Shown here one piece after another: positions 1 through 35,103 of a DNA stretch of 35,103 nt. The stretch's first letter is position 1, and each line of letters starts with the position of its first letter. The stretch is taken from contig JAUIJC010000041.1 in NCBI GenBank assembly GCA_030431525.1, positions 1-35,103 of the forward strand, in the 5' to 3' direction. A program made the position numbers and the translations under genes. The notes under the pieces are model-generated. The model made no database searches. It was given only the letters and a program-made list of their open reading frames with translations, and was not told the DNA's origin. Origin of the DNA: Bacteroidia bacterium (GTDB lineage Bacteria > Bacteroidota > Bacteroidia > Cytophagales > JAAEPT01).

Positions 1-156
1 GCAGTATATCAACAGCCTTAACAACAAGGACCCTTTAAGCTTGCTCACATTTTTATCGACATTGGTGAGTTTACTCAGGGAAGACAGCTTTTTTTCTGGA
101 ACATAGCCCAATACACGAGCTAATGATCTCGTTTTATCTACAGATAATGAGTCCAT
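1..156 (-). CDS. IS4-family transposase, N-terminal fragment (cut by window edge)
   Basis: This minus-strand reading frame starts with ATG at 156 and runs 52 codons to the window edge without a stop, so only the N-terminus is visible. The segment LTNVDKNVSKLKGSLLLRLL, followed by IYC, resembles the N-terminal domain of Bacteroidota IS4-type DDE transposases, where a V-D-x-x-V-x-K-L-x-G pattern precedes a hydrophobic helix. The catalytic DDE residues would lie outside the window. The assignment is from family memory, not a search. Whether the element is intact cannot be told. If it is, its upstream end should lie between 157 and about 360, before the hydrolase gene. Confidence 0.6.
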   Translation of the reverse strand, partial: MDSLSVDKTRSLARVLGYVPEKKLSSLSKLTNVDKNVSKLKGSLLLRLLIYC

Positions 157-368
157 TTTCCTGTCCGTTTGATTATTTACTTATATGACGCTGGACAGGG
201 AAATGGATTTTTCTTTTTGAAAGAAAGTTTTGAACACGAGTGGTATGAAACCCGACGCTATGGATACAGCATATGCGAACCACACACAGTCAATAGCGGT
301 AGGTTTTATACCTACCGACCAAGTGAGTTATCCTTAATGAAATAACATTTAGTTCAGGCCTATTGTTG
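157..368. other. Non-coding spacer, probable IS end / flank
   Basis: This stretch has no gene. It holds an imperfect inverted pair (CCTGTCC near 161-167 against GGACAGG near 192-199) just upstream of the transposase start, and the palindrome at 298-316. One of these may belong to the IS terminus, but no matching second end is in the window, so the IS boundary is not resolved. Confidence 0.4.
298..316. repeat. GGTAGG-CCTACC palindrome
   Basis: Six-base arms GGTAGG (298-303) and CCTACC (311-316) flank a 7-nt spacer TTTTATA. The right half contains TACCTA, the same word that is repeated six times at 6213-6295 on the other side of the iron-type operon. There is no T-tract, so it is not an obvious terminator. 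Confidence 0.45.
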
Positions 369-1187
369 TTACAAAGATAATGAGGAAAGGAATACATTCA
401 ATTCCCTGAAATACTGCTCATTATAGTTGATGCCATTATGGCCTTGATGATCCAATAAAATGATTTTTGCCTCAGGATTATGCTTGCCCAATTTTTGGGA
501 AGAGGCAGGGTAAATCAATTGGTCTTCACGACCGTGGAAGATCAAAGTAGGGGCTTTCACCTGCTCCATGTAGGCATGGGTGGTGAATTTGTATTTCAAT
601 AGGAAGGGAGGAGCGTAGGGATGAAGCTTGCCCACCAAATCCGTCAGACTGTAATAGGGTGCTTGGAGCACCAACGCTTTGGGTGAATTTTCCGCAGTGA
701 TTTTAGTAGCTACACAAGTGCCCAATGAATTGCCGAAGACAATGGTTTTGTCTTCAGGGTATCGCAATGTCAGCTTTTCATAAGCCTTTTGAGCATCAGC
801 AAAAAACTGATTTTGGTTGGAGATTTCACCCTCGCTTTTTCCATATCCTCGGTAATCAAAAAGGAAAAGGTCGTAGCCCAATTTGTTATAAATCGGTGCG
901 ATTTCTCCCCAATGAGCTACTGAACTTCCGTTTCCATGCAGGAAAAAGATGAGCCCTTTGGGTTCGGGAGTTTTGAAAAGTAAGCCATGCAACTGGGCGC
1001 CATCCTCAGCGTCAATCGTGATTTCCTCGGTGTGTGGTCCGAATTGGAACACGTAGTCCTTGGAAAGCTTATGCGGGAAGAAGATAAGTTTCTCCTGCCC
1101 GAAATACAGTCCAATACCAATTAGAAGGATAATCCCAAGGATGATTCCTGTCAACCAAATCATGAGCTTTTTCAGACGACTTTGCAT
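369..1187 (-). CDS. Membrane-anchored alpha/beta hydrolase
   Basis: A 272-residue protein of the alpha/beta-hydrolase fold (BEM46/YqkD-like serine hydrolases). An N-terminal hydrophobic helix at about residues 8-28 probably anchors it in the inner membrane. The nucleophile elbow GNSLG places Ser154. Asp222 in GREDQ and His250 in QGHNG complete the expected triad, and the oxyanion-type HGNGS motif lies N-terminal to them. The start was set at the ATG at 1187 because upstream codons run into the palindromic repeat at 1197-1264, which is unlikely to be coding. It is the last gene of the minus-strand run behind the TonB-dependent receptor. The substrate is unknown, and whether it belongs functionally to the iron-type operon is uncertain, since a hairpin element separates them. 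Confidence 0.85.
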   Translation of the reverse strand: MQSRLKKLMIWLTGIILGIILLIGIGLYFGQEKLIFFPHKLSKDYVFQFGPHTEEITIDAEDGAQLHGLLFKTPEPKGLIFFLHGNGSSVAHWGEIAPIYNKLGYDLFLFDYRGYGKSEGEISNQNQFFADAQKAYEKLTLRYPEDKTIVFGNSLGTCVATKITAENSPKALVLQAPYYSLTDLVGKLHPYAPPFLLKYKFTTHAYMEQVKAPTLIFHGREDQLIYPASSQKLGKHNPEAKIILLDHQGHNGINYNEQYFRELNVFLSSLSL

Positions 1188-1196
1188 TTTTGGATT

Positions 1197-1264
1197 AAGT
1201 ACAATGTATCGTGTACAATGATTGCCCGATGTACGGGGCTCATTGTACATAATACATAGTACTT
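1197..1264. repeat. Long imperfect palindrome, copy 1 of a hairpin element
   Basis: Arms 1197-1221 and 1240-1264 match at 22 of 25 positions as an inverted repeat around an 18-nt loop that begins TTGCCC. The same element recurs at 3763-3826, sharing the arm sequence and the loop start. It lies between the TonB-dependent receptor gene and the hydrolase gene. It could act as an RNA hairpin in the operon transcript or be a REP/MITE-like insertion. Confidence 0.85.
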
Positions 1265-1294
1265 GATACAAATATCCAGTAGTCTCGAGCTTTT

Positions 1295-3739
1295 TTAGAA
1301 TTTACCAGCTACGGTAATATAAAATGCTCGGCCAGCTGAAGGAATGATTCCTGGGCCAGGATAACCCTCTGCACGGCGCGTAAAGTAGGCGCGGTTAAGT
1401 AGGTTATTGCAGTTGGCCTCAATGCTGAAGTGTTCATTGTAATTGTAGGCCAAAGACAGGTCCATCACGCTATAGGTTGGAATCATGCCCAAGGTTGCAT
1501 AAGGCGCCAACACGGTTTCGTTGGCCAACTCCTGCGGAGAGGCTGGAATATTGGCGTGTTTGTGCGTGTAAACGTACTGGTAAGCGATTTTGAACTTCTT
1601 TCTGTATTGGTAGCTCAAACCAGTTTTTATGATCACAGGTGGCGTTAATTCTACCACGCTTCCTTCCACGCCTGGGATATCCGAGTGGATGTAACGGGCA
1701 TAGGTGTAGGCAACATCTAAGTGAGCCAAAAATTTGGATTTGGCATTCGGAGCCAACCACTGGGTGAGGTTCATCTCCATCAAAGCCTCAACGCCCATAC
1801 TGACAGCATCACCCAAATTGGTGCGGAAGTTTTTAGGAGAAACCCCTGGTTCTGGTTGGGCCCAAGTTGATCCGATACGGTCGTTGTATTTCAAGAAGAA
1901 CAGGCTGGCGTCGTAGTGGAATACCTTGTTGATATAACCACGTGCACCAATGTCTGAGGTGAAACCTGTTTCATCGGTCATGTTAGGGTCAATCCACACA
2001 TTGGGATTGCTCAAGCGCAAATCACTGAAGGTGATGCTTCGGTAGTTGCGGGCCAAATTGGCGTAAAACTCACGTTTGGATTTTGGCTTGTAGCTAATGC
2101 CAATTCCTGCCAACAAGAGGCTACGAGACAAGTTTCGCTCGTCGTACAACGGGTCCTCAATCGAAATGAGGCTGTTGTCATTTTGGTGGCGATAAACCTG
2201 ATTGGTATAACCGTAGGAGTTCGTCTGGATGTACTCAAAGCGCAAACCTGGCGTTACACTCCATTTGTCTGACAAGTTGAAGAGGTTCTCGGCAAAGAGG
2301 GAGGCGTTCAAGCTTGGGTTTTGAAAGTCGGAACCGCTCCATTGGTCGTAATCTTCAAACTCAAATTCTGGCTCGTCATTCTGGGTGGCGTGACCTTGTT
2401 TGTTGTCCGTGTTTCCACGATAAAAACGACCTCCAAATAGGAGAATAGCAGACTCCTTTTTGATGTTGTATTTATGAAGCAGGCGTGCCTCCGAACCAAA
2501 ATTGAGGTAAGTGCCGTGCAATAATTCCCGTGGAGAAGTGGTGTTGTCGCCACCGATTCTGTAATCACGGTCAAGGTGACCTACGGCTTTTCGCTGGGCG
2601 TAAAGACCAAAGTTGCGGATGTTCAACTTTGTTTTGTTGCTGAACTCATAGTCGATTTGGAAGGCGCCCAAATTCCAGTCCACCGCGAAGAAATCCTTGT
2701 CGCGTGTCGCCTGCCTTGGATCGTCCAAAAATTGCTGGTCTGTCAATCCACCTGACTGCTGAGAGAGGTAGTCCATGTGGGTGAAGTCCAAGCTGAGCTT
2801 CAGTTTTTTGGTGGTCTGATGACGGAATCCCGCATAAAAGGATTTGTAATCAAACCCACCATTCTCGCGCCAGCCATCCCCGCGCTTGTAGTTGAAATAG
2901 GTGTAGTAATTCAGTTTTCCTACTGTTCCCCCAACGCTGTTAAAGCTGTTGAAGAAGCCAAAGGAACCCACTGTCTGACGACTCTCAATTTGAGCTTTTC
3001 GGTCAGCTGGGCCTTCCTTCATCACGAAGTTCACCATACCACCGAACTGGGTGCCGTATTGCAAAACAGCAGCGCCACGGATGATTTCGATGCGGTCCAC
3101 GCCCTCAAGGGTAGGGGTGTAATAGCTTTCTGGATACCCCAATGCATCCGCGCTCATGTCGTAGCCATTTTGGCGGGTATTGAAGTTTGAGGTTCGGTTT
3201 GGGCTCAATCCACGACCTCCAAGTCCAAGCTGAAGACCAGCTTCATCGCTTTCCCACACATTGAGGGAAGTATGGCTATAGGTCTGACGGGCGTTGTTTG
3301 TGGCTTTGTTGGTTTGGGTTTCGTCCAAGTTCACCACATCGGTTTTCCGTCCAGCGTTTAGGCTGGTGCCTTCTACGGCTTTGAGGTGATGGTTGAAACC
3401 GTCGTCATTTTTTGGAACGACAACTACCGTCGTATCCAAGGTTTCCTCCAAAGGCTGAAGCGTGATGTCCAAAGTAACATCCTCTTGGCCTACGGTAACG
3501 GCTGTGCTGTAGTGACGGAAATTGTCGGTATAAACCTCAAGACCATATTGGCCTGAAGGGATATTCTCAAAAACGAACAAACCCTTGGCGTCTGAAGTAC
3601 CAAAGGTTCCATTGAATAGAATGTCAGCGCCTTGTATGGGATCACCAGCAGGAGAGTGCAGGGAGCCCGAAACTCGGTATTGACTAAAAGCGGAAATATT
3701 GACCAGTAAAAACAGGAATAGTAGCGCGTTTTTGGCCAT
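1295..3739 (-). CDS. TonB-dependent receptor, FecA-like (iron-chelate uptake)
   Basis: An 814-residue outer-membrane receptor. Residues 1-19 are a signal peptide ending at AFSQ. A carboxypeptidase-regulatory-like beta domain follows to about residue 105, then a plug domain at roughly 125-240 with GLGGRGLSPNRTS and the typical VDRIEIIRGAAVLQYG-TQFGG stretch. The rest is a 22-strand-type barrel ending in the aromatic C-terminus FYITVAGKF. The plug wording resembles ferric-dicitrate (FecA-like) receptors. Its position behind DUF4856 and imelysin-like lipoprotein genes supports an iron or heme substrate, but the actual ligand is inferred. No SusD partner is adjacent, which argues against a glycan utilisation system. 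It probably shares a transcript with the genes at 3849-6105, interrupted only by a hairpin element. Confidence 0.93.
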   Translation of the reverse strand: MAKNALLFLFLLVNISAFSQYRVSGSLHSPAGDPIQGADILFNGTFGTSDAKGLFVFENIPSGQYGLEVYTDNFRHYSTAVTVGQEDVTLDITLQPLEETLDTTVVVVPKNDDGFNHHLKAVEGTSLNAGRKTDVVNLDETQTNKATNNARQTYSHTSLNVWESDEAGLQLGLGGRGLSPNRTSNFNTRQNGYDMSADALGYPESYYTPTLEGVDRIEIIRGAAVLQYGTQFGGMVNFVMKEGPADRKAQIESRQTVGSFGFFNSFNSVGGTVGKLNYYTYFNYKRGDGWRENGGFDYKSFYAGFRHQTTKKLKLSLDFTHMDYLSQQSGGLTDQQFLDDPRQATRDKDFFAVDWNLGAFQIDYEFSNKTKLNIRNFGLYAQRKAVGHLDRDYRIGGDNTTSPRELLHGTYLNFGSEARLLHKYNIKKESAILLFGGRFYRGNTDNKQGHATQNDEPEFEFEDYDQWSGSDFQNPSLNASLFAENLFNLSDKWSVTPGLRFEYIQTNSYGYTNQVYRHQNDNSLISIEDPLYDERNLSRSLLLAGIGISYKPKSKREFYANLARNYRSITFSDLRLSNPNVWIDPNMTDETGFTSDIGARGYINKVFHYDASLFFLKYNDRIGSTWAQPEPGVSPKNFRTNLGDAVSMGVEALMEMNLTQWLAPNAKSKFLAHLDVAYTYARYIHSDIPGVEGSVVELTPPVIIKTGLSYQYRKKFKIAYQYVYTHKHANIPASPQELANETVLAPYATLGMIPTYSVMDLSLAYNYNEHFSIEANCNNLLNRAYFTRRAEGYPGPGIIPSAGRAFYITVAGKF

Positions 3740-3762
3740 GAGTGTAATTTGAATAGAGTATT

Positions 3763-3826
3763 AAGTACAATGTATTATGTACAATGATTGCCCTGTAGCC
3801 AACTCATTGCACATAATACATTATAT
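3763..3826. repeat. Long imperfect palindrome, copy 2 of the hairpin element
   Basis: The left arm 3763-3787 and right arm 3804-3826 pair at about 20 of 23 positions around a 16-nt loop that starts TTGCCC, as in the copy at 1197-1264. It lies immediately upstream of the TonB-dependent receptor gene and downstream of the imelysin-like gene, so it sits inside the presumed operon. Confidence 0.85.
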
Positions 3827-3848
3827 AGCCTGAAAGGTGGCTTTTGGA

Positions 3849-4937
3849 TTAGTCCCCGTCGTTATCCTGATAAGTAATTTGAACAGACAAGGCATTTGTC
3901 ATATCTACTTTTAGGAGAAGCAGGAGGGCCTTCAATTCATCATAAGCCAAATCGGCCTGAGTAATATTTCCTTGTTCCAAGTTCTCCACATACGGGGATG
4001 GAATAAGGTTGATCTCATTGGTGGTTTTGTTGAATTGAGCGTCAATTTCTGTTGCCAAATTGGCTTGGTCCAGAGAAATCATGAAGTCGTCAAAACCCAA
4101 TCCATTCACATTGTCGGTAGAGACACCACGGTAGAAATCGTGCATTGCCTTGATGTTAGCGGATGCCAAAGTTACGGAAAGTCCACTATAGAGTCCTTCA
4201 GCTTTGTCTGGCTGGACGGCGCCAAAACTGCGAACACCTAATGGAATGCCCACTTTGTTATCACGAAGATGGCGCTCAAAATGCAACACAAAAGCATTCA
4301 CCACATTGCCAATAGCACTACCAGTTCCAGTTCCAGAGGCCTCGTTGAATTTGGCCAAGTAAGAAGTTTCCCAAGTGTTGATGACACCAGCAATTTTGTT
4401 TTGCATATCAACTACAATGGCTTGAAGATAGGCCAAACGTTTCTCCCTCTCTGCATCTTCTTGGTAGTAGAAAAGCACGCCTTCTTCGTCCGTGGCTACA
4501 CCGTATAGCAAATAATCCAAGGCAGGGAAGCCCTTGGAAGTGTAGTTGCCGTAGGTCAAATCCACATTCTCCAGCAGGATATTGTCATCAATATTTGTGG
4601 TGTTGGCAGGGAAGTTATTGATGTGTTGACGAAGCAAAGCATCTTCAGCAGGGCCGAACTGATAGAAGGAAGCTTTTTGCCATGTGATATAGGCGCTTTC
4701 AAAAGCAGTTTTTACAGCCTTCAAATGTTCGCTATCTGAGTTCTGGGCAAAAGAGTCCACAGCAGCTTTTAATGGCGTTAAGCTACTTTGAAAGTTTTTG
4801 TAGGAAGGAAGAATGATTTCTTCACCCATGTTCGTTCTCAATTCTTTGGAGTCGATATCAGGGGTGGTGTCCAATCCATCACATGACCCCATAAGGCCAA
4901 TAATGAGTGCCAGAATACAATAGCGAAGGGATTTCAT
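3849..4937 (-). CDS. Imelysin-family lipoprotein
   Basis: A 362-residue lipoprotein of the imelysin (IrpA/EfeO-related, PF09375-type) family. The signal peptide ends in a lipobox LMGSC, with Cys19 the likely lipidated residue. The family hallmark segment GFPALDYLLYG occupies the place where classical imelysins have a G-x-H-x-x-E motif, so here the histidine is replaced by proline and the glutamate by aspartate. The C-terminal half is helical, with an FxxY/W-rich core, in keeping with the four-helix-bundle fold. Imelysins are linked to iron handling and lack proven protease activity. Its placement between the DUF4856 gene and a FecA-like receptor fits a cell-surface or periplasmic iron-acquisition role. 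The ligand is unknown. Confidence 0.87.
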   Translation of the reverse strand: MKSLRYCILALIIGLMGSCDGLDTTPDIDSKELRTNMGEEIILPSYKNFQSSLTPLKAAVDSFAQNSDSEHLKAVKTAFESAYITWQKASFYQFGPAEDALLRQHINNFPANTTNIDDNILLENVDLTYGNYTSKGFPALDYLLYGVATDEEGVLFYYQEDAEREKRLAYLQAIVVDMQNKIAGVINTWETSYLAKFNEASGTGTGSAIGNVVNAFVLHFERHLRDNKVGIPLGVRSFGAVQPDKAEGLYSGLSVTLASANIKAMHDFYRGVSTDNVNGLGFDDFMISLDQANLATEIDAQFNKTTNEINLIPSPYVENLEQGNITQADLAYDELKALLLLLKVDMTNALSVQITYQDNDGD

Positions 4938-5028
4938 AACCTAAAACCTATAGTATGGGAAAACCAGCCAAAGGGAGATTTTCCGATGGCTGGCAAAATT
5001 ATTTGATAAGGCTGATGCCTGAGATGAA

Positions 5029-6105
5029 TTATTTCAATTCTGGGTAGAGGCTTTGCAATTCGGCGATAGCCATGTTGAGGTGCATTTCAGAAACTTCATA
5101 AGCATTGTCACCGATGTGGCCCAAGAGTGAAGCCTCGTCACTTGCAGAAACGCGAGATTCTGTTGAAAATTTCAAACCCTTGATAAAGGCAACGGCTTCC
5201 GAGATGTGGTGACAAGCTTCACCTGTTTCACCATCAGCGATGTCGGCTTTTGTGTCATTTAAATAACCCAAAGCGGATTGAGCGAAAACAAGTTCCAACT
5301 GCTCCAAAACAGTTCCCTTTGCAGCCAAGTATCCGTCTTTGTCGTCATTGGAAATTGCAGCACGACCAGCGATAAATGCCTCGTTGAGCTTGCTGAAGGT
5401 ACCCAATGCATCCTCGTGCTTTTTGGCGTATTTGGCGATGTAGCGAGTGGTCGTCAAGTCGGCGGATACACCAAAGTAACCGAAACCTTCGTCCCAGTAG
5501 TGCTCCATGTCGGTACCGTTGGTAGAGTCAATTTCTGTATTGTCAGCAGTCTCAAACTGGTTGCTGATATATCCGTCTGTTCCAGCAATTTGATAGAAGA
5601 AGGTGGATCCCATGATGCCCTTCTCGATCATCTGCTTAAGCTCCCAACCTTTGGCATCAACCAAGATTTTGTCTCCGCTTGAACGGAACAAGTAACCGGA
5701 AGTACCGTTAGAAGCCGTGTCCATTTTCTGACTTGCTTCTTCAACCGATTCAAAGTAGGCTTCGAACTCAAGTGTATCAAGCTCGTAAGTTTTGCTTTTT
5801 AGCTGCTTGCTGTAGTCTTGGGAGAAATATCCGCCACCATTCCCGCCAGTGTTGGCAAACATAGCGTTCAAAACATCTGCATTAACAGCTTCTTCATTTC
5901 CTTTGACTACTTCAGCAACCAATTCTTCCAATTGATTCAAGCGAGAAGTCTGGCCAGACCAAGATGCTGGAGAGAAGTCGTAAGTGGTTGGGACTTTGTA
6001 GTCTGGACCAACGTTGCTGTCGTCGTCGCTACAAGATGAAAGTACCAATGCACCAGCCAATAGGAGGCTTGCAGTTTTTGTGAGCTTTGAGTAAAAAGCT
6101 TTCAT
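5029..6105 (-). CDS. DUF4856 lipoprotein (iron-operon associated)
   Basis: A 358-residue lipoprotein with a signal peptide and lipobox (LVLSSCSDD). The mature start VPTTYDF and the SGQTSRLNQLEELV stretch are characteristic of DUF4856 proteins of Bacteroidota, as I recall the family. The family commonly sits next to imelysin-like and TonB-dependent receptor genes, exactly as here. It is the first gene of the minus-strand cluster, has a promoter and a Fur-like palindrome just upstream, and ends about 90 bp before the imelysin gene. The C-terminal half (CHHISEAVAFIKGLKFS and onward) is alpha-helical and somewhat imelysin-like in pattern. No enzymatic motif is visible. A role in binding iron or heme at the envelope is an inference from context only. 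Confidence 0.82.
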   Translation of the reverse strand: MKAFYSKLTKTASLLLAGALVLSSCSDDDSNVGPDYKVPTTYDFSPASWSGQTSRLNQLEELVAEVVKGNEEAVNADVLNAMFANTGGNGGGYFSQDYSKQLKSKTYELDTLEFEAYFESVEEASQKMDTASNGTSGYLFRSSGDKILVDAKGWELKQMIEKGIMGSTFFYQIAGTDGYISNQFETADNTEIDSTNGTDMEHYWDEGFGYFGVSADLTTTRYIAKYAKKHEDALGTFSKLNEAFIAGRAAISNDDKDGYLAAKGTVLEQLELVFAQSALGYLNDTKADIADGETGEACHHISEAVAFIKGLKFSTESRVSASDEASLLGHIGDNAYEVSEMHLNMAIAELQSLYPELK

Positions 6106-6144
6106 GTGGCGTTCGCTTTATTAAGACTTGTTCTAAACCTGATG

Positions 6145-6176
6145 CGAATATATAGCTCGCGTTTTTAACAGGCTAA
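6145..6176 (-). promoter_or_regulatory. Candidate promoter of the DUF4856-imelysin-receptor cluster
   Basis: On the minus strand a -7-like element TATATTCG (6145-6152; consensus TAnnTTTG, one mismatch) lies 21 bp downstream of a TTA at 6174-6176 that could act as the weaker -33 element. It would start transcription about 30-35 bp before the ATG at 6105. Confidence 0.45.
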
Positions 6177-6181
6177 GGTTT

Positions 6182-6200
6182 ATTTAGATTTAAGTTAAAT
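6182..6200. promoter_or_regulatory. Fur-box-like palindrome
   Basis: ATTTAGATTTAAGTTAAAT is palindromic at 14 of 18 paired positions. It resembles the AT-rich ATTTAGA...TCTAAAT form described for Fur boxes. It lies just upstream of the candidate -33 element of the iron-type cluster, so iron-dependent control is plausible. The regulator's identity is an inference. Confidence 0.4.
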
Positions 6201-6212
6201 AGTCGGGGTAAA

Positions 6213-6295
6213 TACCTAATTGTAGGTAGTCTATCTATGGGTAGGTAGTTGTTTGTAGGTATGTCTGGCCTTACTTATAGGTATTCGGATACCTA
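6213..6295. repeat. Array of six TAGGTA/TACCTA words
   Basis: TACCTA occurs at 6213-6218 and 6290-6295. TAGGTA occurs at 6223-6228, 6242-6247, 6256-6261 and 6278-6283. The outer pairs form two small palindromes (6213-6228 and 6278-6295) with two direct copies between them. By chance fewer than 0.1 copies would be expected in this length. The arrangement suggests multiple binding sites for one protein upstream of the iron-type operon. Confidence 0.6.
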
Positions 6296-6576
6296 TTCTT
6301 TTTTCAAGGGATAATTACCGATCCAACATTTCTGAGGATGAAAAGTTCCTGAAAAATCCTCTGAGTATTGAGGATGGAAACTGATTCAAAATGGGAGAAT
6401 ATGAATGGTTGGCGGTGGCGTAATACCCTTTGGTTGGGTTTCTGATTTTTGCAGGCGCAGTCTTTAGTGGTGGAGGGGTAGGAGGTGGGAGTGTATTGAG
6501 ATTTCCTTTGAACGGCCTCTTTTTCTGTGAGAGAATCTGGAAAATATTACAATCGGATTTTGGATGAAACCCATTG
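6296..6576. other. Non-coding stretch
   Basis: Together with the sites at 6145-6295 and the terminator at 6577, this fills the 567-bp gap between the DUF4856 gene and the thioredoxin-like gene. I see no credible gene, RNA or repeat between 6296 and 6576. An open frame across part of it lacks a start codon and convincing protein character. Confidence 0.5.
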
Positions 6577-6626
6577 AAAAACGCCCTTAGAGAGCTGTTT
6601 GGTCATTGCTCTCTAAGGGCGTTTTT
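6577..6626. terminator. Strong intrinsic terminator (bidirectional form)
   Basis: Perfect 19-bp arms AAAAACGCCCTTAGAGAGC (6577-6595) and its complement (6608-6626) enclose a 12-nt loop. The A/T-runs form the base of the stem in both directions. It follows the thioredoxin-like gene on the minus strand. Confidence 0.85.
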
Positions 6627-6672
6627 CTATAACAAGGGACTTCAGTCCTTTGCCTCTAAAACTCTAATTTCT

Positions 6673-7230
6673 TCACTGTTTCCATTTGATGTTGCACCCC
6701 AAGCTTGGCTTTTGGTCCGTCGATACAGTTTGCCCGTTAAGCAAGGCGTCCAGTGCCGCACGGAGGTCTTTGCCATCATTGGGTTCCTCGTTGTGTGGGC
6801 GGGCATCGTCCATCTGCCCACGATAGGCACATTTTAATGTGCTGTCAAACACATAAAAGTCAGGGGTGCAAGCAGCGTCATAGGCTTTGGCCACTTCTTG
6901 ACTTTCATCATAGAGGTAGGGGAAGGAAAAGCCTCTTTCTTCAGCCAACTTTTTCATCAGCTCCGGAGAGTCATCTGGATAGTTTTCCACATCGTTCGCA
7001 CTGATTGCCACAAAGGAGACGCCTTTTTTCTGGTAGTCACTGACCACGTCCAAAAGTCCATCCATGACTCGGATGACGTATGGGCAATGGTTGCAGATAA
7101 ACATCACCACGGTGGCTTGATCTCCTCTGAGATCCATCAAGGCCATGTTTTCCCCACTGATGGTATCTGGAAGGGTAAATTCAGGGGCATTGGTGCCCAA
7201 AGGCAACATGTTGGAAGGTGTGCGTGCCAT
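6673..7230 (-). CDS. Thioredoxin-like / AhpC-TSA family redoxin
   Basis: A 185-residue thioredoxin-fold protein of the peroxiredoxin-like type (PRX_like1 group). It begins with the usual redoxin lead-in PEFTLPDTISGENMALMDLRG. It then has the strand VVMFICNHCPYV with a C-N-H-C active-site pair, and the segment FPYLYDESQEVAKAYDAACTPDFYVF containing the cis-proline region (CTPDFYVFD). It lacks a signal peptide when started at the ATG at 7230, so it is probably cytoplasmic. Further upstream codons would add a low-quality extension. It is likely a thiol-disulfide oxidoreductase or a peroxide-defence protein. It stands alone, transcribed away from the GT2 gene and towards the terminator at 6577-6626. 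Confidence 0.88.
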   Translation of the reverse strand: MARTPSNMLPLGTNAPEFTLPDTISGENMALMDLRGDQATVVMFICNHCPYVIRVMDGLLDVVSDYQKKGVSFVAISANDVENYPDDSPELMKKLAEERGFSFPYLYDESQEVAKAYDAACTPDFYVFDSTLKCAYRGQMDDARPHNEEPNDGKDLRAALDALLNGQTVSTDQKPSLGCNIKWKQ

Positions 7231-7414
7231 GGTAACTGCTGGTTTATTGTGTAGAAGAAGAAAAGTTGACAATTTTTCCCAATGGAAGAGTAATGTAAGT
7301 TTTTTTGAACTTGCGCAAATAAAGTGCGTCTAATAGTGTTAAAAGGATCACCCAATGTTTTGCCTCAAGCCTCTTCTCAACGGACGTTAAACTTGCAAAA
7401 CAGATCCCAATATA

Positions 7415-8428
7415 ATGAAACCCCTCGTTTCGATTATCTCGGTTAACTATAATGGAGTTGCCGTGACATTGGAAATGCTAAAAAGTCTTGAAGACCTGAC
7501 TTATCCCAATGTAGAGGTCATCGTAGTAGACAATAATTCTGATACTCCTCCAGCCATCATCAAAGAAAAATATCCTTGGGTCAACCTTGTGGTGACCGAT
7601 AAGAATCTGGGCTTTGCTGGAGCCAATAATTTGGGTATGAACGTGGCCCGAGGGAAATATTATTTCTTCTTGAACAACGACACAGAAGTCACTGCTGGCT
7701 GTTTAGAGCCAATGGTAGAAGCGTTGGAAAGAGATGCCAAGGTGGGCGCGGTATCTCCCAAGATTTATTACCATGAAGGCGAGCAATTATTACAATATGC
7801 CGGAGGTAAGGCCTTACATCCCGTGACGGGTTGGGGAGGGTCCATCGGCACACGTGAGCTTGATAAGGGCCAGTATGATACAGGCGGTATCACTGGTCTG
7901 ACGCATGGTGCAGCGATGATGGTGCCTGCCAATGTGGTGGACAAGGTGGGCCAAATGCCGGAGCAGTTCTTTCTTTATTATGAAGAGCTTGATTGGTGTG
8001 AGTCCATCAAAAGGGCTGGTTATAGCTTGGCTTATGAACCGAGGTCACATATTTACCACAAGGAATCCGTAACTGTAGGGCGAAAATCACCTTTGCGTAT
8101 ATTCTATATGACGAGAAATCGGATGATGTATATGCGTCGAAATCATCGGGGACTCACCAGAATCTTAGGGGCTGGGTATTATTTCCTGATTTCAGCGCCA
8201 TTTAATGTTCTCAGGTTGATCGCTACAAAACAAAGTGATTTAGTCGGGCCCTTTTTGAAGGGTGTGGTTTGGAATCTAAAGCCCAAATCAAGGAAGTTGG
8301 ATGTGAAAAATACGGTCTTTCAGGATAAGCAGTTCTTCCTGCAAAGCGGGCTTGGGGAGTTGGAAGCTCAGCCCGTGATGCTGAAAGGACCTTCAAAATC
8401 AAAGCGTGAGAAAGTAAAAGTGAGTTGA
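7415..8428 (+). CDS. Glycosyltransferase family 2 (WbbL/rhamnosyltransferase-like)
   Basis: A 337-residue GT-A fold glycosyltransferase. The N-terminal VSIISVNYNG strand, VEVIVVDNNSDT, and the metal-binding region FFLNNDTEV (an N-N-D variant of DxD) mark GT2. FFLYYEELDWCESIKRAGY is the acceptor-side motif typical of rhamnosyltransferase-like members such as WbbL, and the C-terminal part has a hydrophobic segment (about residues 245-270) consistent with membrane association. It probably adds a sugar from a nucleotide donor in cell-surface polysaccharide or lipopolysaccharide assembly. It is a single gene, divergent from the redoxin gene, and no other polysaccharide gene is adjacent, so the donor and acceptor cannot be named. 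Confidence 0.9.
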   Translation: MKPLVSIISVNYNGVAVTLEMLKSLEDLTYPNVEVIVVDNNSDTPPAIIKEKYPWVNLVVTDKNLGFAGANNLGMNVARGKYYFFLNNDTEVTAGCLEPMVEALERDAKVGAVSPKIYYHEGEQLLQYAGGKALHPVTGWGGSIGTRELDKGQYDTGGITGLTHGAAMMVPANVVDKVGQMPEQFFLYYEELDWCESIKRAGYSLAYEPRSHIYHKESVTVGRKSPLRIFYMTRNRMMYMRRNHRGLTRILGAGYYFLISAPFNVLRLIATKQSDLVGPFLKGVVWNLKPKSRKLDVKNTVFQDKQFFLQSGLGELEAQPVMLKGPSKSKREKVKVS

Positions 8429-8447
8429 GCCATGGCAGTTCAAAAAC

Positions 8448-8483
8448 AAAAGCCGTCAATGGAGTTATCCAATGACGGCTTTT
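8448..8483. terminator. Bidirectional terminator between glycosyltransferase and nrdA
   Basis: Arms AAAAGCCGTCAATGGA (8448-8463) and TCCAATGACGGCTTTT (8468-8483) pair with a single mismatch around a 4-nt loop, with A and T runs at the base. It serves the convergent genes on either side. Confidence 0.85.
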
Positions 8484-8514
8484 ATATGTTACAGAGGTTA
8501 GACCTCTTGAATTT

Positions 8515-10887
8515 TTAGCTTCCGCAAGCGATGCAATCCTCTGGGTTGTCCAAGGAACAAGCCATGTCAGAGCGATTTTGGTCACTCTCTTTTAGGCTGT
8601 TTTGGTCAACGGTAAACTTGATGGCGTCCGCTGCGGCTTTGGTACGGAGGTAGTACATACCCGTCTTCAAGCCTTTCTTCCAAGCGTAGAAGTGCATGGA
8701 GGTTAGCTTGCCGAAGTTCGGATTCTGGATGTGTACGTTGAAGCTTTGGCTTTGGTCAATGTAAGCACCACGGTCGGCAGACATATCGATCAAGGCTTTT
8801 TGCTTGATTTCCCAAACCGTGCGGTAGAGGTCCTTGATATCCTGAGGGATCTCCTTAATCTCCTGAACAGAACCGTTGGCGGCAATTAGCTTGTTCTTCA
8901 TGCCGTCGTTCCACAGGTTCAAGCGAATCAAATCCTTGAGCAAGTGCTTGTTCACGACGATGAATTCCCCAGAAAGTACGCGGCGGGTGTAAATGTTTGA
9001 GGTATATGGCTCAAAACATTCGTTGTTGCCCAAAATTTGGGAAGTCGAGGCCGTAGGCATTGGAGCAACCAACAAAGAGTTGCGAACGCCATGCGCTTTC
9101 ACTTCCTTTTTCAAGCTATCCCAATCCCAGCGACCAGAGTCAGGGGTAACACCCCACATGTCGAACTGGAAGATGCCTTTGGAAACTGGGCAACCGCCGT
9201 TTTTGTCGTAGCTTGGATAAGGGCCGTCCACTTTTGCCAACTCGTTGGTGGCCGTCATGGCAGCAAAATAGATGGTCTCGAAGATGTCCTTGTTTAGGCG
9301 ACGAGCCTCCTCGCTGTCGAATGGCATGCGAAGGTGAATGAACACATCAGCCAATCCTTGAACACCCAAGCCAACCGGACGGTGGCGCATATTGGAGTTT
9401 TCAGCCTCCTGAACAGGGTAGTAGTTGCGGTCGATAACCTTGTTCAAGTTCTTGGTCACCACTTTGGTCACCTCAAAGAGGCGCTGGTGGTCGAACTGAG
9501 CGTTTCCTTTTTCGTCAGTGGTGACGAATTTAGGCAAGGCCAATGAAGCCAAGTTACACACGGCAACCTCGTCCGGAGCGGTGTACTCCATGATTTCCGT
9601 ACAGAGGTTACTTGAGCGAATCGTGCCCAAGTTCTTCTGGTTGGATTTCTGGTTACACGCATCCTTATAAAGCATGTACGGCGTTCCAGTCTCGATTTGA
9701 GACTCCATCACCGCAAACCAAAGGTCTTGGGCTTTTACCACCTTGCGGTAGCGGCCTTCCTTTACATACTTGTCATAGAGGGCCTCGAACTCCTCTCCGT
9801 ACACGTCGCAAAGTCCCGGAGACTCATTCGGGCAGAAGAGGTGCCAATCCTCGTTGCGCTCCACTTTCTTCATGAACAAGTCAGGCGTCCAGAGGGCGTA
9901 GAAAAGGTCACGGGCGCGGAGTTCCTCCTTACCGTGGTTTTTCTTCAATTCGAGGAAGTCGAAAATATCAGCGTGCCAAGGCTCCAAGTAAACGGCAAAG
10001 CTGCCTTTACGCTTGCCTCCGCCTTGGTCCACATAGCGTGCCGTCATGTCGAAGTTCCGCAACATCGGTACGATGCCGTTGGAAACGCCGTTAGTGCCCT
10101 TGATGTAAGAGCCCGTCGCGCGAACGTGGTGGATGCTTAGGCCGATGCCCCCAGCGGACTGGGAAATCATGGCGCATTGTTTCAATGTATCGTAAATGCC
10201 GTCGATGGAATCTTCCTTCATGGTCAGAAGGAAACAGCTCGACATTTGAGGTTTTGGCGTACCTGCGTTGAAAAGGGTAGGTGTGGCGTGTGTGAACCAC
10301 TTCTCCGAAAGCAGGTTGTAGGTTTCAATGGCCGCCTGAATGTCGTCCATGTGAATACCAACGGCCACACGCATCAGCATGTGCTGCGGACGCTCCGCGA
10401 TTTTGCCGTTGAGCTTGAGAAGGTAGGACTTCTCAAGGGTTTTGAAACCGAAGTAGTCGTAAGCGTAGTCGCGGTCATAATCAACCGCATTGTCCAAAGT
10501 AGCGGCGTTTTCCCTGATGACCTTCCAACATTCTGTGGAAATCAATGGCGCATTCTCACCAGTCTTCGGGTCCACGTATTGGTAGAGCCGCTTCATGGTG
10601 TTGGTGAAAGATTGGCTGGTCTCCTTATGCAAGTTGGAGATGGCAATCCTCGCCGCCAAGTTGGCGTAGTCAGGGTGGCGAGTGGTCATGGAGGCAGCCG
10701 TTTCAGCGGCCAAGCGGTCCAGTTCCACGGTGGTCACCCCGTCATACAACCCATCAATCACCTTTTTGGTGATTTCGATTGGGTCAATGTGGTCGTTGTC
10801 GAGCCCGAAGCAAAGCTTCTCGATGCGGGCGGTAATCTTATCGAATTTGACGGACTCGCGTTGCCCGTTCCTTTTAATGACTAACAT
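8515..10887 (-). CDS. nrdA: Ribonucleoside-diphosphate reductase, large (alpha) subunit, class Ia
   Basis: This 790-residue catalytic subunit reduces ribonucleoside diphosphates to deoxyribonucleotides. The N-terminus ([20 protein letters not shown], about residues 1-90) is an ATP-cone, so dATP/ATP activity control is expected. Cys218 (MSSCFLL), Cys429 (SSNLCTEI) and Cys444 (VCNLASL) are the redox pair and thiyl-radical cysteine. The C-terminus carries the thioredoxin-shuttle pair Cys785/Cys788 (DCIACGS). The cysteine numbering coincides with that of mammalian R1, marking the eukaryote-like NrdA lineage rather than the E. coli-like one. It lies about 90 bp downstream of nrdB on the same strand; the gap contains a palindromic repeat. 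Confidence 0.97.
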
Positions 10888-10901
10888 GGTAATATAATGT
10901 T

Positions 10902-10973
10902 AGTACAAAGTATCAAGTACCAAGTACCAAGACCTGTTGAGGGCTCCGTACTCTATACTTTGTACTTGGTACT
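10902..10973. repeat. Intergenic palindrome of the AAGTAC/GTATCAAG family
   Basis: The left part (10902-10927) is built from AGTACAAAGTAT, CAAGTACC and AAGTACC words. The right part (10948-10973) is their near reverse complement (ACTTTGTACTTGGTACT). The words also occur in elements at 21551-21591 and 32998-33057, and more loosely at 1197 and 3763. It fills nearly the whole nrdB-nrdA spacer and reaches the nrdB stop codon. Confidence 0.75.
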
Positions 10974-10977
10974 CAAT

Positions 10978-11958
10978 TTAGAAATCCTCATCCATGGAGA
11001 ATACCTTGTCGTTGCCATTTTCCATGACACCGGCTTTTTGGTATTCAGCCACTCGCTTCTCAAAGAAGTTGGTCTTTCCCTGAAGGGAAATCATCTCCAT
11101 AAAGTCGAATGGATTGGTGGCGTTATACACCTTTTCGCATCCAAGGGAAATCAAAAGACGGTCGGCCACAAATTCGATGTATTGGCTCATCAAATCAGCG
11201 TTCATGCCGATGAGCTTCACAGGAAGGGCGTCACAAATGAACTCCTTTTCGATTTCTACGGCGTCGCAGATGAGTTCCTTGATTTCAGCTTCAGGGATTT
11301 TGTTGACGATGTGCTCGTTGTAGATGTGGCAAGCAAAGTCGCAGTGCAAACCTTCATCGCGGGAGATGAGCTCGTTGGAGAAGGTCAAGCCCGGCATCAA
11401 ACCACGCTTCTTGAGCCAGAACAGGGAGCAGAAGCTGCCTGAGAAGAAGATGCCTTCTACGGCGGCAAATGCCAACAGGCGGTGGGCGAAGTTCTCGTGC
11501 TCAATCCATTTAAGGGCCCATTCGCCTTTCTTCTTCACGCAGTCGATGGTTTCCAAGGCGTTGAAGAGGTGGTCTTTCTTTTGAGAGTCCTTAACGTAAG
11601 TGTCGATCAGCAAGGAATAGGTTTCCGAGTGGATGTTCTCCATCATGATCTGGAAACCGTAGAAGAACTTCGCTTCTGGGTATTGCACCTCGGAAACAAA
11701 GTTTTCTGCCAAGTTCTCATTCACGATGCCATCGCTGGCCGCAAAGAAGGCCAACACGTGGGAGATGAAGTGGCGCTCGCCGTCGTTGAGGTTTTCCCAA
11801 TCCTTAAGGTCTTGGCTCAAGTCAATTTCCTCGGCGGTCCAGAAGCTGGCTTCGGCCTTTTTGTAAAATTCCCAAATGTCATCGTGCTTGATCGGGAAAA
11901 TGACAAACCGGTTCTTGTTTTCTACCAGAATCGGCTCTTGAGTAAGGTTTGCGCTCAT
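10978..11958 (-). CDS. nrdB: Ribonucleoside-diphosphate reductase, small (beta) subunit, class Ia
   Basis: This 326-residue ferritin-like radical-generating subunit partners NrdA. The start is the ATG at 11958; the codon two positions upstream is TTG and is a weaker choice. [10 protein letters not shown] supplies the first carboxylate ligand. [12 protein letters not shown] supplies the E-x-x-H pair and the radical tyrosine. [11 protein letters not shown] and [10 protein letters not shown] give the remaining Glu and E-x-x-H ligands. The C-terminal tail KVFSMDEDF is the acidic-aromatic peptide that docks into NrdA and resembles the eukaryotic R2 tail (FTLDADF). It is first in the nrdB-nrdA operon and is preceded by a long leader rich in hairpins. 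Confidence 0.96.
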
Positions 11959-12302
11959 CGTCAAATCAATTTATGCGACCTCTAATCGAGGCGTGGCTAT
12001 TTATAGTACGCCCCCATTGGTGATGGGCGCATTAATCCTCTGTGAAAAAAACGTTATGACATTAGCCTCTGCGGCTTATTTGCTGGAAAGCATGTTTAGA
12101 TGCTTTCTGGGTCTCCGTAATCCCTGCAAGGGATTTGTTTCCAAGGCGTTAAAGGCCTTTTGAGACGGCAATCGAAATTGCTGGGGGGATGCAAATAAAG
12201 GGGATTGGTTTTAAAAAAAAAAGCTCGATTTTCCTTGCTCATTTGCTGGTCGGCGGGCAGGGCAATTCCGTAGAAAATCAAGGGGAAACTTCATGCTTTT
12301 GA
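11959..12302 (-). promoter_or_regulatory. nrdB upstream leader with five local hairpins
   Basis: This 344-bp stretch has no gene. Read on the minus strand towards nrdB it contains five short hairpins. Arms in plus coordinates are 12143-12147/12155-12159, 12119-12125/12129-12135, 12086-12093/12100-12107, 12064-12067/12073-12076, and 12009-12017/12023-12029 (the last with a two-base bulge). A -7-like element (TTTATTTG, about 12193-12200) lies upstream of them. A structured 5' leader controlling nrd expression is possible; no known riboswitch class or NrdR box pair was recognised. Confidence 0.4.
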
Positions 12303-12333
12303 TTGGAAAGTCGGATGGCGAAAGTTATATTTG
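12303..12333 (+). promoter_or_regulatory. Promoter of rplU-rpmA
   Basis: TTG at 12303-12305 and TATATTTG at 12326-12333, spaced 20 bp, match the Bacteroidota housekeeping consensus TTG-(about 19-21)-TAnnTTTG exactly. Transcription would start about 25-30 bp before the rplU ATG. Confidence 0.75.
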
Positions 12334-12367
12334 CGGTTCGTTTTGATTAACCGAATTGAAAACTGAG

Positions 12368-12679
12368 ATGTACGCAATTTTGGAGATTGCCGGAAAGCAG
12401 TACAAAGTAGAGAAAGATCAGACTCTCTTTGTTGACAAGCTTGCTGGCCAGGAGGGCGACGCTGTCGAGTTCGACAAAGTGTTGCTCGTAGACAACGCAG
12501 GTGACGTTAAGGTTGGTGTTCCAACCGTTGCTGGTGCAAAGGTTAGCGCCAAAATCCTTGGTGCCGCTAAAGGAGACAAAGTGATTGTCTTCAAAAAGAA
12601 GCGCCGTAAGGGATACCGTCGTAAGAACGGTCACCGTCAGCAGTTCACTAAAGTATTGATTGAAGGAATCAACGCTTAA
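12368..12679 (+). CDS. rplU: 50S ribosomal protein L21
   Basis: A 103-residue ribosomal protein with the L21 signature start [14 protein letters not shown] and the basic C-terminal stretch [19 protein letters not shown] that contacts 23S rRNA. The ATG at 12368 is chosen because L21 begins at this point; the in-frame TTG 12 bases upstream is rejected. It is followed 98 bp later by rpmA in the usual rplU-rpmA order. The spacer contains a small CCGG-type hairpin but no terminator. Confidence 0.97.
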
Positions 12680-12777
12680 GCCAAGCCTTTGGGCTATGGC
12701 CTGAAAGCGAAACAAAAACAGAACGTTTGAGCCCCTAAGACCGGTTCACCGGCGCTTAAACTAAAACAGTTAACATC

Positions 12778-13032
12778 ATGGCACATAAGAAAGGAGTAGG
12801 TAGTTCCAAAAACGGTCGTGAGTCAGAATCAAAACGACTCGGCGTAAAACTTTTCGGCGGACAAGCGGCCATTGCTGGAAACATCATTGTACGTCAGCGC
12901 GGTACTCGTTACCATGCTGGAGCAAACGTAGGTATGGGTAAAGACCACACCTTGTTCGCTTTGTCTGACGGCAAGGTAGAATTCTCTAAAGGACGTGGCG
13001 GAAAATCTTTCGTTTCCGTTGTTGAGGCTTAA
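12778..13032 (+). CDS. rpmA: 50S ribosomal protein L27
   Basis: An 84-residue L27 with the conserved start [20 protein letters not shown], the [17 protein letters not shown] signature and [17 protein letters not shown]. The N-terminal extension that some Firmicutes L27 proteins have cleaved is absent, so the mature N-terminus can reach the peptidyl-transferase centre directly. It ends the rplU-rpmA operon and is followed by a clear terminator. Confidence 0.97.
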
Positions 13033-13057
13033 TTGCTTTAACCTTTAGAAACTAAAG

Positions 13058-13086
13058 AGGCTGTTCCAGTGGAACAGCCTTTTTTT
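13058..13086 (+). terminator. Rho-independent terminator of rplU-rpmA
   Basis: Arms AGGCTGTTCC (13058-13067) and GGAACAGCCT (13071-13080) with a 3-nt loop are followed by a T-tract to 13086. The T-tract touches the stop codon of the convergent gene that ends at 13085. Confidence 0.92.
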
Positions 13087-14791
13087 ATGCCTTTTCCCGA
13101 ACCAGTTTTACTTTGGTTTCCTTGCCATCGAAGGAGAGAGCCCATTTGAAGATGTCAGTTTTTTTCCGCGCTTTTAGCTCCGAGACGTAGTTCTTGTCAT
13201 CGATTTGTTTGAGAGCGTTTTCGATGGCGATGTCCAAGTCCTCGCCTTTGTGTTTGGCAACTGTTTTCAGTTCCAAGACATAGCCTCTTTGGTCGTTTTC
13301 GTCCTTCGGGAAAATCATGACATCGGCCCTGCCAAATCCGGATTCACGGTTGGAGCGCACGTCATGAGTGGTTGATAACTGTGCCAACAATCCAAGGATG
13401 AAAGAATGATAGAGTTTTTCAGGCTCCTGTTTGGTGCTAATTTCTTTGGGTAGGTCGAAGTAGCTGAAGGCGGTCTCAACATATTCGGATAGAAGCAGTT
13501 GGAAGTCTTCCACCTCGCCCTCTAAAAGAAATTCAAGCAGGTAATTGACACGTTCTGTGGAAAGTCCGGCGCCCAGCCAATCGGCCATAAAGTCTTCGTA
13601 AAGGGTTTTGACTTCTTCGTTTGGGATACTTAGTTCGAAATAGCGTTTTCGTCCCTTTTGTTCAATGAACTTGGCTTTGAGGTATCCACTGAAAACAAGA
13701 AGGCAATAAAGTGCGTCCGCCCTAAAGGCTTTTAAGTCATCAAATGAGGTGTGTTCTTGCAAAGTGTGTAAAACGGGTTTCCCGTTCATCATCTGCTCAA
13801 AGTCCTTTTTTACCTGTACTGAGGCAAAGCGCATCTGGTCCTTAATCAGGGTGTTTTGGGCTGTGTTGACCCAATAAATCTTATAGCTTTTGGCTTTTTC
13901 GGCCACAAAATTCAGTAATGACCAAGGGTTGTAGATGATGTTTTCTCCGAAGATGTAGCCGTTGTACCAATGTCTTACACCCTCCACCTTGTCCTCCATA
14001 TCATAATCGGAAAGGAGTTGCTCAACCTCTGTTTGGGTGAGCCCAAACTTGTCCGAAAATCGTTCGTCCAATACAGTTGCGATAATTGGGTTGTTCAGCC
14101 CAGAGAAAATTGACTCCTTGGCAACTCTCAGAATGCCAGTGACCACACCTTTCAAAAGATGTTCATTGTCTTTTAGACCTGCCGATAGGAAGTTTCGGTA
14201 GAAGTCCATAAATTCATCAAAAAAGCCATTGGAATAGGCAGCGTGGACGGGTGTGTCATACTCGTCAAGCAAGAGGACGACTTTCTGTTGGTGGTGCTTT
14301 TCGAGGAATTTACAGAGGGATTTTAGGCTTCGTTCTAAGTCAATTTCAGAAGCTTGTCCTTGAATCGTTGAGTTGAAAAATGCTTTTTCGTTATCTGATA
14401 GGGATGGAGAGTTTAGAAGGTAATCATGGCGTTTAAATTCATCGGCCACTAATTTTTGAATGCCTTCAAACGTTTTGCTAATCGTTCCCGATTTCACATC
14501 CTTGAAGCTGATAAAAACGACAGAGTGTTGTCCTTGATAGGTCCAAGTAGCGGTCTTTTGGATTGCCAATCCATCAAAAAGTACTTTGTTTTCTTCAGCC
14601 CCTTGTCGCTCAAAAAAATAGTGCAACATGGAAAGATTCATCGTCTTTCCAAATCGCCTTGGACGAGGAAGAAGAATGACTTGCCCCGAGCTTTCAAGAA
14701 TTTCATCTGCAAGCAGACTCTTGTCGATATAATAACATTCCGATTTTCTGAGAAGTTTGAAATCAGAAATTCCAATGGGGAGCTTTTTCAT
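13085..14791 (-). CDS. AAA-ATPase-like / PD-(D/E)XK nuclease-like protein
   Basis: A 568-residue protein with the two-domain architecture common in Bacteroidota. An N-terminal AAA-ATPase-like domain (PF09820-type) starts KLPIGISDFKLLRKSECYYIDKS and carries a P-loop variant PRPRRFGKT; VVLLLDEYDTPVH is the Walker B region. A C-terminal PDDEXK_9-type domain (PF08011) includes GFGRADVMIFP...YVLELKTVAK, giving the D-x(n)-E-x-K nuclease triad. These proteins are often present in many paralogous copies and their function is not established; nucleic-acid processing or a mobile/defence role has been suggested. It stands alone, convergent with rpmA, about 45 bp downstream of the DMT transporter gene, and could be co-transcribed with it. 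Confidence 0.88.
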   Translation of the reverse strand: MKKLPIGISDFKLLRKSECYYIDKSLLADEILESSGQVILLPRPRRFGKTMNLSMLHYFFERQGAEENKVLFDGLAIQKTATWTYQGQHSVVFISFKDVKSGTISKTFEGIQKLVADEFKRHDYLLNSPSLSDNEKAFFNSTIQGQASEIDLERSLKSLCKFLEKHHQQKVVLLLDEYDTPVHAAYSNGFFDEFMDFYRNFLSAGLKDNEHLLKGVVTGILRVAKESIFSGLNNPIIATVLDERFSDKFGLTQTEVEQLLSDYDMEDKVEGVRHWYNGYIFGENIIYNPWSLLNFVAEKAKSYKIYWVNTAQNTLIKDQMRFASVQVKKDFEQMMNGKPVLHTLQEHTSFDDLKAFRADALYCLLVFSGYLKAKFIEQKGRKRYFELSIPNEEVKTLYEDFMADWLGAGLSTERVNYLLEFLLEGEVEDFQLLLSEYVETAFSYFDLPKEISTKQEPEKLYHSFILGLLAQLSTTHDVRSNRESGFGRADVMIFPKDENDQRGYVLELKTVAKHKGEDLDIAIENALKQIDDKNYVSELKARKKTDIFKWALSFDGKETKVKLVREKA

Positions 14792-14836
14792 AGCTTAAAG
14801 TTCGGCCGATTTGGCTGTATTTCAAAGAATAGAGCC

Positions 14837-15712
14837 TCAGGTACTTTTCTTCCCAGCAAAGTAATTCCTAATACTTTCCAGCAACACCGTAGAAAGAATA
14901 ATCCCTCCGCCGAGATAAATGTTGCTCGTCACTTTTTCATCCAAAATCAGCGCGGCATAGATAACTCCGTAGATGGGTTGGAGACAGGACATCACGCTTA
15001 CCGTGGTGGTGCTGAAATGCCGGAGGCTTTGCACAAACATGGTGTGTCCAATCGCTGTTGTTCCTATGGAGAGCAAGGCAATGTAAAGGAAATCATGTTG
15101 TTCAAAGGTTGGCACTTCAATCAACAAAAGAGGCAGCAGAAAGAAGCCTGTGCCCAACACCTGATAAAACATAATGGTGCCCCCGTCATATTTGCTAATA
15201 TGGCGCTTGTTCCAAATGTTCCGTAGGGCATAAAAGAGGGCTGATCCAACGCCCGTGACCACACCAAGGGTTATGTCATTGTCCAAACTGAATTCGGGAA
15301 CCAGTTGCCAGAGGCCTACAAATACCAACAGGGCAGTTAGCAGGTTAGCGGGAGCGAATTTCACTTCCTTCAACAAGAGAGGCTCCAATAAGGCTGTGAT
15401 TACTGGAAAGCTGAACATGGCCAAGAAACCCACTGCTACCGAGGAAAACTCAATGGCGTAGAAATAGCTGACCCAATGAGCGGCCAGTAACGCCCCAGAA
15501 AACAGGAAAAACCATTTGTCCCGCTTGAAGTCAACTTTTAAGGAAACACCTTTGAAACGGAGGTAGCCGAAGAGCACCAAGGCGGTAAGTAGGCCTCTGA
15601 ACAGAATGGTGTATTGGGGAGGAAGGCTGACGAGTTGGCTCAATACGCCGGAAGTACCCAGTACCAAGGTAGCGACGTTCAACTCGACGAGCGGACGGAT
15701 TTTGCTGTTCAT
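14837..15712 (-). CDS. EamA/DMT-family transporter
   Basis: A 291-residue inner-membrane protein with about ten hydrophobic segments arranged as two EamA repeats. The first repeat begins near ELNVATLVLGTSGVLSQLV and contains the LFRGLLTALVLFG helix. The second repeat begins near ITLGVVTGVGSALFYALRNIWNKR and ends with the PIYGVIYAALILDEKVTSNIYLGGGIILS segment typical of the superfamily. Members export metabolites or amino acids, but the substrate cannot be inferred here. It lies downstream of the rhomboid-like gene by 57 bp on the same strand, so it may share the transcript of the polyprenyl synthase cluster. Confidence 0.88.
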   Translation of the reverse strand: MNSKIRPLVELNVATLVLGTSGVLSQLVSLPPQYTILFRGLLTALVLFGYLRFKGVSLKVDFKRDKWFFLFSGALLAAHWVSYFYAIEFSSVAVGFLAMFSFPVITALLEPLLLKEVKFAPANLLTALLVFVGLWQLVPEFSLDNDITLGVVTGVGSALFYALRNIWNKRHISKYDGGTIMFYQVLGTGFFLLPLLLIEVPTFEQHDFLYIALLSIGTTAIGHTMFVQSLRHFSTTTVSVMSCLQPIYGVIYAALILDEKVTSNIYLGGGIILSTVLLESIRNYFAGKKST

Positions 15713-15769
15713 GGATTACAGCTGAAGTAGGAAATGGAGGAATCGGTTGACCTATTGGCCAACGCAGGA

Positions 15770-16399
15770 TTAGCTGAAGAGGTACAGCAGTTTTTCTGCG
15801 AAGAGGGTAAGGCTGCTTTTGTGAAGGAAAATCACAAACAGCATTCCTATCAACGCGCCTACACTTGCTCCTGAGTGCCTGTCTGCCGAGGTTTTTGCCA
15901 TAAGGTGGCAGGCCACCAAATAGCCTAGACCAATCATAAATCCGCCAAAGGAGAATTCATGGCCAAAGGCTGTGAAGGAGAGTAGGGTTGGATTCAGGAA
16001 CAGTGTGGCGAAGATAATGGCGGAAATCCCTGCTGACGCTCCTGAGGATTGAAACCCTTTCTCTTGCCGGTGTCCCAAGTAAGGTGGGATTTGGCAAATG
16101 ATGGAGGCCAACATGAATAGCGTCAGGTAGAGGAAGCTCCCTCGGGAGGTGAATACGCGTTGAAAGTTCTCGAAGGTATGCGATCCAAAGATGAACAGGG
16201 CCAATAGGTTCAGCCCCAAATGTAGGGGCGAACGGTGGATGAAAGGTGCCGTCAGGAACCGATAATATTCATTGTTGCTCGAAACACGATAAGGGTCAAG
16301 TGCCCAAATGTCCGCCAACTTGCTGTTTCTGCGTGCCAAAAGGCTGCAGCCCAAGATGATGAACATTAAAAAATGGGTAGGGTCGATGTTATAGAGCAT
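15770..16399 (-). CDS. Rhomboid-like membrane protein, probably missing the catalytic histidine
   Basis: A 209-residue polytopic membrane protein with rhomboid features. HRSPLHLGLNLLALFIFG supplies the H-x-x-x-N of helix 2, and SSGASAGIS places the nucleophile Ser122 in a G-x-S-x-G context. In the last helix, where active rhomboids have A-H-(x)2-G-(x)3-G, this protein reads RHSGASVGALIG. Aligning the G-A-L-I-G end puts Ala178 where histidine is expected; the nearest histidine is His175, three residues earlier. Either the motif is shifted or the protein is an inactive rhomboid homologue. It is 40 bp downstream of the polyprenyl synthase gene and 57 bp upstream of the DMT gene, so all three could form one operon. 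Confidence 0.82.
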   Translation of the reverse strand: MLYNIDPTHFLMFIILGCSLLARRNSKLADIWALDPYRVSSNNEYYRFLTAPFIHRSPLHLGLNLLALFIFGSHTFENFQRVFTSRGSFLYLTLFMLASIICQIPPYLGHRQEKGFQSSGASAGISAIIFATLFLNPTLLSFTAFGHEFSFGGFMIGLGYLVACHLMAKTSADRHSGASVGALIGMLFVIFLHKSSLTLFAEKLLYLFS

Positions 16400-16438
16400 G
16401 GAGGATGATTAGCGGTCAAGCGTTTGGTAGCGGAAAGA

Positions 16439-17422
16439 TTATTTTTCTCGGTTGATGAGCCCTTTGGAGAACTCAGCCAAGGCATCTTTCTTTTCTTTTG
16501 AGGCCTGAACCTGATCAAGATAGGAAAAACCCTCAGCAAAGTAGCGGTTCATTTCCGCTTCGGCCAAGGCCTTGATGCCATAACGCTGGTAAATTTCAGT
16601 GACCGCCTTGATCTTTTCTTCAGGATTGAAGTCTGTGGCCGCAATCCAGTTTTCCAAGGCAATCTTATCCTCACCTTCAGCCAATTCCTTCGCTTTGATC
16701 AAAAGGAAGGTCTTTTTATTGGCAATGATATCACCGCCTACCTGTTTTCCTACTTTAGCCTGCTCTCCAAACACATCCAAAAGGTCATCCTTCAATTGGA
16801 AGCCAATGCCTAAACGCTCCCCGAAAAGGCGTAGGTTATGCGCATCTTCATCACTTCCGCCACCGATGTAAGCGCCCAATTCCAAAGCATATCCCAAAAG
16901 TACGGCTGTTTTCAGGCGAATCATCTCAATATACTCGGCCTCTTCGACCTCCTCGCGGGTCTCAAAGTTCATGTCGTATTGCTGTCCTTCGCAAACCTCA
17001 AGAGCGCACTCATTGAAACGTTTGAGTGCCTTTGGCAACTGCGGTCCGCTATGGGCAATTAATTCATACGCCTTAATAAGCATCGCATCCCCAGAAAGAA
17101 TAGCGCGGTTTGCATCCCATTTTTCATGGACGGTGGCTTTTCCTCGACGAAGCGGGGCCTTGTCCATGATGTCGTCGTGCATCAATGTGAAGTTGTGGAA
17201 AACTTCCACCGCTAAGGCTGGCAACATAGCAGGGGTCACATCCTCCGAAAAAAGATGCGCTCCGAAAAGCGTCAATAGGGGACGAAGGCGTTTGCCGCCA
17301 ATGGAGAGAATGTATCGAACGGGCTCATACAGCTCTACAGGTTTTTGACCAAGGTCGTAGCTGTTTAGTTTTTCTTCCAGTTCGGTAAGTAAGGCGGTAG
17401 GGTTCAGTGTAGTAGTATTCAC
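16439..17422 (-). CDS. Polyprenyl diphosphate synthase (short/medium-chain trans type)
   Basis: A 327-residue trans-isoprenyl diphosphate synthase that condenses isopentenyl diphosphate with allylic primers. GGKRLRPLL is the IPP-binding region. The first aspartate-rich motif DDIMD starts at Asp83 and the second, DDLLD, at Asp212; FQLKDDLLDVFG is characteristic. Residues just upstream of the first motif (VFHNFTLMHDD) govern chain length, but without an alignment I cannot say whether the product is farnesyl, geranylgeranyl or a longer quinone side-chain precursor. It heads a tight minus-strand run with the rhomboid-like and DMT genes. It is divergent from the large gene at 17774. Confidence 0.93.
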   Translation of the reverse strand: MNTTTLNPTALLTELEEKLNSYDLGQKPVELYEPVRYILSIGGKRLRPLLTLFGAHLFSEDVTPAMLPALAVEVFHNFTLMHDDIMDKAPLRRGKATVHEKWDANRAILSGDAMLIKAYELIAHSGPQLPKALKRFNECALEVCEGQQYDMNFETREEVEEAEYIEMIRLKTAVLLGYALELGAYIGGGSDEDAHNLRLFGERLGIGFQLKDDLLDVFGEQAKVGKQVGGDIIANKKTFLLIKAKELAEGEDKIALENWIAATDFNPEEKIKAVTEIYQRYGIKALAEAEMNRYFAEGFSYLDQVQASKEKKDALAEFSKGLINREK

Positions 17423-17773
17423 GAGGATGTTGGAAACAATAGAATATGGCGGTGTCGAGAAAGAGAGGGCAAGAAGACTTACCTATGTTTTCCCCAACAT
17501 TGGAAAATGTTTCCGCAAGTTACAAATGTTTCTTTTTGCGAAATCAATCCCTTTTGTACCTTTACGCCCATCGTCTGACCCATTTTTAGCACTCCTTGTG
17601 AGCAAGGGATTTTACCGTTGCGGAATTTTTTTACCTAAGTTCTTTGTTCTTTTCGGGAGACGCTGAATTAAGAAGTCAGAAAAATCAAAAATGGACGGTG
17701 ATTGAAAGTCATTGTTTTAATCCTTTCCACTTCCTCAACGTCTTACGAACCAAACCAACTAACCAATACCCGT
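17423..17773. other. Divergent intergenic region with candidate promoter
   Basis: A 351-bp gap between the polyprenyl synthase gene and the TPR-DUF3857 gene. It contains a plus-strand candidate promoter (17536-17564) and a small hairpin CCTTG-TGAG-CAAGG (about 17594-17607) in the resulting leader. I found no convincing small gene. One open frame across it is biased like non-coding sequence. Confidence 0.45.
17536..17564 (+). promoter_or_regulatory. Candidate promoter of the TPR-DUF3857 gene
   Basis: TTG at 17536-17538, an 18-bp spacer, and TACCTTTA at 17557-17564 match the Bacteroidota promoter form apart from the last base. It would give a 5' leader of roughly 200 nt. Confidence 0.5.
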
Positions 17774-20700
17774 ATGCTGAAGAACGCACTTAGATTTTTT
17801 TGGGTGGCCCTTTTGATGACCACCACGCTGGTAGCCCAAGCTGGAGGCGCCGCCATAATGCAGGCCGGTTGGCAGCATTTCTACACAAACAATTATGCTG
17901 AGGCTCGCAAAAGCTTCTTGGAAGCTTCCAACAGCTCAGAAACCAAGGCGGAGGCCCACTTGGCCCTTGCCTTGACTTCAAGCATGATTAAAGGGCAAAA
18001 AGATGCCTTCCAGCAGTTCCAAGCATTCTATGATGCCAGCGAAAACCCAGATCCAGCGCTTTTCGCTTTGTGGAGCGATGACGATGTGTTGGGTTTCTAC
18101 GGTGGCAAATTGCCAGAGGAGAAAGTGTTGTTCCTCCAAAAAATCGTGGACAATCCTAAAACTCACGGCACCTTGAAAGCCATGGCCAACTTGGCTTTGG
18201 GTAAGCATTACCGCGCCGCTAAGGATTTCAAAAAGGCTGAGGCGTATAACAATGCGGTAGGAGCTGTTTATGAGTGGTCTTTGGTCGGTGAGTTCGAAAA
18301 CATTTCTGGTAGCGGTTTTGACAAGCCATATGCGCCGATTGCTCATCCAGAAGCTGACTATGAGTTTACCAACAAGAAAGGTTCTGCTGTGAAGTGGTTC
18401 CCATTGGTTGGAACGATTGCAGGTGACTGGGTGAACTTTGCCAACCACTTCAACTATCGTAACTCGGTGATTTATGCTCAAAGCTTTGTGCAAAGCCCAA
18501 ATGAGCAGCAGGTTGAATTGCGTGTGGGAACCTCTGGTTCTTTGAAAGTTTGGGTGAATGACCAGTTGGTGATTTCCGAGCTTGAGGAGCGCAACAACGA
18601 TGTGGATACTTATGTAGCCAAGGTGACTTTGGCTAAAGGCGACAACCGCATTTTGCTCCAAGTGGGCGAGAGCGAGGCTGGCCGCAGCAACTTCATGTTG
18701 CGATTCACGGACGAGAAGGGTCAGCCAGTTGCTGGTTTGACCGCTTCTAATCAGTACAAGCCATACAAAAAGGCGACTAAGAACACTAAGGTGGTTTCCA
18801 ACGCCATTTTCGCTGAGGATGCCTTGCAACAGAAAATTGACGAGCAGCCTGAGAATCTACTTAACTACTTGTTGTTGACGAAGACTTACTTGCGCAACGA
18901 CAAGAATGACGAGGCTCGCCGCGTATTGGACAAAGCCGTAGCGATTGCTCCAAAGAGCACTTTCGTCTTGTGGGAAATGGTGTTGGTTCAGCATGGAAAT
19001 GAGAACCAAACTGAGGTAAGCCGCTTGGTGGAGCAAATCAAGAAGGACGACCCAAGCAACCCGATTGCCTTGAATATGCGCTACAACGAAGCCTTGGAAA
19101 AGGACGAGTTGGAGAAGGCTGAGGAAATTCTCAATGAGATTGTAGAAGGTCAAGAAGACAGTGAGTACGCTTTGAGATCACGCATTCGTTTCGCCTTTGC
19201 TAAGGAGGAGACTGAAAAAGGCAAGGAGCTTTTGTTGGAGGGTTACAAGCGTTTCCCTGAGAACACCTTCTTCATGAACCAGAAGTACCGCATTGTGAAA
19301 AGTGAGAAAAGCACAAAAGCTGGTATGAAGGTGTTGAAAACTTACCTCAAGTCGCATTATGACGAGAGTGTAATGAAGAACCTTGGTCGTGATTATGAGA
19401 AAATCTCCAAGCCTTTGGAGCGTATCGCCATCTTGGAGGAAATCGTTGCCAACGATCCAGACGACGAAGGTTTGTTGGGGACTTTGGGTAGCATTTACCA
19501 AGAGCGTAAGGATTACACAAAGGCTGAGATGTATTTCAAGCGTTGTTTGGAGTTGTCTCCTTACTACGCAGGTCACTACGGCAAATTGGCCAGCCTGTAT
19601 AAGGAGTGGGGCAAAAATGACTTGGCGATCGAGTATTTCGAAAAGGCCATCAGCTTTAATCCATTCTCTTACGGTCGTCGTGAGGAGCTACGCCAGTTGA
19701 AAGGCGCTCCAGAAGTGTTCGGTACCTTCGGCGATTCCCCAGACTTGGAGAAAGTATTCGCTGATGACAAGACAGCAACCGAGGATTATCCAGAGGACAA
19801 CAGTGTCTTCTTGCACGATGAGCTTCGCAAAGTGGTTTACCCAGAAGGTGGCTACGAAGAGAAGTACTACATCTTGGTGAAAATGTTGAATATCGCCGGT
19901 GTGGATGAGTGGAAGGAGCAGAACATTTACGGTGATATCGAAGAGGCGAAAGTCTTGAAGAAGGACGGTTCCCAAATCCAAGCCGAGCGCAGCGGTGGCC
20001 ACATGGTCTTCACTGACTTGGGCGTAGGAGACGCGATTATGTTGGTGTTCAAGCAGCAGGGCCGCAGCTACAGCAGCCACAGCAGCATGTACCGTCAGTT
20101 TACTGACCGCCACTACTTCAACAACTACGTGCCGATCAAGGAATCTTCTTACAAGTTGCGCGTTCCAGAGGGCTTCAAGTTCCACTATCAGGTGTTGAAC
20201 TCTGACCTCAAGCCAACCATCGAGAAAAAAGAAGGCAATGAGTTCTACACTTGGGCTGTGAGCGACCGTCCAGCGGTTCGTCCAGAGGACTACATGCCAG
20301 GTTTGCAGGACATCGGTGAGGTGTTGCATATCTCTACCATTCCTGACTGGAAGTTCATTGTAGAATGGTATGACGACATCGCTAAAACGAAGTCACGTTC
20401 TTCTTACGAGACTCAAAAGCTTGCTGCCGAGTTGTTCGAAGGCAAGGAGAAGTTGAGCGATCGCGATAAGGTTGAAATCATCTACGACTACATCGTTAAT
20501 GAAATCCGTTACAGCTCTGTGTCTTTCCGTCAGAGTGGCATTGTTCCACAAAAAGCTTCTGCGGTAATCAATACCAAAGTAGGTGACTGTAAGGACGTAT
20601 CTACCTTGTTCGTGGCCCTTTGTGGCGAAGTGGGTATCGAGGCTGACTTGGTGTTGGTAGATACTCGTGACAATGGGGCTTATGACTTGGTGTTGCCATC

Positions 20701-21532
20701 CATTGACTTCAACCACTGTATCGCCAAAGTGAAATTGGAGGACAAGGAGTACTATGTGGAATTGACTTCTGATGTAAATGCTTTCTCTACCTTCGGTTGG
20801 AGCTTGAAAAAGGCAACGGTGTTGGATATCACGCCAAAAGCCGGTGAGGTTTCCTTGTTGACGCTTGATCCTTCCACTCGCTTGAAGAACGAGACCATCC
20901 GCATCGCTGAGGTTTCTTTCAATGGTGACCAAATGATCATCAAGAAGAGCAACGTAAAAACTGGTTCCCTTGCAGCTTATACCCGTAGCGTTTACCGCGA
21001 CATTGGTAAAGAGAAGCGTGAGAAAACAATGTTGGAGGCCATTAGCGATGAGTATCCAAGCATCAAGTTGACGAGCCTTTCTTTCGAGGACAACTTGAAC
21101 AACACTAGCGACTCTGTCACTTACGAGTACGGATACACGGTGGACAATGCTTTCCAGCGTATCCCGAAAATGGAGATGTTGACCTTGCCATGGGCTTCCC
21201 GCAAGAAAGAGAACCTATTGGCTGGTGACCGTCGTGAGCATCCGGTTGAGTTGTGGCAGTACGAAGGTTCTATCGACCGCAACCGTGAGACCATCATCTT
21301 GACACTTCCAGAAGGTAAGACCTTGGCTGAGCTTCCAAAGACTGTGAATTTGAGCTGCTCTGTGGCTGACTACAGCATGGATTTCAAGATGCAAGGAAAC
21401 AAGTTGGTCATCACGCGTGAGATGAAGTTTAAGGACGACTACATCGCAATGACTAACGTGGAAAGTGTGAAAGCTTTCTATGAGAAAGTGGTTAAGGCTG
21501 ACCAACAGCAAGTGTTCTTCCGCACGAAGTAA
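17774..21532 (+). CDS. Large secreted TPR / DUF3857 / transglutaminase-like protein
   Basis: A 1252-residue exported protein. The ATG at 17774 is chosen because it gives a standard signal peptide (MLKNALRFFWVALLMTTTLV, cleaved near AQAGG); the frame extends 24 codons upstream only by a TTG. Residues about 360-640 are TPR-like helical repeats (for example DYTKAEMYFKRCLELSPYYA). About 675-860 is a DUF3857-type beta domain. About 890-1030 is a transglutaminase-like core with Cys939 in GDCKDVSTLF and His981 in FNHCIAKV. The third position, usually Asp in a Y-x-D-P-T context, reads YYVELTSD (Glu996), so activity is uncertain. A C-terminal DUF3858-like beta region follows. Codon choice is strongly biased (almost all Leu as TTG), suggesting high expression. 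The function is unknown. It ends at a strong terminator. Confidence 0.88.
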   Translation: MLKNALRFFWVALLMTTTLVAQAGGAAIMQAGWQHFYTNNYAEARKSFLEASNSSETKAEAHLALALTSSMIKGQKDAFQQFQAFYDASENPDPALFALWSDDDVLGFYGGKLPEEKVLFLQKIVDNPKTHGTLKAMANLALGKHYRAAKDFKKAEAYNNAVGAVYEWSLVGEFENISGSGFDKPYAPIAHPEADYEFTNKKGSAVKWFPLVGTIAGDWVNFANHFNYRNSVIYAQSFVQSPNEQQVELRVGTSGSLKVWVNDQLVISELEERNNDVDTYVAKVTLAKGDNRILLQVGESEAGRSNFMLRFTDEKGQPVAGLTASNQYKPYKKATKNTKVVSNAIFAEDALQQKIDEQPENLLNYLLLTKTYLRNDKNDEARRVLDKAVAIAPKSTFVLWEMVLVQHGNENQTEVSRLVEQIKKDDPSNPIALNMRYNEALEKDELEKAEEILNEIVEGQEDSEYALRSRIRFAFAKEETEKGKELLLEGYKRFPENTFFMNQKYRIVKSEKSTKAGMKVLKTYLKSHYDESVMKNLGRDYEKISKPLERIAILEEIVANDPDDEGLLGTLGSIYQERKDYTKAEMYFKRCLELSPYYAGHYGKLASLYKEWGKNDLAIEYFEKAISFNPFSYGRREELRQLKGAPEVFGTFGDSPDLEKVFADDKTATEDYPEDNSVFLHDELRKVVYPEGGYEEKYYILVKMLNIAGVDEWKEQNIYGDIEEAKVLKKDGSQIQAERSGGHMVFTDLGVGDAIMLVFKQQGRSYSSHSSMYRQFTDRHYFNNYVPIKESSYKLRVPEGFKFHYQVLNSDLKPTIEKKEGNEFYTWAVSDRPAVRPEDYMPGLQDIGEVLHISTIPDWKFIVEWYDDIAKTKSRSSYETQKLAAELFEGKEKLSDRDKVEIIYDYIVNEIRYSSVSFRQSGIVPQKASAVINTKVGDCKDVSTLFVALCGEVGIEADLVLVDTRDNGAYDLVLPSIDFNHCIAKVKLEDKEYYVELTSDVNAFSTFGWSLKKATVLDITPKAGEVSLLTLDPSTRLKNETIRIAEVSFNGDQMIIKKSNVKTGSLAAYTRSVYRDIGKEKREKTMLEAISDEYPSIKLTSLSFEDNLNNTSDSVTYEYGYTVDNAFQRIPKMEMLTLPWASRKKENLLAGDRREHPVELWQYEGSIDRNRETIILTLPEGKTLAELPKTVNLSCSVADYSMDFKMQGNKLVITREMKFKDDYIAMTNVESVKAFYEKVVKADQQQVFFRTK

Positions 21533-21550
21533 GACAGGAATATTAGATTT

Positions 21551-21591
21551 CAGTATCAAGTATCAAGATGCCAATTCTGGTTTCTTGATAC
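21551..21591. repeat. Short GTATCAAG hairpin repeat
   Basis: A tandem AGTATCAAGTATCAAGA (21552-21568) pairs through GTATCAAGA with TCTTGATAC at 21583-21591. It uses the same words as the repeats at 10902-10973 and 32998-33057 and sits directly before the terminator. Confidence 0.65.
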
Positions 21592-21596
21592 GAATT

Positions 21597-21638
21597 AAAA
21601 AACCACCCTTCGGCATTACGCCAAAGGGTGGTTTTTTT
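21597..21638 (+). terminator. Rho-independent terminator of the TPR-DUF3857 gene
   Basis: The stem pairs ACCACCCTT...GGC with GCC...AAGGGTGGT, flanked by an A-run at 21597-21602 and a T-run at 21632-21638. It lies between two convergent genes and can work in both directions. Confidence 0.88.
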
Positions 21639-21716
21639 GTTGGACACGAACAATTTATGGTATGCAACGAGGTCTATGATTGGGTTCCTTGTTCGTGGCC
21701 GTTGATTTTACCCTGA

Positions 21717-22328
21717 TTATTTGTCCTCAGGATTGGCCTGAGGAGTTGATTCGTTCTCATAGTTTGGAGAAGAACCACCATCAGGAGCGTTTTGCTGCTG
21801 TTGATAGTCTGGAGTCTCCTGTTGTTGGTAATCAGGGGTTTCTTGCTGCTGGTAGTCAGGAGTTTCCTGGTTACTTGGATTGTTCCATTGGTTCTCCTGC
21901 TGATCCATTTGCTGCATCTCTTCCTCCATGCTTGGGAATTCCTCTTCCATACTTGGTTGTCCGATGTTCATCTCAAAGGACTTAGGAATTTCCCGACCAC
22001 GACGGTCGTAGAGTTTCAATTTGTAGGTACCAGGAGCAAGGTCCTCGGTAGGGATGATGTTCTCCTCAATTTTACCCTTGATTTTACCACGGTCTACACG
22101 ATTCATATCCTCATCGTAGATGTAGTACTCCACTTTGTGTTTGAAAGGGATTTTGAGGTAGTACACTTCATCAGACAGCTCTTGGTAAACCTCGAAGTTG
22201 TCCACGTTCTCCGCACTTTGCGGGAATTGCATATCCGATTCTTCACCGGCGGATTTCTCTTGTGCTAAGGCGTTCGTAGCGAAGAAGCCCAGCATACTCG
22301 CTAACAGTAATTGCAGTAAGCGTTTCAT
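21717..22328 (-). CDS. Secreted protein with Gln/Pro-rich C-terminal repeats
   Basis: A protein of 203 residues from the ATG at 22328; a second in-frame ATG lies two codons upstream at 22334. A signal peptide (MKRLLQLLLASMLGFFATNA, cleaved near LAQ) is followed by a compact beta-rich domain at about residues 35-120. Its pattern VEYYIYDEDMNRVDRGKI, then PGTYKLKLYDRRGREI, resembles the strand layout of T9SS-type or FlgD-like Ig domains, although it is not a recognised family. The C-terminal 75 residues are disordered and rich in Gln, Glu and Pro. They include a doubled PSMEEE(F/M) unit and three copies of ETPDYQQQ. The gene is convergent with the TPR-DUF3857 gene. The function is unknown. Confidence 0.72.
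   Translation of the reverse strand: MKRLLQLLLASMLGFFATNALAQEKSAGEESDMQFPQSAENVDNFEVYQELSDEVYYLKIPFKHKVEYYIYDEDMNRVDRGKIKGKIEENIIPTEDLAPGTYKLKLYDRRGREIPKSFEMNIGQPSMEEEFPSMEEEMQQMDQQENQWNNPSNQETPDYQQQETPDYQQQETPDYQQQQNAPDGGSSPNYENESTPQANPEDK
21798..21869. repeat. Three 24-bp tandem repeats inside the coding region
   Basis: Units 21798-21821, 21822-21845 and 21846-21869 encode ETPDYQQQ on the minus strand. The units differ at several third positions, so they are not freshly duplicated. Confidence 0.85.
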
Positions 22329-22455
22329 GGTCATTCTTCCATTTGGTGTATTGCTATAACGCTTCGCTGAAATCTCGGATTGTGTTGTTGTCCTCAGTTT
22401 TTTACGAGATGAAAAATGAAACCTTCTCCAAAGAGATGTTTTTTGAAGGGAAAAG

Positions 22456-22552
22456 AACCTCAGAGGTCACAGAGGAAGGGAGGATAGGAGTAGCCTAAGA
22501 TTATAAATAAAGGCTGCCTCTGTGTCCTCTTTTCCTCCGTGCCCTCAGTGGT
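22456..22552. repeat. CACAGAGG-type intergenic inverted repeat
   Basis: CCTCAGAGGTCACAGAGGAA (around 22457-22477) and the right part CCTCTGTGTCCTC...CTCAGTGGTC (22516-22552) are near complements. The right part reads like the widespread CTCTGTGTCCTCTGTGG dispersed repeats seen in several phyla. It lies upstream of the repeat-rich secreted protein and just downstream of the lipoprotein gene that ends at 22560. Confidence 0.55.
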
Positions 22553-22559
22553 CAACAAG

Positions 22560-23420
22560 TTACATTAAGCTCGGATGCATGCCCCTGAGCCCCATATCTA
22601 CCACCGTATCGCCATCCATTGGCTCATAGATGCCGTTGCCATTGTCGTCCTTCCACTCAAAGCTGTTGTTGATGGAAAAGGCGATGTTCAGCTTGATGTC
22701 CTCCGTTTCATTACCGGTGATGACCAATGGCTCATCCAAAACCCCTGTGACCAAGCAGGAGCCAGGCGCGATTGGAGAGGTGGCGCTCAAAGGGTTCGGG
22801 ACCGTAGTGCCTGGCGCTTGTCCTTCCGAAAGGTAGCTTGTTCCAAGCAGGTTCGTCTCAAATGCCCAGTATCCTTGCTTCTTCGTGCCGTTGACGTTCA
22901 CAGTCTGGGTGTTGACCTCATAGCTCTCGATGTAGTTGTTGGCGCCCACAAAGGAGGCCAGCCTTCCCGTCAGGTCATAACCGTTGGCGCGGAAGTCCAC
23001 ATCATAGTTTTGGTAGGACACCGAGATGCGCACATACTTGTAGGTCCCAGGCTTAAGCTTGGAAATGTCCACACTGAAGAACTCCTCGCCGTCCTTGGCG
23101 TACAGGGCCGAATCAAAGTCGATGGCGTTTTGAGTCAGCGGGCTGTTATAAAGTTCCTCGCCTTGGTAGGGCAACACATCATCCGCATCCGATAATTCAA
23201 TGTAGTGCATACCCAACAAATGGAAATTAGGCGATTGCGCTGCATTTCCCGCTGGAATGGTGGAAGGGTTTCCAAAGTTGTCCAAGCGTTGTCCAGAGGC
23301 ATCCAGTTTTAAGGTGAATGTCAACTGAGGCTCTGATTTGTTGGAGTTATCCGTTGTGGTATCCTCCTTATCGCAACTGAACAGGGCGAGGAGGAGGGGG
23401 AGGATGAGTAGTTTTTTCAT
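22560..23420 (-). CDS. Lipoprotein of unknown function, MbnP-like in layout
   Basis: A 286-residue lipoprotein whose signal peptide ends in the lipobox LFSCDK (Cys16). The body is beta-rich. The start (LTFTLKLDASGQRLDNFGNP, then IPAGNAAQSPNFHLLGMHYI) and the VDISKLKPGTYKYVRIS strand are reminiscent of MbnP-like metal/heme-neighbour lipoproteins, but the similarity is impressionistic. Near the C-terminus, WKDDNGNGIYEPMDGDTVVD looks like an acidic calcium-binding-type loop. Its ATG overlaps the stop of the cytochrome-c lipoprotein gene by four bases (ATGA), so the two are translationally coupled and probably work together at the envelope. Confidence 0.75.
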   Translation of the reverse strand: MKKLLILPLLLALFSCDKEDTTTDNSNKSEPQLTFTLKLDASGQRLDNFGNPSTIPAGNAAQSPNFHLLGMHYIELSDADDVLPYQGEELYNSPLTQNAIDFDSALYAKDGEEFFSVDISKLKPGTYKYVRISVSYQNYDVDFRANGYDLTGRLASFVGANNYIESYEVNTQTVNVNGTKKQGYWAFETNLLGTSYLSEGQAPGTTVPNPLSATSPIAPGSCLVTGVLDEPLVITGNETEDIKLNIAFSINNSFEWKDDNGNGIYEPMDGDTVVDMGLRGMHPSLM

Positions 23421-25489
23421 TCTGAAGTGTTGTTGTGGACTTCGTATTTGATGTAAGCAGCAATACTTTTAATATCACACCTTGAAAGGGTAGGGAAGCC
23501 GGTCATGGCACTTGGTGTTTTATTACTGGCTATAATCGCTCTTGGGTCGCCTGATGCTGTTAATCCTGCAGGGTCATTGATATACCTTGTTACCCAGTCC
23601 AAATCTTGGTTGGGCATATCGTATAGTGGTGTCCCAACGGTTTGTTTCAACAGACTCGCGTGGCAGGCTTTGCAGTTCTCGAGATAAATAGTTTTTCCTA
23701 CCTCATAGTCTCCATTGCAACCATCAGTACAGGTCTTCTCAAACACAATAAATCGAAGTTGGTCAAAGAATAACTCTTCCTGTCTCATTTTTTCCTTGCG
23801 CTTTTTCTCCTGATGGAAGAAGGCTTGTGATTCAAGGTCGTTGGAAATCTTGTTGAAGGAGTTTTTGCCGAGCTTATCCATCCAAGCCAGTTCCTTTTCC
23901 AGTTGTTTAGAAGAGATGGCCTTGAGGTTTAAATAGTGGATGTTTTCCCGTTTTGCGAAGAATTTTTCCACAGCCAAATAAGGCTGTTCATCCTTGTAGC
24001 CAACAGCAATGGCAATCATTTCTGCTCCTTCATTCCAAAGCATTTCACTACCGCAGTTATACCTACAAGGTTCGTAGAATCCACTATTGAAGAGGATGGT
24101 GTCTTCGGACTTTACTGCCCAGAGGTTATTGATTTGGGCGTTGATGATGTAGGAATGAACACGGTCAAAGGTTGGTCCGTTCTTGACGATTAATTCGATT
24201 TTGCCTTTGGGCAGTTGTTCCAGCACTTCGCAAATTCCTGTCCAGCCAAGTTTTTTGATTTTGTAGCCATGCTTTTCTACTCGGTGGATGAAGCGCTTCT
24301 TTAGCACCTTTTTGTACTCCTTCTGCTTCTTTTCGGCAATGGCCTCTTTCTTGGCTAAGGATTTTTGAAGGGCTTTTTCCAGCCTTTCCTGCTTGCGTTC
24401 CAATTCCTTGATACGCTTGGCGTACAGCGTTCTCAGTTTTTCAGCATATAGGTCAGCATCTGGAACATTTGTAAGGCGCTCTTTCGAGAAGTCATTTAAA
24501 GCAATACCCAGCTCGTTTTTTCCAGCCAGATTTGCCGCTATGGAGTCAATCTCCCATAGATTTTTATCCAAATTGTTGATGTACAAATTCAGCACATCCT
24601 GACGGCCATATTTATGAATAACCGCCAACCGTGCTTGAAATTCTCTTGTGGCGATAAGGCTATTTTCAAAGGCCTTTCCTTTAATCGCTTTAATGGACAA
24701 AGGTCTGATATGGGGGCAATGATGGCGGTCGTAATGTTCTTTATCTGTAGAGAATTCTCTTAAAATCTCTGATAGAGCGCCTTGTAATGAATAATGTCTT
24801 TTTCTAAGGCTGTAATACAAACTATCCACCAAGGCCTGATCGGCCACCTCATGATTGCGGAAAGGCATGCCCTCATGAACGGCTTGGGCGAAGCCCTCCG
24901 GTAAAAAATCCAAACTGCTGAGCGGAACGGGTGTCAGGAATTTCTCGGTAGGGCGTGGATTGGACCAATTGAGTTTTCCCGTGCTGTCGCGGACGCCTTC
25001 AAAGACCATGACGGGATTGTCGGTCTGTTTTGGGACCTCCACATAAATCGGGGTATTCTCGTCGATTAGGAGTTGTTGTCCCTTAGAAGTGGCGTTGATG
25101 TAGAGCATTCCGCCGGAGGCGAGAAGCTTTTGCTCAGCGTCAGGGATAATGTCAGAAAGGAGCTGGTCTTGGAGGGATTGGGCTTCTTTGAGCTCGATTT
25201 TCACTTCGGTCTCCACCGCATTGCCGTCAGCATCACGGAAAGCCCCTTTGGGAATGGTGATGACAGCGCCGCCTTCGCTTTCGAGCACATGGTCTTGCTT
25301 GGCGTCGATGGTGAAAAACTGCCTTTCGAGGTTCTCACGGATGGAAAGGCTGTCCTCAAAAGCCACGGCTTTTTTCAGGCTGTCGAGGTTCACCTGAATT
25401 TTCTTGTCGGAGGAATCGTTATCTTTTTGGCTGACATTACATGCTGATAAAAGCGCCAAGAGCAAAAGTGGTAAAAGCTTTTTGAGCAT
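23417..25489 (-). CDS. Lipoprotein with C-terminal mono-heme cytochrome c domain
   Basis: A 690-residue exported lipoprotein from the ATG at 25489 (signal peptide MLKKLLPLLLLALLSAC). The upstream in-frame extension is rejected because it precedes the signal peptide. Residues about 60-180 are a beta domain with GGAVITIPKGAFRDADGNAV, similar to ZU5-like or carboxypeptidase-regulatory-like surface domains. Residues about 340-420 are a Lys/Glu-rich coiled coil. Residues about 590-680 are a class I cytochrome c with the heme motif CKACH (606-610) and the probable axial Met662 in SAMTGFP. A Cys-rich stretch (EPCRYNCGSE) lies in the central part. It is first in a coupled two-gene operon with the lipoprotein at 22560-23420. 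A role in envelope electron transfer is inferred; the partner is unknown. Confidence 0.85.
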   Translation of the reverse strand: MLKKLLPLLLLALLSACNVSQKDNDSSDKKIQVNLDSLKKAVAFEDSLSIRENLERQFFTIDAKQDHVLESEGGAVITIPKGAFRDADGNAVETEVKIELKEAQSLQDQLLSDIIPDAEQKLLASGGMLYINATSKGQQLLIDENTPIYVEVPKQTDNPVMVFEGVRDSTGKLNWSNPRPTEKFLTPVPLSSLDFLPEGFAQAVHEGMPFRNHEVADQALVDSLYYSLRKRHYSLQGALSEILREFSTDKEHYDRHHCPHIRPLSIKAIKGKAFENSLIATREFQARLAVIHKYGRQDVLNLYINNLDKNLWEIDSIAANLAGKNELGIALNDFSKERLTNVPDADLYAEKLRTLYAKRIKELERKQERLEKALQKSLAKKEAIAEKKQKEYKKVLKKRFIHRVEKHGYKIKKLGWTGICEVLEQLPKGKIELIVKNGPTFDRVHSYIINAQINNLWAVKSEDTILFNSGFYEPCRYNCGSEMLWNEGAEMIAIAVGYKDEQPYLAVEKFFAKRENIHYLNLKAISSKQLEKELAWMDKLGKNSFNKISNDLESQAFFHQEKKRKEKMRQEELFFDQLRFIVFEKTCTDGCNGDYEVGKTIYLENCKACHASLLKQTVGTPLYDMPNQDLDWVTRYINDPAGLTASGDPRAIIASNKTPSAMTGFPTLSRCDIKSIAAYIKYEVHNNTSE

Positions 25490-25597
25490 TTTTGTATCTG
25501 GTAAATGTTTGAGTGTAAAAATAGACAATAGAGGTTAGACCTTAGGTTTTAGCTCCAAATCAGCTTGGCTTTGGTCCTTTCCATAATCCAAAAAGAT

Positions 25598-25942
25598 ATG
25601 AACGACGATTGGAAATCACGATTGGGGGTGGTGTTCTCCACCGACCCAGACTTTAATTATGATCATGATGGCGAGGAAGAGCAGGAGACTTTGCCGCCAC
25701 AACAGCAGAACCTGAAAGTATTGCTGGACCGCAAGAAGCGCAAGGGCAAAACAGTCACTTTGGTGGAAGGCTTTGTGGGCACCGAGGAGGATTTGAAAGC
25801 CTTGGGGAAATTGCTGAAGTCAAAATGCGGTGTTGGCGGTTCTGCCAAGGACGGCGAGATTTTGCTTCAGGGCGATTTCCGTGACAAGGTGATGGAGCTG
25901 TTGAGCAAGGAGGGCTACAAGGTGAAGCGTGTAGGTGGCTGA
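25598..25942 (+). CDS. SUI1/eIF1-family translation factor (YciH-like)
   Basis: A 114-residue protein with a C-terminal SUI1 fold: [20 protein letters not shown], then [28 protein letters not shown] and [18 protein letters not shown], which follow the eIF1/YciH pattern including the G-x-G-G-S-x-K-D-G loop. Bacterial YciH homologues are thought to influence start-site fidelity or stress translation, but their role is not settled. The ATG at 25598 is chosen over a TTG upstream. It is followed 39 bp later by the imelysin-like gene on the same strand. Confidence 0.9.
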
Positions 25943-25981
25943 GTTTTGCCAATTGAGCAACTAAACCAAATTCATAAATCG

Positions 25982-26728
25982 ATGAGTAACCATTTTCAGC
26001 AAGGTTTTTTTACGGCGTTTATCACGATACTGCTTTCATGGAATGCTTTTGCACAGGGGCCTATAAAAGGGGTCAATTTTTCGTTTCAAGGTCGTTTGCG
26101 CTCTTTTGTGGAATTAGCTGACAATTTTGATCACGAGTGTGGATATGAAAGCCAAAAGGATCTGAAAGAGTATTATTCGAACCTTCGTAATAGATACAAG
26201 GAAATCGAGTTGTTTGCCCTTTATTTGGAGCCAAGTTTTGTGGCCAACCATATCAACAGCGTTCAGCAGGTGGATTTGGAGGCCATTAAGGCTGGCAAGG
26301 CGGAAGGTTTCACGGCCTTGGATTACCTGCTTTACGAAGCCAAGTTTGATAGGAAGCTGGTCCAGAAAGTCAGTGCCCAGTTAAAGTTGAAGTCAAAGGA
26401 ACTCCAAGGCTTGCTGGTCAAGCATACATTGAGTGAGCAAGATGTGGCCAATGCGTTGAGGCAGTCCATGTTGCTCCAGATGGGGGTTGGTTTGGAAAAC
26501 CTTGATTGCAGGTATTCAAAACGTGGAGCAAAAGATGTCGCTATTTCATTGAATGCCATGCAGGAGGCGGTTTCAATTCTGGGGACCTCAGAAGAGCAAC
26601 AGATGTTCCGTGATGGCATCAATAAGGCAGTAAAGTCCTTGGAGAAGCGCGGTTCGGATTTTAACGCTGCTTTTTATTCAAACGAGTATTTGGCTCCCCT
26701 TTATGCTATGCTTCTTGGCATGGAATAA
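25982..26728 (+). CDS. Exported stand-alone imelysin-like domain protein
   Basis: A 248-residue protein from the ATG at 25982 with a signal peptide (hydrophobic core FFTAFITILLSWN, cleaved near AFAQG). The earlier TTG start is rejected because it would bury the signal peptide. The segment GFTALDYLLYE closely matches GFPALDYLLYG of the imelysin-like lipoprotein at 3849-4937. The overall helical pattern, ending FNAAFYSNEYLAPLYAMLLG, also resembles the N-terminal domain that precedes di-heme cytochrome c peroxidase modules in Bacteroidota (from memory of that family). No CxxCH motif and no peroxidase module follows, so this looks like a free-standing version. It may serve heme or iron handling or cytochrome maturation; that is inference. 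A terminator follows directly. Confidence 0.68.
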   Translation: MSNHFQQGFFTAFITILLSWNAFAQGPIKGVNFSFQGRLRSFVELADNFDHECGYESQKDLKEYYSNLRNRYKEIELFALYLEPSFVANHINSVQQVDLEAIKAGKAEGFTALDYLLYEAKFDRKLVQKVSAQLKLKSKELQGLLVKHTLSEQDVANALRQSMLLQMGVGLENLDCRYSKRGAKDVAISLNAMQEAVSILGTSEEQQMFRDGINKAVKSLEKRGSDFNAAFYSNEYLAPLYAMLLGME

Positions 26729-26752
26729 TAGAAACGGAGAGTGGTTAAAATG

Positions 26753-26793
26753 AAAAACCGTTGCTCGGAGGAACTCCGGCAACGGTTTTTTTG
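26753..26793 (+). terminator. Rho-independent terminator
   Basis: AAACCGTTGC (26755-26764) pairs with GCAACGGTTT (26779-26788), with an inner CGGAG/CTCCG stem and a T-tract to about 26792. It ends the SUI1/imelysin-like pair. Confidence 0.92.
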
Positions 26794-27261
26794 GGGTGGT
26801 TTGGGAAAAACTAGAGTTCAGGCGACTCTAACACCCATGAAAAGTGCGCTGAATTGCGCAACCTAAAAATGGGGGTTTATGTGTGTACTATATCATTAGC
26901 ATTTTTTGTGCCAAAAATCTCTTTTTGTGGGGTGGGGTACGATTTTTTTATGGGGTAAACGGTGTTTGTGCCTATTAAAAAAGCTCCATTCTGGGAAGTA
27001 TTTGCTAAGTAACTGTATTTCAGTTCTGTAAAAACTTGTACTAATCCATTGAATAATTGAATTATACCGTTGTGTCCAGTTTTGTAACGCCTCTCGGTGA
27101 GGGAGTTAATCCCGCCAATAAATAGGTAATAAAAGCCGTTCAGAAGTTTCCCCAAAATGTATCGGAAAAAGCCCCATAGCTTTGAAAAGTTTTGTGGGGG
27201 GTATTGATTTTTCGAGGCATTCCCCCACGAATTTTGTTTCATTTTAATCATTCTTTTAGTC
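26794..27261 (+). other. Non-coding leader region of the T9SS protein
   Basis: A 468-bp AT-rich stretch without a credible gene. It holds small hairpins (AGAGT/ACTCT near 26813-26829, and a GTGGGGG/CCCCCAC pair at 27194-27228). A -7-like TAGCTTTG at 27177-27184 matches the TAnnTTTG consensus but lacks a well-spaced TTG, so promoter assignment is partial. A minus-strand frame across this region overlaps the start of the next gene and looks spurious. Confidence 0.45.
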
Positions 27262-29481
27262 ATGCGTTTCGCAATGTCTACAATGAAAAAAGCGGCTGTG
27301 GGGGCCCTGTCCACCATGTTTGCTTTGAACGTTTCGGCTCAACAAGCGAGCTGCGACGGTGTCGCGGATTACAACTCTGCTTCAGCTTATTCTGGTGGTG
27401 CACAGGTCGTCGATGACGGCGGTTTGTACAAAGCCAATTGGTGGGTACAGGGGACTGACCCATCGGAAAATAGTGGGCCTGTTGGCTCCGGAAAACCTTG
27501 GACCTTCTTGGGGGAGTGTGGTTCTACGCAGGTTGCTCCAGAAATTGAAATCATTTCACCTTCCAATGGGCTTCAGTTCACACAGTTGAACGTTCCACCT
27601 TTCATGAATGTGGACGTTGATGTGAATGATGAGGACGTTGCCATTGATTCGGTTCAGTACGTAATCGTTGATTTGCTTTGTGGTAATGCTTCTGGTTGTG
27701 CTGAATCTCGCCGATTCACTACGTTCCCAAACAATTTTGATTTGGGTTCTTTCCAAGTGAATAGCAATGCGATTTACACGGAAATCTATGCCAAGGCATT
27801 TTCCAATGGACAGGCTTCTGTGGAAAAGTCTGTGACTTTCTATGTGGACCAGACTTCGACTCCTGAGCCAACCATTGAGATCACAAGCCCAACGCCAAAC
27901 CAAGAATTCCTATTCCCAGACATCACTGCGCCAATGGTGCATGTGAATGTGGATGTGAATGACGAGGAGACGCGTATCGACTCCGTGAAATACGTGATTG
28001 TTGACTTGATGTGTCATCAGGCTGGATGTGCCGAGGTTTCTCGTCGCACCATGGATCGTACGGCACAAACGTTCAACCTCCTGCTTGTTGGCAACACCGA
28101 CGCCATCTACACTGAGGTTTATGCCACAGCGTTCTCCAACGGCCGTGCTTCTGCCGAGAAGAGCGTGTTGTTCTATGTGGACGACTATGAGCATCCACGC
28201 ATCCACAGCATGGTTTATCCTGAGAATGGTTCTACCATTACTGCTTCTGGAGACTCACTGGAGCAAATCATCATTGATTTTGAGGCTAAGGGTGACGTGT
28301 ACGGTGTTGAGTATAAGGTGACTGACGGCGCTGGTGTGTTCAACTACCAGAGCATGGACGGCAACGTGGACATGCCATACACACTTCGCGCTGAGGGTCC
28401 TGTGACTATCGAGGCTAAGGCTATCGACTCCATGGGCGTGGTAACTTGGGGTAGCAATTTCTCTTTCAATGTTGAGTTTGAGCAGCAAGAGGTGGAAACT
28501 TCTGTGAGCATGGTGAGTCCAGTAAATGGCGATACCTTGAACGCTAAGAGCATTCTTGGGGAAACTACACCGATCACCTTCGCAGCATCTGAAGATGTGA
28601 GCCACATGCGTTTCAGCGTTTACTCACCATTGGGAATCCTTGAGTTCTATGACAATGCAGCACCATTCTCTTTCAACTATCCATTGGCCGCTCGTGCCGA
28701 AGGAAATGTGACGGTTACGGCGGTTGCCTTTAATGCTCAGAACCAGATGATTGCTCAGGAGAATTTCTCTTTTGTGACTTACTGGACACACAGCATCAAA
28801 ATGGTTCAGCCATTTGACCGCTCTAATGTGGAAGGTGTTGATGGCGAGGCCATCACTGTTGCTTTCGATGTGAAAGGGTCTACTTCTGGTGTTGAGTACA
28901 AAGTGACTGACGCTGCTGGTGTGTTCAATTTCCAGAACATGTTCGCTCCTTACAACATGACTTACCACTTGCGTGCGGAAGGTGTTGTGAAAATTGAAGC
29001 GACTTCTTTTGACACTGACGGTTCTATTGCCGCTACTGGCACTTACTACTTCAATGTAATTTTCCCTGCTGCCGAATGTTCAGCTCCAGCTTGGGATGCT
29101 TCCACATCTTACAACGGTGGAGACGTGGTTTCTCACAACGGTGAGGAGTTCAAGGCTAAGTGGTGGACTACTGACGAGCCAGATACTACCACTCAGTGGG
29201 GAGCTTGGGAGCACCTAGGTGCTTGTGGTTCTTCTTCTGCGCGTTTGGCTGTGGATGTTGCTTCCGTAGAGGCATATCCAAACCCAGTTGTCGACCAGTT
29301 GAATATCAATGGCGCTGAGGCGTTCGAGACCTATGAGATTGTTGACCTTGTGGGTAACGTTATCGCTTCTGGTTCTTTGGAGGCTGGTAGTGCTGTGGTT
29401 TCTACCGACGCATTGAGCCAAGGTGTTTACCAAGTAGTATTAAGAGGTGAGAACGTTCACACGTTCCAAGTGGTGAAATAA
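27262..29481 (+). CDS. T9SS-exported protein with two chitin-binding-like modules and Ig-like repeats
   Basis: A 739-residue secreted protein. A signal peptide runs to about residue 27 (cleaved near VSAQQ); starts at 27262, 27274 or 27283 are all possible. Residues about 30-85 and 605-660 are matching modules of the CBM5/12 chitin-binding type, with spaced aromatic residues and flanking Cys (for example YKANWWVQGTDP, then PWTFLGECG; and FKAKWWTTDEPD, then AWEHLGACG). Between them are two related Ig-like repeats carrying VDVNDE and IDSV(Q/K)YVIVDL, then three more beta domains with RAEG(P/N/V)V motifs. The last 70 residues (YPNPVVDQLNINGAE to the end) are a type A T9SS C-terminal sorting domain. 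No catalytic domain is visible, so it is an adhesin or scaffold rather than an enzyme. It is single-gene. Confidence 0.87.
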   Translation: MRFAMSTMKKAAVGALSTMFALNVSAQQASCDGVADYNSASAYSGGAQVVDDGGLYKANWWVQGTDPSENSGPVGSGKPWTFLGECGSTQVAPEIEIISPSNGLQFTQLNVPPFMNVDVDVNDEDVAIDSVQYVIVDLLCGNASGCAESRRFTTFPNNFDLGSFQVNSNAIYTEIYAKAFSNGQASVEKSVTFYVDQTSTPEPTIEITSPTPNQEFLFPDITAPMVHVNVDVNDEETRIDSVKYVIVDLMCHQAGCAEVSRRTMDRTAQTFNLLLVGNTDAIYTEVYATAFSNGRASAEKSVLFYVDDYEHPRIHSMVYPENGSTITASGDSLEQIIIDFEAKGDVYGVEYKVTDGAGVFNYQSMDGNVDMPYTLRAEGPVTIEAKAIDSMGVVTWGSNFSFNVEFEQQEVETSVSMVSPVNGDTLNAKSILGETTPITFAASEDVSHMRFSVYSPLGILEFYDNAAPFSFNYPLAARAEGNVTVTAVAFNAQNQMIAQENFSFVTYWTHSIKMVQPFDRSNVEGVDGEAITVAFDVKGSTSGVEYKVTDAAGVFNFQNMFAPYNMTYHLRAEGVVKIEATSFDTDGSIAATGTYYFNVIFPAAECSAPAWDASTSYNGGDVVSHNGEEFKAKWWTTDEPDTTTQWGAWEHLGACGSSSARLAVDVASVEAYPNPVVDQLNINGAEAFETYEIVDLVGNVIASGSLEAGSAVVSTDALSQGVYQVVLRGENVHTFQVVK

Positions 29482-29491
29482 TTTTCCCGTA

Positions 29492-29514
29492 GAGACAAGG
29501 CACCGCCTTGTCTC
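29492..29514. repeat. GAGACAAGGC palindrome
   Basis: Perfect 10-bp arms GAGACAAGGC (29492-29501) and GCCTTGTCTC (29505-29514) with a 3-nt loop. It is preceded by CGTA and followed by CAC, matching a dispersed GTAGAGACAAGGC palindrome known from many Bacteroidota and cyanobacterial genomes. It is separate from, and lies 7 bp before, the true terminator. Confidence 0.75.
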
Positions 29515-29521
29515 CACAGCA

Positions 29522-29566
29522 AGCAAAGCCACCGTTCCGGCAGAGACGGTGGCTTTGCTTTTTTTA
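29522..29566 (+). terminator. Rho-independent terminator of the T9SS gene
   Basis: AGCAAAGCCACCGT (29522-29535) pairs perfectly with ACGGTGGCTTTGCT (29546-29559) around a 10-nt loop, followed by a T-tract to about 29565. Confidence 0.9.
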
Positions 29567-29595
29567 TTGTGCTTTGAACCGTATCTGTATCTTTG
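29567..29595 (+). promoter_or_regulatory. Promoter of the rRNA methyltransferase gene
   Basis: TTG (29567-29569), an 18-bp spacer, and TATCTTTG (29588-29595) fit the TTG-TAnnTTTG consensus. It directly follows the terminator T-tract and predicts a leader of about 15 nt before the ATG at 29618. Confidence 0.72.
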
Positions 29596-29617
29596 CAGGG
29601 CTATTTCCCCTGCATCT

Positions 29618-30982
29618 ATGCCACGCCTTCCTGAAGATTTTACCACCCAAATGAAAACCATCTTGGGTGATGACTATTCCACTTTTGTTGACAGCCTTGA
29701 GACCGAATCTCCGGTCAGTATTCGCATCAATCCTGTGCGAGATTCCGAGGCAATTCAGCTTCCGCTTGGGGAAAAGGTGCCTTGGGCGTCCGATGCCTTT
29801 TATTTAACTGAGCGCCCTAAGTTTATCATCGACCCGCTTTTCCATGGTGGAGCGTATTACGTTCAGGAAGCGAGTTCCATGTTCTTGGAGCAGGCCCTCA
29901 AGCAGGCCGTAGATTTGGAAGAGCCTTTGGCGGTGTTGGACTTGTGCGCCTCGCCGGGCGGAAAGTCTACCCACATCACCAGTCTTATTTCCGAGGAAAG
30001 TTTATTGGTTTCCAATGAGGTGATCCGTCCCCGAGCCCATGTCTTGGCGGAAAACATCATCAAATGGGGAAGGCCGAATAATGTGGTGTCTAATAATGAC
30101 CCAAAGGCATTTTCCAGCCTGCAGGGATTCTTTGATGTGATTGTGGTGGATGCGCCTTGTTCGGGAGAGGGCATGTTCCGCAAGGATGTGGGTGCGCGGG
30201 ATGAATGGTCGGCGGAAAATGTAAAGCTATGCGCCCAGCGCCAACAGCGCATTTTGATGGATATTTGGCCTTCCCTGAAACCAGGAGGCGTGTTGATTTA
30301 TAGTACCTGTACCTACAACCGTCAGGAGAACGAGGAGAATTTGAAGTGGTTGGCCGAAGAGACAGGGGCGAAATCCATTTCCTTGGAAATTGATGAGGCT
30401 TGGGGCGTGACCAAACGTGAGTTGGAAGGTTTCTCTGGCTATCAGTTTTATCCCCACAAGGCGAAAGGGGAGGGCTTCTTTATCGCTGTCCTTCAAAAAG
30501 GCGAGGAGGGAAGGTCATATAAATTGCCAAAAAAGGTCAAGCGATTGGCCATGAGCAAGCTTTCTAAAAAGGATGCTCAGTTTTTTGATAAGTATTTGAA
30601 TGAGGAGGGTTTTGCCCTGTTCAATAAGAATGAGGTGATTCACGCCGTGCCGGAGCAATGGGCCAAGGAGGCGGATGTGTTGGCAAGAGAGCTTAACCTT
30701 TTGGTGATGGGTGTGGAGCTTGGGCAGGTGATGAAGAACAAGCTGAAGCCAAGCCACCAATTGGCCTTGTCTGAACTGTTGAACAGAAAGGCCTTTACCG
30801 AGGTGGAAGTTGATTTGGATACCGCTCTCAATTATCTCCGCAAGGAGGACATCCGCTTGGAGGTGACTACCCAAAACTGGTTGCTGTTAACCTATAAAGG
30901 TTTTGCCTTGGGCTGGGCCAAGAAGGTGGGCAACCGCATTAACAACCATTATCCGAAGGAGTGGCGAATCCGAAATTATTGA
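29618..30982 (+). CDS. 16S rRNA m5C methyltransferase, RsmF/NOL1-NOP2-Sun family
   Basis: A 454-residue SAM-dependent RNA cytosine-C5 methyltransferase. The N-terminal segment MPRLPEDFTTQMKTILGD is the usual start of RsmF-like proteins, so the ATG at 29618 is preferred to an upstream in-frame start inside the terminator. The SAM-binding motif is LDLCASPGGKSTHI (about 110-123). Motif IV Cys181 lies in VDAPCSGEGMFRKD and the catalytic motif VI Cys231 in YSTCTYNRQENE. The C-terminal portion (about 300-454) contains the extra RsmF domain that contacts RNA. The exact 16S target position (C1407-type in E. coli) is inferred from the family. It is a single gene with its own promoter. Confidence 0.9.
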   Translation: MPRLPEDFTTQMKTILGDDYSTFVDSLETESPVSIRINPVRDSEAIQLPLGEKVPWASDAFYLTERPKFIIDPLFHGGAYYVQEASSMFLEQALKQAVDLEEPLAVLDLCASPGGKSTHITSLISEESLLVSNEVIRPRAHVLAENIIKWGRPNNVVSNNDPKAFSSLQGFFDVIVVDAPCSGEGMFRKDVGARDEWSAENVKLCAQRQQRILMDIWPSLKPGGVLIYSTCTYNRQENEENLKWLAEETGAKSISLEIDEAWGVTKRELEGFSGYQFYPHKAKGEGFFIAVLQKGEEGRSYKLPKKVKRLAMSKLSKKDAQFFDKYLNEEGFALFNKNEVIHAVPEQWAKEADVLARELNLLVMGVELGQVMKNKLKPSHQLALSELLNRKAFTEVEVDLDTALNYLRKEDIRLEVTTQNWLLLTYKGFALGWAKKVGNRINNHYPKEWRIRNY

Positions 30983-30990
30983 TTTCCTTG

Positions 30991-31140
30991 TCAGAAGGGG
31001 AGAAGAACGGTTTCCAACAGAATGTTGAGCATTGTGCCTAGAAGAACCGCAACTACGGGGTGAAGGTACTTTTCCATGTTGTCTTTTTTGGATACTTTCG
31101 CCTCTGAAACAGCAGTCTTTCTCGGAACCCTACTTTTCAT
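30991..31140 (-). CDS. Possible small membrane protein (weak)
   Basis: A 49-residue minus-strand frame with a basic N-terminal part (MKSRVPRKTAVSEAKVSKKD) and a C-terminal hydrophobic segment (about 26 residues from HPVVAVLLGTMLNILLETV), the layout of a single-span small protein. It fills the gap between the convergent methyltransferase gene and the divergent marR gene. There is no homolog I recognise, and a longer version would start at 31197, inside the marR operator. It could be chance. Confidence 0.25.
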   Translation of the reverse strand: MKSRVPRKTAVSEAKVSKKDNMEKYLHPVVAVLLGTMLNILLETVLLPF

Positions 31141-31186
31141 ATAGGAAAAAAAAATTTCGAAAAACTCGAACCAATACTTGGTATTT

Positions 31187-31200
31187 AATGTATGCACATT
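31187..31200. promoter_or_regulatory. Candidate MarR operator
   Basis: AATGTATGCACATT has 5-bp inverted arms AATGT/ACATT around a 4-nt centre and lies 13 bp before the marR start. This is the usual size and location for an autoregulatory MarR-family site. Confidence 0.4.
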
Positions 31201-31212
31201 TAAAATTGCTGT

Positions 31213-31662
31213 ATGAAAATCGAGGAGGCCATAAAACAGACCAAGGGGTTTCGTTCACCCATCGAAAAAGCATTGGTGAACATCAGCTTTACTTCCTCTT
31301 GGGTCCACGGAAATCATCATGAGTTACTCAAGCCCTATGGGATATCCATCCAGCAGTACAACATTCTGCGGATTCTCAAGGGACAGTACCCAAAGAAGGT
31401 GACTGTGAAATTTTTGGCCTCGCGCATGATTGACAAAAGCTCGAACGCCTCCCGCCTTGTGGATAAGTTGTTGGCCAAAGACTTTGTTGAACGCCATCAA
31501 TGTTCCAACGACCGCCGAAGGGTGGACATCGGATTGACAAAAGTTGGGATAGAGGCCTTGGAGCAGATGAATGCCTCGATGGACAGCTTGATGCCATCTT
31601 TCGACTTGACAGAAGAGGAAGCCAATACCTTGAGCGACCTACTTGACAAATTGAGAGGGTAA
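31213..31662 (+). CDS. MarR-family transcriptional regulator
   Basis: A 149-residue winged-helix regulator. It begins MKIEEAIKQTKGFRSPIEKA. The recognition-helix region VTVKFLASRMIDKSSNASRLVDKLLAKDFV and the wing ERHQCSNDRRRVDIGLTKVG follow the MarR signature (D-R-R-x-V-x-I-x-L-T). A palindrome sits just upstream, so autorepression is likely. The single Cys in the wing region (HQCSNDRR) could allow redox sensing, but that is speculation. It leads a cluster with an FMN reductase, a YceI protein and a DoxX protein, a common grouping in Bacteroidota, and probably controls them. Confidence 0.93.
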   Translation: MKIEEAIKQTKGFRSPIEKALVNISFTSSWVHGNHHELLKPYGISIQQYNILRILKGQYPKKVTVKFLASRMIDKSSNASRLVDKLLAKDFVERHQCSNDRRRVDIGLTKVGIEALEQMNASMDSLMPSFDLTEEEANTLSDLLDKLRG

Positions 31663-31671
31663 TTTCAATCG

Positions 31672-31694
31672 GGAAGTTGAACAAACTTCCTTTT
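31672..31694 (+). terminator. Weak hairpin between marR and the FMN reductase gene
   Basis: GGAAGTT (31672-31678) and AACTTCC (31684-31690) with TTTT after them. The stem is only 7 bp and AT-rich, so it may attenuate rather than end transcription. Confidence 0.4.
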
Positions 31695-31697
31695 CAT

Positions 31698-31729
31698 TTG
31701 CGTTAATAGATGTATAGACAATAATTGTG
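31698..31729 (+). promoter_or_regulatory. Candidate promoter/operator of the FMN reductase gene
   Basis: TTG at 31698-31700 is followed after 21 bp by TAATTGTG (31722-31729; one mismatch to TAnnTTTG). The perfect palindrome ACAAT-A-ATTGT (31718-31728) overlaps the -7 element, a position where a repressor would act. Confidence 0.4.
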
Positions 31730-31734
31730 TGGTT

Positions 31735-32301
31735 ATGAAAAAAGTATTGGTATTCGCCGGAAGCAATCATTCAGGGTCAATCAACCAACAGCTGGCTCAC
31801 TATGCCGCCAGTTTGGTGGAGGATGCTCAGGTAGAGCTGCTCGATCTTAAGAAGTATGACGCCCCAATGTACAGCATTGACAGGGAGCAGAAGGAGGGGC
31901 ACCCTGAAAGCATCAAGAAGCTTAATGCATTGCTTCAGGAATTTGATGGTTACATCATTGCTTCGCCGGAGCACAACGGAAACCTCTCGGCTTTCCTAAA
32001 GAACGTATTCGATTGGCTCTCTCGTGTCAACGGAAAATTCTTAGCTGGAAAACCAGTTCTCTTGTTGAGCACTTCACCGGGCAAGTTTGGAGGGGCCAAT
32101 CACCTCAATATCTTGTCCACCATGTTGGGCTTCTTCGATGGTAAGGAGGCTGCAAGGTTCAGTCTGGGTAGTTTCAGTGAGACCTTTGATACTGAAGCAA
32201 AGAAAATCAAGGATCCAGAAGCCGATAGCGAATTGTTGGCTGCCGTGAACTCCTTTGTTGGACAACTGGAGGCTTCCATCTTCAATGAAAATCTCAATTA
32301 A
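31735..32301 (+). CDS. NAD(P)H-dependent FMN reductase family flavoprotein
   Basis: A 188-residue flavodoxin-fold protein. It starts MKKVLVFAGSNHSGSINQQL with the FMN phosphate-binding loop (AGSNHSGSIN). The second binding loop is ASPEHNGNLSAFLKNVFDWLSR, the usual S-P-E-x-N-x-x-x-x-x-x-K-N-x-x-D-W motif of the family. STSPGKFGGANHLN is the third loop. The ATG at 31735 is preferred over an upstream GTG by two codons. It likely uses NAD(P)H to reduce FMN or quinone-like compounds in the cytoplasm. It lies downstream of marR in the MarR-FMN reductase-YceI-DoxX arrangement. Confidence 0.93.
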   Translation: MKKVLVFAGSNHSGSINQQLAHYAASLVEDAQVELLDLKKYDAPMYSIDREQKEGHPESIKKLNALLQEFDGYIIASPEHNGNLSAFLKNVFDWLSRVNGKFLAGKPVLLLSTSPGKFGGANHLNILSTMLGFFDGKEAARFSLGSFSETFDTEAKKIKDPEADSELLAAVNSFVGQLEASIFNENLN

Positions 32302-32364
32302 TTTCCCTTTGCATAGGGACATTTCAATCAGCAAAAAATCTCAAAAACTAAACTTAGAAATCTC

Positions 32365-32985
32365 ATGAAAGCAAAATCTATCCTCGTAGGCATGGCGGTA
32401 TCCTTCGGACTCTTCGCCTTTGTTCCAAATGAAAACGCACCTTCAGAAGCTACCCACATTGAGTCTGTGGCTCATGTGGAAAAAGTGAAGGTAAGCTTGA
32501 AGGAGAGCACCGTAAACTGGAAGGGTACCAAGGTTGTTGGTGGTGGCCACGAGGGAACAATTAGCCTTAAAAGCGCTGATTTGTCCATGGACCATGGTAA
32601 AATCGCTGGTGGCTCCTTTGTTATTGACATGACTTCCATCAACTGCACTGACCTTCAGGGTGAGTACAAAGGCAAGTTGGAAGGTCACCTTAAGGCTGAT
32701 GATTTCTTCGCTGTGGAAAAGTATCCAGAGGCCAAGTTTGTCATCAAGAAAGTGGTTGACGGGAAAGTGACTGGAGATTTGACTATCCGTGATAAAACCA
32801 ATTCCATCAGCTTCCCAGCCTACGTGAAGAAGGTAGGTAAAGGCTATGAGGCTTCTGCTAAAATCACTTTTGACCGCTCCAAGTTCGACGTGAAATACGG
32901 TTCGGACAGCTTCTTCGACCTCGCTCAAGACAAGGTGATCAGCAATGACATCGTGCTTGACGTGGTATTGAAATCACAGAAATAA
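32365..32985 (+). CDS. YceI-family exported lipid-binding-like protein
   Basis: A 206-residue protein with a signal peptide ending near FAFVPNE and a YceI lipocalin-like barrel. VNWKGTKVVGGGHEGTISLKSADL, GGSFVIDMTSINCTDL, HLKADDFFAVEKYPEAKFVI and GDLTIRDKTNSISFPA are all typical. YceI proteins bind isoprenoid or lipid-like ligands in the periplasm; the physiological role is uncertain. It is 63 bp downstream of the FMN reductase gene on the same strand and probably co-transcribed. Confidence 0.93.
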   Translation: MKAKSILVGMAVSFGLFAFVPNENAPSEATHIESVAHVEKVKVSLKESTVNWKGTKVVGGGHEGTISLKSADLSMDHGKIAGGSFVIDMTSINCTDLQGEYKGKLEGHLKADDFFAVEKYPEAKFVIKKVVDGKVTGDLTIRDKTNSISFPAYVKKVGKGYEASAKITFDRSKFDVKYGSDSFFDLAQDKVISNDIVLDVVLKSQK

Positions 32986-32997
32986 TCAACAGGATCT

Positions 32998-33057
32998 AAG
33001 TATCAGGGCACAAGCAAGAAGAATTCGCTCATTTGGATAGTCTTGTGTCTTGATACT
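32998..33057. repeat. Intergenic palindrome of the GTATCAAG family
   Basis: Left arm AAGTATCAGGGCACAAG (32998-33014) and right arm CTTGTGTCTTGATACT (33042-33057) pair at 14 of 16 positions around a 27-nt loop. It sits between the YceI and DoxX genes. Confidence 0.75.
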
Positions 33058-33083
33058 AGCATCCATTTATTCTCCCAATTCCT

Positions 33084-33467
33084 ATGAAACAAAAAGTAAA
33101 TCTCGTTCTCCGTATCCTTTTGGGATTGATGTTGGTGCTCTTTGGAGCCAACAAGTTCGGACATTTCATCCCAATGGGAGAGCCTGCTCCTGAAGTGGCA
33201 GCAGCCTTTGGTGGGTTGATGGCAGTGAAGTTTATCCTGCCGACAGTTGGTGTGGTGGAAACATTGGTTGGCCTTGTGCTTCTAAGCAACCGTTTTGTTT
33301 CATTGGCATTGGTCGTGTTAGTGCCTATCAGCTACAGCATTGTGGCCTTCCATTTGGCCTTTGACCCAGCCGGTATTGGAGGCGCACTGTTCGTGGCTGT
33401 TCTCAACGTCTATTTGTTGCTCACCAAGAAAGAGAATTTCAACGCTGTTTTAACGCCAAATTCCTAA
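33084..33467 (+). CDS. DoxX-like membrane protein
   Basis: A 127-residue inner-membrane protein with four hydrophobic segments. VLRILLGLMLVLFGANKFGHFIP is the characteristic first helix with the G-x-N-K-F motif of DoxX-like proteins, and PTVGVVETLVGLVLL is the second. It is the last gene of the MarR-regulated cluster and is followed by a clear terminator. DoxX proteins are linked to redox and stress membrane functions in other bacteria; the role here is not determined. Confidence 0.88.
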   Translation: MKQKVNLVLRILLGLMLVLFGANKFGHFIPMGEPAPEVAAAFGGLMAVKFILPTVGVVETLVGLVLLSNRFVSLALVVLVPISYSIVAFHLAFDPAGIGGALFVAVLNVYLLLTKKENFNAVLTPNS

Positions 33468-33495
33468 GCCATTTCCTTGGTTGAGTACAAATGAT

Positions 33496-33530
33496 AAGGG
33501 CCTGTTTCATCTGAAACAGGCCCTTTTTTT
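33496..33530 (+). terminator. Bidirectional terminator after the DoxX gene
   Basis: AAGGGCCTGTTTCA (33496-33509) and TGAAACAGGCCCTT (33512-33525) form a perfect 14-bp stem with a 2-nt gap, followed by a T-tract to 33530. It separates convergent genes. Confidence 0.92.
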
Positions 33531-33535
33531 AATGC

Positions 33536-34180
33536 TTATCGGAAGTCCTCGTAGTTTTTGAAGCGCTTATAGAATGTGGGTCGTGAAACGCTAAAATTCC
33601 ATCTTGACCTATCGTTACCGCTTGTGTCTTCAAAACCACCGCTATCATCTCCATTAAAAATGGTAAATGGTAACATTAAGATGGCAATGATAGCGACCAG
33701 CAAATAGAAGCCGTAATAAGGGAAGTCTTCTGGGAGGTAGCCGTTTTTGTAAGCCTTGTAGAGTGTGAAGCCTTGGATGAGTCCGAACAGGACCATCAGC
33801 CATGAGGTGTACGCCAAGTTGTCGGAAATCCACCAGCTATACGACCACCAAGTCATAAAGGCGTGAGGAATAAACATCCAAACAAAGGGCACCCCGTTGT
33901 GGCGGTATTCATCATCCTTAATTTTTTCAAAAGCACTGAAGGAGCGTTTTGTGAAAAGGGTTTTAATCAGGCCGAATCCTTTTTTGAAGAAAACCATGAT
34001 ACCGAGCCAAATGCCCATGCCGATTTGGCTTCCCAAAAAATAGACGACCCACCAAATCAAATTCCATTTATCCACTTCCTTCATCAACACCAAAGGTCCA
34101 AATGCGGTGAAAAGTCCTCCAAAAAGTAAGGCCCAAATGACTGGTTTGACCTCGTACTTGTCCGTCTTCGCTAATTCCAT
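33536..34180 (-). CDS. Unknown multi-pass membrane protein
   Basis: A 214-residue protein with about five hydrophobic segments (near residues 12-33, 41-63, 97-113, 124-140 and 158-176), several rich in Trp (MTWWSYSWWISDN). The C-terminal tail is polar (NGDDSGGFEDTSGNDRSRWNF). No family is recognised. A minus-strand promoter lies 30 bp upstream of the ATG and a terminator follows directly, so it is a stand-alone transcription unit. Confidence 0.72.
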   Translation of the reverse strand: MELAKTDKYEVKPVIWALLFGGLFTAFGPLVLMKEVDKWNLIWWVVYFLGSQIGMGIWLGIMVFFKKGFGLIKTLFTKRSFSAFEKIKDDEYRHNGVPFVWMFIPHAFMTWWSYSWWISDNLAYTSWLMVLFGLIQGFTLYKAYKNGYLPEDFPYYGFYLLVAIIAILMLPFTIFNGDDSGGFEDTSGNDRSRWNFSVSRPTFYKRFKNYEDFR

Positions 34181-34210
34181 TTGAAAAATCTATAGGTTAA
34201 AATCTGGCGC

Positions 34211-34243
34211 TAAAGATAAGAGATTGTGCTGTAGACCGAACAA
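34211..34243 (-). promoter_or_regulatory. Promoter of the unknown membrane protein gene
   Basis: On the minus strand a TTG (plus 34241-34243) and TATCTTTA (plus 34211-34218) are spaced by 22 bp. The -7 element matches the consensus except for the last base. Confidence 0.5.
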
Positions 34244-34292
34244 CTTTACCGACTTTGCCTCGTTTTATGGACAGGACCAATGTGTCAATCTT

Positions 34293-34913
34293 ATGCGAAG
34301 AATGTGGTTATTCGCCTTTTTTCTGGGGCTGATGGTCATGCTTGGAGCCTGTTCTTCCACGAATCTGTCCCAAGTTTGGTCAGACCGTCAATATCATAAC
34401 AACAGCATCCAAGAGGTGTTGGTGGTCAGTATGGCCAAGCAGGAGGGCGTGAGGAAATCCTTTGAGCAAACCATGTCCAAGGAGTTCGCAGAAAAAGGGG
34501 TGAAAGGACTGATGGCCTCCAATATTTTTCCTGAAGGGCAAATTACCCCTGAGCAGTTCAGTGAATGTTTCGAGAAAATGGGGGTGGATGCCATTTTGGT
34601 GGCCCATTTATCAGATGTGCGCACTGAGCAGGAATATGTGCCTGGGCAGACTTATGCCGTGCCGGGCTATTACCGCAACTTTTATGGCTACTATCACCAA
34701 ACGTATTCTTACGTTCAGGAGCCAGGCTATATGCAATCCGTCAAGGTGGTTAATCTGGAGTTGAACCTCTATGAGGCCAAGGATGGAGAGTTGATTTGGA
34801 CGGGATTGACGGAAACTTATGACCCCTCGGATGTTAATGTGGTGATTGATGAGGTGAGTAAGGAAACAGTGAAAGCCTTGGAAAAAGAAGGTTTTTTGAG
34901 AGAGACAAAATAA
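34293..34913 (+). CDS. Unknown lipoprotein (DUF4136-like in pattern)
   Basis: A 206-residue lipoprotein from the ATG at 34293; the signal peptide MRRMWLFAFFLGLMVMLGAC ends in a lipobox, with Cys20 probably lipidated. An upstream in-frame start is rejected because it precedes the signal peptide. The layout is a lipobox, then SIQEVLVVSMAKQEGVRKSFEQTM, then a Tyr-rich loop (YRNFYGYYHQTYSYVQEPGY), then LELNLYEAKDGELIWTGLTE. It resembles lipoproteins of the DUF4136 kind, but this is only a pattern impression. No function is known. Its stop codon overlaps the start of the 33-bp palindrome. Confidence 0.75.
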   Translation: MRRMWLFAFFLGLMVMLGACSSTNLSQVWSDRQYHNNSIQEVLVVSMAKQEGVRKSFEQTMSKEFAEKGVKGLMASNIFPEGQITPEQFSECFEKMGVDAILVAHLSDVRTEQEYVPGQTYAVPGYYRNFYGYYHQTYSYVQEPGYMQSVKVVNLELNLYEAKDGELIWTGLTETYDPSDVNVVIDEVSKETVKALEKEGFLRETK

Positions 34914-34980
34914 AGTAATGAAAGGATTTAGACCTGACAGGTTTCCAAAACCTGTCAGGTCTAAATCCTTTCATTACTTT
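34912..34980. repeat. Perfect 33-bp inverted repeat (ACCTGACAGGT family)
   Basis: Arms 34912-34944 and 34948-34980 are perfect complements of 33 bases with a CCA loop. The core GACCTGACAGGTTT/AAACCTGTCAGGTC is a dispersed palindrome I recognise from many Bacteroidota genomes. It begins inside the stop codon of the lipoprotein gene. It has no T-tract of its own but could terminate both flanking genes. Confidence 0.9.
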
Positions 34981-35029
34981 TATTGGAATTATATACTCAA
35001 ATACCACAGCTCCAATATTACATGGTTGG

Positions 35030-35103
35030 TCAGCTATATTGATACTTAGTTGGAAGTTCCTTGAGGAACAGTTTACCATATTCTATTCCCATCAAGATTG
35101 CGT
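35030..35103 (-). CDS. 3' end of a gene continuing beyond the right edge
   Basis: The minus-strand frame ending with TGA at 35030-35032 reads AILMGIEYGKLFLKELPTKY and then QYS, 23 codons to the window edge. The amphipathic, charged character looks coding, and the strand fits a gene convergent on the palindrome at 34912-34980. It is too short to identify. It could equally be a fragment or chance. Confidence 0.35.
   Translation of the reverse strand, partial: AILMGIEYGKLFLKELPTKYQYS

Follow-up and report, generated by a model that had tools for sequence, protein, structure and literature searches.

A six-copy TAGGTA/TACCTA array upstream of a DUF4856-imelysin-TonB receptor cluster as a candidate species-level promoter element in a Bacteroidia bacterium

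Genes coding for a DUF4856 protein, an imelysin and a TonB-dependent receptor form a widespread, little-studied iron-uptake set, and in Bacteroidota little is known of iron regulation other than by Fur. In the stretch of DNA analyzed here, 35,103 nucleotides of contig JAUIJC010000041.1 from a Bacteroidia bacterium (hereafter the window), six copies of the hexamer TAGGTA or its complement TACCTA are crowded together upstream of such a cluster. This raises the question of whether the hexamers serve as an operator for a second regulator or have arisen in a way that has nothing to do with gene control. The original prediction, that the six copies lie within 83 bp in the order inverted pair, two direct copies, inverted pair, and that they are located upstream of the cluster and beyond a Fur-like site, was confirmed by a word search of the window, by Pfam matches for the three genes and by matches to a published Fur box. 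The features of the locus are as follows.

6213..6295, no strand: six-copy TAGGTA/TACCTA array, from the word listing
6213..6228, no strand: TACCTA-N4-TAGGTA, 16-bp inverted repeat in a 7-2-7 layout, unit 1
6232..6247, no strand: TATCTA-N4-TAGGTA, unit 2, with the geometry of unit 1, one mismatch, 19 bp on
6278..6295, no strand: TAGGTA-N6-TACCTA, inverted repeat whose polarity is opposite to that of 6213..6228 and whose spacing differs
6232, 6238 and 6272: one-mismatch near copies between the array words (TATCTA, TGGGTA and TACTTA, respectively)
6182..6200, plus strand: Fur-box-like site, 15/19 to the Riemerella anatipestifer Fur box (PMC5609570)
6120..6138, plus strand: second Fur-box-like site, 15/19 to the same box (PMC5609570)
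5029..6105, minus strand: DUF4856 protein gene (PF16148), the first gene downstream of the array
3849..4937, minus strand: imelysin/peptidase M75-like gene (PF09375), with no second one found in the genome
1295..3739, minus strand: TonB-dependent receptor gene (PF00593)

The six copies are exact and start at 6213 (minus), 6223 (plus), 6242 (plus), 6256 (plus), 6278 (plus) and 6290 (minus). They are intergenic, with the DUF4856 start codon 108-190 bp downstream, and, seen from that gene, they lie beyond both of the weak Fur-box-like sites; no regulator gene was found adjoining the operon. The borders of the hexamers are sharp, as the six positions are identical in 6/6 copies and none of the flanking columns within 8 bp is invariant. 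Flanks of 2-4 bases per side are no more alike than expected by chance, a slight excess of similarity over shuffled sequence is seen for flanks of 10 bp (p 0.007, with neighbouring flanks overlapping), and stretches of 23 nt located 33 bp apart are 74% alike. The spacings between word centres are irregular (10, 19, 14, 22 and 12 bp), and the best helical period for the words, 11.1 bp, was not significant (p = 0.08). The sole geometry that is repeated within the array is TAYCTA-N4-TAGGTA, which is present in two copies (6213 and 6232) at a pitch of 19 bp, and the adjacent 19-mers of these units are identical at 14/19 positions. Both inverted pairs of the original prediction are present, but they are not equivalent: because the first reads TACCTA-4-TAGGTA and the second TAGGTA-6-TACCTA, the two exact pairs cannot represent a single dimeric site in two copies.

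The array is beyond chance. In the whole window, TAGGTA/TACCTA is found 16 times compared with 6.1 +/- 2.3 in shuffles, of which 0/100 reached 16. Six copies of any 6-mer within 83 bp were found in 0/100 order-3 Markov copies of the window, where the best cluster had five copies and was seen once, and an order-4 Markov simulation of 4.2 Mb yielded a single cluster of five copies but no cluster of six. In its own genome, the word is rare (104 occurrences in a 368,408-base sample, or 0.28 per kb), and the Poisson expectation for such clusters of it is 5e-8 per genome. Real sequence is not Markov, and the 368-kb sample contains five places with at least six copies of some 6-mer in 83 bp; inspected by eye, each of these is a regular repeat of short period, whereas the array is irregular. 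Similar TAGGTA clusters are also not scattered across the genome, a result in line with the original prediction. This follows from the pair counts in the 4.24-Mb genome, in which 6/16 TAGGTA pairs within 30 bp of each other (6 TAGGTA-then-TACCTA, 6 direct and 4 TACCTA-then-TAGGTA, with coding or intergenic context judged by a longest-ORF rule only) fall in the array, from the finding that three copies are reached elsewhere only at C2:116361, inside a long reading frame, and from the rarity of TACCTA-N4-TAGGTA, which at no more than one mismatch occurs seven times in the genome, two of them in the array. An exact copy of TACCTA-N4-TAGGTA is found at one place elsewhere, C70:107923. A DNA search of the organism's own genome with 6100-6680 returned no second copy of the array and nothing better than E = 2 over it, and there was no regulon-like recurrence of the word in the genome.

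The gene content of the cluster is of the iron-uptake type, and a related system has been described in R. anatipestifer, for which the table of Fur- and iron-regulated genes includes a cluster of TonB receptor, gamma-carboxylase-like, imelysin and hypothetical genes (RAYM_09779-09794) and the Fur box is given as ATTTAGAATTATTCTAAAT (PMC5609570). The cluster in the window resembles this operon in its gene set (TonB receptor, imelysin and an adjoining hypothetical gene) and in the Fur-box-like sites upstream, but differs from it in the absence of a gamma-carboxylase-like gene and in the TAGGTA array, which is an additional element and is missing upstream of the gene in 26 relatives whose DUF4856 gene could be aligned. 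These relatives, together with the window, remained of 33 loci after six without a tblastn match (L023, L024, L027, L028, L030 and L032) were left out; one of the relatives, L010, provides only 92 bases of upstream sequence. Scored as the match to the single published R. anatipestifer box within the 500 bp preceding the DUF4856 gene, a Fur box of at least 16/19 was found in 20/26 relatives (among L008-L039) compared with 3/1080 shuffled regions, and for this reason Fur control of DUF4856 is well supported in the relatives. In the window, the best score is 15/19, reached by both sites, and at least 15 was also reached in 60/1080 shuffled upstream regions, so that Fur control is plausible here. 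These scores suggest that DUF4856 is among the core targets of Fur in this group, and a practical result is that the conserved Fur-box-like sites are indicated as the core control of this gene.

The array itself, which the original prediction expected to see retained in related strains, was present upstream of DUF4856 in 0/26 relatives, each with no more than a single TAGGTA in the upstream sequence (up to 500 bp). As the relatives are distant (protein identity of at most about 38%, with a single further genome from this family and no congeneric genome among them), this absence is shown at long range only, and judged from these upstream regions the array is not conserved at large evolutionary distance. 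Three direct TAGGTA copies, the pattern being restricted to direct copies, were found in 66/390 genomes of the order. Among the 30 such loci that were fetched, 20 were scored as coding and 10 as intergenic by the longest-ORF rule, and no relatives of five window proteins were found at these 30 loci at E 0.01.

We tentatively propose that the array serves a candidate regulator as its species-specific operator, layered on the conserved Fur control, a reading that falls just short of an even chance. The array would then be a half-site cluster for one sequence-specific DNA-binding protein and thus a species-specific cis-regulatory element. Several transcription-factor dimers may bind at TACCTA half-sites, and would do so at the very least in the two TAYCTA-N4-TAGGTA units. 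The conserved control of the operon would be repression by Fur, and the array-bound dimers could adjust the output of the operon once Fur lets go. The hexamers are identical and no flanking column is invariant, and therefore protein contact fits better than a decayed longer repeat. For the binding mode, our best guess would be a LuxR/NarL-type response regulator, because such proteins use TAC-N10-GTA (7-2-7) sites together with single half-sites that may face either way and are irregularly spaced. The NarL heptamer consensus is TACYYMT, and the stretches 6213-6228 and 6232-6247 are inverted heptamers with a 2-bp gap and TAC outermost, each of which matches the arms of this consensus at 12/14 positions; however, only 2/6 exact array copies have a T at the seventh position. 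Scores of at least 12/14 in the 7-2-7 layout are found 41 times in 368 kb (38 at 12 and 3 at 13, about 1 per 9 kb), a frequency at which the match does not stand clearly above the genome background, and lax NarL-type heptamers are frequent, with 11 within 100 bp, equal to the array region, in 1/20 sampled stretches. The likeness to NarL/NarP (LuxR/FixJ-type) targets extends to the TACC...GGTA arms, to the 16-bp arrangement of inverted heptamers 2 bp apart and to the additional single heptamers in both orientations, whereas the window has no nitrate or respiratory context, in contrast to NarL systems. NarL sites have been described with the 7-2-7 layout, NarL also binds other heptamer arrangements (PMC4549865, PMC2718512), and the engineered NarL site TACCCCTAAAGGGGTA shares the outer TACC/GGTA with the array (PMC4549865). 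We consider the NarL layout a binding model for the array and not an identification, as the membership test is weak.

The array may be a cooperative operator for a candidate regulator, as in the original prediction, and is perhaps best described as a candidate species-level promoter element of a familiar kind, which is real, unique in its genome and irregular. If it binds a regulator, there would be a second layer of control on the DUF4856-imelysin-TonB receptor set in Bacteroidota. A more far-reaching version, in which the array is the operator of a new iron- or stress-linked activator of this order that acts beside Fur at a single operon and in which the six half-sites give a steep, switch-like response, seems improbable to us. 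Among the literature matches listed, nothing relevant was found for TAGGTA together with TACCTA, and none mentioned DUF4856.

The main rival to the operator reading is that the array has no regulatory role and was left behind, as a relict or a by-product, by local short-sequence duplication of the kind that seeds intergenic short-unit arrays in this genome, an explanation that we rate as the less probable of the two and yet as a serious contender. Intergenic short-unit arrays are indeed abundant in this genome, in which AGTAYMAAGTAYMA is found 72 times compared with 1 for the reversed control, and the five 6-mer clusters of the 368-kb sample as well as regular 6-mer and 7-mer tandem arrays of TAGGTA in some genomes of the order point in the same direction, as does the likeness of the array to itself in the 19-mers, the 23-nt stretches and the 10-bp flanks. 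The array, however, does not behave like such repeats. It has no 7-bp period, with a lag-7 identity of 0.26 compared with 0.45-0.66 in seven short-repeat arrays, and it forms no hairpin (fold z -1.6), in contrast to z values of -4.0 to -7.4 for four heptamer hairpins of the genome; its words are in mixed orientation, and hexamer borders as sharp as these are not expected from the decay of a longer unit. Tandem Repeats Finder gave no report at the array, which we accordingly do not regard as a tandem repeat. The TAACTGA intergenic heptamer repeats described for some Bacteroidetes, which are direct tandem repeats located mostly near start codons (PMC4679880), have in common with the array that short words are repeated between genes, but the array is irregular, of mixed orientation and located further upstream.

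The remaining explanations appear far less probable than either of these. The half-site of the DtxR box is TTAGGTTAGSCTAACCTAA, which the TAGGT/ACCTA half-sites resemble, and the genome codes for a DtxR-family regulator in which DtxR, dimerisation and FeoA domains are combined, so that a metal regulator of the DtxR/MntR/IdeR type could be imagined to bind TAGGT...ACCTA half-sites in the array. However, the DtxR/IdeR box is a 19-bp palindrome with fixed half-site spacing, a convergent pair with a gap of 5, whereas the array varies in spacing and polarity, with a gap of 6 bp in the convergent and 4 bp in the divergent pair. In addition, the DtxR-family gene heads a ZnuA-type metal ABC transporter operon with another palindrome, TTTAGACCTGTCTAAA, and no TAGGT...ACCTA pair in its promoter, which makes DtxR an unlikely regulator of the array. 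The TTTAGACCTGTCTAAA palindrome is located at L155 3660-3741 (G000 C35), in the promoter of the DtxR-type/FeoA and ZnuA-type ABC operon, and a second DtxR C-terminal domain is found in this operon at the end of a permease-like frame. Equally hard to credit is the idea that an MliR-type, MerR-like iron activator, as known from Bizionia argentinensis, acts through the array. MerR-type activators usually use a single site inside the promoter spacer and not an upstream array. The genome has two MerR-type proteins, one of them short (144 aa, C16:59283), and in B. argentinensis the transcripts for an imelysin-like protein and for a TonB receptor for siderophores are lowered when mliR is deleted, although the relevant passages of that study give no binding site (PMC9478572). 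Least probable of all is that the array works as RNA, in the form of leader hairpins, or as a recombination or insertion site. Two short hairpins could form from the inverted pairs, but the folding is not stronger than that of shuffled sequence (z -1.6 and -1.0), no Rfam family reached its gathering score in the window, and the array is probably outside the transcript because it lies upstream of both Fur-like sites; the RNA candidate was therefore rejected, and the lack of another copy of the array in the genome argues against a site for recombination or insertion.

The same word was also said to recur in a palindrome at 298-316, on the far side of the operon. One exact TACCTA is present there, at 309-314, but the palindrome does not qualify as a second operator, as it forms the end of a ~95-bp repeat (window 224-323) that is dispersed between genes and has ~40 matches in the genome. 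This repeat holds two palindromes, one CGTCGGGTATGAAACCCGACG-like and the other CGGTAGGTTTTATACCTACCG. A search with window 1-360 gave 43 genome matches including the window itself, 42 of which overlap 224-323 at least partly and some of which are located at contig ends, and in 12 near-full-length copies besides the window, compared by eye, exact GGTAGGTTTTATACCTACC was found in 9/12. Since it belongs to a copy of this repeat, the 298-316 palindrome does not argue for a common operator on both sides of the operon and was rejected as a partner of the array; the separation of the two is a further practical result.

Adjoining the ~95-bp repeat is a frame at 1-156 on the minus strand, which looks like the start of a transposase but has no Pfam match; part of it recurs at other contig ends. 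The window also contains intergenic hairpins with arms of related 7-mer runs (AGTAYCA, TGTACAA and the like) at 1196-1275, 3755-3830, 10895-10980, 21552-21590 and 32996-33055, two of them within the DUF4856-imelysin-receptor cluster itself. All but the one at 21552 were folded, with the z values of -4.0 to -7.4 given above, and these hairpins appear more unusual than the TAGGTA array. Of 21 distinct places with AGTAYMAAGTAYMA that were checked, 18 are intergenic, 14 of these between co-directional genes. Another dispersed palindromic repeat, which is terminator-like and consists of GCCCTTAGAGAGC...GCTCTCTAAGGGC and an adjoining stretch, lies at 6573-6663 of the window and is related to some 20 places in the genome, for the most part with 73-86% identity.
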